Assembly: GCF_003402535.2 (NCBI RefSeq)
Contig: NZ_AP025171.1
Span: forward strand, 2,418,001-2,482,000
From: Cupriavidus sp. P-10
GTDB taxonomy: Bacteria; Pseudomonadota; Gammaproteobacteria; Burkholderiales; Burkholderiaceae
Length of the DNA: 64,000 nt
Direction: 5' to 3'
Shown: piece after piece, positions 1-64,000 of the stretch
Layout: each line of letters starts with the position of its first letter
Position numbering within the stretch: position 1 is the first letter of the stretch
Program-made: the position numbers and the translations under genes
The notes under the pieces: generated by a model
The model's input: only the letters and a program-made list of their open reading frames with translations
Told to the model about the DNA's origin: nothing
Database searches by the model: none

Positions 1-777
1 CGTGCCGCTTGCCGGCTGTGCCACCACGCGCGCATTGAGCTGGTAGCGGCGCGCCGCCGAGTGGTCGCGGTAGCCGTCGGTCTGGTAAGTCCAGGCATCG
101 AGCGAGCCGCCCAGGCGCTCGTTGCCACCGGCCAGCGCCACGCCAGCCTGCCACTGGCCGTCCGAGCCGAAACCGGTCGACGCGCGCGCAGTGAAGCCGT
201 CCCTGGGTGGATCGGGCGTGAACACCTGCACCACACCGCCGGAGGCATTTCCGTACATCTGTGCAAACGGGCCGCGCAGCACCTCGACGCGGCCGGCGTT
301 GGCCAGGTCGGCGGTGGAAGCCTGCCCCTGCCCGTCAGGCATGGTCGCGGGGATGCCGTCGACGTAGAGCCGCACGCCGCGCACGCCAAACGTCGAGCGC
401 GTGCCGAAGCCGCGCACCGCCAGCTGCAGGTCCTGCGAATAGTTCTGCCGGTCGCGCACGGCCACGCCCGGGACCCCGGCCAGCACTTCCGACAGGTTCA
501 CCAGCGGCGTGGCGCTGCGCAGCGGATCGACCGGCACGCTGTCCACCGCGGCGGGCGCATCGAAGCGGCGCTGCTCGCTGCGGGTGGCGCTGACCACGAC
601 GTCGGGGAGGGTTTCGCCAGTGGCGGCGGCTACCGCACTGTCCGGCGCATCGGCGGCGCGTACCCCGGCGCATGTGAGCAGCAAGGCGGCCAACGCCAGC
701 GCCCTGGGCACCGGCACAGCGGCGCAAGGACGGCGCTGAAGCCTGGCCGACAAAGGTTGCGTGCCGCCTGGTCTCAT
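1..777 (-). CDS. TonB-dependent outer-membrane receptor, N-terminal part (cut by window edge)
   Basis: The open frame runs from an ATG at 777 to the window edge (259 codons), so only the N-terminal portion is present. A signal-peptide-like hydrophobic stretch lies at about residues 22-42, followed by a TonB-box-like segment (LPDVVVSAT, about residue 57) and a plug domain with the usual motifs, including RGFGTRSTFGVRG, YVDGIP and VEVLRGPFAQMYGN. Receptors of this family import siderophores, cobalamin or other scarce ligands across the outer membrane using TonB energy. The ligand cannot be told from the plug alone. The gene is divergent from the wrbA-like gene. No clear ribosome binding site is visible before the ATG. 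Confidence 0.93.
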   Translation of the reverse strand, partial: MRPGGTQPLSARLQRRPCAAVPVPRALALAALLLTCAGVRAADAPDSAVAAATGETLPDVVVSATRSEQRRFDAPAAVDSVPVDPLRSATPLVNLSEVLAGVPGVAVRDRQNYSQDLQLAVRGFGTRSTFGVRGVRLYVDGIPATMPDGQGQASTADLANAGRVEVLRGPFAQMYGNASGGVVQVFTPDPPRDGFTARASTGFGSDGQWQAGVALAGGNERLGGSLDAWTYQTDGYRDHSAARRYQLNARVVAQPASGT

Positions 778-1082
778 GGTTGTCGGGGGGCGCAGGGCAC
801 GGGTGTAGGTGCCGCAACTTTATCGCGTCCCGGGGTGCATTTCCATGGCAGCCACTGCGGGGAAAACCCGGTGTACCGGTGCCCGGGCGATCGCGCGGCA
901 GGAGCGCGAACGCTTGTTCATAAATTTTCAACGACTTGTTTCACGAACGGCCCCTCGAGGGTCCGGCGGCCTGCCTAAACTCTCTTCACCGGCCGATGCA
1001 AGCCAACGCACAAAGCAAAACCCGCTACAGCGCAACGCAGCAAACGGTCATTCAGATTTTTAAAATCAAGGGACTAGACACC
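778..1082. other. Divergent intergenic region
   Basis: About 305 bases separate the receptor from the flavoprotein gene. The stretch around 911-940 is clearly richer in A+T than its surroundings and is the likeliest promoter zone for one or both genes. No convincing Fur box, riboswitch or open frame was found. Confidence 0.5.
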
Positions 1083-1703
1083 ATGCATACCCAATCCACC
1101 CGCGTCGCCATCGTCTACCACAGCGGCTACGGCCACACCGCCAGGCAGGCCCAGGCCGTCGCCCGCGGCGCCGGCAGCGTGGCGGGCGCCGAAAGCCTGC
1201 TGATTCCGGTGGAAGACATCGACCAGCATTGGGACACGCTGGAGCAGGTCGATGCCATCATCTTCGGCGCGCCGACCTACATGGGCAGCGCCTCGGCGCA
1301 GTTCAAGGGCTTCATGGACGCCACCTCGCGCAATGTCTTCGCCAAGGGCGGCAAGTGGGCCAACAAGGTCGCGGCCGGTTTCACCAACGCCGCTTCGCGT
1401 TCGGGCGACAAGCTGGCCACGCTGCAGCAGATGGCGATCTTCGCGGCGCAGCACGGCATGCATTGGGTCAACCTGGGCCTGCCGCCGGGACACAACAACT
1501 CCAAGTCGACCGAAGACTCGCTGAACCGCCACGGCTTCTTCCTGGGCGCCGCCGCGCAGTCCAACGCCGATGAAAGCGCCGACGTGGTGCCGCCGCTGGC
1601 AGACCTGCGCACCGCCGAGCACCTTGGTGCGCGCGTGGCCGAAGTGGCGCAGCAACTGGTCGCAGGCCGGCGCGCGCTGGCGGAGCTGAAGCAGGCCGCC
1701 TGA
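1083..1703 (+). CDS. WrbA-like flavodoxin-fold NAD(P)H:quinone oxidoreductase
   Basis: The protein has 206 residues, the usual size for the WrbA/flavodoxin family. It begins with a flavodoxin beta-alpha turn (VAIVYHSGYGHTARQA) that binds FMN phosphate, then has IIFGAPTYMGSASAQFKGFMD, the typical flavin-contacting loop. Family members reduce quinones by two electrons at the cytoplasmic side and protect against oxidative stress. The start was chosen at the ATG preceded by AAGGGA at good spacing; an upstream in-frame ATG at 936 would add 49 residues with no flavodoxin character. A strong terminator follows the gene, so it looks monocistronic. Substrate specificity is not resolvable; a general flavodoxin-family oxidoreductase remains possible. 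Confidence 0.9.
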   Translation: MHTQSTRVAIVYHSGYGHTARQAQAVARGAGSVAGAESLLIPVEDIDQHWDTLEQVDAIIFGAPTYMGSASAQFKGFMDATSRNVFAKGGKWANKVAAGFTNAASRSGDKLATLQQMAIFAAQHGMHWVNLGLPPGHNNSKSTEDSLNRHGFFLGAAAQSNADESADVVPPLADLRTAEHLGARVAEVAQQLVAGRRALAELKQAA

Positions 1704-1735
1704 GCTTTCTCCACGCCCTGCGCGTGAACTGCCTG

Positions 1736-1762
1736 CCGGCCCTTCGGGGCCGGTTTGCATTT
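1736..1762 (+). terminator. Rho-independent terminator of the flavoprotein gene
   Basis: A perfect 7-bp stem (CCGGCCC / GGGCCGG) closes a stable TTCG tetraloop and is followed by TTTGCATTT. It lies 33 bases past the stop codon and separates this gene from the nrdD promoter. Confidence 0.85.
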
Positions 1763-1864
1763 CTGGAAGCCGTGCGCTGCGCCAGCCGGAATGCCCCGAC
1801 CACCAACATGGCTTTGCGCCCGCGCAAGCGCCGTCCCCCGCCGGCCAGGTGCCGGTCATGCCGG

Positions 1865-1878
1865 TTGACAGCCATCAA
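1865..1878 (+). promoter_or_regulatory. FNR/Anr-type box upstream of nrdD
   Basis: The sequence TTGAC-AGCC-ATCAA differs from the FNR consensus TTGAT-N4-ATCAA at one base. It sits about 95 bases before the nrdD start, an expected place for oxygen-responsive activation of an anaerobic reductase. The -10 element and transcription start were not fixed, so the class of activation is open. Confidence 0.75.
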
Positions 1879-1915
1879 CCCGGGCGCAGAACACCCGACT
1901 TCGGCAACTCATGAC

Positions 1916-1929
1916 CACTATATGTAGTG
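1916..1929 (+). promoter_or_regulatory. NrdR box 1
   Basis: CACTA-TATG-TAGTG is a perfect 5-bp-arm palindrome matching the NrdR core (consensus ACACWATATATWGTGT). NrdR represses ribonucleotide reductase genes when dATP is high. The second box starts exactly 31 bases downstream, the usual paired spacing of about three helical turns. Confidence 0.8.
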
Positions 1930-1946
1930 CTAATCTGCGCAGCACA

Positions 1947-1960
1947 CACTACATAAAGGG
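1947..1960 (+). promoter_or_regulatory. NrdR box 2 (degenerate), overlapping the nrdD ribosome binding site
   Basis: CACTA-CATA-AAGGG keeps the left arm of box 1 but has a diverged right arm. Its left arm is 31 bases from that of box 1. The right arm runs into the AAAGGGG ribosome binding site, so the divergence may be forced by the need to keep that site. Confidence 0.65.
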
Positions 1961-1966
1961 GTAAGC

Positions 1967-3742
1967 ATGCGCGACGCAGTGCAAACCGGCACGCCGACGG
2001 CACCGCCTGGCGGGCAGGTCGACGTGGCCAGCGCCATTGAGGAATACCTGGCCCAGCGCGACTGGCGCGTGCGCGCCAACGCCAACCAGGGCTACAGCCT
2101 GGGCGGGCTGATCCTGAACGTCGCCGGCAAGGTCACGGCCAACTACTGGCTATCGCATATCTTCAGCCCGGAAGCCGGGCAGGCGCATCGCGACGGCGAC
2201 CTGCATATCCATGACCTCGACATGCTTTCCGGCTACTGCGCCGGCTGGTCGCTGCGGCAGTTGCTGGCGGAAGGCTTCAACGGGGTGCCGGGCAAGGTCG
2301 AGGCGAATCCGCCGAAGCATATGTCGGCCGCTGTCGGCCAGATCGTCAATTTCCTCGGCACGCTGCAGAACGAGTGGGCCGGCGCGCAAGCGTTTTCCAG
2401 CTTCGATACCTACATGGCGCCGTTCGTCCGGCACGACCGCATGGACTACCGCGCGGTGCGCCAGGCGATGCAGGAGCTGGTGTTCAACCTGAACGTGCCG
2501 AGCCGCTGGGGCACGCAGACGCCGTTCACCAACCTCACCTTCGACTGGACCTGCCCGCAAGACCTGGCCGGCCAGGTGCCGTATATCGCCGGCGTGGAAC
2601 TGCCGTTCACCTACGGCGAGCTGCAGCCGGAGATGGACATGATCAACCGCGCCTACATCGAGGTGATGATGCAGGGCGATGCGCGCGGGCGCGCCTTTAC
2701 CTTCCCGATCCCCACCTACAACATCACGCCGGACTTCGACTGGGACCATCCCAACGCCGAGCCGCTGTTCGAAATGACGGCGCGCTACGGGCTGCCCTAC
2801 TTCCAGAACTTCATCAATTCCGACCTGGAGCCGCACATGGTCCGCTCCATGTGCTGCCGCCTGCAGCTGGACCTGCGCGAACTGCTCAAGCGCGGCAACG
2901 GCCTGTTCGGCTCGGCCGAGCAGACCGGCTCGGTCGGCGTGGTCACGGTCAACTGCGCGCGCCTGGGCTACCTGCACCGGGGCGACGAGGCCGGGCTGAT
3001 GGCGGCACTGGACCGCCTGCTGGCGCTGGGCCGCGACGTGCTGGAAGACAAGCGCCGCGTGGTGCAGCACTACATCGACGCGGGGCTGTATCCCTATACG
3101 CGCCGCTATCTCGGCACGCTGCGCAACCACTTCAGCACGCTCGGCGTCAACGGCGTCAACGAGATGATCCGGAATTTTTCCGGTGATGCCGATGACATCA
3201 CGACGCCGGGCGGTCACGCCATGGCATTGCGGCTGCTCGACCATGTGCGCGCGCGCATCGGCGAATTCCAGGAAGCGACCGGCCATCTCTATAACCTGGA
3301 GGCAACCCCGGCCGAAGGCACCACCTACCGCTTCGCGCGCGAGGACCGCAAGCGCTGGCCGGACATCCTGCAGGCCGGCACGGCCGAGCAGCCTTACTAC
3401 ACCAACTCCAGCCAGCTCCCGGCCGGCTACACCGACGACCCGTTCACCGCGCTGTCGATGCAGGAAGCGCTGCAAGGAAAGTACACCGGCGGCACCGTGC
3501 TGCACCTGTACATGAACGAAGCCCTCTCCAGCGCGCAGGCTTGCAAGGCGCTGGTCCGGCGCGCGCTGTCACGCTTTCGCGTGCCGTATATCACCGTCAC
3601 ACCCACCTTCTCGATCTGCCCGAAGCACGGTTACCTGAGCGGGCGCCACGAGTTCTGTCCCCGGTGCGATGCCGAACTGCTGGCACGCATCCCAGCCGCG
3701 GCCAGCGCGCCGCAAACCCAACCTGAAGAGGAGCTCTCATGA
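1967..3742 (+). CDS. nrdD: Class III (anaerobic) ribonucleoside-triphosphate reductase, catalytic part without glycyl-radical tail
   Basis: The 591-residue protein aligns with the NrdD barrel: DLHIHDLDMLSGYCAGW (Cys91) and RSMCCRLQLD (Cys296/297, position of the thiyl-radical cysteine). It has no ATP-cone domain at the N-terminus; the barrel starts near residue 30. Near the C-terminus a zinc-site-like set is visible (C551, H554, C564, C567), but the protein then ends in a polar tail with no RVxGY glycyl-radical motif. That motif is in the next gene, whose ATG overlaps this stop (ATGA). The enzyme would reduce NTPs to dNTPs in the cytoplasm without oxygen. A strong AAAGGGG site supports the start. 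An FNR-like box and paired NrdR boxes precede it. Confidence 0.95.
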   Translation: MRDAVQTGTPTAPPGGQVDVASAIEEYLAQRDWRVRANANQGYSLGGLILNVAGKVTANYWLSHIFSPEAGQAHRDGDLHIHDLDMLSGYCAGWSLRQLLAEGFNGVPGKVEANPPKHMSAAVGQIVNFLGTLQNEWAGAQAFSSFDTYMAPFVRHDRMDYRAVRQAMQELVFNLNVPSRWGTQTPFTNLTFDWTCPQDLAGQVPYIAGVELPFTYGELQPEMDMINRAYIEVMMQGDARGRAFTFPIPTYNITPDFDWDHPNAEPLFEMTARYGLPYFQNFINSDLEPHMVRSMCCRLQLDLRELLKRGNGLFGSAEQTGSVGVVTVNCARLGYLHRGDEAGLMAALDRLLALGRDVLEDKRRVVQHYIDAGLYPYTRRYLGTLRNHFSTLGVNGVNEMIRNFSGDADDITTPGGHAMALRLLDHVRARIGEFQEATGHLYNLEATPAEGTTYRFAREDRKRWPDILQAGTAEQPYYTNSSQLPAGYTDDPFTALSMQEALQGKYTGGTVLHLYMNEALSSAQACKALVRRALSRFRVPYITVTPTFSICPKHGYLSGRHEFCPRCDAELLARIPAAASAPQTQPEEELS

Positions 3743-3912
3743 ATACCGAATCGCGCCAGCCAGCCACGCCGGCCCTCGATCCCGCCCTGCGTACCCGCTG
3801 CGAGGTCTGGACCCGGGTGATGGGCTACCACCGGCCCGTTACGTCCTTCAACACCGGCAAGCAGGGAGAGTTCAATGAGCGGCGTTTCTTCACTGAAAGC
3901 GCCTGTCGCTGA
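3739..3912 (+). CDS. Separate 57-residue glycyl-radical subunit of NrdD
   Basis: This small gene encodes the missing C-terminal piece of NrdD: VWTRVMGYHRPV (radical glycine expected at Gly29), then FNTGKQGEF, the standard ending of class III reductases. Its ATG overlaps the nrdD stop in ATGA, a GAGGAG ribosome binding site lies just upstream inside nrdD, and its 3' end overlaps nrdG by 38 bases, so translation looks coupled. NrdG would place the radical on Gly29, and the peptide would dock into the large subunit. Cys21 may complete the zinc site whose other ligands are in the large protein. The start, overlap and motif are seen; the two-chain assembly is inferred. A sequencing frameshift is unlikely because both reading frames end and begin cleanly. 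Confidence 0.88.
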   Translation: MNTESRQPATPALDPALRTRCEVWTRVMGYHRPVTSFNTGKQGEFNERRFFTESACR

Positions 3913-4654
3913 CGGCCCCTGCCTCCCGGCCCGCGCCACGGTGGCCGTACCCGTGCCCGCGCCGGCGGCCGCCGCGTCATTGCGCGGCGGGCCGGCGCTG
4001 GCCGGGCTGGTGCCGTTCTCCAGCGTGGACTGGCCCGGACAGCTGGCGGCGGTGCTGTTTATCGCCGGCTGCCCGTGGCGCTGCGGCTATTGCCACAACG
4101 CCCACCTGCAGCGGCGCCATGCGGCCTATGCCTGGCCGTCGGTGCTGGACTGGCTGGCGACCCGCGCCGGGCTGCTCGACGGCGTGGTGTTTTCCGGCGG
4201 CGAGCCGCTCAGCGAAGCGCGCCTGCCGGAGCTGGCCAGGGCGGTGCGCGCACTCGGTTTCAGGGTGGGGCTGCATACCGCCGGCATCTATCCGCGCCGG
4301 CTCGCCGCGCTGTTGCCGCAACTGGACTGGGTCGGGCTGGACATCAAGGCGGATTCCGCCGGCCACGATGCGCTGGTCGGACGGCCCGGCGGCCTGGCGC
4401 GCGTGCAGGCCAGCCTGGCGCTGCTGCTCGGCGCCGGCCTTCCATTCGAATGCCGGACCACGTGGGATCCCGCCTGCCTCAGCGAGCCGCGCTTGCTGGC
4501 GCTGGCACGCTCGCTGGCCGCGCAAGGCGTGCGCCGCTATGCCGTGCAGGCCTGCCGGACCGGCACGGCCACGGTGCCTGGCGCATCGTTGAGTGCGCCG
4601 GCGCGCGAGGCGCTGGCGTCATGGTTCGAGACGTTCTGCTACCGCGAAGGGTGA
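3875..4654 (+). CDS. nrdG: Anaerobic ribonucleotide reductase activating enzyme (radical SAM)
   Basis: The 259-residue protein carries the radical-SAM cluster motif C66-x3-C70-x2-C73 (GCPWRCGYCHN) and the SAM-binding SGGEP segment about 40 residues later. NrdG cleaves S-adenosylmethionine to make the stable glycyl radical on NrdD. It is the last gene of the nrdD operon. The chosen ATG has GGGAGAG ahead of it and overlaps the preceding small gene by 38 bases. The first 40 residues are Ala/Pro-rich and unlike the family core, so translation could begin a little later. The length fits longer NrdG proteins of this lineage. Confidence 0.93.
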   Translation: MSGVSSLKAPVADGPCLPARATVAVPVPAPAAAASLRGGPALAGLVPFSSVDWPGQLAAVLFIAGCPWRCGYCHNAHLQRRHAAYAWPSVLDWLATRAGLLDGVVFSGGEPLSEARLPELARAVRALGFRVGLHTAGIYPRRLAALLPQLDWVGLDIKADSAGHDALVGRPGGLARVQASLALLLGAGLPFECRTTWDPACLSEPRLLALARSLAAQGVRRYAVQACRTGTATVPGASLSAPAREALASWFETFCYREG

Positions 4655-4822
4655 GCCGGGCCGCCTGAGCGTGCCGTTTGCGCCAGCCTGCAAATAATTC
4701 CCTAAAGCCCCGCCTTCCGGCGTCGATAACCGTAGGTTGAGGCGTCAAGCGTGCGGGCCGGCAAACCGGCACCGCCCCGGCGCCGAAACGGCCGACTTGG
4801 AAAGCTGGGGAACGGAGGAGAC

Positions 4823-5926
4823 ATGCAGAACCTGGGGATACGGATAAGAATTGGCGCGGCGTTTGGCGCCATGTGGGCATTGGCTGCGGTCGGCATCGCG
4901 ATCGCACTGCCGCGCATGCAGGGCGCCGGCGACGGCAACGCACGCAACCTGCTGGTGGCGCTTGGCGTGGCTGGATTGGGCGTGGCGGTGGCGGCTACCT
5001 GGGCGCTGGCGCGCAGCATCGAGGCGCCGCTGGCCGAAGCGGTCTATATCGCCGAAACGGTGGCCGCCGGCGACCTGAGCCAGGACTTCGAAACCGAGCG
5101 CGGCGGCGAGTTCGGCCGGCTGCTGGGCGGGCTGGGCGAGATGGAAGACATGCTCACCGACCTGGTGACGCGCATCAAGGCCGCTACCGATTCCATCGGC
5201 GCGGCCTCGCACCAGATCGCCGCCGGCAATACCGACCTGTCGCAGCGCACCGAGGAACAGGCCGCCTCGCTGCAGCAGACCGCTGCCAGCATGGGCGAGC
5301 TGACCGCGATGGTGCGCCAGAATACCGAACGCGCACGCGCGGCCAATGGCCTCGCGGAAGCCGCATCCGGCATCGCCGAGCGCGGCGGCGAGGTGGTCGG
5401 CAACGTGGTCCAGACCATGTCAGCGATCAGCGCCAGCTCGCGCAAGGTCACCGACATCATCGAAGTGATCGAAGGCATTGCCTTCCAGACCAACATCCTG
5501 GCACTGAATGCCGCGGTGGAAGCGGCGCGCGCCGGCGAGCAGGGCCGCGGTTTCGCGGTGGTGGCGGGCGAGGTGCGCACGCTGGCGCAGCGCAGCGCCG
5601 CGGCGGCCAAGGAGATCAAGCAGCTGATCGATGCCTCGGTGCAGCAGGTGGACAGCGGCTCGGCGCTGGTGGGACAGGCCGGCGAGACCATGCATGAGAT
5701 CGTGCAATCGGTCAGCCGCGTCACGGCGCTGCTGGGCGAGATCACCGTGGCGTCGGAGCAGCAGAGCGCGGGGATCGCGCAGGTGAATGAAGCGGTCGCG
5801 CAGATGGACAGCGTGACGCAGCAGAACGCGACGCTGGTGGAGCAGGCGGCCAGTGCGTCGAGTGCATTGGCGGGGCAGGCAACGGAACTGCAGCAGGTGG
5901 TGGGGGAGTTCAAGCTGGACGCTTGA
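4823..5926 (+). CDS. Methyl-accepting chemotaxis protein without a periplasmic sensor domain
   Basis: The protein has 367 residues. Two membrane segments (about 8-29 and 38-60) are separated by only about 10 residues, so there is no periplasmic ligand domain. A HAMP-like region follows, then a long coiled-coil signalling domain with the conserved hairpin tip ([20 protein letters not shown]) that contacts CheA/CheW. Such receptors usually sense through the membrane, HAMP or partner proteins. The start was set at the ATG behind GGAGGAG; an upstream in-frame ATG (4751) adds 24 basic residues without support. No che genes are adjacent. Confidence 0.92.
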
Positions 5927-5976
5927 GCAGGAATTGAGGCGAGTATTCCGGCCCGACGGCACTGCGAATGTTGTCG

Positions 5977-6002
5977 CCCCTCTCCCGCAAGCGGGAGAGG
6001 GG
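5977..6002. repeat. Intergenic palindrome, CTCTCCCGC family, copy 1
   Basis: A perfect inverted repeat with 12-bp arms (CCCCTCTCCCGC / GCGGGAGAGGGG) and an AA loop lies between the convergent chemoreceptor and aminotransferase genes. Related palindromes occur at 8599-8620 and 13090-13107. There is no T-run, so it is not a classical terminator, although it could stop or stabilise convergent transcripts. Confidence 0.8.
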
Positions 6003-6065
6003 AGCAAGCCGATGGCATGGGATCTGTCTTAAGCTTTCCCACGCAGCCTTTGCCGCGCTAATGCC

Positions 6066-7409
6066 TTACACCGCCGCGGCCACCCCCGCCGGCAGCACCG
6101 TCTGCACCGCCTCGGCAAAGCGCCCCACGATATCGTCGATATCCTGCGCGGTGCAGATAAACGGCGGCGCAAACAACACGTGGTCGCCGCGCACGCCGTC
6201 CACCGTGCCACCCATCGGATAGACCAGCAACCCATTCTGCATCGCAGCCGATTTCAGCCGCGCATGCGTCTTCAGCGCGGGATCCAGCGTTGCCTTGCTG
6301 TCGCGGTCCGCGACAAACTCCACGCCGACGAACAGCCCCCGCCCGCGCACGTCGCCCAGGTTGGGATGCTCGCCCAGCGCCTCGCGCAGCCGCGCGCGCA
6401 GTTGCTCGCCGCGGGCCAGCACATTGGCCAGCAGCTTGTCTTCGGCAATCGTGCGCTGCACCGCCAGCGCCGCCGCGCATGCGGTGGCGTGGCCGATGTA
6501 GGTATGGCCGTGCTGGAAGAAGCCGCTGCCGCCGACGATGGCGTCATAGATGCGGCGCGTCGACAGCATTGCCCCGATCGGCTGGTAGCCGGCACCAAGG
6601 CCCTTGGCGATGGTGACGATATCCGGCACCACGCCATCCTCTTCGCACGCGAACAGGTAGCCGGTGCGGCCCATGCCGGACATGACTTCGTCCAGGATCA
6701 GCAGCACGCCGTACTTGTCGCAAACGGCGCGGATGCGCTTGAGGTAGTCGCCCACCGGCGGCACCGCGCCGGCGGTGGCACCGACCACCGTCTCGGCGAC
6801 GAACGCGGCGACGGTGTCCGGCCCCAGTTCCAGGATCCTGGCTTCCAGCTCATCCGCCAGCCGCTGTGCGTACTGCGCATCGGTCTCGCCCGCCTGCTGG
6901 TCGCGGTAGGCGTAGCACGGTGACACGTGGTGCGCCGGCACCAGCAGCGGCAGGAACGGCTCACGCCGCCAGGCATTGCCGCCGATCGCCAGCGCGCCGA
7001 GCGTATTGCCGTGATAGCTCTGGCGACGCGCGATGAAATGGCGGCGGCTCGGCTGGCCCACCTCGACAAAATACTGTCGCGCCAGCTTCAGCGCCGATTC
7101 CACGGCCTCGGAGCCGCCGGAGACGAAATACACGTGGTCGAGATCACCCGGCGCGGCTTGCGCCAGCGTTTCGGCAAGCGTCTCCGACACCTCGGTGGTG
7201 AAGAACGAGGTATGCGCGTAGGCGATGGTATCGAGCTGCGACTTGATGGCCTCGATCACGCGCGGGTGCGCATGCCCAAGGCACGATACGGCGGCGCCGC
7301 CGGAGGCATCGAGGTAGCGCCTGCCTTCGCTGTCGATCAGTTCGATCCCCTCCCCAGCAACGGCGACGGGCAGTTTCTGGCGCGGATTGCGATGGAATAC
7401 GTGGGTCAT
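6066..7409 (-). CDS. Class III PLP-dependent aminotransferase
   Basis: The 447-residue protein is a fold-type I, class III aminotransferase. It shows the cofactor-phosphate region (FVSGGSEAVESALKLA), the LLILDEVMSGMGRTG motif with Asp240, and the PLP lysine Lys269 in AKGLGAGYQPIGA. Relatives transaminate omega-amino acids, taurine, putrescine or similar substrates; the exact substrate cannot be read from the sequence. The start (MTHVFHRNPRQ) was chosen because the family fold begins here; the frame is open much further upstream but without family similarity. No strong ribosome binding site is seen. It is divergent from the SRPBCC/ArsR pair. Confidence 0.92.
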   Translation of the reverse strand: MTHVFHRNPRQKLPVAVAGEGIELIDSEGRRYLDASGGAAVSCLGHAHPRVIEAIKSQLDTIAYAHTSFFTTEVSETLAETLAQAAPGDLDHVYFVSGGSEAVESALKLARQYFVEVGQPSRRHFIARRQSYHGNTLGALAIGGNAWRREPFLPLLVPAHHVSPCYAYRDQQAGETDAQYAQRLADELEARILELGPDTVAAFVAETVVGATAGAVPPVGDYLKRIRAVCDKYGVLLILDEVMSGMGRTGYLFACEEDGVVPDIVTIAKGLGAGYQPIGAMLSTRRIYDAIVGGSGFFQHGHTYIGHATACAAALAVQRTIAEDKLLANVLARGEQLRARLREALGEHPNLGDVRGRGLFVGVEFVADRDSKATLDPALKTHARLKSAAMQNGLLVYPMGGTVDGVRGDHVLFAPPFICTAQDIDDIVGRFAEAVQTVLPAGVAAAV

Positions 7410-7589
7410 GATGGTGTTGAGGTGGCAGTGCCTTGCCGCGCGTCTGGGGGCGCGCGGCGGATGAAGGCGTTTGCCGGACTGGTGGCCAGCATCAAGGCCA
7501 ACCCCGGCAGGGCGCCTCCGGCACCTGAGCGGCCAGAAGGAATGCCTTCGGCGGGCAGGCATCCGCAGTATGGGCCAGCCCCGGAGCAA

Positions 7590-7615
7590 ATGCAACATTT
7601 GTTTCTCAATTGCAT
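7590..7615. promoter_or_regulatory. Inverted repeat ATGCAA-N14-TTGCAT, possible second operator
   Basis: The same half-site as the operator at 7726-7745 occurs here in inverted orientation with a longer spacer. It lies about 110 bases upstream of the following operator and about 180 bases upstream of the aminotransferase start, so it could serve either gene. Only the shared half-site supports this. Confidence 0.4.
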
Positions 7616-7698
7616 AGATAGAAACGGTCGTTTCCCCACGCCCTTGCGACCTCGACCGCTGGAAACGCCGCTGGCCCCGGCAACCAGCAACCATCTGG

Positions 7699-7727
7699 TT
7701 GCCTTTTCCGCCCCGGTCTCCTAACAT
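7699..7727 (+). promoter_or_regulatory. Sigma70-type promoter of the SRPBCC/ArsR operon
   Basis: TTGCCT (7699-7704) and TAACAT (7722-7727) match four of six bases each of the -35 and -10 consensus and are 17 bases apart. The -10 element overlaps the left arm of the palindrome at 7726-7745, as expected for a repressor site. Confidence 0.55.
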
Positions 7728-7745
7728 GCAACCACAACGTTGCAT
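7726..7745. promoter_or_regulatory. Candidate ArsR-family operator
   Basis: ATGCAAC-N6-GTTGCAT is a perfect inverted repeat with 7-bp arms, 28 bases before the SRPBCC start codon and overlapping the proposed -10 element and start of transcription. ArsR-family repressors bind such imperfect palindromes and usually control their own operon. The link to this ArsR protein is inferred from position. Confidence 0.6.
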
Positions 7746-7773
7746 ATCAACCCCCTGAAACAGGAGACCGGAC

Positions 7774-8238
7774 ATGCCCTCAGAAACCGACCGCATCGAA
7801 CGCAGCATCCTGATAGAAGCCCCCGTGGCGCGCGTCTGGCACGCGCTGGCCGATGCCGACACCTTCGGCAGCTGGTTCGGCGTCAAGTTTGACGGCGCCA
7901 CCTTCACACCCGGCCGGCGCGCCGTCGGCAGCATCACCTACCCCGGCTACGAATACCTGAAATTCGACGTTCAGGTGGAACGCGTGGAGCCGGAAAAGCT
8001 GCTGTCCTGGCGCTGGCACCCCGCCCCGCTGGAACGCGGGCGCGACTACTCCGACGAACCGAGCACGCTGGTGGAATTCACGCTGCGTGAAGTCGATGGC
8101 GGCACCATGCTGACCGTGGTCGAGTCGGGCTTCGACCAGATCCCGCCAGAGCGCCGCATGGAAGCGTTCCGCATCAACGGCGGCGGCTGGGATCAACAGG
8201 TGAAGAATGTCCACAAGCACGTCACCGGCACCGCCTGA
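7774..8238 (+). CDS. SRPBCC (START/AHSA1-like) domain protein
   Basis: The 154-residue protein is a single SRPBCC fold: an N-terminal strand with ILIEAPVARVWHALADAD, a central GxxxxxGxF-type region, and the C-terminal helix beginning FRINGGGWDQQVKNV. Proteins of this type have a deep hydrophobic pocket for lipids or aromatic compounds. The gene is followed by an overlapping ArsR gene, a recurrent pairing in which the regulator may sense a ligand related to the pocket protein. AGGAGA supports the start. The ligand is unknown. Confidence 0.88.
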   Translation: MPSETDRIERSILIEAPVARVWHALADADTFGSWFGVKFDGATFTPGRRAVGSITYPGYEYLKFDVQVERVEPEKLLSWRWHPAPLERGRDYSDEPSTLVEFTLREVDGGTMLTVVESGFDQIPPERRMEAFRINGGGWDQQVKNVHKHVTGTA

Positions 8239-8566
8239 AGCGCTGGACCTGCAACAGTCCGCCGCGGTCTTTGCCGCGCTGGGCGACGAGACCCGGCTGC
8301 GGCTGGTCGCGGCGCTGTGCGCGGGCGGCGCCATGTCGATCGCGCAACTGACCGCCGGCAGCGCCATGACGCGGCAGGCGGTGACCAAGCACCTGCAGGT
8401 GCTGTCGCAGGCCGGTCTGGTGCGCGACAGCAAGGCCGGGCGCGAGCGGCTGTGGATGTTCGAGCCGGCGCAGGTCGAGGCGGCGCGGCGCTCGCTGGAG
8501 GCGATCGGAAGGCAGTGGGAATTTGCACTGGGCAAGCTGAAGCTTGCGGTGGAGACGAATCACTAG
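8207..8566 (+). CDS. ArsR-family winged-helix repressor
   Basis: The 119-residue protein has a typical ArsR winged helix-turn-helix (FAALGDETRLRLVAALC ... MTRQAVTKHLQVLSQAGLV). No metal-binding cysteine pair is present in the recognition helix region, so it belongs to the non-metal branch found with SRPBCC proteins. It overlaps the upstream gene by 32 bases, which suggests translational coupling. It probably represses its own operon through the palindrome at 7726-7745. Confidence 0.9.
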   Translation: MSTSTSPAPPEALDLQQSAAVFAALGDETRLRLVAALCAGGAMSIAQLTAGSAMTRQAVTKHLQVLSQAGLVRDSKAGRERLWMFEPAQVEAARRSLEAIGRQWEFALGKLKLAVETNH

Positions 8567-8598
8567 CTGACAACGCACCGCACCCGCCGGGTTTGCTT

Positions 8599-8620
8599 CC
8601 TCTCCCGCTTCGGGGAGAGG
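8599..8620. repeat. Intergenic palindrome, CTCTCCCGC family, copy 2
   Basis: CCTCTCCC and GGGAGAGG form an 8-bp stem around GCTTCG just after the ArsR gene. It shares the CTCTCCCGC core of the copies at 5977 and 13090. It may help end the ArsR transcript, but no T-run follows. Confidence 0.65.
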
Positions 8621-8770
8621 GACCAAACAACGACAGCCCCCACCGCAGCCCGGCTGCCTCACCACAAGCAAGTAATCCCCCGCGCACCCCGCTATACTGG
8701 GAAGCCCCCCGCCCCCACCACGGCAACACGCAGGCCGCGATCGCCCAGGCCTGCCGGAGGAAGCGCGCAA

Positions 8771-9988
8771 TTGGCTGACCACGACCTGTCCAGGCTGAAA
8801 ATCGACCGCAGCGCCACCGCCGCGCCCGGCGCCCACATCCGTCCCCGGCGCAGATGGCTGCGCTATGCGGTCATTGCGCTGATCCTGCTGGCCGTGCTCG
8901 GCATTGCCCTCAGGCTCGCCGGCCCGCAGTCGGTGCAGACCACCACCGTCGCCTCGGCCTATCCCACGCAGAATTTCACGCTGCTCAACGCCACCGGCTA
9001 TGTCGTGCCGCAGCGCAAGGCGGCGGTCGCGTCCAAGGCGCAGGGCCGGCTCGAATGGCTGGGCGTGCTGGAAGGCTCGCACGTGAAGAAGGACGAGGTC
9101 ATCGCCAGGCTCGAGAGCAAGGACGTGTCCGCTTCCTTCGCCCAGGCGCAGGCCCAGGTGAAAGTGGCACAAGCCAACCTGGCGCTGCAGCAGGCGGAAC
9201 TGAAGGACGCCGAGGTCAACCTGCGCCGCTCCGAGATCCTGATCGTGCCGAACGCGATTTCGCGCAACCAGTACGATGCCGACGTCGCGCGCTTTAACAA
9301 GGCCAGGGCTTCGGTCAGCAGTTCGCAGGCATCGATCGCGTCGGCGCAGGCCAACGCGCGCGCGGCCGAAGTCGCGGTGGAGCAGACAGTCGTGCGCGCG
9401 CCGTTCGACGGCGTGGTGCTGGTCAAGCATGCCAACGTCGGCGACAACATCACGCCGTTCTCTGCCGCCGCCGACACCAAGGGCGCGATCGTTACCATTG
9501 CCGACATGGAGACGCTGGAAGTGGAAGCCGACGTCGCCGAATCCAATATCGCCAGGATCCGCGCCGGCCAGCCGTGCGAATTGCTGCTCGACGCCCTGCC
9601 CGGCGTGCGCCTGGCCGGCCAGGTATCGCGCATCGTGCCGACGGTGGACCGCTCCAAGGCCACGGTGCTGGTCAAGGTGCGCTTCGTCGACCGCGACGCG
9701 CGCGTGCTGCCGGACATGAGCGCCAAGATCGCCTTCCTGTCGCGCGCCGCCACGGCGCGCGACCGCCAGCCGATGGTCGCGGTGCAGCCCGCCACCGTGG
9801 TCACGCGCGACGGCCGCCAGGTGGTCTATGTGGTCCGTGACGGCAAGGCGCACGAAACCCAGGTCAAGACCGGCGACAAGCTCGGCGAGCTGGTCGCGGT
9901 GCAGGGCGTCAAGCCGGGCGACGTGCTGGTGCTGTCGCCCGGCGACAAGCTCGGCGACGGCGACCGCGTCACGCCGGCCAAGCCTTGA
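8771..9988 (+). CDS. HlyD/MacA-type periplasmic adaptor of an ABC export system
   Basis: The 405-residue protein has a membrane anchor at about residues 34-55, a lipoyl/barrel-sandwich half (residues about 80-120), a long coiled-coil hairpin rich in Ala/Gln (about 120-200), the second lipoyl half (VVRAPFDGVV) and a beta-barrel domain. Such adaptors link an inner-membrane transporter to the outer membrane or periplasm. It is followed by an ATPase and two FtsX-type permeases in one operon. The start is TTG: GGAGGAA lies 8 bases before it and no ATG occurs near the N-terminus. Confidence 0.93.
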   Translation: MADHDLSRLKIDRSATAAPGAHIRPRRRWLRYAVIALILLAVLGIALRLAGPQSVQTTTVASAYPTQNFTLLNATGYVVPQRKAAVASKAQGRLEWLGVLEGSHVKKDEVIARLESKDVSASFAQAQAQVKVAQANLALQQAELKDAEVNLRRSEILIVPNAISRNQYDADVARFNKARASVSSSQASIASAQANARAAEVAVEQTVVRAPFDGVVLVKHANVGDNITPFSAAADTKGAIVTIADMETLEVEADVAESNIARIRAGQPCELLLDALPGVRLAGQVSRIVPTVDRSKATVLVKVRFVDRDARVLPDMSAKIAFLSRAATARDRQPMVAVQPATVVTRDGRQVVYVVRDGKAHETQVKTGDKLGELVAVQGVKPGDVLVLSPGDKLGDGDRVTPAKP

Positions 9989-10001
9989 AATGACAACATG
10001 A

Positions 10002-10025
10002 AGGTGACCACATGAGGGTGACCAC

Positions 10026-10029
<4 letters not shown>
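10002..10029 (+). repeat. 14-bp tandem duplication covering the ABC ATPase start codon
   Basis: Two copies of RGGTGACCACATGA stand head to tail. The second copy contains the true ATG of the ATPase (10026). The first contains an ATG (10012) that reads only MRVTT before a stop. The duplication therefore doubled the ribosome binding site and start codon. Confidence 0.85.
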
Positions 10030-10718
<689 letters not shown>

Positions 10719-10724
10719 CCCATC

Positions 10725-11879
10725 ATGTACGCGCTCAAGCTGATCACCCGCAACGCGCTGCGGCACAAGCTGCGCACCGCGCTGACCGTGCTGGGGCTGG
10801 TGATCGCGGTGCTGGCGTTCGGCCTGCTGCAGACCGTGATCGACGCGTGGTACGCGGGCGCCTCGGCGGCGTCCAGCGCGCGGCTGGTGACGCGCAATGC
10901 GATCTCGCTGGTGTTCCCGCTGCCGCTCAGCTATGAGGGACGCATCCGCGGCGTGGACGGCGTGACCATGGTGGCGCGTTCCAACTGGTTCGGCGGCATC
11001 TATCGCGACCCCAAGAATTTCTTTGCGCAGTTCGCGGTGTCGGACAACTACCTCGATCTCTATCCGGAATTCATCATCCCCGAGCAACAGCGCGCCGAAT
11101 ACCAGCGCGACCGCAAGGGTGCGCTGGTCGGCCGCCAGCTTGCCGACCAGTTCGGCTTCAAGATCGGCGACGTGATCCCGATCAAGGGCACCATCTACCC
11201 CGGCACCTGGGAGTTCGTGGTGCGCGGCATCATGGACGGCCGCGACGAAAGCATCATCACGCGGCAGATGGTGTTCCACTGGGAATACCTGAACGAGACT
11301 ATCCGCAAGAAGACGCCGCGCCAGGCCGACCAGGTCGGGGTCTACGTGCTGGGCGTGGACAACCCCGACAACACCGCGGCGATCTCGCGCAATGTCGACG
11401 CGGTGTTCCGCAACTCGCTGGCGGAGACGCTGACCGAGACCGAGCAGGCCTTCCAGCTCGGCTTCGTCGCCATGTCGAACCAGATCATCGCGGCGATCCG
11501 CGTGGTGTCCTACGTGGTGATCGTGATCATCATGGCGGTGATGGCCAATGCCATGGCGATGAGCGCGCGCGAGCGCACCGTCGAGTACGCCACGCTGAAG
11601 GCGCTGGGCTTCGGGCCGGGCTTCCTGGCGCTGCTGGTGTTCGGCGAGTCGCTGGCGATCTGCGTGGCCGGCGGCGCGCTCGGCATGCTGGCCACGCCGC
11701 CGATGGCTGCGGCCTTCAAGCAGGCGGTGGGCGGCGTGTTCCCGGTGTTCACGGTATCACCGGAAACGATGCGCGCGCAGGCCGCGTGCGCGCTGGCGGT
11801 CGGCATCGCCGCCGGCATCGTGCCCGCGGTGCAGGCCGCGCGCGTGCGCATCGTCGAAGGCCTGCGGGCGATCGGCTGA
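10725..11879 (+). CDS. FtsX/MacB-type ABC permease 1
   Basis: The 384-residue protein starts with a cytoplasmic helix and first membrane segment (about 17-38), has a periplasmic domain of about 210 residues, and ends with three membrane segments (about 260-380) including the FtsX-domain stretch [15 protein letters not shown]. It begins 7 bases after the ATPase gene. Together with the next gene it provides two unlike permeases, so the transporter is probably a heterodimer. The operon order adaptor-ATPase-permease-permease resembles DevBCA/MacAB-like exporters. Confidence 0.92.
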
Positions 11880-11893
11880 CGCGCCCGGCAACC

Positions 11894-13060
11894 ATGGCGA
11901 TCCCGCTCACCTATATCGCGCGCAACCTGTGGGCCCGGCGCCTGACCACCGCGCTGACCGCGGGCGGGCTGGCGCTGGTGGTCTTTGTCTTCGCCACCAT
12001 GCTGATGCTGGATGCAGGCCTGAAGAAGACACTGGTCACCACCGGCGAGCACGACAACGTGGTGGTGATCCGCAAGGGCGCCGAAACCGAGATCCAGAGC
12101 GCCGTCGACCGCGGCCAGGCCGGCATCCTGGAAATGCACCCGGCGGTGGCCATGACCGGCGCCGGCCAGCCGATGGCTTCGCGCGAGGCCGTGGTGCTGA
12201 TCTCGCTGACCAAGTCGAGCACCGGCCAGCCCTCCAACGTGGTGATCCGCGGCATCTCGCCGCTGGGCATGGAACTGCGCCCGCAGGTCAGGCTCGTGGC
12301 GGGACGCATGTTCCGCCCGGGATCGGCCGAGATCATCGTCGGCAGCAGCATTGCCGGCGGCTTTGCCGGCGTGCAGATCGGCCAGCAGTTGCGCTTTGCC
12401 CAGCGCGAATGGACCGTGGTGGGCCACTTTGACGCCGGCGGCAGCGGCTTCGACTCGGAGATCTGGGGCGACGTCGACCAGCTGATGCAGTCGTTCCGGC
12501 GCAATGCGTATTCGTCGATGGTGGTACGGCTGGCCAACCCCACGCTGTTCGAGCGCTTCCGCGCCGATATCGACGTAGACCCGCGCCTGGCCGACGAGGC
12601 CAAGCGCGAGCAGGTCTTCTACAGCGACCAGTCCAAGGCGCTGTCGAGCTTTATCAATATCCTGGGCTTTACGCTGTCCACCATCTTTTCGGTCGCGGCG
12701 ATGATCGGCGCCATGATCACCATGTACGCCTCGGTGGCGAATCGCGTGTCGGAGATCGGCACGCTGCGCGCACTGGGGTTCAAGCGCGCCAATGTGCTGG
12801 TGGCCTTCCTGATCGAGGCGGCACTGCTGGGCCTGGTGGGCGGCCTGGCCGGACTGGCCTTTGCGGCGCTGATGCAGTTCGCGTCATTCTCGACCACCAA
12901 TTTCCAGACGTTTGCCGACTTGTCGTTCCGCTTCATCCTGACGCCCGGGATCGCGCTGCAGGCGCTGGCGTTCGCAATGGCGATGGGACTGGTGGGCGGC
13001 TTCCTGCCAGCGGTGCGCGCGGCAAGGATGAATATCGTGGACGCGTTGCGGGCGCATTGA
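11894..13060 (+). CDS. FtsX/MacB-type ABC permease 2
   Basis: The 388-residue protein repeats the four-helix FtsX layout: first helix at about 20-42, periplasmic domain, and three C-terminal helices with VSEIGTLRALGFKRANVL. The start at ATG 11894 was taken because the membrane topology starts there and the gap to the previous stop is 14 bases; a longer open frame upstream only overlaps the previous gene. It forms the second half of the permease pair. Confidence 0.92.
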   Translation: MAIPLTYIARNLWARRLTTALTAGGLALVVFVFATMLMLDAGLKKTLVTTGEHDNVVVIRKGAETEIQSAVDRGQAGILEMHPAVAMTGAGQPMASREAVVLISLTKSSTGQPSNVVIRGISPLGMELRPQVRLVAGRMFRPGSAEIIVGSSIAGGFAGVQIGQQLRFAQREWTVVGHFDAGGSGFDSEIWGDVDQLMQSFRRNAYSSMVVRLANPTLFERFRADIDVDPRLADEAKREQVFYSDQSKALSSFINILGFTLSTIFSVAAMIGAMITMYASVANRVSEIGTLRALGFKRANVLVAFLIEAALLGLVGGLAGLAFAALMQFASFSTTNFQTFADLSFRFILTPGIALQALAFAMAMGLVGGFLPAVRAARMNIVDALRAH

Positions 13061-13089
13061 ACGCGTGCGTTGCCGGCTGTTTGTTCCAA

Positions 13090-13107
13090 TCTCCCGCTTG
13101 CGGGAGA
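13090..13107. repeat. Intergenic palindrome, CTCTCCCGC family, copy 3
   Basis: TCTCCCGC-TT-GCGGGAGA, a perfect palindrome, follows the permease operon by 30 bases. It continues into AGGGGCCGGGGGAGAGGG. This is the third member of the family in the first 13 kb. Confidence 0.7.
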
Positions 13108-13351
13108 GGGGCCGGGGGAGAGGGCCGGTGCCTCCACGAAAGTCATGCTTATAAAAGCCATAGAGCCCGCCTGTCGTGGCCCGACACCGTCGCGTTCGCT
13201 GCCGGCTTCCGATCCTTTCCTTGCCTTCTCCCCACTGTCCGTCTACAACCCGTAGTGATGCATGCTACGCGCCAGGCCTCGCTGGCGGCCAGTGCACAAC
13301 CGGCACGGCCAGCGGCGCCCCACCGCAGGACTTACCGCCAGGACGCCCCCG

Positions 13352-14542
13352 ATGAATCTCGACCTGCTGGCTTCATTGCTGACTGCCGTGGTGGTGCTGC
13401 TGATCGGCACCCTGGTCAACCGGAGCGTGGGCATCCTGTCGCGCTACAACATCCCCGACCCCGTCACCGGCGGCCTGCTGTTCGCCATCGTCGCGTCGGT
13501 GGCCGCGGCGGGCGCGAATTTCCGCGTGGTCATCGATCCCGGCATGAAGCCGGTACTGCTGCTGATGTTCTTCGGCGGCGTGGGGCTTGGCGCCGACCTG
13601 CGCATGCTCAAGCGCGGCGGCAAGGCGCTGGTGATCTTTATCATCATCCTGCTGCCCTATATCCTGGTGCAGAACGTGGTCGGGGTGGCCATGGCCAGGA
13701 CGCTCGACCTGCACCCGATCTTCGGGCTGGTGAGCGGCTCCATCACGCTGGTGGGCGGCCACGGCACGGGGGCCGCGTACGCCGAGCGCTTCGCCGAGGT
13801 CAACAACCTGCAGGCGGTCATGGACCTGTCGATGACGGTGGCGACCATCGGCCTGGTCGTCGGCGGCATCATCGGCGGCCCGGTGGCGCAGTACCTGATC
13901 TCGCGCTACAAGCTGCGCTCGACCTCGCGCGAGGCCGGCGACACCGAGGAAGAAGCCGCCGCCGCATCGCCGATCACCACGGTCGGCGCGCTCGCGGCGC
14001 TGGCCGGCATGCTGGCCGCGGTGATCGGCGGCCGCTGGATCGCGGCGCAGATGCCGGCCGGTCCGATCACCATCCCCGGGTTCCTGTGGTGCATGATGCT
14101 CGGCATCGCAATCCGCAACCTGCTGCCGTTCATCGGCCTGCGCTTCGACGACCGCGCCACCGACCTGATCACCAACGTCTGCCTGTCGCTGTTCCTGGTG
14201 ATGACCATGATGGCGCTGGACCTCGCCGAGGTGGCGCTGTCGGCCGGCCCGTTCCTGCTGATCATCGCCATGCAGGTGGTATTCATCATCCTGTACGTGG
14301 TGTTCGTCTGCTTCCGCTTCATGGGCCGCGACTACGAGGCGGCGGTCACCTCGGCCGCGTTCATCGGCTTCAACATGGGTTCCACGGCGACCGCCATGGC
14401 CAATATGCGCGCGATCACGGCGCGCTACGGGCCGGCACCCACCAGCTACCTGATCACGCCGCTGGCCGGCGCGTTCTTTGTCGATCTGATGAACGCGTTC
14501 GTGCTGACCCTGCTGCTGGCCTTGCCGTTGATCGGAGGCTGA
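13352..14542 (+). CDS. GltS-type sodium:glutamate symporter family membrane protein
   Basis: The 396-residue protein is almost wholly hydrophobic with about ten membrane segments. It has the ESS/GltS hallmarks: PDPVTGGLLFA near the N-terminus, the pore-loop-like GSITLVGGHGTGAAYA in the first half and GFNMGSTATAMANM in the second, symmetry-related half. GltS proteins import glutamate with sodium. The start was set at ATG 13352, preceded by AGGA. A TAXI-type binding lipoprotein begins one base after its stop, which is not the normal partner of a single-component GltS symporter, so the substrate may differ from glutamate. Confidence 0.88.
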   Translation: MNLDLLASLLTAVVVLLIGTLVNRSVGILSRYNIPDPVTGGLLFAIVASVAAAGANFRVVIDPGMKPVLLLMFFGGVGLGADLRMLKRGGKALVIFIIILLPYILVQNVVGVAMARTLDLHPIFGLVSGSITLVGGHGTGAAYAERFAEVNNLQAVMDLSMTVATIGLVVGGIIGGPVAQYLISRYKLRSTSREAGDTEEEAAAASPITTVGALAALAGMLAAVIGGRWIAAQMPAGPITIPGFLWCMMLGIAIRNLLPFIGLRFDDRATDLITNVCLSLFLVMTMMALDLAEVALSAGPFLLIIAMQVVFIILYVVFVCFRFMGRDYEAAVTSAAFIGFNMGSTATAMANMRAITARYGPAPTSYLITPLAGAFFVDLMNAFVLTLLLALPLIGG

Positions 14543-14543
14543 C

Positions 14544-16118
14544 ATGCGCCGCGCCTGCCTTGCCCTCTTCTTCGCGCTGCTGGCCAGCCTCTGGCTGGCC
14601 GGTTGCGGTGGCGGCCCGAACGCCGACGGCATCCGCGCCAACCTCAACGAGCGCCTGGCGCAGGCGCTGCCGCCGGGCACCGTGCAGCTGGCCGGCATCG
14701 ACCGTCGCGGCTCGCAGTCCGATACCAAGGCACCCACCGGCGAGACCCGGCGCGTGGTGTACTTCGACGCGGAACTGAAGCTGCTGCGCGACTATGACTT
14801 CGGCGCGTGGGATTCTCCCGGCGTGGCCGGGCTGATCTCGGCGCTGGGCGCCGGACCGCGTGGCATCACCGGCATCACCAGCGGCGGCAACAAGGCCGGC
14901 GACATCCTGCGCGCGCACGGCACCGCGCTGTACCGGCGCGACGGCGAGCGCTGGGTCAGCGTGCAGTCCGCCGGCTATCGGCCGGCGGAGGCGCCCGCCG
15001 TGGCCACCAACGCGCCCACCGGCCCCGCGGCCATCCTGGACGCCATGCGCAAGGTGGTCGAGGCGGTCCAGAAGGACGCCTCGCCGGCGCAGCGTGCCGT
15101 GATCGAGCAGGAACTGACCACCGCGCACGCCAATATCCGCGCCCGGCTGGCCCGCATCGACGAGGGCTACGCCATTGCCGCCGGCGCCGAGCACGGCCAG
15201 TACCTGCGTTTCGTGCGCGCACTGGTGGACGGCGCGCGCGTGCGCGCCATCCCGCTGGTGACGCGCGGCGGCGACGAGAACCTGCGCCTGCTGCGCAGCG
15301 GCAAGGTCTCGGCGGCGATGGCGCAGGGCGATGCCGCGCTGGAAGCGTACGAGGGCAAGGGCGCCTTTGCCGAGGATGGGCCGCACGCGTCACTGCGCGC
15401 CATCGGCAGCCTGTACCCGGAACCGGTGCATGTGCTGGTGCGCGACGGCGACCCGGCGCGCTCGGTGTCCGACCTGCGCGGCAAGCGCATCGCGGTGGGC
15501 GAACGCGGCGCGGCGTCGCGCGGCACGGTGCTGCGCGTGCTGGCCGCGCACGGGCTGACCGAGAAGGATTTCAAGGCCGAGGAAGTGGGCCTGGGCGCGG
15601 CGCTGGTGGCGTTGCGCCAGAACCAGGTGGATGCCGTGATGCAGGTGATCGGCGTGCCGTCCGACAGCATCCGCGATGCGTTGAGCGAACTGCCGTTGCG
15701 GCTGCTGCCGCTGGACGAGCGCGCGATCGTGGCGATGGTCGGGCAGAAGGCGGGGTATTTCCGCGCCAGTATTGCGCCCGGCACCTATCCGGGCCTGCGA
15801 GAGCCGGTGCGCACCATCGCCACCGCGGCGATTCTGGTGACCGGCCCTGACCTGTCGGATACCGAGGTGGCAGACCTGACGCGGCTGGTGTACCGGCATG
15901 GCCGCGACTTTGTCGCGCGCGGCAGCGCCCAGGGCGGACAGATCAACGTGGCGACTGCGCGCGAAGGGCTGATGATCCCGCAGCACCTGGCGGCGGCCAA
16001 GGTGCTGGACGGGCTGGCGGCGGGCACGGCGGCCAAGCCGGGGCAGCGCCCCGCCGCGCCATCCACACCGGCGCCGGCGTCGGCAGCCGCCACCGCCTCC
16101 GCGCCCGCCGCCCGCTAG
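14544..16118 (+). CDS. TAXI-family TRAP-type substrate-binding lipoprotein with extra N-terminal region
   Basis: The 524-residue protein has a lipoprotein signal (LWLAGC, lipidated Cys21). Residues from about 208 onward form a TAXI substrate-binding domain (YAIAAGAEHGQYLRFVRAL, VRDGDPARSVSDLRGKRIAVG, GLGAALVALRQNQVDAV). Between the lipid anchor and this domain lie about 185 residues not typical of TAXI proteins, which are usually near 320 residues. The C-terminus is Ala/Pro-rich. TAXI proteins normally deliver substrate to DctQM-fused TRAP permeases; none is present here. The gene starts one base after the GltS-type symporter gene, which suggests they work together. Ligand unknown. Confidence 0.85.
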   Translation: MRRACLALFFALLASLWLAGCGGGPNADGIRANLNERLAQALPPGTVQLAGIDRRGSQSDTKAPTGETRRVVYFDAELKLLRDYDFGAWDSPGVAGLISALGAGPRGITGITSGGNKAGDILRAHGTALYRRDGERWVSVQSAGYRPAEAPAVATNAPTGPAAILDAMRKVVEAVQKDASPAQRAVIEQELTTAHANIRARLARIDEGYAIAAGAEHGQYLRFVRALVDGARVRAIPLVTRGGDENLRLLRSGKVSAAMAQGDAALEAYEGKGAFAEDGPHASLRAIGSLYPEPVHVLVRDGDPARSVSDLRGKRIAVGERGAASRGTVLRVLAAHGLTEKDFKAEEVGLGAALVALRQNQVDAVMQVIGVPSDSIRDALSELPLRLLPLDERAIVAMVGQKAGYFRASIAPGTYPGLREPVRTIATAAILVTGPDLSDTEVADLTRLVYRHGRDFVARGSAQGGQINVATAREGLMIPQHLAAAKVLDGLAAGTAAKPGQRPAAPSTPAPASAAATASAPAAR

Positions 16119-16158
16119 CCGGGAAGATGGCTGGCCGCTTCGCGCCGCCACATCGGCC

Positions 16159-16986
16159 CTACCCCGCCGCCGGCAACTCCGCCGCCAGCCGGCAACGCCG
16201 GTCCAGGAAATCACTCGCATGGCCGTTGCTGCCGGCCGCGGCATGGACTGGCTGGTCCACCAGGAAGAAACCGGCGCGGCCCTGCCGGTCTTGCCCGTAG
16301 GTGAGGAAGATGCCGCGGTCGGGCGGCGGCGCCGCGCTGCCACTGGCAGCCGGATCGTCGGCCTTGCCCCCGACCAGGGCAAACGGGTCGGCCGACAGCA
16401 CCGGCGCGGCGGCCGGGATAAACCTGGCCCGCACCGGCTTGCCGTCGAATCGCAGCGAAGTCCACTCCGTGCCGATCGGCCCGTTCGCGCCATTGACGAA
16501 GGCGCGCGCCGCGGCGCTGATGCAGTCGAGATGGATATGGAGCTGGTCCTGGCTGCGCGAGGCAAGGGAATTGACCGCCAGCCCCAGCATGTCGTCAGGC
16601 ACCGGCTTGCCCAGCGACTGTCCCACGATGCCGCGCTCGGCCCAGCCGTAGGCCCAGGCGTTGGCACCGCTGCCATCCCACGCCCTGCGGTCCTCCACCC
16701 CCTTCACCGGCCGAGCCGGGATCACCAGGTAGTGCGACGCGCCGATCGCGTCCTTGTACAGCACCAGCCCGCGCGTGCGGTCGACGCTGGCGCAATCGGC
16801 ATGTTGCGGCTGCGGCGGCGCCAGGCAGCGTTGCTGCACGTTGCGCCACAGGCCGTCGCGCCCGCCGGACAAGACGCCGACCACGTTTTCGGCGGTGCAG
16901 CCCGCCAGCATCAATGCCGCCGCCAGCGGCAGCGCGCCGCGCCGGCGTGCCGGGCGTGCCGTTATCGCCGGCAACAGCGCCTGCAT
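16159..16986 (-). CDS. cdh: CDP-diacylglycerol pyrophosphatase (lipoprotein)
   Basis: The 275-residue protein carries the Cdh signature DQLHIHLDCIS, a HIT-like HxHxD segment, and YLVIPARPVKGVED. It hydrolyses CDP-diacylglycerol to phosphatidate and CMP at the periplasmic side of the inner membrane. The N-terminus has an Arg-rich signal followed by LMLAGC, a lipobox. The start was taken at the ATG that overlaps the upstream stop as TGATG; an ATG four codons earlier (16998) is also possible. Length agrees with the family. It forms a two-gene unit with the small upstream gene. Confidence 0.88.
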   Translation of the reverse strand: MQALLPAITARPARRRGALPLAAALMLAGCTAENVVGVLSGGRDGLWRNVQQRCLAPPQPQHADCASVDRTRGLVLYKDAIGASHYLVIPARPVKGVEDRRAWDGSGANAWAYGWAERGIVGQSLGKPVPDDMLGLAVNSLASRSQDQLHIHLDCISAAARAFVNGANGPIGTEWTSLRFDGKPVRARFIPAAAPVLSADPFALVGGKADDPAASGSAAPPPDRGIFLTYGQDRQGRAGFFLVDQPVHAAAGSNGHASDFLDRRCRLAAELPAAG

Positions 16987-17219
16987 CAACGCCGGCATGG
17001 AATGCCGTAGTACGTCCCCACCCGCGGGTTGGACACGATGTAGGCGTGGCGCTGGGCCCAGAACTGGGCGTCGCGAAAGACCTCGGCCTCGCGTTCGCTC
17101 CAGGGCGTGGCCAGCAGGGGCAGGGCTTCGCCGTCGGTGGTCGGGTAGACCTGGGCCTGGTAGCGGGCCGTCTGCAGCGCGCCCGTACGGATGGTACGGA
17201 TCGTGACGTGGAGTGTCAT
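16986..17219 (-). CDS. Small hypothetical protein (77 residues)
   Basis: No family was recognised. The protein is soluble, slightly basic, with a beta-rich start (MTLHVTIRTIRTG) and a Trp/Arg-rich middle (PWSEREAEVFRDAQFWAQRHAYIVS). Its stop overlaps the cdh start in TGATG, which supports a real gene translated together with cdh. GAGAAG precedes the ATG. Codon use is GC-ending like the neighbours. Confidence 0.6.
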   Translation of the reverse strand: MTLHVTIRTIRTGALQTARYQAQVYPTTDGEALPLLATPWSEREAEVFRDAQFWAQRHAYIVSNPRVGTYYGIPCRR

Positions 17220-17358
17220 AGGCAGCTTCTCGTCATGAGGACGTCAAATCATAACCACATTCCTGTGTTGCTTTGATGACTGTGTCTGAAACCTGCTGTC
17301 AGGAGGCTGCCGCAGCCACGACCAACCCATGTCCCCCCGCCAGAAACCGGAGCCAGAC

Positions 17359-17844
17359 ATGACGGCCACGTCTCCCCGCAAGATCGCCATCCTCGTGCTG
17401 ACCCACCTCGCCATGCTGGCGACCGGCTTTGCCGCCGGGATCTATGTGCTGCCGATCCTGACCGAGCAGGCTGGCGCAAGCACCGGGCAAGTGCAGGCGG
17501 TATCGCAACAGGCGGCCTTTTCCGGCACGTTCCGCAAGGAGCTGGCCGGCAGCGACGCGTTCCACTGGGCCAGCGGGCAGCTGCATGTGTCGGCCAGGGC
17601 CATCGCCTTCGAGGGAAGCGTGGCGCCGGGCCCGGACTACCGGATCTATCTGGTACCCGAGTTCGTCGACACCAAGGCGGATTTTCTCAAACTCAAGGAC
17701 CGCGCGGTGCAGGTTGCGCCGTTGAAGACGTTCGGCAACTTCGCCGTGGCGCTGCCGGATGGCGTCGATCCCGGCCAGCACCGGGCGGTGGTGATCTGGT
17801 GCGAGCGGTTCGGGCAGTTCATCAGTGCCGCGGCCTACCGGTAG
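17359..17844 (+). CDS. DM13-domain membrane-anchored protein
   Basis: The 161-residue protein has one N-terminal membrane segment (about 9-30) and a periplasmic DM13-like domain: FSGTFRKELAGSDAFHWASGQ, PGPDYRIYLVPEF and the C-terminal VVIWCERFGQFISAA, which contains the conserved cysteine. DM13 domains are proposed to take part in electron transfer or redox signalling. The start at ATG 17359 has GGAG ahead; an in-frame ATG at 17329 is possible. It is convergent with the porin gene. Confidence 0.85.
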   Translation: MTATSPRKIAILVLTHLAMLATGFAAGIYVLPILTEQAGASTGQVQAVSQQAAFSGTFRKELAGSDAFHWASGQLHVSARAIAFEGSVAPGPDYRIYLVPEFVDTKADFLKLKDRAVQVAPLKTFGNFAVALPDGVDPGQHRAVVIWCERFGQFISAAAYR

Positions 17845-17852
17845 GCCGCGCA

Positions 17853-17882
17853 AGAAAAAAGGGCCGATCGAGGAACCGGCCC
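17853..17882 (-). terminator. Rho-independent terminator of the porin gene
   Basis: Read on the minus strand, GGGCCG-N10-CGGCCC is followed by TTTTTTCTT. It lies 100 bases past the porin stop codon. Confidence 0.8.
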
Positions 17883-17981
17883 AACGAACCCCGCAAAGGC
17901 AAGGTGTCGATATGAACATCACGCGTCCGCCCGTGCGCGCCGCCGGTGCGCCATCGCCGGGCGGGTATCAGGCGGCTGGGA

Positions 17982-19052
17982 TCAGAAGCGGTGGCGCATG
18001 CCGATGGTGGCGCCGGTCTGGTTCTCGCCCGCGACCACGGTGCCCACGCCGTTCAGGCCCAGCGCCGAGCCGCTCTTGTTCTTGGCGTAGCCCACGTTCA
18101 GGTACACGTCGGTGCGCTTGGACAGCGAATAGTCGGCGGACAGCACGAACATCCACGGATCGGCATCGCTGTTGCGGGTGTCGTTGTAATAGGCGGCACC
18201 AGTCACCAGGAAGGCGGGCGTAAAGCGGTACTGCGCGCCGGCCCAGTAGACGTTGGTGCGGGTCGCGGCCGCGGTGGCGCTGGACACGCCGTCGTCCTTC
18301 AGCCAGCGGTAGCCGGCGAAGACCTTGGCATCGCCGAAAGCGTAGGCAGTGCCCACCGCGGCGCGCTTGGCGCTGCGGTCCTGCAGCGCCACGGTGGCGC
18401 CCTGGTACTGGTCGTAGGCGGCGCCGACCGAGAAGCCGCCCGTGGCATACGACAGTCCACCGCCGAAGTTGCGCGCGACCTTGGGTTCGCCCGGCACTTC
18501 GCCGTTGTTGTCGCGGCCGAAGCTGTAGAAGCCGGTGGCGGTCAGGCCGCCGAACTTGCCGGTGTACTTGATGGCGTTGTCGGCGCGGCCGTTGAAGGCC
18601 GAGTCGACGCTGTTGAGCGAGTAGCGCGGACCCACGCCCATCGGGTCGAAGGCGCCGAACAGGTCGTACAGCGCGTTCTGCTGGCGGCCCAGCGTGACGG
18701 CGCCAAAGCCGCCCTGCAGGCCCACGTACGCCTGGCGGCCGAACAGGCGGTTGCCCTGGCCCGAGATGCCGGTATCGATATCGAAACCGCTTTCCAGCAC
18801 GAAGATGCCCTTCAGGCCGCCGCCCAGGTCTTCGGTGCCGCGCACGCCCCAGCGCGAGCCGGACAGGTTGCCCGAGTTCAGGCGGGTGGTCGTGCCCTGG
18901 GCACTGTTGGTGCCGGGCACGTGGCTGATGACTTCGAGGCCGGCATCGGCGATGCCGTACAGCGTTACGTTCGATGCGGACTGGGCCGAGGCCACCCCGG
19001 ATACCGCCGTAGCGGCCACTGCTGCCGTCATTGCAAGGAGAGCTTTCTTCAC
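17982..19052 (-). CDS. Outer-membrane porin, betaproteobacterial general type
   Basis: The 356-residue protein has a signal peptide (cleavage after ...SGVASA) and a mature barrel starting QSASNVTLYGIADAGL, the classic start of neisserial/burkholderial trimeric porins. It has alternating amphipathic strands, a probable L3 loop near YDLFGAFDPMG, and ends in a C-terminal phenylalanine (IGMRHRF) needed for Bam assembly. It would allow passive diffusion of small hydrophilic solutes. The start codon is GTG, with AGAGA eight bases upstream. A terminator follows. Confidence 0.95.
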   Translation of the reverse strand: MKKALLAMTAAVAATAVSGVASAQSASNVTLYGIADAGLEVISHVPGTNSAQGTTTRLNSGNLSGSRWGVRGTEDLGGGLKGIFVLESGFDIDTGISGQGNRLFGRQAYVGLQGGFGAVTLGRQQNALYDLFGAFDPMGVGPRYSLNSVDSAFNGRADNAIKYTGKFGGLTATGFYSFGRDNNGEVPGEPKVARNFGGGLSYATGGFSVGAAYDQYQGATVALQDRSAKRAAVGTAYAFGDAKVFAGYRWLKDDGVSSATAAATRTNVYWAGAQYRFTPAFLVTGAAYYNDTRNSDADPWMFVLSADYSLSKRTDVYLNVGYAKNKSGSALGLNGVGTVVAGENQTGATIGMRHRF

Positions 19053-19370
19053 TGTGATTTCTCTGTTTTATGGTGATCCATGACACCGCGCCGGTCCGAC
19101 CGGGGCCGGCGGCCACCCGCGCCTGAGCCGGCTGGCCGCGCCATAGCCCTGGCGGCGGCGCACGTCCGCACATGTGCGGCCGGCGCATTGTGCTGGCGCA
19201 ATATGAAAGCCTTGTGACGAATAGTACGCAGCACAATGTGCCGAATAGCACCCGCATGGGGGTTTTCCCTGTAAGCAACGGGATCGTTTTGGTAGGATGC
19301 ATGCTTTTCCGACGACGGTAATGCCAGTGCCCCGTGCCGCCATGCGCCTTTGCCTCGGCAGCTTCGCCTC
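19053..19370. other. Divergent intergenic region, porin / penicillin-binding protein
   Basis: The 318 bases hold no supported gene. The part next to the porin is AT-richer and should contain its promoter. No clear operator was recognised. Confidence 0.5.
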
Positions 19371-21968
19371 ATGAAGCTGGCAGAGATCAAGACCCGGCTT
19401 GCCTCGCTGCAGGCTCCGCTCCCCGCCTCGATCCAGCAACGCCTGTCGGGCCTGCGCGCGCGCAGCGCGCGCCTCGGCCTGACCCGCCCCGGCTCGCTGC
19501 GGCCCACGCGCCGCGGCGTGCTCGTGGGCATGGCCGCCGTGCCGACGGCCTTGCTGCTGTACGTGCTGGTGCTGGTGCCGTTTACGCCGGGCATCAGCGA
19601 CATCCGCAAGGCCAAGTCCGAGCAGCCGGCGCAGGTGCTCTCGGCCGACGGCAAGGAACTGGCGGTCTTCAAGTGGGCCAACCGCGACTGGGTGCCGCTG
19701 AAGCAGATCTCGCCCAACGTGGTGGCGGCGCTGATCTCGACCGAAGACCACCGCTTCTATGAGCACCATGGGCTGGACTGGCGCCGCCTCGCCTCGGCCG
19801 CGGTGCATACCTTCACGGGTGACCGCCAGGGCGGCTCGACCATCACCCAGCAGCTGGCGCGCAACCTCTATCCGGACGAGATCGGCCGCGCGCCCACGCT
19901 GACGCGCAAGCTCAAGGAAGCGATCACCGCGTTCAAGATCGAGGCGCTGTACACCAAGGACGAGATCCTCGAGACCTACCTGAACACGGTGCCGTTCCTG
20001 TACAACGCGTTCGGCATCGAAATGGCCGCGCGCACGTACTTCGACAAGCCGGCGCGCTCGCTCGACGTGCTGCAGAGCGCGACGCTGATCGGCATGCTCA
20101 AGGGCAACAGCTACTACAACCCGGTGCTGAACCCCGAGCGCGCGCTGGACCGGCGCAATATCGTGCTGGGGCAGATGGTCAAGCGCGGCAAGCTCGACGC
20201 GGCCCGCTACGAGCAGCTCAAACGCCGTCCGCTGCGCATCGACTTCGAGCGCCAGACCGAGCCGCCAGGCCCCGCGCCGCATTTCGCGCAGCAGCTGCGC
20301 AAGTGGCTGATCGGCTGGGCCGACCGCAACGGCTACGACATCTACGCCGACGGCCTGGTGGTGCGCACCACCATCGACGCGCGCCTGCAGGCCATGGCCA
20401 CGCAGGCGGTGGCGCAGCAGGGCAACCGCCTGCAGGCGATCGCCAATGCCGCCTGGGCGCCGCGCGCGGGCTGGGCCGCGGACCGCGCGCTGGTGCAGGC
20501 CTTCGTGCGCGAGTCGCCGGAATACCGTGCCGCCACCGCAGCCGGCACGCCGCCGGAAGACGCAATGAAGCAGCTGCTGGCAAACGGCACCTTCATGCGC
20601 GCGCTGCACCAGCAGAAGACGCGCATCCAGGCCGGCTTCCTCGCCATCGATCCGCGCAGCGGCGAGATCCGCGCCTGGGTCGGCAGCCGCGACTACACGC
20701 AGGACGCCTTCGACCACGTGCAGCAGGCGCGCCGCCAGCCGGGCTCGACCTTCAAGCCCTTCGTCTACGGCGCGGCGTTCGAGGAAGGCAAGTCGCCCGA
20801 CGACACGCTGATGGACCAGCCGGTCGAGATCGAGCTGGCCGGCGGCGAGATCTGGCGCCCGACCGACGAAGGCCGCCCCACCGGTCGCGCGATGAGCCTG
20901 CGCGACGGCCTGGTCTACTCGCGCAACACCATCACCGCGCAGCTGATGCAGCAGGTAGGCCCGGCGCGCGTGGCGCGGCTGGCGCGCGAGATGGGCGTGC
21001 GCGAAAGCCGGCTCGACGAGGTGCCGTCGCTGGCGCTGGGCACCAGCCCGGTCACGCTCAAGGAAATGGTGGCCGCCTATGGCACCATCGCCAACGCCGG
21101 CAACTACATCGCGCCCACCATGGTCACGCGCATCGAAGACCGCAACGGCAATGTGCTGCAGGTGTTCCGCCCGGCGCGCGCCGAACACGCCCTGCCCCAT
21201 GCCACCACGCAGACCCTGCTCGACGTGATGCGCGACGTGATCGACCGCGGCACCGGTGCCGGCATCCGCTCGCGCTTCGGCATCCGCGCCGACGTGGCCG
21301 GCAAGACCGGCACCACGCAGGACAACGCCGACGGCTGGTTCATCATGATGCACCCGGAGCTGGTTGCCGGCGCCTGGGTCGGCTTCAACGACAGCCGCGT
21401 CACGCTGCGCAGCGACTACTGGGGCCAGGGCGCGCACAGCGCGCTGCCGATGGTCGGCGACTTCTACCAGCGCGCGCTGCGCGGCCGCGTCATCGACGGC
21501 CGCGCTCGCTTTGCCGAGTATGAGGAAACCAACGTGTTCGCCTCGCTCGGCAATCAGGTGCGCGGCTGGTGGACCCAGCTGTTCAGCCGCGACAAGGCCA
21601 ACGACGCCACCGCGCCGCGCCCGGCGCCGCGCCGTCCGGCCCTGCCGGCGCCTGAGGCGGATATGACGCCGCCGGCGAGCGCGCCGATGGCGTCGGCGTC
21701 CGCGCCGGTGAGCGGTGGTGGCAGTGGCGGAGAGGAGTCCAGCCTGGCGCTGGATCAGGGGGAAACGGTGATGGCGGTGCCGCCGCAGGACCCGGCGACG
21801 GCGAGCGCACCCACCGCGCCGGCAGCGCCGTCTGGCCAACCCGCGCCCGCGGCACCGGCCAGCCCCACCGCTGCTGGCCTCCCACCACCGCCGCCCACAA
21901 CGGCTCCTGCCGCGCCCATCTATCCGGTCGCGCCGACCACGATCTCGCCGGGTAGTGGCAATAACTGA
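19371..21968 (+). CDS. Class A penicillin-binding protein (bifunctional transglycosylase/transpeptidase)
   Basis: The 865-residue protein has one membrane anchor (about 48-72), a GT51 transglycosylase domain (catalytic Glu125 in STEDHRFYEHHG; GGSTITQQLARNL), and a transpeptidase domain with the three penicillin-binding motifs: S459-TF-K462, SRN, and KTGT near residue 645. It polymerises and cross-links peptidoglycan in the periplasm. The last 120 residues are low-complexity Pro/Ala/Ser, probably a flexible tail. The start was set at ATG 19371; a TTG seven codons upstream (19350) is possible and neither has a strong ribosome binding site. It is a PBP1-like extra copy rather than the mrcA next to pil genes. 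Confidence 0.93.
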   Translation: MKLAEIKTRLASLQAPLPASIQQRLSGLRARSARLGLTRPGSLRPTRRGVLVGMAAVPTALLLYVLVLVPFTPGISDIRKAKSEQPAQVLSADGKELAVFKWANRDWVPLKQISPNVVAALISTEDHRFYEHHGLDWRRLASAAVHTFTGDRQGGSTITQQLARNLYPDEIGRAPTLTRKLKEAITAFKIEALYTKDEILETYLNTVPFLYNAFGIEMAARTYFDKPARSLDVLQSATLIGMLKGNSYYNPVLNPERALDRRNIVLGQMVKRGKLDAARYEQLKRRPLRIDFERQTEPPGPAPHFAQQLRKWLIGWADRNGYDIYADGLVVRTTIDARLQAMATQAVAQQGNRLQAIANAAWAPRAGWAADRALVQAFVRESPEYRAATAAGTPPEDAMKQLLANGTFMRALHQQKTRIQAGFLAIDPRSGEIRAWVGSRDYTQDAFDHVQQARRQPGSTFKPFVYGAAFEEGKSPDDTLMDQPVEIELAGGEIWRPTDEGRPTGRAMSLRDGLVYSRNTITAQLMQQVGPARVARLAREMGVRESRLDEVPSLALGTSPVTLKEMVAAYGTIANAGNYIAPTMVTRIEDRNGNVLQVFRPARAEHALPHATTQTLLDVMRDVIDRGTGAGIRSRFGIRADVAGKTGTTQDNADGWFIMMHPELVAGAWVGFNDSRVTLRSDYWGQGAHSALPMVGDFYQRALRGRVIDGRARFAEYEETNVFASLGNQVRGWWTQLFSRDKANDATAPRPAPRRPALPAPEADMTPPASAPMASASAPVSGGGSGGEESSLALDQGETVMAVPPQDPATASAPTAPAAPSGQPAPAAPASPTAAGLPPPPPTTAPAAPIYPVAPTTISPGSGNN

Positions 21969-22024
21969 AGCCAGTAACTGAGGACTGCAACCGAGCGCTG
22001 CGGCTCGCCTGCCGCGGCGGCTTG

Positions 22025-23350
22025 CTAGACCAGCCCCAGATCGCGCCCGGGCACCCCCGGAAACACCTGCGCCAGCCGCGCCGTATCCAGCCCATACAGC
22101 CGCTGGAACAGCCCGCCCAGCACCGCACGATACTCATTGCGCACCGGCCAGTCCCGATCCTGGTTCAGCGCCGCGCGCTCCACCGCGACCTGCTCGCCCG
22201 CGATGCGGCCACCGCGCACCGCTCCGCCAGCCACCCAGTAGGCCGTGCCGTGGCCATGGTCGGTGCCGCGGGTGCCGTTCTCGCGGAAGGTGCGGCCGAA
22301 TTCCGACAGCACCAACACGGTAGTCTGGCGCCATGCCGGACCCATGCCGTCGGCGAAAGCGGACAGGCCGCGGCCGAGGTTGTCGAGCAGGCCGGCGAGC
22401 TGCCCCTGCGCCGCGCCCTGGTTGACATGGGTATCCCAGCCGCCGACGTCGATAAAGCCAAGGTTGAAGCGGTCTCGCATCAGCCCCGCCATGCGCCGCG
22501 CCTCGACCTCGAAGCCGCGCGCGCTGAGCGAGCGGCGGTTGGCGGCCTGCATCTCCTGCGGGCGCTCGGCCATGTTGCCGCCGGCCATGTCACCTGCGGT
22601 GGCTTCTGCCTGGCGCGCCACCGCCTGGCGCAGTTCGAAGCCTTCGTCGATCAGCGACTCGAAACGCGTGCCGCGGTACATCTGCGCCAGCAGTTGTTCC
22701 TGGCGCGCGTCGAACGGGGTGCGGCCGCTGCCCCTGAGCGAGACGTTGGGCACGTCGCGCGGCCCCGACAGCACCATCGGCAGGCCGTCGGTGAAGGCCA
22801 CCGGCGCGGCCTGGCCGCCCATGGCCTGCGCCAGGCGGTTGAGGAAGCCGCTGCCGCGCAGCGCGGCGAGCTGGCTGCGGTTGTGTGGATCAACGCCAGC
22901 GCCCGGCAGGCCTGACTCGATGGTGTCCTGGGTCTCGAAATGGCTGCGCGACAGGTCATGGGTGCCGGCAAACGGCACGAAGGCCAACTGCCCGCGCTGC
23001 CACAGCGGCAGCATGGTCGGCGCCAGTGCGGGGTGCAGCGCCCATTCGCCGATGCCGCGCGCGGCGCTGTCTGCGGCGAAGGCCGGCGCCAGCGCGACGG
23101 CGGCGCCCGGGTCGGTGTCCGCGCCGGCGGCGGGCGGTCGCCGGATCGCGATACTGGGGCGTGCCGCATAGTAGAAGTCGCTGCCGCTCGGCACCAGCAC
23201 GCTGGCAGCGTCATAGCCGCCGCGCAGGAACACCAGCAGGAAGCGGGCGTCGGCCTGGCCCGGCAGCGCGTAGACGCGCGAAACCGTGGCGGGCAGCGCC
23301 CACGCCAGTGCGGCGCCGCCCATCGTCTTCAGCCATTGTCTGCGTTGCAT
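22025..23350 (-). CDS. DUF1501 family exported protein
   Basis: The 441-residue protein starts with a twin-arginine-like signal (RRQWLKTMGGAALAWALPATV) and belongs to the DUF1501 group, which has an alkaline-phosphatase-like/sulfatase fold. Visible elements are FLLVFLRGGYDAAS near the start, GTHDLSRSHFETQD in the middle and VLSEFGRTFRENGTRGTDHGHG near the C-terminus. Function is unknown. It is encoded directly downstream of a DUF1800 gene, a pairing seen in many proteobacteria and thought to be functional. A 22-base gap separates the two. Confidence 0.9.
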   Translation of the reverse strand: MQRRQWLKTMGGAALAWALPATVSRVYALPGQADARFLLVFLRGGYDAASVLVPSGSDFYYAARPSIAIRRPPAAGADTDPGAAVALAPAFAADSAARGIGEWALHPALAPTMLPLWQRGQLAFVPFAGTHDLSRSHFETQDTIESGLPGAGVDPHNRSQLAALRGSGFLNRLAQAMGGQAAPVAFTDGLPMVLSGPRDVPNVSLRGSGRTPFDARQEQLLAQMYRGTRFESLIDEGFELRQAVARQAEATAGDMAGGNMAERPQEMQAANRRSLSARGFEVEARRMAGLMRDRFNLGFIDVGGWDTHVNQGAAQGQLAGLLDNLGRGLSAFADGMGPAWRQTTVLVLSEFGRTFRENGTRGTDHGHGTAYWVAGGAVRGGRIAGEQVAVERAALNQDRDWPVRNEYRAVLGGLFQRLYGLDTARLAQVFPGVPGRDLGLV

Positions 23351-23372
23351 ACCGGACCCCGTCCCGCGCGCG

Positions 23373-24992
23373 TCAGCGCTGCATCCATTCGGGCGAACTG
23401 AGCAGCACGGTATTCCACTCCGCCTGCGAGGCCGCCTGCGCCAGCGCGGCGCGCGTGGCCGGACCGAGCGTGGCTTCGATGCTGTTGTAGTAAAGCTTGT
23501 TGCCGATCACCGGGAAGCGCGCGCCGCGCGGCATGCCCCCATCCCCGGCGAACAACCCCGCCGGCCCCGAGCCGATCACGCGCGCGATCTCGAAGCGCCG
23601 CACCATCTGCCCGGAACTGGCCCACGCGCTTTCCGCCGCGGGATAGCCGTCGGGTGTTACGTGGCCGTACAGCGGCTCGCCCAGCTGGTTCAGCCAGGTC
23701 AGCACCGGGCGCAGGTTGGTAACGGGCCGGCCTTCGTAGGCCAGCCGCAGCGACGACACCACGTAGACCATCGGATCCTTGAACTTGCGCGGGGATGACG
23801 CCGGCAGCCGGTCCAGCTCGGGTGCCAGCAACATGGTGCGCAGTACGGCAGCAATGTCGCCGTCGGTGCGGGTGAAGGCCTGGGCCATGCGCTCGACCAG
23901 CGCGGGCGGCGGGTTGTCGGCGATGAAGTACGCAGCCAGCCTGGCGCTGATAAAGCGCGCCGTGGCCGGCTCGCGCGACAGGATCGTCACGGCGCGCTCG
24001 ACTTCATCAAACCCGGCCGGCTCGATGCGCTGCCCCAGCAGCGTCTTGGCGCCGAAGTCATGCCGCACCGGATTGAACTCGAACGCACCGTCGCTGCGGT
24101 ACAGCGCCGCACGCGCGGGCGGCAGCCGCGGCGGCGTGCCGCGCAGGTTGACGCCGACACCGGTCAGCACGCGCGCCAGCTCCTGCACATCCTGCTGGGT
24201 GTAGCGCGAGCCGCTGGGGCCGCCCGCCACGCCCAGCGTATGCAGCTCCATCAGCTCGCGCGCGTAGTTCTCGTTGATGCGGTTGGCGCTGCTCTGCGCG
24301 TTGTCCAGGTAGAGCAGCATCGCCGGCGCGGTGACGGTGGCCATCAGCAGGTCGCGGAAACGCCCCAGCGAATGGGGGCGGATCGCGCGTTCCTCATAGT
24401 CGGGCAGCAGCCAGCGCACCTGCCCCTTGCCCGAATAAACACTGAAGTGATTCATCCAGAACCACGTCATCTGTTCGCGCAGCTGCGCCGGCGAGTACAG
24501 CGCCCGCAGCAGGTGGCGCCGCGCGGTGTCGGCCACCAGCTCGCGGCCCTGTGCGTTCAGGGCCTGGCGGGCCTGCTGCTTGCTGTCTTCGTCGGGCAGC
24601 GCCTCGATGCGCTCGCGCGACTGCCGTGCGGCCTGCAGCGGTGCGCCGGGATCGCCTTGCAGCGCTGGCAGCGCGGCGATGGCGGCGGCCAGTTCCGGCG
24701 GGTCGGCAAGCGGCATGGCCAGCTGGCGCTCCAGGTAGGCCGCGCGCCCCAGGCGGCGCAGCTCGGCCAGGCTGGCCTGGTCGGCGCCAAAGCTGACGGT
24801 GTTGAGCCAGTGCAGGTCGGCCGCGCTGTCGCTGCCGGCGGCTGGTAGCTGGGCACAGGCGCCAACACACGCGGCCAGCGCCAGCGCCGGGGCGGCGCGC
24901 CACGCCAGCCGCGGCCGCCGCACCGTGCCATGTCTTGCCTGTTGCGCGTGTTGCGCGTGTTGCGCGTGTTGCGCCTGTTGCGCCGCATCCAT
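23373..24992 (-). CDS. DUF1800 family exported protein
   Basis: The 539-residue protein belongs to DUF1800: LRRLGRAAYLERQL near the start, EQMTWFWMNHFSVY in the middle and NENYARELMELHTLGV after it. It should be exported with its DUF1501 partner; a hydrophobic stretch ending in ACVGACAQ looks like a lipobox. The start was set at ATG 24992 because AAGGAGG lies just upstream and covers the GTG at 24998. The first residues are a QAQHAQHAQH run encoded by a 9-bp tandem repeat, an unusual feature before a signal sequence. Confidence 0.88.
   Translation of the reverse strand: MDAAQQAQHAQHAQHAQQARHGTVRRPRLAWRAAPALALAACVGACAQLPAAGSDSAADLHWLNTVSFGADQASLAELRRLGRAAYLERQLAMPLADPPELAAAIAALPALQGDPGAPLQAARQSRERIEALPDEDSKQQARQALNAQGRELVADTARRHLLRALYSPAQLREQMTWFWMNHFSVYSGKGQVRWLLPDYEERAIRPHSLGRFRDLLMATVTAPAMLLYLDNAQSSANRINENYARELMELHTLGVAGGPSGSRYTQQDVQELARVLTGVGVNLRGTPPRLPPARAALYRSDGAFEFNPVRHDFGAKTLLGQRIEPAGFDEVERAVTILSREPATARFISARLAAYFIADNPPPALVERMAQAFTRTDGDIAAVLRTMLLAPELDRLPASSPRKFKDPMVYVVSSLRLAYEGRPVTNLRPVLTWLNQLGEPLYGHVTPDGYPAAESAWASSGQMVRRFEIARVIGSGPAGLFAGDGGMPRGARFPVIGNKLYYNSIEATLGPATRAALAQAASQAEWNTVLLSSPEWMQR
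24940..24984 (-). repeat. 9-bp tandem repeat (five copies) at the start of the DUF1800 gene
   Basis: Five consecutive copies of TGTTGCGCG (the last two end in C) lie within the first codons of the gene and encode a Gln-Ala-Gln/His run. Being a multiple of three, copy-number change would alter the length without shifting the frame. Confidence 0.9.
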
Positions 24993-25175
24993 GCCCACCT
25001 CCTTGTCATGGCCGACCTGTCGATGTTACGTGCCAAGCGCGGTTCCGTTGACACCCCTGCACCGCGGGAGTGTTATCAGCGCTTTCAGGGCCGGAACCGG
25101 CGGCATTGCCGGAATTGCCAAGACAGCCCCGGCGCGCCTGGCTAGCCTTGCGCTTTGTCTTTTCCGTTTGCTGTC

Positions 25176-26105
25176 ATGTCGCGCCCCGCCTTCCCCGCTC
25201 CCGCCTTCCCCGCCCCAGCCAGGCTGCCCAGCCTCGCCTTCGTGCTGGTCTGGTCCACCGGTTTTATCGTCGGCAAGGCCATCGTACCGCTGGCCGATAC
25301 CAGCCTCTTCCTGCTCGCGCGCTTTGCCGTGGCCGGGCTGATGTTCGTGGCGTGGACGCTGGCCGCCGGCGCTGCCTGGCCACCGCTGCGCGAGGCGCCG
25401 CGCCACCTGCTGGCCGGCGCGCTGATGCAGGGCGTCTACCTGTGTGCCGGCTACGGCGCCGTGGCGCAAGGCCTGCCGCCGGCGATCATGGCGCTGCTGG
25501 GCGCGCTGCAGCCGCTGCTGACCGCGCTGCTTGCCATTCCACTGCTGAAAGAGCTACCTTCCAGGCGGACCTGGCAGGGCCTGGCGCTGGGTGCGCTGGG
25601 CGTCGCGCTGGTCGTGGCCCCGGCGATGCAGGCCGGCGTGCAGCCGGTCTCGCCGTGGATCGTGCTGCTGGGCGTGCTGGCCATTGTTTCGATCACCATG
25701 GGAACCCTGTTGCAGAAATCCGCGATCGCCGCCTGCGACCTGCGCGCCAGCTCGGCGTGGCAGAACCTGGGCGCCATGCTGGTAGCCGGCGTCATGGTCG
25801 CGACCGAAAGCGCCGGCGGCCCGCTGCACTGGCAAGGCGGCGCGGTGCTCTGGGCCGCGCTGGCGTGGGCCGGGCTTGGGCTTTCCGGCGCCGGCACGTG
25901 GCTGCTGGTCAGCCTGGTACGGCACGGGCAGGCGGCCAACGCCGCGGCGCTGATGTTCCTGGCACCGCCGCTGGCGGCAGTGCAGGCGTGGCTGCTGTTC
26001 GGCCAGGGACTGAATGCGCTGCAGGCGCTCGGCATGGCGGTGGCCGGCGCGGGCGTGTGGCTGTGCCAGACACAGGGCAGGCCGCGGCATGCCGAAGCGC
26101 GCTGA
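25176..26105 (+). CDS. EamA/DMT-family transporter
   Basis: The 309-residue protein has ten predicted membrane segments and two EamA repeats, the first starting LAFVLVWSTGFIVGKA, the second around SPWIVLLGVLAIVSITMGTLLQ. DMT transporters usually export amino acids, metabolites or drugs. The start at ATG 25176 was preferred over an in-frame TTG at 25155. The stop lies inside the start of an AraC regulator gene, so the two are likely co-transcribed and the regulator may control the exporter. Confidence 0.9.
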   Translation: MSRPAFPAPAFPAPARLPSLAFVLVWSTGFIVGKAIVPLADTSLFLLARFAVAGLMFVAWTLAAGAAWPPLREAPRHLLAGALMQGVYLCAGYGAVAQGLPPAIMALLGALQPLLTALLAIPLLKELPSRRTWQGLALGALGVALVVAPAMQAGVQPVSPWIVLLGVLAIVSITMGTLLQKSAIAACDLRASSAWQNLGAMLVAGVMVATESAGGPLHWQGGAVLWAALAWAGLGLSGAGTWLLVSLVRHGQAANAAALMFLAPPLAAVQAWLLFGQGLNALQALGMAVAGAGVWLCQTQGRPRHAEAR

Positions 26106-26862
26106 AGCCCCCGCGCCGCTGGTCGAGCACCGCCGCTACCGCGACCAGCCCGACGGCCACCAGCACCGCCACCACCAGTTGCTGTTCGGGCTGGCGGGCG
26201 CGACCGAGCTGGAGATCGATGGCCATGCGTACCGCGTCGACGCGCACACCGGGCTGATCGTGCCGGCCGGCAGCCACCATGAATTTCTGGGTTTCGACGG
26301 CAACCTGCAGCTGGTCGCGGACTTCCCGGCGCAGTCGGTGGCGCTGCCGGCAAGGCTGATGGCACGCCCCCGCACCTTTGCGCTGGACGGCGCCTTCGGC
26401 AGCCGCGTGCGCGCGCTGGCGGCGTGGCGCGCCGCCGCGGCCGCGCGCGGCCCGCATACCGACTGGCAGCTCGCCGCGACGCTGGCAGCGGCGCTGGCCG
26501 AGAGCCTGGGCATGCCAGCCGACCAGCATGTCTTCCCGCTGATGGCCGTCGATGCCTACCTGCGCGCCAACCTGTCCGAGCCATTGCGGGTGGCCGAGGT
26601 GGCCGGGCATTTCGGCTGGAGCGTGCGCCGCTTCCAGACCCTCTTCGCCGAGGCCTTCGGCGATACGCCGCACCGGTACCAGACCCGGCTGCGGCTTGAC
26701 CGCGCGGTGCAGCTGCTGTCGCAGACCACGCTGCCGCTGGCTGAGATTGCGCTGGCGTCGGGCTATCCGGACCAGACCACCTTTACGCGCAGCTTTACGC
26801 GGCGCTTCGGGCAACCGCCCGGCGCATGGCGCGCGGCGGCCTTGCACGATCGACGGCGCTGA
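26089..26862 (+). CDS. AraC-family transcriptional regulator
   Basis: The 257-residue protein has a short N-terminal cupin (about 20-95, with HQHRHHQLLFG and AGSHHEFLG) and a C-terminal AraC double helix-turn-helix (about 160-255; LRVAEVAGHFGWSVRRFQTLF and LAEIALASGYPDQTTFTRSFTRRFG). The start overlaps the 3' end of the EamA gene by 17 bases. This small cupin-AraC type commonly regulates adjacent exporters. Confidence 0.92.
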   Translation: MPKRAEAPAPLVEHRRYRDQPDGHQHRHHQLLFGLAGATELEIDGHAYRVDAHTGLIVPAGSHHEFLGFDGNLQLVADFPAQSVALPARLMARPRTFALDGAFGSRVRALAAWRAAAAARGPHTDWQLAATLAAALAESLGMPADQHVFPLMAVDAYLRANLSEPLRVAEVAGHFGWSVRRFQTLFAEAFGDTPHRYQTRLRLDRAVQLLSQTTLPLAEIALASGYPDQTTFTRSFTRRFGQPPGAWRAAALHDRRR

Positions 26863-26882
26863 ACGGCACGCGCGACTCGGCG

Positions 26883-27644
26883 CTACTGCCCGCTCATCTT
26901 CCTGCGGAATTCTTCGGCAGTACCGATCTGCCGGAACAATGGCCCACCCGGCGCAAACTTGTCCGCGCTGGCCAGCGGCCCTACCACCACCGGCTCAAAC
27001 CCGGCATCGCGCACCAACTGCGCCGCCACCTGCAGCGCCGCCTGATCGTCACCGGCGATCGGCACGGCGATCAGGCCGCCGGGCCGGTGATGTTCATTGG
27101 CGAAGTTGGTCGCGCCCATGAAGTTGAACGCCCTCACCACGCGTGCCCCGCGCAGGTATTTCGCCGTGGTGATGCCAATGCCGTTGCGCTGCGCTTCATC
27201 GGCAATCGCGCCGTCGCGCTGGGCAATGGCATTGGTGGCATCCAGCACGATCTTGCCCGACCATGCCCCGGCATTCTCCTGGCTGAGTTGCGGCAAGGCG
27301 CTGTAAGGGGTGGCGAGGAACAGCACGTCGGCAAAGGCGATTGCCTCGGCGACCGTCCCCGCCCGCGCCAGCGGGCCGAGGCCATCGACCAGCGGCTTGA
27401 GTGATTCTGGATGCCGCGACGAGAACAGGACCGGATGCCCCGCCTTGACCCAGAGCCCGCCGACGGTGCCGCCAATGCGCCCGGAGCCGATCACGCCGAT
27501 GCGCGCCGGGCCCGTGTTCGGGGCGGCGGCCGGCTTCTGGGCACAGGCGCTCAACGGCGGGACGCTCAACCCCAGCATTGCCAGTGCCCCCGCTCGCAGC
27601 ATGCGGCGCCGTTCGGGATCGAAGACATTGGCCGGCTCTTGCAT
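26883..27644 (-). CDS. F420-dependent/NADP oxidoreductase-like Rossmann protein with export signal
   Basis: The 253-residue protein has a nucleotide-binding fold (IGVIGSGRIGGTVGGLW, then FSSRHPESL) and the layout of the NADPH-dependent F420 reductase / ProC-like group (VLDATNAIAQRDG, RVVRAFNFMGATNFA). Unusually, it is preceded by RRRMLRAGALAMLGLSVPPLSAC, which looks like a Tat or lipoprotein signal, so the enzyme may be exported. F420 itself is not expected here; NADP is likely the cofactor. The start at ATG 27644 has GGGAG ahead; an upstream open stretch lacks family character. Confidence 0.8.
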   Translation of the reverse strand: MQEPANVFDPERRRMLRAGALAMLGLSVPPLSACAQKPAAAPNTGPARIGVIGSGRIGGTVGGLWVKAGHPVLFSSRHPESLKPLVDGLGPLARAGTVAEAIAFADVLFLATPYSALPQLSQENAGAWSGKIVLDATNAIAQRDGAIADEAQRNGIGITTAKYLRGARVVRAFNFMGATNFANEHHRPGGLIAVPIAGDDQAALQVAAQLVRDAGFEPVVVGPLASADKFAPGGPLFRQIGTAEEFRRKMSGQ

Positions 27645-27798
27645 CGCGCGCTCCCAGGATGACTGCTTGCCAGCGCGACCACCATGCACACTACGCAGCA
27701 TCTCCTGCCGCACACCAGCCGCCCAAGGAACTCTAGGCGAAAAAATGGCCTGCCGGGCAATCGCCCTTGGCACTGCCCGCGCGCTGGACTAGTTTAGG

Positions 27799-28262
27799 TT
27801 GCGCCACGCCAAGAAGTCCCCAAAGACGCGCCTTGCCTATGCCGCCAACCTGCATCAGCCAATGACGTATCAGGGGGAAGACGTGCCCTATCCGGGCGGC
27901 AAGCTGTGGCTGGGCGGCGCCTTCAAGGTCATCCCGGGCGAGCAGCAGTGGGGCAAGCTGTCGGCGGTCAATATCGATAGCGGCAAGGTGGCGTGGGACT
28001 ACAAGACCGAGCAGCCGCTGATCGGCGGCGTGCTGGCCACGGCCGGCGGGCTCGTCTTTACCGGCGAAGGCAACGGCCTGTTCAAGGCGTTCGACGCGGC
28101 CAACGGCAAGCTGCTGTGGCAGTTCCAGTGCGGCGCTGGCGTCAATTCGCCGCCGGTGTCCTATACCGTCGGCGGCAAGCAGTACATTGCCGTGGCAGCC
28201 GGCGGCAACACGCAACTGGACTTCAAGCGCGGCAACAGCATCTTGTCTTCGCGGTGCAATAG
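27799..28262 (+). pseudogene. Remnant of a PQQ-dependent alcohol dehydrogenase (C-terminal end)
   Basis: The frame encodes only the last ~150 residues of a quinoprotein dehydrogenase: [60 protein letters not shown] and [16 protein letters not shown]. The upstream two thirds, including PQQ and calcium/lanthanide ligands, are absent. Near 28244 a single missing base shifts the frame: adding one G gives the expected ending NSILVFAVQ and a stop at 28260-28262. It is therefore a decayed gene. Confidence 0.85.
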
Positions 28263-28286
28263 GTCCACAGACAGGCGATCGGAGAA

Positions 28287-28470
28287 TGCCAGGCACACCG
28301 ATCAAATCCCCCGGGTAGCCGGGCAGCACTACGCGTATATCGTCAAGCAGCTGGAGGATTTCCGGGCCAGGCGCCGTACGAACGACGCGGGGAATATGAC
28401 CAGCGTGTCGCGCAACCTGAGCGACGACGACATCAGGAACATCGCCAACCACATTACCGGCCTGAATTAG
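28287..28470 (+). pseudogene. Remnant of a class I cytochrome c (C-terminal end)
   Basis: The frame reads [19 protein letters not shown], then [21 protein letters not shown], the C-terminal half of a cytochrome c4/c553-like domain with the axial Met. The heme motif CxxCH is missing. It lies just after the PQQ dehydrogenase remnant, whose electron acceptor it probably once was. Confidence 0.8.
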
Positions 28471-28825
28471 GCTGCATGTCCTACCGGCCACCGGAATGCC
28501 TCCCGGCCAGAGGCCACGCAGCGCCCGGCACGGCGTTGCGCAATAAGCGACTATCCCGGCACGCCGAGCAATGTTTTCTGGATTTCCCCGGGAATTCAGC
28601 AACAAATGCCCCCGCGATCTCATTAACCTGCCCGCTATTTTCCGTTTGCGGCCCCTCAGTGCCGCGCATCCCCTGAAGGTCGATGCTTCACCGGCGCACG
28701 CGGACTGCGCGGCGTGACGTGCTGCCGCCCCGGCGAAAGCCCCGTCGCGAACGCGAGAATTTGCTTCGCCCGCCAGCCCCACAAGGGCCGGCGCGGCCAT
28801 TCTGACCATACGGAGACAACGAGAG
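28471..28825. other. Intergenic region before the permease gene
   Basis: The 355 bases contain no supported gene or strong hairpin. The part around 28550-28650 is AT-richer and may contain the permease promoter. Confidence 0.5.
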
Positions 28826-30205
28826 ATGAGTGCAAGCGCAGAGCATCTGCAACGCGGCCTGGGCGAACGCCATATCCGGCTGATGGCGCTGGGTTCGGCC
28901 ATCGGCGTGGGCCTGTTCCTGGGCGCCGGCAATGCCATCAAGATGGCCGGCCCCGCCATCATGCTGGCCTACCTGATTGGCGGCGCGATGATCTTCCTGA
29001 TCATGCGCGCGCTGGGCGAGATGGCCGTGCACAACCCCGTGGCAGGCTCCTTCTGCCGCTACGCGCAAGACCACATGGGCCCGCTGGCGGGCTACCTGAC
29101 CGGCTGGAACTACTGGTTCCTGTGGCTGGTGACCTGCGTCGCGGAGATCACCGCCGTCGCCATCTACATGGGCATGTGGTTCCCCGACGTGCCGCGCTGG
29201 ATCTGGGCGCTGGCCGCGCTGGCCGCGATGGGCTCGGTCAACCTGATGGCGGTCAAGGCCTATGGCGAGTTCGAGTTCTGGTTCGCCATGATCAAGATCG
29301 TAACCATCGTGCTGATGCTGTTCGGCGGCGGCGCGATGATCGTGTTCGGCTTCGGCAATGGCGGCGTCGCCACCGGCATCTCCAACCTGTGGGCGCACGG
29401 CGGCTTCATGCCCAACGGCGCCTCGGGCGTGCTGATGTCGCTGCAGATGGTGATGTTCGCCTACCTGGGCGTGGAGATGATCGGCCTGACCGCCGGCGAG
29501 GCGCGCAACCCGAAGAAGTCGATCCCGGACGCGATCAACTCGGTGTTCTGGCGCATCCTGATCTTCTACGTGGGCGCGCTGTTCGTGATCCTGGCGCTGT
29601 ACCCGTGGAACGAGATCGGCGCGCAAGGCAGCCCCTTCGTGCTGACCTTCGAGCGCCTGGGCATCAAGACTGCCGCCGGCATCATCAACTTCGTGGTGCT
29701 GACCGCGGCGCTGTCGTCATGCAACGGCGGCATTTTCAGCACCGGGCGCATGCTGTACAACCTCGCGCAGCAGGGCCAGGCGCCGGCGGCTTTCGCCAGG
29801 GTCGACCGCAACGGCGTGCCGCGCCGCGCGCTGCTGGTGTCGATCGCCGCGCTGCTGTGCGGCGTGCTGCTCAACTACCTGGTGCCGGAAAAAGTGTTCG
29901 TCTGGGTGACCGCCATCTCCACCTTCGGCGCGGTCTGGACCTGGGCCATCATCCTGGTCACGCAGATCAACTTCCGCCGCAGCCTGTCGGCGGCCGAGCG
30001 CAAGGCGCTGGCCTTCCGCATGCCGTTCTGGCCGTATGGCTCTTACATCGCGCTGGCGTTCCTGGCGCTGGTGGTAGCCCTGATGGCGTACTTCCCGGAA
30101 ACCCGTGTGGCGCTGTACGTGGGCCCGGGCTGGCTGGTGCTGCTGACGGTCTGCTACTACGCGCTGGACATGCGCTCGCGCGGACCGGTCAGCTACCGCG
30201 CCTGA
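28826..30205 (+). CDS. Amino-acid permease (APC family, ProY/AroP type)
   Basis: The 459-residue protein has twelve membrane segments and the APC/AAT start LGERHIRLMALGSAIGVGLFLGAG followed by AGPAIMLAYLIGG. Such permeases import one or a few amino acids by proton symport; the sequence is closest in style to the proline/histidine/aromatic group, but the substrate cannot be assigned. GAGAG precedes the ATG. No catabolic genes adjoin it. Confidence 0.92.
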   Translation: MSASAEHLQRGLGERHIRLMALGSAIGVGLFLGAGNAIKMAGPAIMLAYLIGGAMIFLIMRALGEMAVHNPVAGSFCRYAQDHMGPLAGYLTGWNYWFLWLVTCVAEITAVAIYMGMWFPDVPRWIWALAALAAMGSVNLMAVKAYGEFEFWFAMIKIVTIVLMLFGGGAMIVFGFGNGGVATGISNLWAHGGFMPNGASGVLMSLQMVMFAYLGVEMIGLTAGEARNPKKSIPDAINSVFWRILIFYVGALFVILALYPWNEIGAQGSPFVLTFERLGIKTAAGIINFVVLTAALSSCNGGIFSTGRMLYNLAQQGQAPAAFARVDRNGVPRRALLVSIAALLCGVLLNYLVPEKVFVWVTAISTFGAVWTWAIILVTQINFRRSLSAAERKALAFRMPFWPYGSYIALAFLALVVALMAYFPETRVALYVGPGWLVLLTVCYYALDMRSRGPVSYRA

Positions 30206-30250
30206 CGCTGCCGCAACCGCGGGCGGGGTGCGCGTGACGGCGCGCCTCGC

Positions 30251-30256
30251 TACAAT
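30251..30256 (+). promoter_or_regulatory. -10 element (TACAAT) ahead of the hpnB transcription unit
   Basis: TACAAT lies 32 bases before the small ORF at 30289. No good -35 element is visible at 16-18 bases upstream, so this is a weak call. Confidence 0.4.
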
Positions 30257-30288
30257 GCCCCCCGGGCAATCCATCGCCAGGGGGCCGA

Positions 30289-30426
30289 ATGTCCGGGACG
30301 TTTGAGACCTTTACCGCACCGCCACCCGCGCCGCCACGCAATAGCGCGGCTGACGCCGACGCGCGCCCGCTGCGCCCGGAAACCGTGCCGCGGCTGGCCC
30401 GGCTGGCGCGCCGCTTCGTGAAGTAG
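30289..30426 (+). CDS. Putative 45-residue leader protein of hpnB
   Basis: An ATG frame of 45 codons ends three bases before the hpnB start. Its third codon positions are strongly G/C-biased as in real genes of this genome, and its C-terminus (PRLARLARRFVK) is a basic amphipathic helix. The N-terminal half is Pro/Ala-rich. No family was recognised. It could be a small protein translated with hpnB or a leader peptide. Confidence 0.45.
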   Translation: MSGTFETFTAPPPAPPRNSAADADARPLRPETVPRLARLARRFVK

Positions 30427-30428
30427 CC

Positions 30429-31577
30429 ATGGCTATCATGCTGGCGCTGTCACTGCTGACGCTGGCGGTCTGGAGCGGGCTGCTGTGCCTGCGCGCCGGC
30501 TTCTGGCGCGTGCACAGGCCGGCCGCCGCACCGGCGCCGGCGCAATGGCCGGAGGTGGTCGCCATCATCCCGGCCCGCAACGAGTCCGAGGTGATCGCGC
30601 CCGCGGTGGCGGGCGTGCTCGGCCAGCGCTACCCGGGGCGGCTCACGCTGGTGGTGGTCGACGACCACAGCCAGGACGGCACCGCCGACCTCGCCCGCGC
30701 CGCCGCCGCGACTACCACGCGCCCGCAGGCGCTGTCGGTGATCAACGCGCGCGAGCTGCCCCCCGGCTGGAGCGGCAAGGTCTGGGCCCAGGCCGAGGGG
30801 CTGGCCGAAGCCGACCGCATCGCCCCGCAGGCCCGCTTCGCCTGGCTGACCGATGCCGACATCTGGCACGGCCCTGGCGTGCTGGCCGCGCTGGTGGCGC
30901 GCGCGGAGCACGAACGGCGCGACCTGGTCTCGCTGATGGTGCGGCTGCGCTGCGAATCGGCGTGGGAGCGGCTGGTCGTGCCCGCGTTCGTGTTTTTCTT
31001 CGCCAAGCTCTACCCGTTTGCCCGCGTGCGCGACCCGCGCTCGCGCGTGGCTGCCGCGGCGGGCGGCTGCATGCTGGCCCGGCGCTCGGCGCTGGCGCGC
31101 ATCGGCGGCTTTGCCGCGATCCGCGGCGAACTGATCGACGACTGCAGCCTGGCGGCGCGCATCAAGCCCGGCGGCGCGATCCGGCTGGACCTGGCCGACG
31201 ACAGCCTGTCGCTGCGCCCCTATGACGACTGGCGCAGCCTGTGGGACATGATCGCGCGCAGCGCCTATACGCAGCTGCGCTATTCACCGCTGTTGCTGGC
31301 GGGCGCGGTGGCAGGCATGACGCTGGCCTACCTGGCGCCGCCGGTGCTGGCGCTGGCCGGCGGCTGGCGGCTGTGGCCGGCGTGGCTGGCGTGGGGCGCG
31401 ATGGCCTTTGCCTACCTCCCGATGCTGCGCGAGTACCGCCAGCCGGCATGGCTGGCACCGCTGCTGCCGCTGACGGCCTTGTTCTACCTGGGCGCGACCA
31501 TCGATTCGGCGCGGCGCTACTGGCTGCGGCGCGGCGGGCAGTGGAAGGGACGGGCGCAGGCGCCGGTGCGGTCCTGA
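30429..31577 (+). CDS. hpnB: Hopanoid-associated glycosyltransferase HpnB
   Basis: The 382-residue protein is a membrane GT2 glycosyltransferase: an N-terminal membrane segment, VVAIIPARNESEVI, VVVDDHSQDGT (DxD-type region), WLTDADIWHGPG, ELIDDCSLAARIK and three to four C-terminal membrane segments. It matches the hopene-associated HpnB group, which is expected to act on the polyol side chain of extended hopanoids; its precise step is not well established. It faces hpnA on the opposite strand across a tandem repeat. Confidence 0.9.
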   Translation: MAIMLALSLLTLAVWSGLLCLRAGFWRVHRPAAAPAPAQWPEVVAIIPARNESEVIAPAVAGVLGQRYPGRLTLVVVDDHSQDGTADLARAAAATTTRPQALSVINARELPPGWSGKVWAQAEGLAEADRIAPQARFAWLTDADIWHGPGVLAALVARAEHERRDLVSLMVRLRCESAWERLVVPAFVFFFAKLYPFARVRDPRSRVAAAAGGCMLARRSALARIGGFAAIRGELIDDCSLAARIKPGGAIRLDLADDSLSLRPYDDWRSLWDMIARSAYTQLRYSPLLLAGAVAGMTLAYLAPPVLALAGGWRLWPAWLAWGAMAFAYLPMLREYRQPAWLAPLLPLTALFYLGATIDSARRYWLRRGGQWKGRAQAPVRS

Positions 31578-31586
31578 GCCGTGCCG

Positions 31587-31652
31587 CTCATTTGCCGCTC
31601 ATTTGCCGCTCATTTGCCGCTCATTTGCCGCTCACTTGCAACTCACTTGCCG
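31587..31652. repeat. 11-bp tandem repeat between the hpnB and hpnA 3' ends
   Basis: Four perfect copies of CTCATTTGCCG (31587-31630) are followed by two diverged ones that run into the hpnA stop codon. On the minus strand each unit reads CGGCAAATGAG, close to the last codons of hpnA (GGCAAGTGA), as if the gene end had been duplicated repeatedly. Confidence 0.9.
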
Positions 31653-32647
31653 AGATACCCCTGCGTGCGAAACCACGCCAGCGCATCGCGCAGCCCTTCG
31701 CGGTAGGCGCGCGGCGCGTAACCCAGCTGCTGGCTCGCCTTCGCCGACGTAAAGAACATCCGGTACCGGGACATATTGAGTCCGTCGACCGTGATGAACG
31801 GCTCCTTCCCGGTCACCCGCGCCGCGGCCTCCGCCGCATGCGCCAGCGGATACAGCGGCCAGCGCGGCAGTTGCATGGTGGGCGGGCGCCGCCCGCACAG
31901 CTCGGCGATATCGCGCAGCATCTGCTGCAGCATTACGTCGTCGCCGCCCAGGATGTAGCGCTCGCCGGTGCGCCCGTGCTCCAGCGCCAGGAAATGCCCC
32001 TCGGCGACATCGTCCACATGCGCCAGGTTTAGTCCGGTATCGACAAAGGCCGGGATCTTGCCGGTCGCCGCCTCGACGATGATGCGGCCGGTCGGCGTGG
32101 GCCGCACGTCGCGCGGGCCGATCGGCGTCGACGGGTTGACGATCACCGCCGGCAGGCCGCGCTCGGCCACCAGCCGTTCGACCACGCGCTCGGCCAGCAC
32201 CTTGCTGCGCTTGTAGGCGCCGATGGCCTCGTGCGGCTGCATCGCCGCAGTCTCGTCCACCGGCGCCTGCGCGCCGGCGACGCGCAGCGTGGCAACGCTG
32301 CTGGTATAGACCACGCGCTCGACTCCGGCGCGCTGCGCGGCCTCCATCACCGCCAGCGTGCCATCGACGTTGGTGCGTACGATCTCCTCCGGATCGGGCG
32401 CCCACAGCCGGTAATCGGCGGCAACGTGGAACAGGTAGCGCACGCCCTGCAGCGCGGCGGCCACGGCGGCGGCGTCGCGCATGTCGCCTTCGGCCAGCGT
32501 CACCGGCAGGTCCGCCAGGTTGGTGCGCGGACTCTGCGGGCGTACCAGCACGCGCACGCTGAAACCCCGCGCCAGCGCTTGCCGCGCTACCGCCGACCCG
32601 AGGAAACCCGAGGCTCCTGTCACCAGCACGTCATCGTTTCTCGTCAT
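31643..32647 (-). CDS. hpnA: Hopanoid-associated sugar epimerase HpnA
   Basis: The 334-residue protein is an extended short-chain dehydrogenase: GASGFLG nucleotide motif (residues about 11-17), the catalytic region YTSSVATLRV, then AYKRSKVLAER (YxxxK), and NPSTPIGPRDVRPT. It is the HpnA type found with hopanoid genes and thought to modify side-chain sugars. The ATG at 32647 was chosen because the Rossmann motif follows directly; the open frame extends 40 codons upstream without similarity. A GGAAAACGG stretch precedes it. Confidence 0.92.
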   Translation of the reverse strand: MTRNDDVLVTGASGFLGSAVARQALARGFSVRVLVRPQSPRTNLADLPVTLAEGDMRDAAAVAAALQGVRYLFHVAADYRLWAPDPEEIVRTNVDGTLAVMEAAQRAGVERVVYTSSVATLRVAGAQAPVDETAAMQPHEAIGAYKRSKVLAERVVERLVAERGLPAVIVNPSTPIGPRDVRPTPTGRIIVEAATGKIPAFVDTGLNLAHVDDVAEGHFLALEHGRTGERYILGGDDVMLQQMLRDIAELCGRRPPTMQLPRWPLYPLAHAAEAAARVTGKEPFITVDGLNMSRYRMFFTSAKASQQLGYAPRAYREGLRDALAWFRTQGYLGK

Positions 32648-32881
32648 AACGCCGTTTTCCCGGTGTGGCACAAGCGCCGCGAAGGCGGCGCGCCCGCGCT
32701 CGCCGTCCGGCCCGCCCGGGCGCGGCGCTGCCAGACAAAGCGCGCGTGTCGGGTATATAGTAACCATCGTGCGACGGAAATGTGATCCTGATGAATCTCC
32801 GGTGCGGCGCCGGCCCCGGAATCACAAATTCTGCCATCCTAATTGCTGAAACCCGTTGCAAAGGGTCAGGGGGTCTACTCT

Positions 32882-33907
32882 ATGCAGGTGATTCTGGCTC
32901 AGCCCCGCGGCTTCTGTGCCGGCGTGGTGCGCGCGATCGAGATCGTCGACCGCGCCCTCGTCAAGCACGGCGCGCCGGTGTTCGTGCGGCATGAGATTGT
33001 GCATAACAAGCACGTAGTAGAGGGACTGAAGGAAAAAGGCGCGCGTTTCGTCGAAGACCTCGACGAAGTCCCTACCGGCGCCGTGACCATCTTCAGCGCG
33101 CACGGCGTGTCCCGCGCGGTCGTCGCCGATGCCAGCCAGCGCCAGCTGCATGCCATCGACGCCACCTGTCCGCTGGTGATCAAGGTCCACACCCAGGGCC
33201 GCCAGTACGCTGCCAGCGGCCGCACCGTGATCCTGATCGGCCACGCCGGCCACCCCGAGGTGGAAGGCACCATGGGCCAGATCCCGGGCAAGGTGATCCT
33301 GGTGCAGAACGAGGCCGAGGTGGAGCAGCTCGACCTGCCGGCCGACACGCCGGTTGCCTACGTCACGCAGACCACGCTCAGCGTGGACGACACCCGCAAT
33401 ATCATCGCCGCGCTCGCCGCCCGCTTCAGCAACCTGGTGGGCCCCGACACGCGCGATATCTGCTACGCCACGCAGAACCGCCAGAGCGCGGTGCGCGACC
33501 TGTGCAAGCTGGCCGACGTCATCCTGGTGATTGGCGCGACCAACAGCTCAAACTCCAACCGCCTGCGCGAGATCGGCACTGAAAGCGGCGTGCCCAGTTA
33601 CCTGATCGCCGACGGCAGCGAACTGGACCCGGCCTGGGTCCGCGATGCCAGCGTGGTCGGTATCACCGCCGGCGCCTCGGCGCCCGAGGAAATGGTCGAG
33701 GACGTGATCGGCGCGTTGCGCAAGCTGGGCCCGGTCGAGGTCAACACCATGGCGGGGCGCGAAGAGCATGCCGAATTCCGCCTGCCCGCCGAACTGGCCG
33801 ACGTCAGGCAGTCCGCCGCGCCGCGCAAGGCTGCCAAAGCCGCCGCCCGCACCGACTCCGCCACCGCGCCCGCCGCTGCCGGCACCAACGAGAATATCGC
33901 CGGCTGA
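32882..33907 (+). CDS. ispH: 4-hydroxy-3-methylbut-2-enyl diphosphate reductase
   Basis: The 341-residue protein carries the three iron-sulfur cysteines of IspH at Cys12 ([12 protein letters not shown]), Cys96 (DATCPLV) and Cys194 ([11 protein letters not shown]). It catalyses the last step of the non-mevalonate isoprenoid pathway, giving IPP and DMAPP. About 30 Ala-rich residues extend the C-terminus. Its place directly ahead of hpnH suggests a hopanoid-dedicated copy; whether another ispH exists elsewhere cannot be seen. AGGGGG precedes the ATG. Confidence 0.96.
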
Positions 33908-33925
33908 ACTTAACCGGAGGAAGCC

Positions 33926-35107
33926 TTGGCCATTCCGCTCCTGCAGGTCGCCCGCGTGGGCGCCTACATTGTCGGCAAGCATCTGTCGCGGCAGAAACGG
34001 TATCCGCTCGCGCTGATGCTGGAGCCGCTGTTCCGCTGCAACCTGGCCTGCTCGGGCTGCGGCAAGATCGACTATCCCGATCCCATCCTGAACCAGCGCC
34101 TGTCGGTGCAGGAATGCCTGGACGCGGTCGACGAATGCGGCGCGCCGGTGGTCTCGATCGCCGGTGGCGAGCCGCTGCTGCACAAGGACATGCCGGAGAT
34201 CGTTCAGGGCATCATCGCCCGGCGCCGCTTTGTCTACCTGTGCACCAACGCGCTGCTGATGGAGAAGAAGCTGGACCAGTACCAGCCCAGCCCGTACTTC
34301 ATCTGGTCGGTGCACCTGGACGGCGACCGCGAGATGCACGACCGCTCGGTATGCCAGGAAGGCGTCTATGACCGTGCCGTGGCGGCGATCCGGCAGGCCA
34401 AGGAACGCGGCTTCCGCGTCAATATCAACTGCACACTGTTCAATGACGCCGAGCCCGAGCGCGTGGCCAGCTTCTTCGACTCCGTCAAGGCGCTGGGCGT
34501 GGACGGCATCACCGTGTCGCCGGGCTATGCCTATGAGCGCGCGCCCGACCAGCAGCATTTCCTGAACCGCGGCAAGACCCGGCAGCTGTTCCGCGACATC
34601 CTCGGCCGCGGCCGTGCCGGCAAGAACTGGGCCTTCAGCCAGTCGGCGCTGTTCCTGGACTTCCTGGCCGGCAACCAGACCTACCACTGCACGCCGTGGG
34701 GCAACCCGGCGCGCACGGTATTCGGCTGGCAGCGGCCGTGCTACCTGGTCGGCGAGGGTTATGCCAAGACCTTCCGAGAGCTGATGGACGAGACCGACTG
34801 GGACGCCTACGGCACCGGCAACTACGAGAAGTGCGCCGACTGCATGGTGCACAGCGGCTATGAGGCCACCGCGGTGGCGGACACCTTCGCCCATCCGCTC
34901 AAGGCGCTGGGCGTCAGCCTGCGCGGCGTGCGCACCAGCGGGCCGATGGCGCCGGACATCGCGCTGGACAAGCAGCGGCCGGCCGAATACGTGTTCTCGC
35001 GCCATGTCGAGATCAAGCTTGAGGAGATCCAGCGCGCGAAGCCGCCCGCCAATCAGGCCCGTACGGCCCGGCAGGCAGCCGAGGCCAACGGCGCCGGCAC
35101 GCACTGA
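33926..35107 (+). CDS. hpnH: Adenosyl-hopene transferase HpnH (radical SAM)
   Basis: The 393-residue protein has the cluster motif C38-x3-C42-x2-C45 (FRCNLACSGC), SIAGGEPLLH for SAM binding, and the C-terminal cysteines of the HpnH group (CADCMVHSGYE). HpnH couples a 5'-deoxyadenosyl radical to diploptene, giving adenosylhopane, the first step of C35 hopanoid synthesis. The start is TTG with GGAGGAAGCC directly ahead and no ATG nearby. It follows ispH by 18 bases. HpnG, which acts next, is in the second hopanoid block. Confidence 0.95.
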   Translation: MAIPLLQVARVGAYIVGKHLSRQKRYPLALMLEPLFRCNLACSGCGKIDYPDPILNQRLSVQECLDAVDECGAPVVSIAGGEPLLHKDMPEIVQGIIARRRFVYLCTNALLMEKKLDQYQPSPYFIWSVHLDGDREMHDRSVCQEGVYDRAVAAIRQAKERGFRVNINCTLFNDAEPERVASFFDSVKALGVDGITVSPGYAYERAPDQQHFLNRGKTRQLFRDILGRGRAGKNWAFSQSALFLDFLAGNQTYHCTPWGNPARTVFGWQRPCYLVGEGYAKTFRELMDETDWDAYGTGNYEKCADCMVHSGYEATAVADTFAHPLKALGVSLRGVRTSGPMAPDIALDKQRPAEYVFSRHVEIKLEEIQRAKPPANQARTARQAAEANGAGTH

Positions 35108-35671
35108 TCCCGGGGCCTCGCCACGCTCGCCGCCATCCTGACCGGCGCTGTGCTGACCTGCGTGTCGGCCGCCTATGCGCTGGCCGCGGCGGTCTTCGAA
35201 AAGCTGGAAGGCGCGGCACGCCGCCTGTTCGGCGCAGACAACCGCGTGGTGGCCATGATCGACGGCGCACTGCCCGACGCCCATATCCGCGCGCTCAACC
35301 ACCGCCGCAGCAAGCTGGTGCGCGCCGTGTTGTGGCAGCTCGCCGGGCTGGTCACGGGCACGCTTGAAGTCTGGCTGGCGCTGATGCTGCTGGGCCATCC
35401 GGTGCCGCTCTGGCACGCACTGGCGATCGAATCCCTGACGCAGGCCGCACGCAACGTGGCGTTGTTCGTGCCGGCGGGACTGGGCGTGCAGGAAGCGGTA
35501 GTGATGCTGCTGGGGCAGGCGCTGGGGATGGATGCGCAGGTCTCGCTGGCGCTGGCGCTGGTCAAGCGCGCGCGCGAGATCCTGTTCGGCGTGCCGGCGT
35601 TGCTGTCATGGCAGTGGGTGGAGTTGCGGCGCTGGCGCCGCGGCTGTGCACGCGAGGCGGAGAACGCCTAG
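35108..35671 (+). pseudogene. N-terminally truncated HpnL-like membrane protein
   Basis: In the frame directly after the hpnH stop, about 185 codons encode the C-terminal half of a UPF0104/HpnL-type flippase-like protein: HRRSKLVRAVLWQLAGLVTGTLEVWLALMLL, SLTQAARNVALFVPAGLGVQEAVV and RAREILFGVPALLSWQ. Full-length relatives have about 320 residues, so the N-terminal half is missing. There is no ATG before 35253 and no ribosome binding site before the GTG at 35150. It is probably the remnant of an internal deletion that left hpnH intact, but a short functional version cannot be excluded. Confidence 0.6.
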
Positions 35672-36303
35672 CTGGCTGCGTTCTGCCGGGCGTTATGCGT
35701 GGTCAGGTAGTTCACCAGCCCGTCCACGCCGCCGCGCGCGACGATATCGGCGAACTGCTTGCGGTACACCTCGATCAGCCACGCGCCCATCATGTTGATG
35801 TCATAGATGCGCCAGCCGGCGGCGGTGCGCTGCAGCCGGTAGTCGATCTGCATCTCGTCGGCGTTGCTGATCACGCGCGTCTGCACCACCACGTCGGTGG
35901 CGCCGCTGCCGGCCTTGGACGGCTGGTAGCGGAACCTGACGTTCTGCTCGCGCAACTGCGCCAGCGATACCGCGTAGCTGCGCACCAGCAGCGTCTCGAA
36001 CTGCTCGTAGAGCTGCTTCTGCTGCTCGGGCGTCGCGCTGCGCCAGGCGCTGCCGACCGCCAGCCGCGTGGTGCGCTGGAAATCGGCATAAGGCAGGAAC
36101 TCCTTGCGCACGACCGCGGTGATCTTGCCGAGGTCGCCGGCGCGCGTGTCGGGGTTGGACTGGATCGTGCCGACCACGCCTTCGACCGCCGCCTGCACCA
36201 GCTTCTCGGGGCTGGCGCCGGGCTGGACCGCCTGGGCATGCGCCGTCGCAACCATGACCACCGCCGCAATCGGCACCAGGGGAAGCAAACCGTAGCTCTT
36301 CAT
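35668..36303 (-). CDS. hpnM: HpnM / MlaC-type periplasmic lipid-binding protein
   Basis: The 211-residue protein has a signal peptide (MKSYGLLPLVPIAAVVMVATAHA) and the MlaC/Ttg2D fold (TAVVRKEFLPYADFQRTTRLAVGSAW, LLVRSYAVSLAQ, YDINMMGAWLIEVYRKQFADIV). HpnM is the MlaC-like protein that occurs in hopanoid clusters and is thought to carry lipids across the periplasm with HpnN. The start at ATG 36303 fits the signal peptide. Its 3' end overlaps the truncated hpnL gene on the other strand by a few bases. Confidence 0.9.
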   Translation of the reverse strand: MKSYGLLPLVPIAAVVMVATAHAQAVQPGASPEKLVQAAVEGVVGTIQSNPDTRAGDLGKITAVVRKEFLPYADFQRTTRLAVGSAWRSATPEQQKQLYEQFETLLVRSYAVSLAQLREQNVRFRYQPSKAGSGATDVVVQTRVISNADEMQIDYRLQRTAAGWRIYDINMMGAWLIEVYRKQFADIVARGGVDGLVNYLTTHNARQNAAS

Positions 36304-36498
36304 GGATCTCGTGCAGTAAGGACAGTGTGGCCGCGCCTGTGGCGCATGGCTGTCAGGCGCAGTTGGCAGGTGCAGTTGGCAGGTGCGCGGCCAGTATAGC
36401 GGAACGCTGCGGGCCCACGCCGCCCCGCACGCCGCATGCCGCATACACCACGCCGCCAGCCGATATACTCGCGGTTCGTGCTCCTTCCGGATACGCCC

Positions 36499-39141
36499 AT
36501 GCTGACTTCGCTGCTGACACGCATCGTCCGGCTCGCCACGACCTGGCCCTGGCGGGTCATCATGCTGGCGGCAGTACTGAGTGCGGCCAGCGGCGTCTAC
36601 GTGGCGCGCAACTTTGCGATCAACACAGACATCGGCCGCCTGCTTGATCTAGACGCGCCGTGGGCGCAACGCAATGCGGCCATCGATGCCGCCTTCCCGC
36701 AGCGCAGCCAACTGAGCCTGGCGGTGGTCCAGGCGCCCGCGGCGGAGCTGGCCGATGCCGCCGCCGATGCGCTGGCCGAGGCGCTGCGCCGCCAGCCGGC
36801 GCGCTTCACCGCGGTCAGCCAGCCTGGCGGGGGGGCGTTCTTCGCGCGCAACGGGCTGCTGTTCGCCAGTCCCGACGAAGTCCGCCAGCTGTCGCAGCAA
36901 CTCGTGCAGGCGCGCCCGCTGGTCAGTGCGCTGGCGCACGACCCCACGCTGCGCGGCCTCTCCGATACCCTCACCACCACGCTGACGCTGCCGCTGCAGA
37001 TGGGCCAGGTCAAGCTTGGCGACATGGCGAAGCTGCTCGGCAGCAGCGCGCGAACACTGGACCAGGTTCTGGCCGGCAAGCCCGCGGCGCTGTCGTGGGC
37101 CGGACTGGTCGACGACAGCTTCAGGCCCGGCCCGGACGGCCATGCCTACAGTTACGTCGCCGTCAGCCCGGTGCTCGACTACAGCGACCTCCAGGCCGGC
37201 GCCGCGGCCTCGCGCGCGATCCGGCAGGCGGCCGCCGACCTGCAGCTGGCACAGCGCTACCAGGCCACGGTACGGCTGACCGGTCCGCAGGCGCTGGCCG
37301 ACGATGAATTTGCCTCGGTCAGCGAAGGCGCCGTGCTCAACGGCGTGCTGACCGTGCTGGTGGTGGTGCTGATCCTGTGGCTGGCGCTGCGTTCGGCGCG
37401 GCTGATCGTGGCCGTGCTGGCAAGCCTGTTCGCCGGGCTGCTGATCACCGCGGCGCTGGGGCTGGCCATGGTGGGCGCGCTGAACATGATCTCGGTGGCG
37501 TTCGCCGTGCTGTTCGTCGGCCTCGGCGTGGACTTCGGCATCCAGTTCGGCGTGCGCTACCGCGCCGAGCGCCATGACCGCGACCACGTGGTCGAGGCGC
37601 TGGGAATGGCCGCTGACGCGGTCGGCGCGCCGCTGGCGCTGGCCGCGGCCGCGACCGCGGCGGCGTTCTTCTGCTTCCTGCCGACCGATTACCGCGGCGT
37701 GGCCGAACTGGGCCTGATCGCCGGCGTCGGCATGATGGTCGCGTTCGCCACCACCTTCACGCTGCTGCCGGCGCTGATCTGCGTGCTGCGGCCCGGCGGC
37801 GAAGCCGAGGCGCCCGGCTTTGCCTGGCTGGCGCCGGCGGACCTGTTCTTCGAGCGCTACCGCAAGCCGGTGCTGCTGGTGACGCTGCTGGCCATCCTCG
37901 CCGGCGCACCGCTGCTGCCGCAATTGCGCTTCGATTTCGACCCGCTGCACCTGAAAGACCCGCAATCCGAATCGATGGCGACGCTGCTGGCGCTGCAGGA
38001 CGCGCCGCAGGCCGGCACCGAGGACGTGAGCGTGCTGGCGCCGTCGCTGCAGGCGGCGCGCGACAGCGCCGCCCGGCTCGTGGCCTTGCCGGAGGTGGCG
38101 CGCGCGGTCACGCTGCAGAGCTTCATCCCCGACGACCAGCCGCCCAAGCTGCAGGCAATCGCGCAGGCGTCGGCCGCGCTGATGCCCGCGCTCACGCAAC
38201 CCACCGCCACCCCCGCGAACGACACCGCCCGCGTCAATGCGCTGCGCTATGCGGCGCGCCAGCTCGCCATCGCCGCCGACGAGCATCCCGGCCCCGGCGC
38301 GGCCGAAGCCGCGCACCTGTCGGCCACGCTGAAGAAACTCGCCGGCGCCAACGCGGCCACGCGCGACCGCGCCGAACGCGCCATCGCGCTGCCGCTGCAG
38401 CTGGCGCTGGCCCGGCTCAGGCTCGCGCTCGGCCCGCAGCCGGTCAGCCGCGAAACGCTGCCGCCGGAACTGGTGCGCGACTGGGTCACACCCGATGGCC
38501 GCGCGCTGGTCAGGGTCAGCCCGAAGCTGCCGCCGGCCGGCAGCGCGCAGCGCGAGGTCGCGCTGGACCGCTTTATCGCCGCGGTGCAGCATGTGGAGCC
38601 TGCCGCCACCGGCGGGCCCATCGCCGTGCGCGGTTCGGCCGACACCATCATGACGGCGTTCGGGCAGGCCGGCGCCTGGGCGGTGCTGTCGATCACGCTG
38701 CTGCTGTGGATCACGCTGCGCCGCTTCGGCGACGTGCTGCGCACGCTGGTGCCGCTGCTGGTGTCGGCCATCGTCACGCTGGAGCTGTGCGTGGTGTTCG
38801 GCATTGCGCTGAACTTTGCCAACGTGATCGCGCTGCCGCTGCTGCTGGGCATCGGCGTGGCCTTCAAGATCTACTACGTGATCGCCTGGCGGCATGGCAA
38901 GACCAAGCTGCTGCAATCGAGCCTGACCCATGCGGTGCTGTACAGCGCCGCCACCACCGCCACCGCGTTCGGCAGCCTGTGGCTGTCGCACCATCCCGGC
39001 ACTGCCAGCATGGGCAAGCTGCTGGCGCTGGCGCTGGCGTGCACGCTGGTGGGCGCGGTGTTCTTCCAGCCGATCCTGATGGGCCGCCCGCGCGAAGAGG
39101 CGCATCCCGGCCACGACAAATCCGCCGCGCCTTCCCCCTGA
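36499..39141 (+). CDS. hpnN: Hopanoid transporter HpnN (RND family)
   Basis: The 880-residue protein has the RND/MMPL two-half architecture: membrane segment near 17-37, a large periplasmic domain, membrane groups at about 280-430 (with [24 protein letters not shown]) and 730-870. HpnN moves hopanoids to the outer membrane and is needed for proper cell-envelope composition. The ATG at 36499 was chosen because it starts with a short cytoplasmic helix; an upstream ATG at 36436 adds 21 residues. It is followed closely by the MlaA-type gene, consistent with shared lipid transport. Confidence 0.93.
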
Positions 39142-39173
39142 GCCTTCACGACTTGCCGCGCCTTCCCCTGACG

Positions 39174-39974
39174 ATGCGTTCACACACCCGCCCGCGTTCG
39201 CCTGCCTTGTCGCTTGCCACCGCTGCCGCTGCCGCGACACTGCTCGCCGGCTGCGCCACCGGCCCGCAGGCCAACCCCGACGATCCGCTCGAACCGATGA
39301 ACCGCGCCGTGTTCACGGTCAACGACAAGCTCGACCAGTACGTGGCCAAGCCGGTCGCGCAGGGCTACAAGGCGGTCACGCCGGAGCCGGTACGCACCGC
39401 CGTCACCAACTTCTTTTCGAATCTCGCCGACGTGGGCAACTTCGCCAACAACCTGCTGCAGGGCAAGGGCGTGGCCGCGGCCGAAAGCTTCATGCGGGTC
39501 GCGGTCAATTCCGTGCTCGGGCTGGGCGGGCTGATCGATATCGCCACGCCGGCCGGGCTGGAAAAGCGTTCGCAGGATTTCGGGCTGACGCTGGGCACGT
39601 GGGGCGTGCCGTCGGGGCCGTACCTGGTGCTGCCGCTGTTCGGGCCCAGCTCGTTTCGCGACGGCGTGGGCCTGTATGTGAATTTCCAGTTCGATCCCAT
39701 CACCTATGCCGAACCCGCGGTACGGAATTCGCTGTTTGGCGCCAACGTGGTCGACGTGCGCACCAACCTGCTGGGCGCGACCGACCTGCTGGCACTGGCG
39801 GCGCTGGACAAGTACTCATTCGTGCGCGACGCGTACCTGCAGCGCAGGCGCTACCTGCTGGGCGAAAACACCGCGCTGCCCGACTACGGCGACGAGGACG
39901 AGGACAGCGAGCCGGCCGTGCCGTCAGCACCTGCCGCAACACCGGTCCCCACGCAGCCGGAGGCGCCGCGCTGA
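39174..39974 (+). CDS. mlaA: MlaA/VacJ-type outer-membrane lipoprotein
   Basis: The 266-residue protein has a lipobox (LLAGC) and the MlaA core: NPDDPLEPMNRAVF, NFFSNLADVGNFANNLLQG, GLGGLIDIATPAGL, GVPSGPYLVLPLFGPSS and DPITYAEP. MlaA proteins remove phospholipids from the outer leaflet of the outer membrane. The gene starts 32 bases after hpnN, so it is likely one transcription unit; together with HpnM it resembles an Mla-like lipid pathway tied to hopanoids. The C-terminal 30 residues are acidic, then Pro/Ala-rich. Confidence 0.94.
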   Translation: MRSHTRPRSPALSLATAAAAATLLAGCATGPQANPDDPLEPMNRAVFTVNDKLDQYVAKPVAQGYKAVTPEPVRTAVTNFFSNLADVGNFANNLLQGKGVAAAESFMRVAVNSVLGLGGLIDIATPAGLEKRSQDFGLTLGTWGVPSGPYLVLPLFGPSSFRDGVGLYVNFQFDPITYAEPAVRNSLFGANVVDVRTNLLGATDLLALAALDKYSFVRDAYLQRRRYLLGENTALPDYGDEDEDSEPAVPSAPAATPVPTQPEAPR

Positions 39975-39993
39975 AGCGGCGCCCCTGCTCCGG

Positions 39994-40434
39994 TCAGCTG
40001 CCGATACCCAGCAGCACCACCTCGAACGTCAGCGTCGCGTTCGGCGGGATCGTGCCCGGCACGCCGCGCGCGCCGTAGGCGGTCGAGGCCGGGCAGGTCA
40101 GCTTGGCCTTGCCGCCCACCTGCATCGCCTGCACGCCTTCGGTCCAGCACGGGATCACGCGGTTGAGCGGGAACGAGATCGGCTGGCCGCGCTTGTACGA
40201 GCTGTCGAACTCGGTGCCGTCGGCGAGCGTGCCGCGGTAGTGGACCTGCACCGTATCGGTGGCCTTGGGCGAGGCGCCGGTGCCCTTGACCAGGTGCTGG
40301 ATGGTCATGCCCGAGGCCAGCGTCTGCGGCGCCGCCGCAACGGCGGGCGCGGAAGCCGCCGGACCCGCCGCCATGGCAGAGGCAGCGGCGCAGGCGAGGG
40401 TCAGGGAACCGACAAAAAGCGCGAGAGTTTTCAT
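39994..40434 (-). CDS. FKBP-type peptidyl-prolyl isomerase, exported
   Basis: The 146-residue protein has a signal peptide (to ...ASAMA) and one FKBP domain: VQVHYRGTLADGTEFDSSYKRG, PLNRVIPCWTEGVQAM, GKAKLTCPASTAYGARG and IPPNATLTFEVVLL. It would assist protein folding in the periplasm. It is convergent with the mlaA gene, only 19 bases apart. Confidence 0.93.
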   Translation of the reverse strand: MKTLALFVGSLTLACAAASAMAAGPAASAPAVAAAPQTLASGMTIQHLVKGTGASPKATDTVQVHYRGTLADGTEFDSSYKRGQPISFPLNRVIPCWTEGVQAMQVGGKAKLTCPASTAYGARGVPGTIPPNATLTFEVVLLGIGS

Positions 40435-40537
40435 GGGAAAGGCCGTCGTGTTGTCGTGATTGGGATGCGGCAGTGTAACTTAGGCCGGCGTCCCGCTTTG
40501 CCCGCCAGCGCCCGATGGCGCACAGGCGGCCCGCGCC

Positions 40538-40564
40538 ATGCGGCGTATGCGGCGTATGCGGCGG
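40538..40564. repeat. 9-bp tandem repeat (ATGCGGCGT, three copies)
   Basis: Three copies of ATGCGGCGT (the last ends GG) lie in the divergent region between the isomerase and the TPR gene. They may lie within or near the promoter of the TPR gene. Confidence 0.75.
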
Positions 40565-40655
40565 ATTGCGACACGGGTCCCGTTGCATGCACCGTTTTGC
40601 GGTCTACGATGATTCCAGAGAGTCCCGGCGTCGGCCGGGCCGCATGGAGAATGCC

Positions 40656-41981
40656 ATGGCATTGACGGACTCAAGGGATCTCGCGGTCTCCACCCAAAAC
40701 GCCCGCTCGGTCGAGTTGTACGAGACGGCCCTGCGCTTGCTGAACGGCTACTACGGCGACCCGCTCGGCGTCATCGACGTCGCGCTCGAAGCCGACCCTG
40801 GCTTCGGCATGGGCCATGCCTTGCGCGCCGGCCTGATGCTGACCGCCGGCGACGGCACCGCCGAGCCCATGCTGCGCGACAGCGTGGAAGCCGGCGAGGC
40901 GCTGGCCGGGCTGAACGACCGCGAGCAGCGTCACCTCGCCGCCGCGCGTGCCTGGCTGGACGGCGAGTTCGACCGCTCGCTGCGCATGTACGGCGACATC
41001 GTGATCGACTATCCACGCGACCTGCTGGCAATCCAGGTGGCACACCTGGGCGACTTCCTGCTGGGGCAATCGTCAATGCTGCGCGACCGGGTCTCGCAGG
41101 CGCTGCCGCACTGGGACGACGGCATGCCGGGCTACGGCTACCTGCTTGGCATGCATGCCTTCGGGCTGGAGGAAACCCAGCTCTACGGCCGCGCCGAGGA
41201 AAGCGGCCGGCGCGCGCTCGAACTGAACCCGCGCGATCCATGGGCCGTGCATGCCGTGGCGCACGTGATGGAGATGCAGGGCCGGCTGGACGAGGGCATC
41301 GCCTGGCTGGATGGGCGCCGCGACGACTGGTCCGAGGACAACATGCTGGCCGTGCACAACTGGTGGCACCTGGCGTTGTTCCAGCTCGAAGCCGGCCGCA
41401 CCGACGACGTGCTGGCGCTGTACGACCGCGAGATCAGCCGCCCGGCGCCGGCGATCGCGCTGGACCTGGTGGATGCCTCCGCGCTGCTGTGGCGGCTGCA
41501 CCTGCGCGGCATCGACGTAGGCACGCGCTGGCAGCCCGTGGCGGATGACTGGCTCGGCCGCGGCGCGGCCGGCTACTACGCCTTCAACGACGTCCACGCC
41601 GTGATGGCGAGCCTGGGCGCGCACCGGCCAGCGGCCGTGGACCAGCTCCGCGCCGCGCTGGAGCGTGCGGCGCTGGGCAACGGCACCAACGCCATGATGT
41701 CGCGCGACGTGGGCCTGCCGGTCGCCGATGCGCTGATCGCGTTCGAACAGCGCGACTACGCCAGCGCAATCGACCTGCTGCTGCCGGTGCGGCTGATCGC
41801 CCATCGCTTCGGCGGCAGCCATGCGCAGCGCGACGTGATCGGCCTGACCCTGATCGAGTCAGCGCTGCGTGCCGGCCGCCGCAACCTGGCCATCGCGCTG
41901 ACCGCCGAGCGTGGCGCGCTCAAGCCCATGAGCCCGAGCCTGCACCGGCTGGTGCAGCGCGCGGACAGCTGCCGGCCGTAG
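40656..41981 (+). CDS. TPR-repeat protein (TTC38-like)
   Basis: The 441-residue protein consists of TPR-like helical repeats and resembles the bacterial relatives of eukaryotic TTC38: MPGYGYLLGMHAFGLEETQLYGRAEESGRRALELNPRDPWAVHAVAHVMEMQ-type spacing, then NMLAVHNWWHLALFQLEAGR. It has no signal peptide. Role unknown; TPRs usually bind partner proteins. The start at ATG 40656 was preferred because GGAGA lies just before it, inside a run starting at an earlier ATG (40644). Confidence 0.85.
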   Translation: MALTDSRDLAVSTQNARSVELYETALRLLNGYYGDPLGVIDVALEADPGFGMGHALRAGLMLTAGDGTAEPMLRDSVEAGEALAGLNDREQRHLAAARAWLDGEFDRSLRMYGDIVIDYPRDLLAIQVAHLGDFLLGQSSMLRDRVSQALPHWDDGMPGYGYLLGMHAFGLEETQLYGRAEESGRRALELNPRDPWAVHAVAHVMEMQGRLDEGIAWLDGRRDDWSEDNMLAVHNWWHLALFQLEAGRTDDVLALYDREISRPAPAIALDLVDASALLWRLHLRGIDVGTRWQPVADDWLGRGAAGYYAFNDVHAVMASLGAHRPAAVDQLRAALERAALGNGTNAMMSRDVGLPVADALIAFEQRDYASAIDLLLPVRLIAHRFGGSHAQRDVIGLTLIESALRAGRRNLAIALTAERGALKPMSPSLHRLVQRADSCRP

Positions 41982-42075
41982 TGTGCGCCATGACGCGGGT
42001 CTGCGAGGCAGGCCCGCGCCGCCTATACTGCACCTGATCACGCACCCGACCCAGCACCTGACCGGAGACCGCCCC

Positions 42076-42438
42076 ATGCCGACCCGCTTCCGCTCGCTGA
42101 TCCTTGCCGCCAGCGCCACGCTGGCGCTGGCCGCCGTGCCCGCCCTGGCCCACCACGGCTGGTCGACCTACGACGAGACCAAACCCCTGACGCTGACCGG
42201 CAAGATCGTCGAGAGCCACTACGAGAACCCGCACGCGCATATCCGCATCGATGCGGGCGGCAAGCGCTGGCTGGCCATCCTCGCGCCGGTGTCGCGCATG
42301 GAAGCGCGCGGCGCCACCGCTGACAAGGTCGCCGTGGGCCGCGAGGTCACGCTGGTCGGCTACGCCAGCAAGGAAAAGGCCGACGAGTTGCGCGCCGAGC
42401 GCATCACCGTGGACGGCAAGACCGTCGAGCTGCGCTGA
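42076..42438 (+). CDS. DUF6152 family periplasmic protein
   Basis: The 120-residue protein has a signal peptide (cleavage near VPALAHHGW) and the DUF6152 pattern: HHGWSTYDETKPLTLTGKIVESHYENPHAHIRI. The histidine pairs could bind metal, but this is a guess. CGGAGA precedes the ATG. It is followed by a small membrane protein gene, and the two may work together; the copper genes lie directly beyond. Confidence 0.85.
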   Translation: MPTRFRSLILAASATLALAAVPALAHHGWSTYDETKPLTLTGKIVESHYENPHAHIRIDAGGKRWLAILAPVSRMEARGATADKVAVGREVTLVGYASKEKADELRAERITVDGKTVELR

Positions 42439-42453
42439 GCCACCGCGCGCGCC

Positions 42454-42966
42454 ATGGCGGCACTGCTGGCGCAATGGAGCGAATGGGCCGCCGGCCTGGC
42501 GCGGCTGCCGTTCGCTGCCGCGCTGCGCTCCTCCGCGTGGGCCTACCCGGCAGTGGAGATCGTCCACCTCGCCGGCATGGCGCTGCTGTTCGGCTCCATC
42601 GTCGTGGTCGACATGCGCCTGGCCGGGCTCGGGCGCCGGCTGCCGGTCAGCCTGCTGCTGCGCCATGCACTGCCGTTCACGGTAGCGGCCTTCGTCGCCG
42701 TCGCCGCCAGCGGCGTGCTGCTGTTCCTGGCGCATGCGGACGAACTGGCCACCAATCCCGCTTTCCTCGCCAAGCTGTGCCTGGTCGCGCTGGCGCTGCT
42801 CAACGTCGCGTGGTTCCATACCGTGCCATACCGGCGGCTGCATGACAGCCGGCTCGGCTGGGACGTGGAGCGCGCGCCGCCGGCCGGCGCGCGCATCAGT
42901 GCGATCGTGTCGGTGGTGATGTGGGCGCTGGTGATCTGTGCCGGGCGGCTGATCGCCTATGTGTGA
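42454..42966 (+). CDS. Small four-helix membrane protein (DUF6644/DUF2214-like)
   Basis: The 170-residue protein has four membrane segments (about 31-52, 66-92, 102-120, 147-168) and a WAYPAVEIVHLAGMALLFGSIVVVDMRL start typical of the DUF6644/DUF2214 group. Function is unknown. It starts 15 bases after the DUF6152 gene and probably shares its transcript. Confidence 0.8.
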   Translation: MAALLAQWSEWAAGLARLPFAAALRSSAWAYPAVEIVHLAGMALLFGSIVVVDMRLAGLGRRLPVSLLLRHALPFTVAAFVAVAASGVLLFLAHADELATNPAFLAKLCLVALALLNVAWFHTVPYRRLHDSRLGWDVERAPPAGARISAIVSVVMWALVICAGRLIAYV

Positions 42967-43066
42967 GGGGTGGCCCCGCGCGCCGGCTGGCGCGGTAACG
43001 GCACCACCGTTGTCTCCGGTGGCGCCCTGGCCACGGTCTGCAACCGGACGAAAAAGCGTCCGCCGG

Positions 43067-44002
43067 TCAGCCCGCTTGTCCCGGTACGGGCGACAGCATG
43101 CCCAGCATCGCGACCAGCGCCAGCACCGCGGTCCCCGCCGCCGCCTCCAGCGCCACGCTGCGCCGCAGCGCGCGCGCCGCCATGGCTGGCTGCCCTCCTG
43201 TGCGCAAGGCCTGCTCCAGCCTTGGCGCATGGCGGAAGCGGTTGGCAGCGGCCAGCGCCAGCATCCCCAGGAACAACGCGAGCTTGGCCGCCAGCAAGCC
43301 GCCGTACGCAGTTGCCGACATGTCCGGCAGCGCCGGACCGATGACGAAGCCGTAGTTCACCGCGCCGGTCAGCACCAGCGTGAGGACAATGCCGGTGCCG
43401 ATACGGGCAAAGCCCTTGGCCGTGCGACTGAGCAGCGCCAGCACCGCGGGATCGGATCCCGGCCGTGTCCGCGACATCAGCACGAAGGCGGCCAGCGCGC
43501 CGGCCCAGGCGCCCGCCGCAAGCAAGTGCGCCGCGTCGGCGGCCAGGTGCACGTAATGTCCAATGCCCTCGCTCATCGCGCCGTGGCCGCCCCAGGGCAG
43601 CGATGCCAGCGCCACCGCCGACAGCGCCGCCAGCAATACTGCCTGCGCCGCGGGCCGCGCGCGCAACGCCAGCACCCCTGGCAGGCACAGCACCAGCGCG
43701 GCGACCCGCACCGACCACGCCACGCCGTACGCCGTGCCGGTCACGATCATGCCGAAGACCTCGCGCTCCAGCGCGGCGTATGTCTGCGCGCCGCTCATCG
43801 ATCTGGCCATCACGGCCAGCGCAGCAAGCGACAGCACGATGCCGGCCAGCGCGCAACCCAGCGCCATGGCACGGCATTGCGCGGCGAACCGCGCAGCGTG
43901 TTCATCGCGCCGCAGCGCGCTCAGGCAGAACAGCGGCAGCCCGAACGCCAGGCCCAGGTCGACGTAGAGCGCCAGGCGCAGCGCAACGGCTAGCCAGTCC
44001 AT
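43067..44002 (-). CDS. copD: Copper-resistance inner-membrane protein CopD
   Basis: The 311-residue protein has about eight membrane segments and the CopD/PcoD pattern: LPWGGHGAMSEGIGHYVHLAADAAHLLAAGAWAG with conserved histidines, then NYGFVIGP. CopD works with CopC in copper handling at the inner membrane. It follows copC with a 9-base gap and is the last gene of the leftward copABCD operon. Confidence 0.92.
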   Translation of the reverse strand: MDWLAVALRLALYVDLGLAFGLPLFCLSALRRDEHAARFAAQCRAMALGCALAGIVLSLAALAVMARSMSGAQTYAALEREVFGMIVTGTAYGVAWSVRVAALVLCLPGVLALRARPAAQAVLLAALSAVALASLPWGGHGAMSEGIGHYVHLAADAAHLLAAGAWAGALAAFVLMSRTRPGSDPAVLALLSRTAKGFARIGTGIVLTLVLTGAVNYGFVIGPALPDMSATAYGGLLAAKLALFLGMLALAAANRFRHAPRLEQALRTGGQPAMAARALRRSVALEAAAGTAVLALVAMLGMLSPVPGQAG

Positions 44003-44011
44003 GGCCCGCCA

Positions 44012-44398
44012 TCACTTGACGGTGAAGGAGAAATTGCCGGTAACGGGATGCGTGTCGGCCGACACGGCGCGCCAGTCGACGCGATAGCTGCCCGCAGGCA
44101 GCGGCTGCGACGGCGTGATCACCATGGCCTTGGGGTCGCTGCTGGCGGACACACGGGCTGCCATTTTCATCGGTGCGTGGCTGGCCATGCCGGGCATGCC
44201 GGTCATCACCAGGTTGGCGGCGGAAAACTGCGTGACGAGGTCTTCCGAGAAGGTCAGCTCGATCTTCTGCGGCGCGGCCACTTCGGCCTTGTCGGCGGGC
44301 GAGGACGTGACCAGCTTCGGATGGGCGAGGGCTGCACTGCTGGCCAGCGCGGCGGCCACGGCGGCAAGGCAGGCGATCAGGGGGCGCTTGGTGGACAT
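44012..44398 (-). CDS. copC: Periplasmic copper-binding protein CopC
   Basis: The 128-residue protein has a signal peptide ending AALA, so the mature protein starts HPKLVTSSPADKAEVAAP with the histidine that binds Cu(II). A Met-rich loop (MTGMPGMASHAPMKM) supplies Cu(I) ligands, and DTHPVTGNFSF closes the beta barrel. CopC carries copper in the periplasm. GGAG precedes the ATG at 44398. It lies between copB and copD. Confidence 0.95.
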   Translation of the reverse strand: MSTKRPLIACLAAVAAALASSAALAHPKLVTSSPADKAEVAAPQKIELTFSEDLVTQFSAANLVMTGMPGMASHAPMKMAARVSASSDPKAMVITPSQPLPAGSYRVDWRAVSADTHPVTGNFSFTVK

Positions 44399-44439
44399 GG
44401 GTCTGCTCCGAGTTGGAAAGGGAAAGTAGGCGTGGCCGC

Positions 44440-45459
44440 TCAGAACCACAGGCGCACGCCGGCCACGAAACGCGTCTCGCCGGCACGGCCGCCGGCCGTG
44501 CGGATCATGTCCGCCGTGTTGCCAAAGGCCTGGTAGCGCTCGACGCCGATATACGGCGCGAACTGTCGGCTGAACTCATAGCGCAGGCGCACGCCCACGG
44601 TGCCGCTGGACAGGCCGCTGCCGATGCCGGTCTCGGGATCGTTCTTGCCATACAGGTTGGCTTCGATGCGCGGCTGCAGGATCAGGCGCTGCGTCAGCAG
44701 CAGTTCGTACTCGGCGGCAAGCCGCAGCGCGGTGCGGCCGCTGGTGCCGACATAGGCCGTGGCATCGACCTCGAACCAGTACGGCGCCAGCCCCTGGATG
44801 CCGAACGCCAGCCAGTTGCGCGCGGGGCGGCCGCTGCCGGCATCGTTGCGCAGGCCCAGCTGGGTGTCCCAGTAGCTGGCCACGGCGTGGCCCCACAGCA
44901 GTTCGGTGCGGGCGTCATGCATCCTGCCCTTTGCCGCCTCGCCTTCGGCCTTCAGCACCAGCTTGTCGTAGCTGTTGCCGAACCACGCCTGGACCTCGTA
45001 GGCCGCGGCATTTTCACCGCTGGCATGGGCCCACTCCAGGCGGTCGACCAGCACCGATGCGAACAGGTGCTCGTCGGCCATCACCAGCTGGCGCTTGTCG
45101 GCCAGCGCGTACTGGCCGACGCCGAGCTGGTAGCCACCGGAATACGCGTGCGGATCGCGCGCATCGGCCGGAGCGCTGCCGCCCTGCATCTTCATGTCGC
45201 CGTGATCCATTGCGCCGGAGGGTTGCATGGGTTCCATCGGCTCCATCGGCTGCATCGGCTGCATCCGTTCCATCGGCTGCATTGGCTCCATGCCTTGCAT
45301 CGCGGAAGCATCCTGCGCCGGCACACCATGCCCCTGTTGGCCGTGCACGTGCGGATCCTGCTGCGCCGACGCGGCGCCCATCGCGGCCAATGCCAGCACG
45401 GCGGCAGCGATGCGGCCGGCCGGCCTGGCCAGCGAGCGGGGGGTCTTCATTGCCGTCAT
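44440..45459 (-). CDS. copB: Outer-membrane copper-resistance protein CopB
   Basis: The 339-residue protein has a signal peptide and then a Met-rich segment (residues about 55-95: MQGMEPMQPMERMQPMQPME) that should bind Cu(I). The remaining ~240 residues form the CopB barrel domain (YQLGVGQYALADKRQLVM, LEWAHASGENAAAYEVQAWFGN) and end in an aromatic residue (GVRLWF). The ATG overlaps the copA stop as TGATG, so translation is coupled. Confidence 0.93.
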   Translation of the reverse strand: MTAMKTPRSLARPAGRIAAAVLALAAMGAASAQQDPHVHGQQGHGVPAQDASAMQGMEPMQPMERMQPMQPMEPMEPMQPSGAMDHGDMKMQGGSAPADARDPHAYSGGYQLGVGQYALADKRQLVMADEHLFASVLVDRLEWAHASGENAAAYEVQAWFGNSYDKLVLKAEGEAAKGRMHDARTELLWGHAVASYWDTQLGLRNDAGSGRPARNWLAFGIQGLAPYWFEVDATAYVGTSGRTALRLAAEYELLLTQRLILQPRIEANLYGKNDPETGIGSGLSSGTVGVRLRYEFSRQFAPYIGVERYQAFGNTADMIRTAGGRAGETRFVAGVRLWF

Positions 45460-47348
45460 CACGCCACCACCACTTCGCGGAACATGCCCGCATCCATATG
45501 CATCATCAGGTGGCAATGCCAGGCCCAGCGTCCCAGCGCATCGGCGGTAACCAGGAAGCTGATGCGCTGCGCCGGCTGCACGGGGATAGTGTGGCGCCGC
45601 GCCTGGAAGCTGCCGTCCGGCGCTTCCAGTTCGCTCCACATGCCGTGCAGGTGCATGGGGTGGGTCATCATGGTGTCGTTGTGCAGGATCACGCGCAGCC
45701 GTTCTCCGTACTTGAAATAGATTGGCGTCGACTTGCCGAACTCCACGCCGTCGAACGACCACGAGTAGCGCTCCATGTTGCCGGTCAGGTGCAGTTCGAC
45801 TTCGCGGCCCGCGCCGCGCGGATCCATCGGCCCGCCGACGGTGTGCTGGTCGGCCAGCGTCAGCACGCGCCTGCCGTTGTTGCGCAGGCCGATGCCGGGA
45901 TCGTCGAGGTTGGTGCGCGCCATGTCGACGCGCATGTCGGTGCTGGCGCCGTACTCGGTGCGGGCATGGCGCGCGACCTTGCCCGGCATGTTGAGCGAAG
46001 GCTCGGCGGCCATCGCCGCCATGCCGTGCTTGCTGTGGTCCATGCCGTGCTGGCTGTGGTCCATGCCGTGCTGGCTGTGGTCCATGCCGGGCATGGCGCC
46101 ATGGTCCATCGCCGCCATGCCATGCATGCCGCCGTGGCCCATGCCACCCATGTCGCCCATCATGTCGGTCATGCTCAGCCATTCCGGCTTGTCCGGCGCG
46201 GGCACTGGCGCGGACAGTCCTTCGCGCACTGCCAGCGTGCCGCGCGCATAGCCGGTGCGGTCCATTGCCTGCGCGAAGAGGGTGTAGGCGTCCTCCTGCG
46301 GCGCGACCACGACGTCGCAGGTCTCGCCGGGACCGAAGCGGAACTCGTCGACGGTGACCGGCTCCAGGTCCTGCCCGTCGGCCTGCACCACGCGCAGCTT
46401 CAGGCCGGGGATGCGCACGTCATAGAAGGTATTGCCCGAGCCGTTGATAAAGCGCAGCCGCACGGTCTCGCCACGGCGGAACAGCCCGGTCCAGTTGCCG
46501 GCCGGCGTGACGCCGTTGGTCAGGTAGGTCAGCGTGGCGCCCGACAGGTCCGCCAGATCGGTCGGGCTCATCCGCATCTGGTTCCACATGCGGCGCTTGT
46601 CTAGCGCCGGCTTCAGCCCGTCGCGCGCCGCGTCGCGGAAGAAATCGACGGCGGTGGGCTGGTTGTAGTTGTAGTAGTCGCTTTGCACCTTGAGCTTGGT
46701 CAGCACCCTCATCGGGTCTTCGTCGGTCCAGTCGGACAGCAGCACGGTGTAGTCGCGGTCAGCGTGCCCGTGCGCGCGGCCCTCGGCCGGATCGATGACG
46801 ATGCCGCCGTAGACGCCGGTCATCTCCTGGAAGCCCGAGTGCGAGTGGTACCAGTAGCTGCCCTGCTGCGCGACCTCGAAGCGATAGGTAAAGGTCTCGC
46901 CCGGGGCGATGCCGGCAAAGCTGATGCCGGGCACGCCATCCATCCCGAACGGCAGGATGATGCCGTGCCAGTGGATCGAGGTCGGCTCGCGCAGCCGGTT
47001 GGTGACGCGGATGGTGACGGTATCGCCCTCGCGCCAGCGCAGCGTCGGGCCCGGCAGCATGCCATTGATGGTGGTGGCCACCATCGGCTTGCCGGTGAAA
47101 TTGACCAGCGACTCGCCGATCACGAGGTCGAATTCAGTGCCGCGCAGCACCGGCGCGGTCCCGGCAGCGGCGGTGGCGGGGCCGGGTGCGCTGGCCAGGG
47201 CGCTGGCGCCGCCAAACCCCGACAGCCCGGCGACCACGCCGCCGGCCACCAATCCCTGCACGAAGCGCCGACGTGGCAGGTCGGGGGGCGTGGGCAGCAG
47301 GAGGCCCGTAGAGCGGTGGCGTCGCATGGCAGTCAGTCTGTTGTGCAT
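45459..47348 (-). CDS. copA: Multicopper oxidase CopA
   Basis: The 629-residue protein has a Tat signal (PRRRFVQGLVAGG) and the four copper ligand sets of multicopper oxidases: HWHG, HSHSG, HPMHLHGM and HCHLMMHM. Between the second and third domains lies a long Met/His-rich insert (about 395-450) with three copies of GMDHSQ/KH. It oxidises Cu(I) to the less toxic Cu(II) in the periplasm. Two starts are possible (47348, or an ATG 7 codons later); neither has a strong ribosome binding site. It leads the copABCD operon and is divergent from copRS. Confidence 0.95.
   Translation of the reverse strand: MHNRLTAMRRHRSTGLLLPTPPDLPRRRFVQGLVAGGVVAGLSGFGGASALASAPGPATAAAGTAPVLRGTEFDLVIGESLVNFTGKPMVATTINGMLPGPTLRWREGDTVTIRVTNRLREPTSIHWHGIILPFGMDGVPGISFAGIAPGETFTYRFEVAQQGSYWYHSHSGFQEMTGVYGGIVIDPAEGRAHGHADRDYTVLLSDWTDEDPMRVLTKLKVQSDYYNYNQPTAVDFFRDAARDGLKPALDKRRMWNQMRMSPTDLADLSGATLTYLTNGVTPAGNWTGLFRRGETVRLRFINGSGNTFYDVRIPGLKLRVVQADGQDLEPVTVDEFRFGPGETCDVVVAPQEDAYTLFAQAMDRTGYARGTLAVREGLSAPVPAPDKPEWLSMTDMMGDMGGMGHGGMHGMAAMDHGAMPGMDHSQHGMDHSQHGMDHSKHGMAAMAAEPSLNMPGKVARHARTEYGASTDMRVDMARTNLDDPGIGLRNNGRRVLTLADQHTVGGPMDPRGAGREVELHLTGNMERYSWSFDGVEFGKSTPIYFKYGERLRVILHNDTMMTHPMHLHGMWSELEAPDGSFQARRHTIPVQPAQRISFLVTADALGRWAWHCHLMMHMDAGMFREVVVA
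46021..46090 (-). repeat. 21-bp tandem repeat inside copA encoding GMDHSQH units
   Basis: Three adjacent copies encode Met-Asp-His-Ser-Gln/Lys-His-Gly. The multiple of three keeps the frame, and each copy adds Met and His residues that can bind copper. Confidence 0.85.
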
Positions 47349-47402
47349 GGTTGGAAAGGCATGCCAAGCGTAGCCAGCGCCACCCTACCCTCGCCTGACT
47401 GG

Positions 47403-47435
47403 AACATGACAATCCGGTAATCTTCCGGTCATGTT
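47403..47435. promoter_or_regulatory. Candidate CopR operator between copA and copR
   Basis: AACATGAC and GTCATGTT form a perfect 8-bp-arm inverted repeat with a 17-base spacer that contains TCCGGTAATCTTCCGG. The element TGACA-N5-GTAAT inside resembles known CopR/CusR-type boxes. It lies in the 147-base divergent region, suited to control both copA and copR. Confidence 0.65.
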
Positions 47436-47495
47436 GGCGCGCACCGCGCGCGCGTACAGTTGCCGGACTGATCGATCACAAGGAAGCCAAGGCCG

Positions 47496-48188
47496 ATGAA
47501 ACTGCTGGTAGTGGAGGACGAGACCAAGACCGGGGAATACCTGCGCCAGGGCCTGACGGAAGCGGGCTTTGTCGTCGACCTGGTGCACAACGGGCTGGAC
47601 GGCCAGCACCTGGCCATGACCGAGCCCTACGACCTCGTCATCCTCGACGTGATGCTGCCAGACATGGACGGCTGGCGCATCGTGCAGGCGCTGCGGGCCG
47701 CCGAAAACGCCGTGCCGGTGCTGTTCCTGACCGCGCGCGACAGCGTGGCGGACCGCGTCAAGGGCCTGGAGCTGGGCGCCGACGACTACCTGGTCAAGCC
47801 CTTCGCCTTCTCCGAACTGCTGGCGCGCGTACGCACCCTGCTGCGGCGCGGCGCGGCGCAGATGGCGCTCGACCGGATCCAGGTGGCCGACCTCGTGCTC
47901 GACCTCGGGCGCCGGCGCGCGACCCGCGCCGGGCGCCGCATCACGCTGACCAGCAAGGAATTCGCGCTGCTCGAACTGCTGGCACGGCGCCGCGGCGAAG
48001 TGCTGCCGCGCTCGCTGATCGCCTCGCAGGTGTGGGACATGAACTTCGACAGCGACAGCAACGTGATCGACGTAGCCATCCGCCGCCTGCGCGCCAAGAT
48101 CGACGACGGCTTCGAACCCCGGCTGATCCAGACCGTGCGCGGCATGGGCTATGTGCTGGAGGAGCCGGACCCGGAGGATGCGGCATGA
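47496..48188 (+). CDS. copR: Heavy-metal response regulator CopR (OmpR family)
   Basis: The 230-residue protein has a receiver domain (acidic pocket ED, phospho-acceptor Asp51, Lys101 in LVKPFAF) and a C-terminal OmpR winged helix. It is the CopR/CusR type of metal regulators. It is divergent from copABCD and overlaps copS by ATGA, so it is the regulator of the copper operon. Confidence 0.95.
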
Positions 48189-49606
48189 AAGGCCGGCTGT
48201 CGCTGACGGCGCGGCTCACGATCCTGTTTTCGCTGTCGTCGGCGGCGGTGCTGCTGGGCCTGGGCGTGCTGATCTGGCTGGCGATGGACAGCCATTTCGC
48301 CGACGAGGACTACGCGGTGCTGGACGACAACGTGCGCCTGGTCCGCCAGATCGCGGCCGAAGGCCCGATGGCGTCGCTGCCGCAGCGGCTCGGCCAGGCG
48401 CTGGAGCACCACCCCGGCTTTGTCGCCGAGGTGCGCAACGCCGAGGGCCAGCCCGTGTACGCCACGCACGGCTTCGACTTCGGCCCCGCGCTGGGCGTGG
48501 CCGCGGCGCTGCCGGCGCAGCGCGATACCTTCGCCTGGGAACAGCGCGGGCAGGCTTACCGCGGCTTGCGCGCCGTGGCGCAGGTGCCGGGCGCCGGCGC
48601 GCTGCGCATCGTGGTCGGCATGGACACCGCGCTGCATGCGCATTTCATGCACGCGTTCCGCCGCTCGCTCGCCTTCTACACCGCGCTGGCCGCGCTGGCC
48701 AGCGGGTTGCTGGGCTGGTGGGCGGCGCGCCGCGGGCTGGCGCCGCTGCGCACCATGGCCTCGCGCGCGCGCACGGTCACCGCGCACAAGCTCGACGAGC
48801 GCATGCCGGTGGCAGCGGTGCCGGTGGAAATGGCCGACCTGGCCGCCACGCTCAACGCCATGCTCGCGCGGCTGCAGGACGACTTCAGGCGCCTGTCGGA
48901 ATTTTCGTCCGACCTGGCGCACGAGTTGCGCACGCCGATCACCAACCTGATGACGCAGACCGACGTGGTGCTGTCGCAGCCGCGCGATGCGGCCAAGTAC
49001 CGCGAGGTGCTGGCGTCAAACGCCGAGGAGCTGCAGCGGCTCTCGCGCATGGTGTCCGACATGCTGTTCCTGGCCAAGATGGAACATGGCATCACGCTGC
49101 CCAGCGCCGAGCGCATCGCGGTCGAGCAGGAAGTCGCGGCGCTGTTCGACTTCTACGATGCGCTGGCCGAGGACAAGGGCGTGCAACTGCGGCAGCACGG
49201 CAGCGGCCGCATCACCGGCGACCGGCTGATGGTGCGGCGCGCGCTCAGCAACGTGCTGTCCAACGCGCTGCGGCACGCCGCCGCGGGCAAGCCCATCGTG
49301 GTGACGATCGTGCCGCGCCCCGGCGCGGCGGAGGGTGCGGAGGGGGCGGAAGCCGTGGATATCGTGGTCGAGAACCAAGGCGAAACCATTCCGCCCGAAT
49401 TCCTGCCGTCGCTGTTCGACCGCTTTTCGCGCGCCGACAAGTCGCGCGCGCGGCCGGATTCGGATGGCACCGGGCTGGGCCTGGCGATCACGCAGGCGAT
49501 CATGGCCGCGCACGGCGGCGCCATCGCCGCCGAGTCGGCCGCGGGCAGGACGCGCTTCGTGCTCACGTTCCGCGCGCGGCGCGAACCGGACACCGTGCAC
49601 GCATGA
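48185..49606 (+). CDS. copS: Heavy-metal sensor histidine kinase CopS
   Basis: The 473-residue protein has two membrane segments (about 10-33 and 162-182) bounding a periplasmic sensor of about 125 residues, a HAMP region, the phospho-accepting His246 in [11 protein letters not shown], and an ATPase with N-, G1- and G2-box motifs (DGTGLGLAI). It is the CusS/CopS type that senses periplasmic copper. The ATG overlaps the copR stop. Two short His-containing patches lie in the sensor region (e.g. LEHHPGF). Confidence 0.95.
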
Positions 49607-49680
49607 TGGCCTGCGGGCTGCACGGCGCGCGAAAAAGCCGCCCGAGCCAGTAAGGCCGTTGGGGGAGCTGGCAAGGGCGC

Positions 49681-49714
49681 AAAAAAACCGCCGGATGCGG
49701 CTCCAGCGGCGGTT
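49681..49714 (-). terminator. Rho-independent terminator of the sensory operon (leftward)
   Basis: Read on the minus strand, AACCGCCG and CGGCGGTT flank a 12-base loop and run into TTTTTTT. It lies about 107 bases past the CHASE2 kinase stop and ends the leftward operon; the rightward copS may use it less well since no T-run follows on that strand. Confidence 0.75.
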
Positions 49715-49776
49715 CGATGCTACGCAATTCCGCCTTGTTTGAATGGCAACAATTGTGTCGGCGAACACATTGCTGA

Positions 49777-49821
49777 CATGGCCTGCGCTGCCATGGCTCG
49801 CGCTGCCATGGCTCGCGCTGT
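49777..49821. repeat. 15-bp tandem repeat (three copies) at the end of the CHASE2 kinase gene
   Basis: Three copies of CATGGCTCGCGCTGC, two with single changes, end at the stop codon of the kinase gene. Like the hpnA repeat, the array abuts a stop codon. Confidence 0.85.
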
Positions 49822-52289
49822 CAGGCGCGCTGACCGGCCGGCAATTCGATCCGGAAGGTGGCGCCGGCACCTGCCGCGCTCTGCACCGTGACTTTGCCAC
49901 CATGCCGCTCGGCCACCGCGCGCACCAGCACCAGGCCCAGCCCGGTGCCGTCCGGCGCGCCCTGCTGGCCCTCGTGCAGGCGCACGAAGGGCTCGAACAG
50001 CCGCGCCTGGTCGGCCTCCTCGATGCCGGGGCCATGGTCCTGCACCGCGATCACGAAATGCTCCCGGTCGCGCGTCAGCGTCACCGCCACCTCGGCACCT
50101 TGCGGGCTGAACTTGATCGCGTTGCTGACCACGTTGGCGATGGCCCGCACCAGCAGCGCGGGCTCGCCGCGCAGCACGGCGGGCTCGTCGGGCAGGTCGA
50201 CCTGCAGCGGCACGCTGCGGGCATTGGCCAGCGCCCACAGCTGGTCGGTGGCATCCAGCACCAGGCCGCCGAGCTCGACCTCGGTAAAGCTCAGCGACTG
50301 CGACTCGGCGCGCGCCACGCTGATGAAATCGTCGGCCAGCGTCATGGTGCGGCGCGCGTGGGCGGCGATGCGGTCCAGCACGGCGCTATTGCTGTTGCCA
50401 TCGCCGGCGCTGCCGGGCTGCGCGGCGCCATGGTGGCCGTGGGCGGCGGCGGCAGCGGCGGCGTCGCGGCGCACGCGGCGCTCGTGCAGCTCGATCAGCG
50501 CCAGGATCGATGCCTGCGGCGAGCGCATGTCGTGCGACAGGAAGCGCAGCATCTGTTCGCGCTGGCGCTCGGCCACGCGGATCGCCGTGATGTCGGTGAC
50601 GCTGACGATCAGCCCCGCCACCGCTCCGGCCTCGCCGTGCAGCGGCGCGCCGTGCAGCAGGTAGCGGCGGTCGCCGCGCCCGGCCACCTCGATGCCGCCT
50701 TCGGGCATGGGCTCCTGCCCCGGCCCGACCCCGGCGTGGCGGGCATGCAGCGCGTGCCAGTACGCCAGCGCGGGCGCGGGCGCCGGGAACAGCGCCTCGA
50801 TCACGTCGCGGATGGGCGGCCGCGGCTGGCCGGTATCGCGTGCCGTGGCCACGCTGCCGAGTACCGCCGGCGCCAGCGCCGCGCAGCGCCGGTTGGCCAG
50901 CATCACGCCGCCCGCCAGGTCGCAGATGGCGGTGGCATCGGGCAGGCTTTCGAGCCCGTCCGAAAGGAACCGGCGCATGCCGCGCAGCCTGGCGCTCATG
51001 CCGTACACGGCGCGCATGCGGCTGTCCAGCGTGACGCCGGTGTAGTGCGGGGCGGGCATCAGGCCCGGCTCGCGCTCCAGCCGCGCCAGTTCGTCGGTCA
51101 GGAAGCGCAGCGCCGCTTCCTGGCGGCGCCATGCCCAGAGCGGGTAGAACAGCACGCAGCCCAGCGCCGCCGCGGCCGGGGCGAACCAGAGCCGTGCCAG
51201 CGCCAGCAGCACCAGCGAGCCGCCCAGCAAGGCCGCCAGCAGCAGCCCGGTGGCGACCAGCGCGCCGCGCGGCGGCAGGCGCAGCGGGGCCAGCGCCGCC
51301 AGCAGCACCGCCAGCAGCGTTCCCGCCAGCTGCCACGCGTGCGGCACGGCCAGGATCGCATCGCCGTCCGTCAGCGTCTGCAGGGTATTGGCCAGGATTT
51401 CGACGCCGCTCATGCCGCGGCCGTCGCGCGACACCGGCGTGGGCAGCACGTCGCCCATGCCGGTGGCCATGGCGCCCACCAGGACCGCCTTGCCGGCAAA
51501 GCGCGCGGGATCGATGCGGCCTTCCAGCACGTCGCGCGCCGATACGCGCGCAAAGGTGCCGGGCGGGCCGGCGTAGGGAATGCGCACGCGCCCGCTGCGC
51601 TCCCAGCCGTTGCTTTCCGTGAAGCGCACGGCTTCCTGGCGGTAGCTGCCGAGCGAGCGCGGTGCGTGCCCAAACTGGGCCATCACCGTGGCCAGGTGCG
51701 GCACGCCGGCGGCCTCGACCGGGTGCGGTCCCTCGCGCAGCCAGACCTGGCGTGCCACGCCATCGGTATCGACCACCATGTTGATATGGCCGACCGCGGC
51801 GCCCAGCCCGGCCAGCGGGTAGCGCACCAGCATGCCGTCAGCGCCGGGCTCGGCCACTACCGGCAGCACCACGTTGCCGGCCTGCGCCAGGCTGCGCGCC
51901 AGCAGCGCGTCGTCTTGCGGATAGCGCGTGTCGCGTTCGGACAGGATCACGTCGACGCCGATCACGCGCGGGGCGCCGGCGGCAATGCGCTCGACCAGTT
52001 GCCCCAGCACCGCGCGGCGCCAGGGCCAGCGGCCGACCGCAGTAATGCTGGCGTCGTCGATGGCGACGATGACGATGTCGTCGCGGGCGGGATGGTGCTG
52101 GGCGGCAATGGCGATGTCGTAGGCGGCCAGGTCGGCGCGCTCGGTCCAGCCCTGGCGCGCGGCCAGCACCACCAGGGCCAGCACCGCCGCGACCAGCACG
52201 CACCATTCGGCCAGCGTGCGGCGGCCGAAGGCGCGCCCGGGCGCGGCCGGTTCAGTGGAGGCGGATGCCACCACCGTCCGTCCCGCCAC
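49821..52289 (-). CDS. CHASE2-domain sensor histidine kinase
   Basis: The 822-residue protein has a membrane segment near 26-44, an extracytoplasmic CHASE2 domain (about 45-310; VGRWPWRR, VIGVDVILSERD, AGKAVLVGAMATGMGD), three further membrane segments (320-388), a PAS domain (about 440-575), the phospho-accepting His586 in FLSHDMRSP, and a C-terminal ATPase (N-box VVSNAIKFSP; G2 DGTGLGLVLV). The start is a GTG, and its position is uncertain. Its 5' end overlaps the upstream FecR gene by 38 bases. It is the sensor of a three-gene operon. The signal is unknown. Confidence 0.92.
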   Translation of the reverse strand: MAGRTVVASASTEPAAPGRAFGRRTLAEWCVLVAAVLALVVLAARQGWTERADLAAYDIAIAAQHHPARDDIVIVAIDDASITAVGRWPWRRAVLGQLVERIAAGAPRVIGVDVILSERDTRYPQDDALLARSLAQAGNVVLPVVAEPGADGMLVRYPLAGLGAAVGHINMVVDTDGVARQVWLREGPHPVEAAGVPHLATVMAQFGHAPRSLGSYRQEAVRFTESNGWERSGRVRIPYAGPPGTFARVSARDVLEGRIDPARFAGKAVLVGAMATGMGDVLPTPVSRDGRGMSGVEILANTLQTLTDGDAILAVPHAWQLAGTLLAVLLAALAPLRLPPRGALVATGLLLAALLGGSLVLLALARLWFAPAAAALGCVLFYPLWAWRRQEAALRFLTDELARLEREPGLMPAPHYTGVTLDSRMRAVYGMSARLRGMRRFLSDGLESLPDATAICDLAGGVMLANRRCAALAPAVLGSVATARDTGQPRPPIRDVIEALFPAPAPALAYWHALHARHAGVGPGQEPMPEGGIEVAGRGDRRYLLHGAPLHGEAGAVAGLIVSVTDITAIRVAERQREQMLRFLSHDMRSPQASILALIELHERRVRRDAAAAAAAHGHHGAAQPGSAGDGNSNSAVLDRIAAHARRTMTLADDFISVARAESQSLSFTEVELGGLVLDATDQLWALANARSVPLQVDLPDEPAVLRGEPALLVRAIANVVSNAIKFSPQGAEVAVTLTRDREHFVIAVQDHGPGIEEADQARLFEPFVRLHEGQQGAPDGTGLGLVLVRAVAERHGGKVTVQSAAGAGATFRIELPAGQRA

Positions 52290-53928
52290 CGGTGCCGATG
52301 GCCGCGCCGGCGCCGTCGAGCAGGTACGTCAGGATCTCGATGCGCTGCGGCGCCGAGAATGCCGCCGGGTCAAGCACCGTGCGAGGCGCCGCGCGGGCGA
52401 CCCGCACGTAGTAGACGCCGGGCGCCGGGCGCGGCAACTCGAAGGTGTTGGTTTCGCTGTGCTGGTCCACCAGCGGCGTGGCGAAGCCGGCATCAGCCGA
52501 CAGCTGGACCCGGAAGCCGGTGCCGCCGCCCGCGTCGGCGGGCCAGCCGAGGTGCAGCGTCTTGCCGTCGTCCTGCATCGACGGCACGGGGCCTGCCGGC
52601 TCGACTCGGTAAGCGACCGGCGCCGACCACGGGCCCGGCCGGCCCACGCCGTCAACGCTGCGCACGCGCCACCAGTACTGGCCCGGCGCCTGCGGCTGCG
52701 CGCTGGCCGGCTCGGCAGCGGGGTGCTGTGCCACCTCGCTGCTGAAGCCGGCATCGCCGGCCACGGCCAGTTCATAGCTGGCGGCACTAGGTACCGCCGC
52801 CCAGGCGAACGCCACCGTCTCGCCATAGCGCACCGCATCGGCGGCGGGCTGCAGCGTGAACGGCGCCGGCGGGTTCAGCCGCACGGCCACCGGCGCCTGC
52901 GCGGCAAGGCCGGTCAGCCGGTTGGCGTCGATGGCGCTGACGGCGAGATAGAGCGTGCCTTCCGGCAGGTCCTGCGGACGCGCGCGCGTGTCGGTGGTGG
53001 TGCCGCTCCAGGCCAGTTCGGTCAGCGCCGCGTCGCGCGCCACCGTGACGCGGTACGCGCTGGCGCCGGGCACTGGCTGCCAGGCGGCGTCGAAGGCCGG
53101 GCCCAGCACGGTATCGGCAGGGGGCAGCAGCATCGGCGCCGGCAGCAGCGCCACCGGTTGCGACAGCTGGCCACGGTCGGACACGCCGACACCGTAGCCT
53201 GCACTCACTTGCGCCGCGGCGGTCATGGCGCGCCCCTCAGGCGCGCGCCTGGCCTGGCGCGCCGCGCTGACGCCGACGCGGCCTTCCAGCACCTCGCTGC
53301 GGCTGCCTGCGGCGTCGGCCGAAACCCGGTAGCTGGTGCCGCGCACGCCGGTGACCATCATCGGCGTATGCAACTCGAAACGGCCCACGCCGCTGCCCTC
53401 GGGTGCCACGCGGGTATCGGCGCCGCCCTTGTCGATGCGGATCACGGTATCGGTCAGGCCGCTGCGCGCGAATGTACGCAGCCGGCGCACCGCCACCGTG
53501 GTATTTGGCGGCAGGGTGATGCGGCTGCGATCGGGCAGTTCCAGCGTGACCGAGCCGGCCGCCGGCGTTTCGATCCGTGCCGATTCGTCCAGCGACATGC
53601 CGGCCTGCACCGGGCGGCCGTTGGCGCGCACTTCGCCGGTGACATAGACCACGCGCGCCGACGCTGCCTGCTCCGGGATCTGGCTCAGCGGAATGCGCAG
53701 GCGCGAGCCGGGCACGAGCCGGTAGGGGTCCGCCACGCCGTTGAGCCGCTGCAGCGTGCGCCAGCCATCGGTCGACGCCATGTAGCGCCCGGCCAGGCCG
53801 ATCAGGGTATCGCCTGGCTCCACCAGGTAAAGGAAATCGGCGCCCTCGGCGCCCGCCGGCCCGGCCAGGGCCGGACCCGCCACGCCAGCCACCCAGGCCA
53901 GCGCGGCCGTGCCAATCCACTTACGCAT
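52252..53928 (-). CDS. LysM and FecR domain periplasmic protein
   Basis: The 558-residue protein has a signal peptide (WIGTAALAWVAGVAGPALA), a LysM domain (YLVEPGDTLIGLAGRYM) for peptidoglycan binding at about residues 30-85, a FecR domain (about 95-225; VRANGRPVQAGMSL, SVTLELPDRSRITL), and three to four fibronectin-like repeats with FxWxxVPxAxxYxL-style motifs. The start at ATG 53928 overlaps the regulator stop by 8 bases. FecR domains often act in signal transduction at the cell surface; it may deliver or modulate the signal for the CHASE2 kinase. Confidence 0.88.
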   Translation of the reverse strand: MRKWIGTAALAWVAGVAGPALAGPAGAEGADFLYLVEPGDTLIGLAGRYMASTDGWRTLQRLNGVADPYRLVPGSRLRIPLSQIPEQAASARVVYVTGEVRANGRPVQAGMSLDESARIETPAAGSVTLELPDRSRITLPPNTTVAVRRLRTFARSGLTDTVIRIDKGGADTRVAPEGSGVGRFELHTPMMVTGVRGTSYRVSADAAGSRSEVLEGRVGVSAARQARRAPEGRAMTAAAQVSAGYGVGVSDRGQLSQPVALLPAPMLLPPADTVLGPAFDAAWQPVPGASAYRVTVARDAALTELAWSGTTTDTRARPQDLPEGTLYLAVSAIDANRLTGLAAQAPVAVRLNPPAPFTLQPAADAVRYGETVAFAWAAVPSAASYELAVAGDAGFSSEVAQHPAAEPASAQPQAPGQYWWRVRSVDGVGRPGPWSAPVAYRVEPAGPVPSMQDDGKTLHLGWPADAGGGTGFRVQLSADAGFATPLVDQHSETNTFELPRPAPGVYYVRVARAAPRTVLDPAAFSAPQRIEILTYLLDGAGAAIGTGGGTDGGGIRLH

Positions 53929-54649
53929 CCGCCCCGGCCTCGTTCGCTTCCACTTCGGCAGCGGAAATTTCCTCAAAGCGATAGCCGTGCGAGTACACCG
54001 AGGTGAGCCGCACGCCGTTCTCGGGGCGCAGCGCCAGCTTCAGCCGCAGCCGCGAGATATGGGTATCGAGCGTGCGCGAGCCGGCGCCCATGGCGCGGCC
54101 CCAGACCGCCTGCTCCACCACCTCGCGCGCCAGCAGGCGCCCGGCATTGCGGAACAGGAACAGGGCCAGCTCATACTCGCGCGGCGACAGCTGCACGGGC
54201 TGGCCGCCGAGGTTGATGGCGCGGGTATGGGGATCGACCGTGTAGTTGCCGCGCCGGATCTGCTCGACTTCCTGCGCGGCCTCGGGATAGGCCCGGCGCA
54301 GCAGCGAGCGCACGCGCGCGATCAGCTCGCCGGCGCGGATGGGCTTGAGCATGTAGTCGTCCGCGCCGACGCTCAGGCCGGCGACGATGTCGGCCTCGCC
54401 GGTACGGCTGGTGACAAACAGGATGGGCGGCATGTTGCCGGACTTCTGCCGCACCCAGCTGACCAGTTCGTAGCCGCTGGTGCCGGGCAGCTGCCAGTCG
54501 ACCATCAGCAGGTCAAACGCCCGTTCGCGCAGCGCTCGCAGGAAATCGGCGCCATTGGCGAACGATTCGCACTCGAAACCGGCCTCGCCCAAAATCTGCC
54601 GGATCAGTTCGGCCTGATCCGGATCGTCCTCTACCGAGGCAATTCTCAT
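53921..54649 (-). CDS. OmpR-family response regulator
   Basis: The 242-residue protein has a receiver domain (EDDPDQAE acidic pocket, phospho-acceptor Asp51 in LLMVDWQLP, conserved KPI) and an OmpR winged helix (about 140-235; LSPREYELALFLFRNAG, TLDTHISRLRLKL). It leads the operon with the LysM-FecR protein and CHASE2 kinase, whose genes overlap downstream, so kinase and regulator probably form a pair. Confidence 0.94.
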   Translation of the reverse strand: MRIASVEDDPDQAELIRQILGEAGFECESFANGADFLRALRERAFDLLMVDWQLPGTSGYELVSWVRQKSGNMPPILFVTSRTGEADIVAGLSVGADDYMLKPIRAGELIARVRSLLRRAYPEAAQEVEQIRRGNYTVDPHTRAINLGGQPVQLSPREYELALFLFRNAGRLLAREVVEQAVWGRAMGAGSRTLDTHISRLRLKLALRPENGVRLTSVYSHGYRFEEISAAEVEANEAGADA

Positions 54650-55563
54650 CCACTACCCCCCTGCCTACTGCGACTCTGCCTACTGCGACTGCCACTGCGA
54701 CTGCGCCGGGCACTATTGACGGCTGCTCTGGTATCCACCCTGGCGGGCGCGGCCCATGGTCAATCGCAATCGCACGGCAAGCGGGGCCGAAGCAAGCCGG
54801 AAGCCGCAATGTTACCTAACCACGACACCCGCCGTCGAGGCTCCCGAGGAGGGGCATGGCGTCGCATGCCAGGACGGGCCATGGATCCGCGGGGCAATAT
54901 CGGCCGAGCTGCCACGATCGCGGGAGCGAGGCAACGGGAATTCCGGACAACACGAAGCAGGAGGGGAATTCCATTGCTCGCGCATTCGGCAAGTCCGGGC
55001 TTCCCCCTATATACGCTGCGCGAGGATCATTCTTAGAAATACGCCCCATGCGGATTTTCTGCCTGCGGGATTTGCACCAGATCGATTCCGGCGGCACCGG
55101 AACAGAAAAAACATCCCCCGAATGTGGTAATCCAGGTTTGAAACAAAAAGAAACAATGCACCGAAACCCGCCCCTTCTGCACCAGGAACCGGCAGGCGAC
55201 GCGCATTCAAGGGGCACACGCCTGAAATTCAGTCGAAACCGCGCAGACAGGCGGACTCAGGGAATTCACTGAATCGAATGCGAAGTAGAAGACGTTAATA
55301 TCTCCTATCGGAACCTCTCATCATGATTAGGCGCTTCGCCTGATTGACACATCGGGAAAATTCGGCAGAATGATTCCCACTTGTGCAGCGCCCTTTGGGG
55401 TGTGTCATTTGGTGTGTTGTTCCGTGACGCTTTCGGTTGTCACGACAGCGACATATCGAGGTCATACGGATGCAGCAGCGGGAACCCAAAAACCGTTGCC
55501 TGCGTTGCACACGGTGTATAACGAGCGTTTTCGCTCATTTTGAAATCCAAGGTTGAGATAGAT
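54650..55563. other. Long AT-richer intergenic region between the sensory operon and cspA
   Basis: This 914-base stretch has lower G+C than its surroundings, many short AT tracts, and no frame with gene-like codon use. It starts with a twice-repeated 15-mer (CTGCCTACTGCGACT, 54661-54690). A stem-loop AGGCG-CTT-CGCCT occurs at 55329-55341. The last ~180 bases, AT-rich and ending in AAGG-GAG before the ATG, are probably the promoter and structured leader of cspA. The rest may hold an unrecognised small RNA. Confidence 0.5.
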
Positions 55564-55767
55564 ATGGAAACCGGTACCGTTAAGTGGTTCAACGACGCCA
55601 AGGGCTTCGGCTTCATCACGCCGGACGCAGGCGGCAACGATCTGTTCGCGCACTTCTCCGCGATCGAAGGCTCGGGCTTCAAGTCGTTGAAGGAAGGCCA
55701 GAAGGTGCGCTACGTCAAGGCCATGGGCCAGAAGGGCGAGCAAGCCACCAAGATCCAGGCCGTCTGA
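55564..55767 (+). CDS. cspA: Cold-shock protein CspA family
   Basis: The 67-residue protein is a single cold-shock domain with RNP1 (KGFGFITP) and RNP2 (DLFAHFSAI). It binds single-stranded nucleic acids and acts as an RNA chaperone. The start [10 protein letters not shown] is the standard beginning; eight upstream codons in the same frame are not part of the family. A long leader and a strong terminator surround the gene. Confidence 0.96.
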
Positions 55768-55830
55768 TACCGGTTTTTTTGAAGACCGGCCCGGTCCCGC
55801 GGCGTCTCGCGACGCCGCGCCGGCCAGCAA

Positions 55831-55862
55831 GCCCCGCAGCTCCGGCGCGGGGCTTTTCTTTT
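55831..55862 (+). terminator. Rho-independent terminator of cspA
   Basis: GCCCCGC-N9-GCGGGGC is followed by TTTTCTTTT, 63 bases past the stop codon. Confidence 0.85.
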
Positions 55863-55890
55863 GGGCGTTGGCAGCGCGGCGCCTTCCGCC

Positions 55891-55935
55891 CGCCGCCCTT
55901 CCCGCCGCCCTTCCCGCCGCCCTTCCCGCCGCCCT
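55891..55935. repeat. 12-bp tandem repeat upstream of hpnD
   Basis: Nearly four copies of CGCCGCCCTTCC lie 30 bases before the -10 element of hpnD. The array is on one strand pyrimidine-rich. Its copy number could alter spacing of upstream promoter sequences. Confidence 0.85.
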
Positions 55936-55965
55936 GCATGCCGCCGCGAGGTCCGGGGGTGATAT

Positions 55966-55974
55966 TGCTATAAT
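55966..55974 (+). promoter_or_regulatory. Extended -10 promoter of hpnD
   Basis: TGC-TATAAT is a perfect -10 element with the TGn extension, which explains the lack of a -35 motif. Transcription should start near 55981, giving a leader of about 80 bases before the GTG start of hpnD. Confidence 0.7.
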
Positions 55975-56062
55975 CGGCCGACCCACAACCACCGCCCGCG
56001 CGTGGGCGCGCACACCGTTGCGTGCGTCGCGCGGGAAGGTATGCAGCGTGTCGAGGAGTTAC

Positions 56063-56935
56063 GTGGCCGGTACTCAAATCGCAACGCAAGACGCCCCCGC
56101 CGCCGTGGCCGGCCCCAGCGCAGGTGCTGCCGCCTCTGCCGGCAGCTCCTTCCATGCCGCGCTGCGCATCCTGCCGGCGCACCAGCGCCAGGCCATGTTC
56201 GAGATCTACGGGTTTTGCCGCGCGGTCGACGATATCGCCGACGGCAACGCCCCGCATGCCGAGCGCCTGGCCGGGCTCGATGCCTGGCGGCGCGACATCG
56301 CTGCCTGCTACGCCGGCGGCCCGCCCGCGGCAATGCAGGCGCTGGCGGCGCAGATCCGCGCCTTCGACCTGCAGCAGCAGGATTTCCTCGCCGTCATCGA
56401 CGGCATGACCATGGACGTGGTGCAGGACATCCGCGCCCCCGACGCCGCCACCCTCGATCTGTATTGCGACCGCGTGGCCAGCGCGGTGGGCCGGCTGGCA
56501 GTGCGCGTGTTCGGCCTGGAAACGTCGTGCGGCATCGTGCTGGCTCACCATCTGGGACGCGCGCTGCAGCTGACCAACATCCTGCGCGACATCGACGAGG
56601 ACGCAGCCATCGGCCGCCTGTACCTGCCGGCCGAGGCACTGGCCGCAGCCGGCATCGATGCCGCCCACGCCACGCCGCAGGCGGTGGTCGCGCATCCGGC
56701 CATCGGCCAGGCCTGCGCAGCGCTGGCCCAGGAAGCGCAGGCGCACTACGACCAGGCCGACGCCATCATGGCGCGCTGCCCGGCACGGCTGGTGCGCTCG
56801 CCGCGCATCATGGCCGACGTCTACCACCGCATCCTCGCGCGCCTGCGCATGCAAGGCTGGCAGGCGCCGCGCCAGCGCGTGCGCCTGCCGCGCGCGCAGT
56901 TGCTCTGGATCATGCTGCGCCACGCCATTGGTTGA
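56063..56935 (+). CDS. hpnD: Presqualene diphosphate synthase HpnD
   Basis: The 290-residue protein has the two aspartate-rich motifs of head-to-head prenyl synthases, DDIAD (56-60) and RDIDED (175-180), with the YGFCRAVDDIADG and QLTNILRDIDEDA contexts of HpnD. It condenses two farnesyl diphosphates to presqualene diphosphate. HpnC and HpnE, needed to reach squalene in the three-enzyme route, are not next to it. The start is GTG with GAGGAG five bases ahead; the longer open frame upstream is not family-like. The squalene-hopene cyclase gene follows. Confidence 0.93.
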   Translation: MAGTQIATQDAPAAVAGPSAGAAASAGSSFHAALRILPAHQRQAMFEIYGFCRAVDDIADGNAPHAERLAGLDAWRRDIAACYAGGPPAAMQALAAQIRAFDLQQQDFLAVIDGMTMDVVQDIRAPDAATLDLYCDRVASAVGRLAVRVFGLETSCGIVLAHHLGRALQLTNILRDIDEDAAIGRLYLPAEALAAAGIDAAHATPQAVVAHPAIGQACAALAQEAQAHYDQADAIMARCPARLVRSPRIMADVYHRILARLRMQGWQAPRQRVRLPRAQLLWIMLRHAIG

Positions 56936-57023
56936 GCGCCGCATGCCGATGTCAGCGATGTAAGCCGATGCAAGCCGCTGCCGGACGCGGATCATCCCGC
57001 CCGCGCCGGCACAAGGAGTCCGC

Positions 57024-59069
57024 ATGTCGATGAAGGAGACCGACTTCGCCACGACAGCCACACCAATCCAGTTCGCCGCTGATCCCGCTTTCGGTCCGGC
57101 GGCTGGTCCCGCCGCGCCACAATCGGCCGCACAGGCACTCGACCACGGCATCGGTCTCGCGGTCGATGCGCTGCTGCACCAGCAGCGCCCCGATGGCCAC
57201 TGGGTCTACGAACTGGAAGCCGACGCCACCATCCCGGCCGAATACGTGCTGATGGTGCACTACCTGGGCGAGGCGCCCGACCTGGCGCTGGAAGCGCGCA
57301 TCGCTCGCTACCTGCGCCGCATCCAGAACCCCGACGGCGGCTGGCCGCTGTTCCATGAAGGCCGGCCGGATCTCAGCGCCAGCGTGAAGGCGTACTTCGC
57401 GCTGAAAATGGCCGGCGACGATCCGCAGGCGCCGCATATGGCGCGCGCGCGCCAGGCCATCCATGCCATGGGCGGCGCCGAGGCCAGCAACGTGTTTACG
57501 CGCACGCTGCTGGCACTGTACGGCGTGATGTCGTGGTCGGCGGTGCCGATGATGCCGGTGGAAATCATGCTGCTGCCGCGCTGGTTCCCCTTCCACCTGT
57601 CCAAGGTTTCTTACTGGGCGCGCACGGTGATCGTGCCGCTGCTGGTGCTGAACAGCCTGCGCCCGCGCGCGCGCAACCCGCGCCACGTCGGCATCGACGA
57701 ACTCTTCGCCAACCAGCACCACGGCGCGGGCCTGGCGCCGCGCGCGCCGCACCAGCATGCCGGCTGGTACAACGTATTCCGCGGGCTCGACGCGCTGCTG
57801 CGCGTGGCCGAGCCGGTGTTCCCGCGTCTGCTGCGCCGGCGCGCCATCGCCGCGGCGCAAACCTTCGTGCGCGAGCGGCTGAACGGCGAGGACGGCCTCG
57901 GCGCGATCTTCCCGGCGATGGCCAACAGCGTGATGATGTTCGACGTGCTCGGCGTGCCGGCCGATGATCCCGCGCGCGCGGTGGCGCGGCGCTCGGTCGA
58001 GCGGCTGCTGGTGGAGCACGGGGACGAGGCCTACTGCCAGCCCTGCCTGTCGCCGGTGTGGGACACCGCGCTGGCCGCGCACGCGCTGCTCGAGACCGGC
58101 GAGGCGCGCGCGGCTGAAGCCGTGGGGCGCGGACTGGAATGGCTCAAGCCGCTGCAGGTGCTGGATGTGCGCGGCGACTGGACCGTGCGCCGCCCGCGGG
58201 TGCGCCCGGGCGGCTGGGCTTTCCAGTACGCCAACCCGCATTACCCGGATGTCGACGACACCGCCGTGGTGGTGGCGGCGATGGACCGCTACATGCGCGA
58301 ACACGCCGCGCCGGGCCGCTACGACGAAGCGGCGGCGCGCGCGGCCGAATGGATCGTCGGCATGCAGAGCGGCAACGGCGGCTGGGGCGCGTTCGAGCCC
58401 GAGAACACGCACCTCTACCTGAACAACATCCCCTTCGCCGATCACGGCGCGCTGCTCGACCCGCCCACCGCGGACGTCTCGGCGCGCTGCCTGTCGATGC
58501 TGTGCCAGATTGGCGCCACGCCGGCCCGCAGCGAGCCCGCAGCACGCGCCCTGCGCTACCTGCTGGCCGAGCAGATGGCGGATGGCAGCTGGTTCGGCCG
58601 CTGGGGCACCAACTACATCTACGGCACCTGGAGCGCACTGTGCGCGCTGAACGCCGCCGGCATGGGATCCGACGCGCCCGCCGTGCGGCGCGCCACCGAG
58701 TGGCTGGCCGGGATCCAGAACGAAGACGGCGGCTGGGGCGAAGACGGCAGCAGCTACCGGCTCGACTACCGCGGCTATGAAACGGCGCCCAGCGTGGCAT
58801 CGCAGACTGCCTGGGCCTTGCTGGCGCTGATGGCGGCCGGCGCCGTGCAGCATCCCGCCGTCGCGCGCGGCATTGGCTACCTGCTGCGCACGCAGCGTCC
58901 GCCGCAGGAGGGCGGACTCTGGCAGGAGCCGCGCTTCACTGCGGTCGGCTTCCCGCGCGTGTTCTACCTGCGCTATCACGGCTATGCGCGCTATTTTCCG
59001 CTGTGGGCGCTGGCGCGCTACCGCAACCTGCAGCGCGGTGGTGGCGGCCGCGTGACATGGGGCCTGTGA
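57024..59069 (+). CDS. shc: Squalene-hopene cyclase
   Basis: The 681-residue protein has the DxDD acid motif DVDD at 409-412, which protonates squalene, and several QW repeats (QNPDGGWPLF, GGWGAFEPENT, GGWGEDGSSY, QxxGLW). It cyclises squalene to hopene and diplopterol at the inner membrane. AAGGAG precedes the ATG. It follows hpnD by 88 bases and overlaps hpnG by 13. Confidence 0.97.
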   Translation: MSMKETDFATTATPIQFAADPAFGPAAGPAAPQSAAQALDHGIGLAVDALLHQQRPDGHWVYELEADATIPAEYVLMVHYLGEAPDLALEARIARYLRRIQNPDGGWPLFHEGRPDLSASVKAYFALKMAGDDPQAPHMARARQAIHAMGGAEASNVFTRTLLALYGVMSWSAVPMMPVEIMLLPRWFPFHLSKVSYWARTVIVPLLVLNSLRPRARNPRHVGIDELFANQHHGAGLAPRAPHQHAGWYNVFRGLDALLRVAEPVFPRLLRRRAIAAAQTFVRERLNGEDGLGAIFPAMANSVMMFDVLGVPADDPARAVARRSVERLLVEHGDEAYCQPCLSPVWDTALAAHALLETGEARAAEAVGRGLEWLKPLQVLDVRGDWTVRRPRVRPGGWAFQYANPHYPDVDDTAVVVAAMDRYMREHAAPGRYDEAAARAAEWIVGMQSGNGGWGAFEPENTHLYLNNIPFADHGALLDPPTADVSARCLSMLCQIGATPARSEPAARALRYLLAEQMADGSWFGRWGTNYIYGTWSALCALNAAGMGSDAPAVRRATEWLAGIQNEDGGWGEDGSSYRLDYRGYETAPSVASQTAWALLALMAAGAVQHPAVARGIGYLLRTQRPPQEGGLWQEPRFTAVGFPRVFYLRYHGYARYFPLWALARYRNLQRGGGGRVTWGL

Positions 59070-59746
59070 ACGCGCCCTTCGTCATGGTCGTCACCGGCAT
59101 GGATTTCGAGGCCGGCATCGCCGCCGGCCCGCACTGCCGCGTGGTGCACGGGCTGCGCGGCATTGCGCTGGAGCAAGGCGTGTCGGCCATGGCCAGCCGG
59201 GAGTGCCGGGGCATCGTCAGCTTCGGTGTCGCCGGCGGCCTGGATCCCGCGCTGGCACCGGGCGACCTGGTCATCGCCGATGAAATCCGCGCGCCCGGCG
59301 AACGCTACGACACCGATCCGGACTGGACCCATGCGCTGCACGCTGCGCTGCCGCACGCCCGGGTCGGCCCGATCGCCGGCGCCGACGCGCCGGTGCTCGA
59401 CGTCGCCGCAAAACTGGCGCTGCGGCAGGCCAGCGGCGCGCTGTGCGTCGACATGGAATCGCACCTGGCGGCGCGCATGGCCGCGGCCTGCCGGCTGCCG
59501 TTCGCGGCTTGCCGCGTGGTCATCGACCCGGCGAGCCGCGCCGTGCCGGCCGCCGCGGCGGCGGGGATGGGAGAAGGCGGCAAGACCGATGTGGCAGCGG
59601 TGCTGGGCGCGCTGCTGCGCGCGCCGTCGCAATTGCCGGCGCTGCTAAGGCTGGCTGGCGATGCCGCCACGGCGCGTGGCGCCCTGCGGGCGGCCAGGCT
59701 GGCCGTGGGCGACGCCTTCGCGTTGCGCGGATTGCCGGACCGGTAA
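59057..59746 (+). CDS. hpnG: Adenosylhopane nucleosidase/phosphorylase HpnG
   Basis: The 229-residue protein is a phosphorylase-fold enzyme: VMVVTGMDFEAGIAAG, GIVSFGVAGGLDPALAPGD, then GALCVDMESHLAARMA, the purine-nucleoside contact region. HpnG removes adenine from adenosylhopane (the HpnH product) to give ribosylhopane. The ATG at 59057 lies inside the cyclase 3' end, and a GTG seven codons later is possible. It is convergent with the HSP70-like gene. Confidence 0.9.
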   Translation: MGPVNAPFVMVVTGMDFEAGIAAGPHCRVVHGLRGIALEQGVSAMASRECRGIVSFGVAGGLDPALAPGDLVIADEIRAPGERYDTDPDWTHALHAALPHARVGPIAGADAPVLDVAAKLALRQASGALCVDMESHLAARMAAACRLPFAACRVVIDPASRAVPAAAAAGMGEGGKTDVAAVLGALLRAPSQLPALLRLAGDAATARGALRAARLAVGDAFALRGLPDR

Positions 59747-59761
59747 AGCCGCCCTGCTTCC

Positions 59762-61018
59762 TCAGCCGAACTTCCTCATCGCATCCAGCGCCAGCCCGCT
59801 GCCGATGCTGCCGAAAATGTCGCCTTCGACGCAGCGCGCCTGCGGCAGCAGCGCCGCCAGCCGCTGGCGCAGCAACGGCACGCTGCTGGAGCCGCCAGTG
59901 AAGAAGATGGTGTCGACGCCGTCGCCGTCCACGCCCGCATCGGCCAGCAGTTGCTGCACGGTCTTTTCGGTCCTGGCCACCAGCTTGTCGATCGACGCAT
60001 CGAATTCTTCGCGCGTGATCGTCAGTGTCAGTCCCTGCTCCAGCCGGTGCAGGTCGACTTCGGTACTGGCCGCGTCCGACAGCGCGATCTTGGCGCCTTC
60101 CACCTGGATCGCCAGCCAGTGGCCAGCGCGCTCGCGGATCAGCCGCACCATGCGGTCGAGGCTGACGGTGTCGGCGGCGTCGCGGTAGTTGTCCATCACC
60201 ACGGACCAGGCCTTGCGCGTGTAGACGTAGTTGATGGTGTGCCAGCTGGCCAGGTCGAAATACTGGCTTGACGGCATTGCCTTGCCGTTGCGCAGCTGGC
60301 TGCCCAGCCCGAGCAGCGGCATGGCGCGCGCCAGGCTGAGCGCGCGGTCGAAGTCGGTGCCGCCGATATGCACGCCGCCATTGGCCAGGATGTCCTCCCG
60401 GCGATCGGTCTTGCGGGCGCGCTCGGGCGAGAGGCGCACCAGCGAGAAGTCCGAGGTGCCGCCGCCGATATCGGCCACCAGCACCAGTTCCTCGCGCGCG
60501 ATGCCGGCTTCGTAGTCGAATGCGGCGGCGATCGGCTCGTACTGGAACGCAATTTCGGCAAAGCCGGCGTCGCGCGCGATCTCGGCCAGCGTCTCTTCGG
60601 CGAGCCGGTCCGCGGCCGGGTCTTCGTCGATGAAGAACACCGGGCGCCCCAGCACCGCGTGCGAGAAGGAGGTGCCGGCGGCCTGCTCGGCGCGTGTTTT
60701 CAGTTCGCGGATGAAATGCGCCAGCAGCTTGCGGAACGGCATGGCCTGCCCCATCACCTCGGTGCTGTCGTCCATCATCGAGGTGCCGAGCAGGCTCTTG
60801 AGCGAGCGCATCAACCGCCCTTCATAGCCGGCCAGGTAGTCGCCGAGCGCGGCACGGCCGTAGCTCACCAGAGGATCCTCGGCATGGAAGAAGATCACCG
60901 ACGGCAGCGTCACCTTGCCGTCTTCCAGCGGCAGCAGCGCCTCGGGGCGGTCAGGACGGCTCCAGCCGACGGTTGAGTTGGACGTGCCGAAGTCCAGGCC
61001 GCATGCGTTTGACATCAT
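59762..61018 (-). CDS. HSP70-like ATPase (YegD type)
   Basis: The 418-residue protein is an actin/HSP70 ATPase: CGLDFGTSNSTVG (phosphate 1), VADIGGGTSDFSL (phosphate 2), FFTGGSSSVPLLRQRL (adenosine). It lacks the HSP70 substrate-binding domain, as in YegD-type proteins of unknown role. Two adjacent ATG codons (61018, 61015) fit the start, after GGAAAC. No dnaJ or grpE gene is nearby. Confidence 0.9.
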   Translation of the reverse strand: MMSNACGLDFGTSNSTVGWSRPDRPEALLPLEDGKVTLPSVIFFHAEDPLVSYGRAALGDYLAGYEGRLMRSLKSLLGTSMMDDSTEVMGQAMPFRKLLAHFIRELKTRAEQAAGTSFSHAVLGRPVFFIDEDPAADRLAEETLAEIARDAGFAEIAFQYEPIAAAFDYEAGIAREELVLVADIGGGTSDFSLVRLSPERARKTDRREDILANGGVHIGGTDFDRALSLARAMPLLGLGSQLRNGKAMPSSQYFDLASWHTINYVYTRKAWSVVMDNYRDAADTVSLDRMVRLIRERAGHWLAIQVEGAKIALSDAASTEVDLHRLEQGLTLTITREEFDASIDKLVARTEKTVQQLLADAGVDGDGVDTIFFTGGSSSVPLLRQRLAALLPQARCVEGDIFGSIGSGLALDAMRKFG

Positions 61019-61137
61019 TGTTTCCAGGTTTCCTGCAAGACACCACAATCAGTTGCCCGCTGGCCGGGGGTAGCGCTGGTGCAGCGCGAGCGCGGGCGGG
61101 GCGACATTGTAGGCCAGGCGCGCGGCGGCCCCCGATT

Positions 61138-62382
61138 TCAGGCGACGGAGTCGGCAGCAGGTTCCAGCATCGCCGTGGCGTGGCCGGGCACCGGCGCCGG
61201 CGCGGCCATCGACGACGCCAGCACATAGCGGTCGCGCCCGTGCTCCTTGGCGTGGTACAGCGCGCGGTCGGCATTGGCGAACAGCGCACGCCACAGGCCT
61301 TCCTTGCTGCCGGGGCCGCCGCGCAGCTGCGCCACGCCGATGCTGACGCTGGCAAAGCCCTGCGCACCGGGCAGCCCGATCGCGCGCACCTTGCGCAGGA
61401 TGCGATTGGCCAGCGCGGTCGCCTGCTGCTCGTCGGTGTGCGGACACAGGATGCAGAACTCCTCGCCGCCATAGCGCCCGGCCACGTCGGAGGCGCGGCG
61501 CGAGTTGTCCAGCGCGTGCGCCACTTCGCGCAGCACGGCATCGCCGGCATGGTGGCCGAAGGTATCGTTGACCTGCTTGAAGTAGTCGATGTCGATGACC
61601 AGGCAGGACAGCGGCAGCCCGTCGCGCTGCCAGCGCGCCACCAGCTGCAGCGCCGACATCTCCAGCGCGCCGCGGTTGAGCAGGCCGGTCAGCGCATCGA
61701 CACGGGCGCCGCTCTCGTTGTGCGCGACGATCTGCTCCATCGCCATCACGGTGAAGCCGAACAGGCCCAGCAGCGTCGCGATCAGCGGTGCCAGCATCCA
61801 GGCCGAGCCCGCCGGGCCGGCAAAGAACAGGATCAACGGCGGGGCATCCACACCGGCAGGCTGCATGGCATGGCTGAAGCCGGCCAGCTGCGTGGCCAGC
61901 TGCACCAGGCTGGCGACCAGCACCAGCGGGGCGCCGATGCTGCGCCGCCCGCGCCCGGCGCGCGCCAGCGTGGCAAAGGTGGCCAGCGACACCAGCGCCA
62001 GCACGCCGTAGGCCACGCGCAGCACCAGCTGCGGCCCGTCGGGCAGGCCGCCCGCGGTCACCAGGATGCCCAGCACGATGGCGGCGGCACCGGCCAGCGC
62101 GCCGGGGTGCGCCGGCACGCCGTAGTAGACGCGCACGCCACGGTAGATCATCAGCCAGCCGATGACGAAGGCGCCCGCGCCCGGCGTGCCCAGGTGGACC
62201 GTGCCGCTGGCCGCGCTCAGCGCCAGCACCAGACCCGCGCCGGATGCCAGCACATGCCCTGACGCCCACAGGCGCCCCGCCTCGCTGGCACGCAGCGCGA
62301 ACACCAGCCCCGCCGCGATCACCAGCGTGCTGCTGAAAAACACCATCATCACGACCGCAATGGTCTGCGGGTCCAGGTGCAC
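61138..62382 (-). CDS. Membrane diguanylate cyclase (GGDEF)
   Basis: The 414-residue protein has about seven membrane segments (about 8-225) with no recognised sensor family, then a GGDEF domain (about 240-400) with active-site GRYGGEEF. The KQVNDTFGHHAGDAVLREVA context fits an active cyclase that makes c-di-GMP. The start was set at GTG 62382, with GAGGATCTCC ahead; an upstream ATG would add 34 residues of no recognisable fold. Confidence 0.9.
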   Translation of the reverse strand: MHLDPQTIAVVMMVFFSSTLVIAAGLVFALRASEAGRLWASGHVLASGAGLVLALSAASGTVHLGTPGAGAFVIGWLMIYRGVRVYYGVPAHPGALAGAAAIVLGILVTAGGLPDGPQLVLRVAYGVLALVSLATFATLARAGRGRRSIGAPLVLVASLVQLATQLAGFSHAMQPAGVDAPPLILFFAGPAGSAWMLAPLIATLLGLFGFTVMAMEQIVAHNESGARVDALTGLLNRGALEMSALQLVARWQRDGLPLSCLVIDIDYFKQVNDTFGHHAGDAVLREVAHALDNSRRASDVAGRYGGEEFCILCPHTDEQQATALANRILRKVRAIGLPGAQGFASVSIGVAQLRGGPGSKEGLWRALFANADRALYHAKEHGRDRYVLASSMAAPAPVPGHATAMLEPAADSVA

Positions 62383-62858
62383 GGAGATCCTCAAGGAAGC
62401 CGTCGCCTTGCCGTCAATCCGAGGGGCGGGACTGGGCCAAGGGACGGTCAGGGCACGCCGCGGCCAGCCATCGGCGCACGGCAAACGCGCATGATAGCCC
62501 GCGCGCGCCGGCCGGTGGCACCCCCGTCAAGCCGGGGTCCCTCATCGCGGCGCGGTTGTGGTTTCGCCGCCGCTTGCGCTATGTCCTGCGGCTATGTCGC
62601 ACTGGCGTTTTTATGCAACACCCTGGCCCGCCCTGAAGGATGCCTCTAACGACAACAGGCGCGTGCAAGCGGCTTGCGCGCCCCACCAGCCTCAGCATGC
62701 GCCACATTGCCACCACGCAATCGCCACTCGCCCGCATGCAAGCGGAATTGAGGCCAAAGTTGCTCGCATTTGGTTAAGCAGGCACTGCACCGGCTGGATA
62801 AAATCATGCGTTGCCTACCGCGCCGACCGCGCAAGAATCTCGCGTCAATACTGCATCA
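62383..62858. other. Intergenic region
   Basis: The 476 bases contain only short frames without gene-like codon use. No strong hairpin, repeat or promoter motif was identified. Confidence 0.5.
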
Positions 62859-63122
62859 ATGACCCGCCCTGCTATCCCCGACCCTGGTATGACCGTTCCC
62901 GCCCTCTCGCTTGGCGCCATCCTGGATGACCTGCGCAGCGCACCGCGCCCGCTGACATCCGCGGAGTACGCATATCTGGCGCACCTGCGGCAACGCATCG
63001 TCACCGGCGATGCCGACGTGTGGACCACGCTGGAGACCGCCGGCGTGCCATGCCGCGAACGCCGCCTGTCGCCCGAGGTGATGCAGGCGCTGACCGCGAT
63101 CGGCCACCTGCCGATGCACTGA
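62859..63122 (+). CDS. Small hypothetical protein
   Basis: About 88 residues if started at ATG 62859; a second ATG at 62889 is also possible and neither has a ribosome binding site. The part from LSLGAILDDLRSAPRPLTSAEYAYLAHLRQRIV on is helix-rich and codon use is gene-like. No family was recognised. Confidence 0.5.
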   Translation: MTRPAIPDPGMTVPALSLGAILDDLRSAPRPLTSAEYAYLAHLRQRIVTGDADVWTTLETAGVPCRERRLSPEVMQALTAIGHLPMH

Positions 63123-63324
63123 GCCCCCGCCGGCATCGCCATCTGATCGAGACCATTCCCCAGCTTATCTCGGAAGCTTCCTCGCCCTGCCCCCGTGCGC
63201 GCGCCGCTACGATCGGTTCACTTCGATCCACCGGCAACAGGCCGCGCACCCGGGGGCGAACATCCCCCCACCGCGCAACGGTGTCCCGCGCACCGCCAGT
63301 GCCCGTCCCGGCAATGGCACACGC

Positions 63325-63690
63325 ATGGCATCCCTCGTTCAGAACAGGCGCGTCAGCTTCCTCTCATTGCGCACCTTCGTCGCACTGATGCAGCACCGCG
63401 ACACCGCCCGCGCCGCGCAAGCGCTGGGCATCCAGACCCAAAGACTCCATTACCAGATCCGCGCGCTCGAGGCCGCGCTCGGTGCGCCGCTGTTCAGCGC
63501 GGGCAGCCCCAACTGGCTGCCGACGCCCACCGGCGTCAGGGCCTTGCCCAAGATCATGGCCATGCTGCACATCTGGGACCAGATCGAGCCGAACCCCTGC
63601 GCCAGGCGCAACAGCCGGCCGCCTCCGCCCGAGCCCAGTGACGCCGCGCGCCGCGGCCCGGCGTTCTGGGTCCGGCACGCGACGATGTAG
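63325..63690 (+). CDS. Stand-alone LysR-type DNA-binding domain protein
   Basis: The 121-residue protein carries only a LysR-type winged helix-turn-helix (FLSLRTFVALMQHRDTARAAQALGIQTQRLHYQIRALEAALGAPLF), then a linker and a Pro/Arg-rich tail. The ~200-residue effector domain of LysR regulators is absent. It may be a truncated remnant or a small regulator. The recognition helix has LHYQIRALE in place of the usual VSxQIxxLE. Confidence 0.7.
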   Translation: MASLVQNRRVSFLSLRTFVALMQHRDTARAAQALGIQTQRLHYQIRALEAALGAPLFSAGSPNWLPTPTGVRALPKIMAMLHIWDQIEPNPCARRNSRPPPPEPSDAARRGPAFWVRHATM

Positions 63691-63701
63691 CGCGGCGCGA
63701 C

Positions 63702-64000
63702 TCAGTCCAGCCGTTCGCAGCTGTAGGCTTCGGTGCAATAGGGAAAGGCGACCTCCTGCCGCCCGGCGAGCGCCGGGTGGCCATCGACGACAACCTGCAG
63801 CGCGGCGCGCACGCGCTCCTGTTCGGCGCCAGGCAGCGAGGCAATGAAGCTCACCGACATCACCCGATCGACGATCACCTGCTGCGGCGGGCCCGCGTGC
63901 GTGTACGGCAAGCTGTGCAGCGCCAGCGGGCCGAAGCCCTCGGCCGGAAAGACCCGCTTCCAGTCGCCCTTGTAGAAGCGCGGCGCGTCGCCTTCGTACG
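63702..64000 (-). CDS. Probable class I SAM-dependent methyltransferase, C-terminal part (cut by window edge)
   Basis: The frame is open to the window edge; about 98 C-terminal residues are present. VIVDRVMSVSFIASLPGAEQERV and VAFPYCTEAYSCERLD match the ends of small class I methyltransferases. The SAM-binding region would lie beyond the edge, so the call rests on the C-terminal segment only. Confidence 0.6.
   Translation of the reverse strand, partial: YEGDAPRFYKGDWKRVFPAEGFGPLALHSLPYTHAGPPQQVIVDRVMSVSFIASLPGAEQERVRAALQVVVDGHPALAGRQEVAFPYCTEAYSCERLD

Follow-up and report, generated by a model that had tools for sequence, protein, structure and literature searches.

The class III ribonucleotide reductase (RNR) of Cupriavidus sp. 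P-10 very probably consists of two polypeptides that associate non-covalently, a conclusion drawn from the sequence of a 64,000-nucleotide stretch of its genome (the window; contig NZ_AP025171.1, positions 2,418,001 to 2,482,000) and from its relatives. NrdD is encoded there as two complementary parts, and their separation, their conservation, their co-occurrence and the closeness of the small gene to nrdG were all observed directly. A sequence-only reading of the window had suggested a two-chain radical enzyme. The same evidence supports the two chains, and we infer from it their docking, the activation by NrdG and the turnover of the complex.

Organization of the nrdD locus

The features of the locus are as follows (positions in the window).

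1865-1878, forward strand: box TTGACAGCCATCAA upstream of nrdD (pattern TTGAYNNNNRTCAA), which we take to be of the FNR/Dnr type
1917-1929, forward strand: box upstream of nrdD, presumably of the NrdR type (pattern match, one place, both strands)
1967-3742, forward strand: nrdD large chain, ORF of 591 aa
3728-3733, forward strand: GAGGAG ribosome-binding site of the small gene, read in the sequence, 5 bases before the small ATG
3739-3912, forward strand: small ORF for the putative glycyl-radical subunit, 57 aa; Gly29 codon at 3823-3825
3875-4654, forward strand: nrdG, radical-SAM activase of the NrdG2 type, longest ORF (TIGR02495, E 5.5e-55)

The large chain matches the Pfam family NRDD (PF13597) over profile positions 2-534 of 562 (E 4.9e-170) and the small chain over positions 532-562 of 562 (E 7.8e-08, over the family cut-off). 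Since these matches cover the whole profile, the two ORFs together make up one complete NrdD. The NCBIfam model PRK08270, of which the large chain covers positions 99-659 of 684 (over the cut-off), gives the same division. Profile match and alignments place the catalytic domain and the finger loop SMCCR (C296/C297) in the large chain, along with the zinc-type residues C551, H554 or H561, C564 and C567. Neither a glycyl loop nor an ATP-cone was found in this chain by profiles or alignments. The N-terminal ATP-cone is also absent from the closest Cupriavidus relatives (592 aa) and present in many of the relatives listed.

The small chain carries the radical motif R26-V-M-G29-Y. In a profile built from 17 such chains it aligns with the region of Gly621 in the NrdD of Thermotoga maritima (tmNrdD), a match that is weak on its own (E 0.27). 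Gly621 is named as the radical site of that enzyme in PMC4493059, which describes a zinc ribbon located between the barrel and the radical loop. The break in the window falls between zinc ribbon and radical loop. The sequence-only reading had described a large NrdD that stops soon after its zinc-site cysteines, and a motif on a separate small gene with an ATGA overlap, its own GAGGAG site and a 38-base overlap with nrdG. All of this was recovered: the large chain ends 24 residues beyond the last zinc-type cysteine, the two nrdD ORFs share ATGA at 3739-3742, and the 38 bases are counted from 3875, the start of the longest nrdG ORF. At four other loci (L045, L047, L051 and L054), a possible nrdG start has the same position relative to the small stop (-35).

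PF13597 is the sole Pfam match of the small protein at E values up to 1, and the PFL-type Gly_radical domain was not found in this search. The motifs R-x-M-G and N-x-G-K are present in all 107 distinct small segments of the window's kind, which were drawn from 120 loci; invariant among them are R, C and E before the loop and R, M, G, R, P, N, G, K, E and R in or after it. The small gene is under purifying selection, with a dN/dS of about 0.06-0.16 (five within-genus comparisons of 50 codons each). The locus contains the NRDD catalytic domain, a glycyl-radical motif (on any chain) and the activase NrdG of a class III RNR. It departs from the usual form in that the glycyl-radical site is not C-terminal on the catalytic chain, a placement that the chemistry does not require.

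Upstream of nrdD, the pattern TTGAYNNNNRTCAA has a single match in the 64-kb window versus 0.05 expected, and the NrdR-type pattern matches at one place versus 0.01 expected. A second, weaker copy of the latter was seen by eye about 31 bp downstream, near 1946-1961. Together these boxes (1865-1961) would fit an anaerobic induction of nrdD.

Proposed mechanism

In the mechanism that we propose, the large chain would supply the active site, the finger-loop cysteines and the zinc ribbon, and the 57-residue chain the glycyl-radical loop. The small chain would bind the large one non-covalently in the barrel, at the place that the C-terminal loop takes up in a one-chain NrdD. NrdG would then abstract a hydrogen from Gly29 of the small chain, and the resulting radical would generate the active-site thiyl radical as in ordinary NrdD. 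Because the radical site lies on a cheap, separate part, this part could be replaced or supplied in trans. By analogy with YfiD/GrcA, which serves pyruvate formate-lyase (PFL), we hypothesize that this is the benefit of the arrangement.

The genome (9.08 Mb, five contigs), whose closest named proteins among the matches listed are from Cupriavidus, contains no NRDD match beyond the two pieces. It has two matches to the class I/II large-subunit family and none to the PFL-type glycyl-radical family (PF01228), that is, no PFL partner of the kind that GrcA/YfiD has. This content bears on the possibility that the small protein is a mere repair part for oxygen-cleaved NrdD and that the large chain works alone. 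Such a role has a precedent in the published descriptions of YfiD for PFL, and stand-alone NrdD-type glycyl proteins do exist beside NrdDs that keep their own glycine (see below). Here, however, the large chain is without any glycyl loop and the genome search gave no second NrdD. If the known mechanism holds, the small chain is therefore indispensable, and we regard a mere repair role as very unlikely.

Conservation of the split

The small protein was found in 19 of 60 genomes, a set made up of the genome of the window and 59 relatives, and in no case did it form the end of a fused NrdD. The PRK08270-type large chain occurs in the same 19, and neither chain was found without the other; one further genome gave weak matches alone (22-24% identity). 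Six split large chains and one fused were aligned and used as query against GTDB genomes, which gave 562 confirmed loci. The best 80 were retained, a procedure that favours the window's kind; 79 of these are split, and the remaining one, L061, is cut by a contig end. Among 398 genomes of the window's phylum, 16 pass the PRK08270 cut-off, 13 of them split (one recognised by eye) and three fused. The small-chain profile matches 20 of the 398, with stand-alone frames in the same 13 split genomes and fused NrdD ends in the other seven. The same arrangement is present in several Cupriavidus genomes, in Beta-, Gamma- and Alphaproteobacteria and in Desulfobacterota.

A protein search returned 2461 database proteins similar to the small chain (E <= 1e-3; 31-100 aa, taken as candidates), some of which may be fragments. 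Among the 120 matches listed, most of those with a source name are called anaerobic ribonucleoside-triphosphate reductase, and the matches include proteins from Stutzerimonas and from Pseudomonas species other than P. aeruginosa. At one locus (G449; L105, 5804-7480) the small gene is present twice next to a single nrdD, the copies being separated by another ORF.

The small frame stands in all three relations (0, 1 and 2) to the large one. At the 79 split loci, the distance from the large stop to the chosen small start ranges from -10 to 237 nt (median 38), the start codon for these gap and length figures being picked in part for its ribosome site. Counted for the ATG closest to the motif, a ribosome site of at least 4 nt is present at 61 of the 79 loci, versus 346 of 3160 random ATGs (11%). 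In genome G043 (L029), nrdD lies about 9 kb away from a unit of the small gene and nrdG, and ORFs on the opposite strand occupy the interval.

These data weigh against a fused NrdD made by programmed frameshifting or read-through, in which the small ORF would give no separate protein. The ATGA overlap of the window genes could serve such a fusion, as could the single stop behind which the small frame lies in frame in some relatives. The changing frame and gap do not suit it, nor does a ribosome site of the small gene far above chance, and the 9-kb separation in G043 is hard to reconcile with it; we consider this reading slightly less probable still than a repair part.

A lower probability again falls to the idea that the large chain has another radical source and that the small ORF merely couples translation to nrdG. 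The two genes overlap in the window, nrdG lies within 900 nt at 72 of the 79 split loci, and a possible nrdG start is found at or before the small stop at 53 of them, as coupling would have it. Against it stand the radical motif, kept in 107 of 107 distinct segments, and viral copies without nrdG found nearby, though the search detects NrdG poorly.

A sequencing error or decayed gene, for which nothing speaks beyond the unusual arrangement, is practically negligible: it is refuted by independent assemblies from several Cupriavidus, across classes of Proteobacteria and from Desulfobacterota, and by the low dN/dS of the small gene.

Split and fused NrdD in Desulfobacterota

The split of the window has counterparts in the phylum of a Geobacteraceae locus, here called Desulfobacterota. 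Eighty of its 297 genomes pass the PRK08270 cut-off: 20 are split, 58 are fused and two fall in neither class (one masked, one broken by a contig end). Twenty-six of the 58 fused genes were read directly, one of them being interrupted further upstream, and 32 were assigned from a profile match that reaches the model end, with the loop in the same frame where listed. The 20 split genomes comprise three that are window-like, ten with a CPxPH-type ribbon, three with overlapping genes and four with RVCGF, whose small chain has about 48 residues. All four kinds of split lie at the boundary of zinc ribbon and loop. The kinds other than the window's were found at the following loci.

L151, L152, L154-L163, L169-L172 and L184: the three non-window kinds of split, Desulfobacterota

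The NrdD frames of L169-L172 and L184 are about 1000-1500 aa long, far above normal, and possibly contain inteins.

A tree was built from 59 large chains, 28 of them fused, 19 selected from the window's kind and 12 belonging to the other three kinds, with the zinc tail and the loop left out. It gives five changes between fused and split, at least four of them forced by well-supported branches. A single transition was rejected on this tree (p-AU 1.1e-57). A quick tree of 90 rows gives four changes, at least three of them forced. Two fused members, on an Actinomyces plasmid and in genome G429, branch close to the base of the window's kind, which makes re-fusion indistinguishable from separate splits.

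Oxidase counts give no support to oxygen exposure as a general reason for the split. Heme-copper oxidase (PF00115, over cut-off) occurs in 5 of 20 split versus 11 of 58 fused Desulfobacterota, counts that leave out the two genomes of neither class, one of which has the oxidase. Class I NrdB (PF00268) occurs in 1 of 20 versus 0 of 58.

The sequence-only reading had suggested a genuine gene split and had proposed to look in relatives for small proteins with the motif next to nrdD. The split is borne out by conservation, co-occurrence, variable frames, the separated locus of G043 and several independent changes between split and fused, and the search found a small gene beside nrdD in 79 of the best 80 named loci.

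Stand-alone glycyl proteins in viruses and Desulfobacterota

When IMG/VR was scanned with the aligned small chains, 127 relatives were found; the best 80 were studied (L193-L272, L291-L368). The loop lies in an open frame of fewer than 300 codons at 78 of these 80 loci (60 distinct core segments); of the other two, one has it in a 362-codon frame and one escaped the motif. An N-terminal four-cysteine element was found in 9 of the 78 small ORFs (7 distinct). The flanks extend up to 10 kb per side, with a median locus of 11.6 kb (at least 15 kb for 32 of the 80, below 6 kb for 12). A tblastn search of the best 80 loci with their flanks, using six NrdDs and one NrdG as queries, detected no catalytic part of NrdD; an NrdD that is divergent or lies beyond the flanks could have escaped it. 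The control, 18 viral loci fetched for their large chain, gave NrdD at 18 of 18 and NrdG at 2 of 18, so missing NrdG near the viral copies is weak evidence. Short motifs had suggested a large chain at four viral loci and a fused one at another; tblastn gave no NrdD there.

ORFs were listed for three viral loci. By PHROGs, two of them have a tail tape-measure protein close by, and the neighbours at the third belong to phage families. Four of five proteins tested, the window's and three viral ones, match phrog_4132, which is labelled as of unknown function and for which the present data suggest one. The fifth, from the archaeal virus ANMV-1, matches the NrdD family phrog_487.

Viruses also carry the large chain, of which a PRK08270-like form was examined on 18 viral contigs. 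Twelve of these have the split with the small gene next to it, and the other six showed no small gene or no clear pair in the stretch examined. The two viral lists have no contig names in common (compared by eye), a comparison that is uninformative because the patterns of the small-chain scan miss the variants that adjoin viral large chains.

Among 50,697 isolated phage records, tblastn with the small protein gave two matches, the ANMV-1 virus and a phage in which the match falls within a full-length NrdD of 802 aa. The stand-alone protein of genome G524 as query gave one plasmid record, within an annotated full-length nrdD, and one phage record, within the same 802-aa NrdD. ANMV-1 encodes a stand-alone glycyl protein of 144 codons (L190:2725-3159), annotated as anaerobic ribonucleoside triphosphate reductase. 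This protein and that of genome G744 (L174) are of a different stand-alone kind, with CxxC pairs before the loop, and G744 also has a fused NrdD. Further stand-alone proteins were found in Desulfobacterota.

L175 and L176 (G586), L177 (G557), L178 (G524), L179 (G662) and L180 (G747): stand-alone glycyl proteins, Desulfobacterota, about 100-125 aa

In G586 (two copies), G557, G524 and G662 they occur beside a full-length NrdD below the PRK08270 cut-off. The motif RITGY is retained in the NrdDs of G557, G524 and G662, and in that of G586 (L185) the glycine is lost in its one assembly, as RVTSH stands in place of RITGY. G747 has a stand-alone copy too, and its NrdD frame is broken by a stop. These Desulfobacterota proteins are possible spare parts. 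Given the stand-alone proteins of viruses, Desulfobacterota and ANMV-1, it is plausible that such proteins provide the radical in trans, as YfiD and T4 Y06I do.

We give about even chances to a wider scenario, in which the NrdD family would have parted or joined its radical part several times at one boundary, some Desulfobacterota would keep stand-alone copies beside one-chain NrdDs (one with a lost glycine and two copies), and the phage copies would supply or renew the radical of the host RNR during anaerobic infection.

Annotation and literature

The split is already present in RefSeq annotation, as had been suspected from the sequence: the small gene is called 'nrdD' in the records of Shinella, C. 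necator H16, Sulfuricystis, Azospira and Bradyrhizobium. C. necator H16, a laboratory strain with genetics, has the same split as the window in its RefSeq record, where the small gene is H16_RS32675. The open literature searched gave no report of a deletion of the small gene alone (Siedow 1999 lies outside it). NrdDG is essential for complete denitrification in H16, according to a passage of PMC2864759 that cites Siedow 1999. The same paper lists the enzyme of strain CH34 as Rmet_5137 and Rmet_5139. The number between the two is presumably the small gene, and the CH34 locus (L004) contains one.

We found no description of a two-chain class III RNR in the open full-text literature searched; a prior one is possible, as most subscription papers lie outside it. 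Class III RNR is described as bearing the radical on the catalytic chain. In the passages concerned, papers on RNR evolution and class III structure describe the glycyl domain as C-terminal, and the split RNRs mentioned are of class II. One of these papers dropped all sequences below 400 residues before analysis. The relevant passages of two papers on P. aeruginosa RNRs do not mention a class III split, and one terms the class II split exceptional. A passage of PMC8683613 counts only two validated spare-part proteins, both for PFL, and the authors suggest that other glycyl-radical enzymes may have them.

New in this study are the four kinds of split at one boundary, with a single transition rejected, the free-standing small proteins of viruses and the stand-alone copies beside full-length NrdD in some Desulfobacterota. 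The enzyme described here appears dependent by design on a protein that resembles a spare part. With a radical-site protein of about 6 kDa, the activase step, loop docking and oxygen damage could be examined independently of the large chain.

Comparison with known systems

The proposed two-chain enzyme shares with the one-chain NrdDs of E. coli, T4 and T. maritima the catalytic domain, the finger-loop cysteines, the zinc ribbon, the loop R-x-x-G-Y ... N-x-G-K and an NrdG alongside. It differs in that the radical loop is a separate gene product, with the break between zinc ribbon and loop. YfiD/GrcA and T4 Y06I, the spare parts of PFL, are likewise small stand-alone glycyl-radical proteins with a large partner that lacks a working glycine. 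However, the window protein matches the NrdD family PF13597 and not the PFL-type family, and its partner has no loop in its gene, whereas PFL loses its loop through oxygen cleavage. The split NrdJa/NrdJb of Pseudomonas aeruginosa is also an RNR encoded as two chains, but it belongs to class II and is without a stable protein radical. Finally, the RefSeq small proteins named 'nrdD' and the PRK08270 large chains are the same two proteins as those of the window, under annotation names alone.
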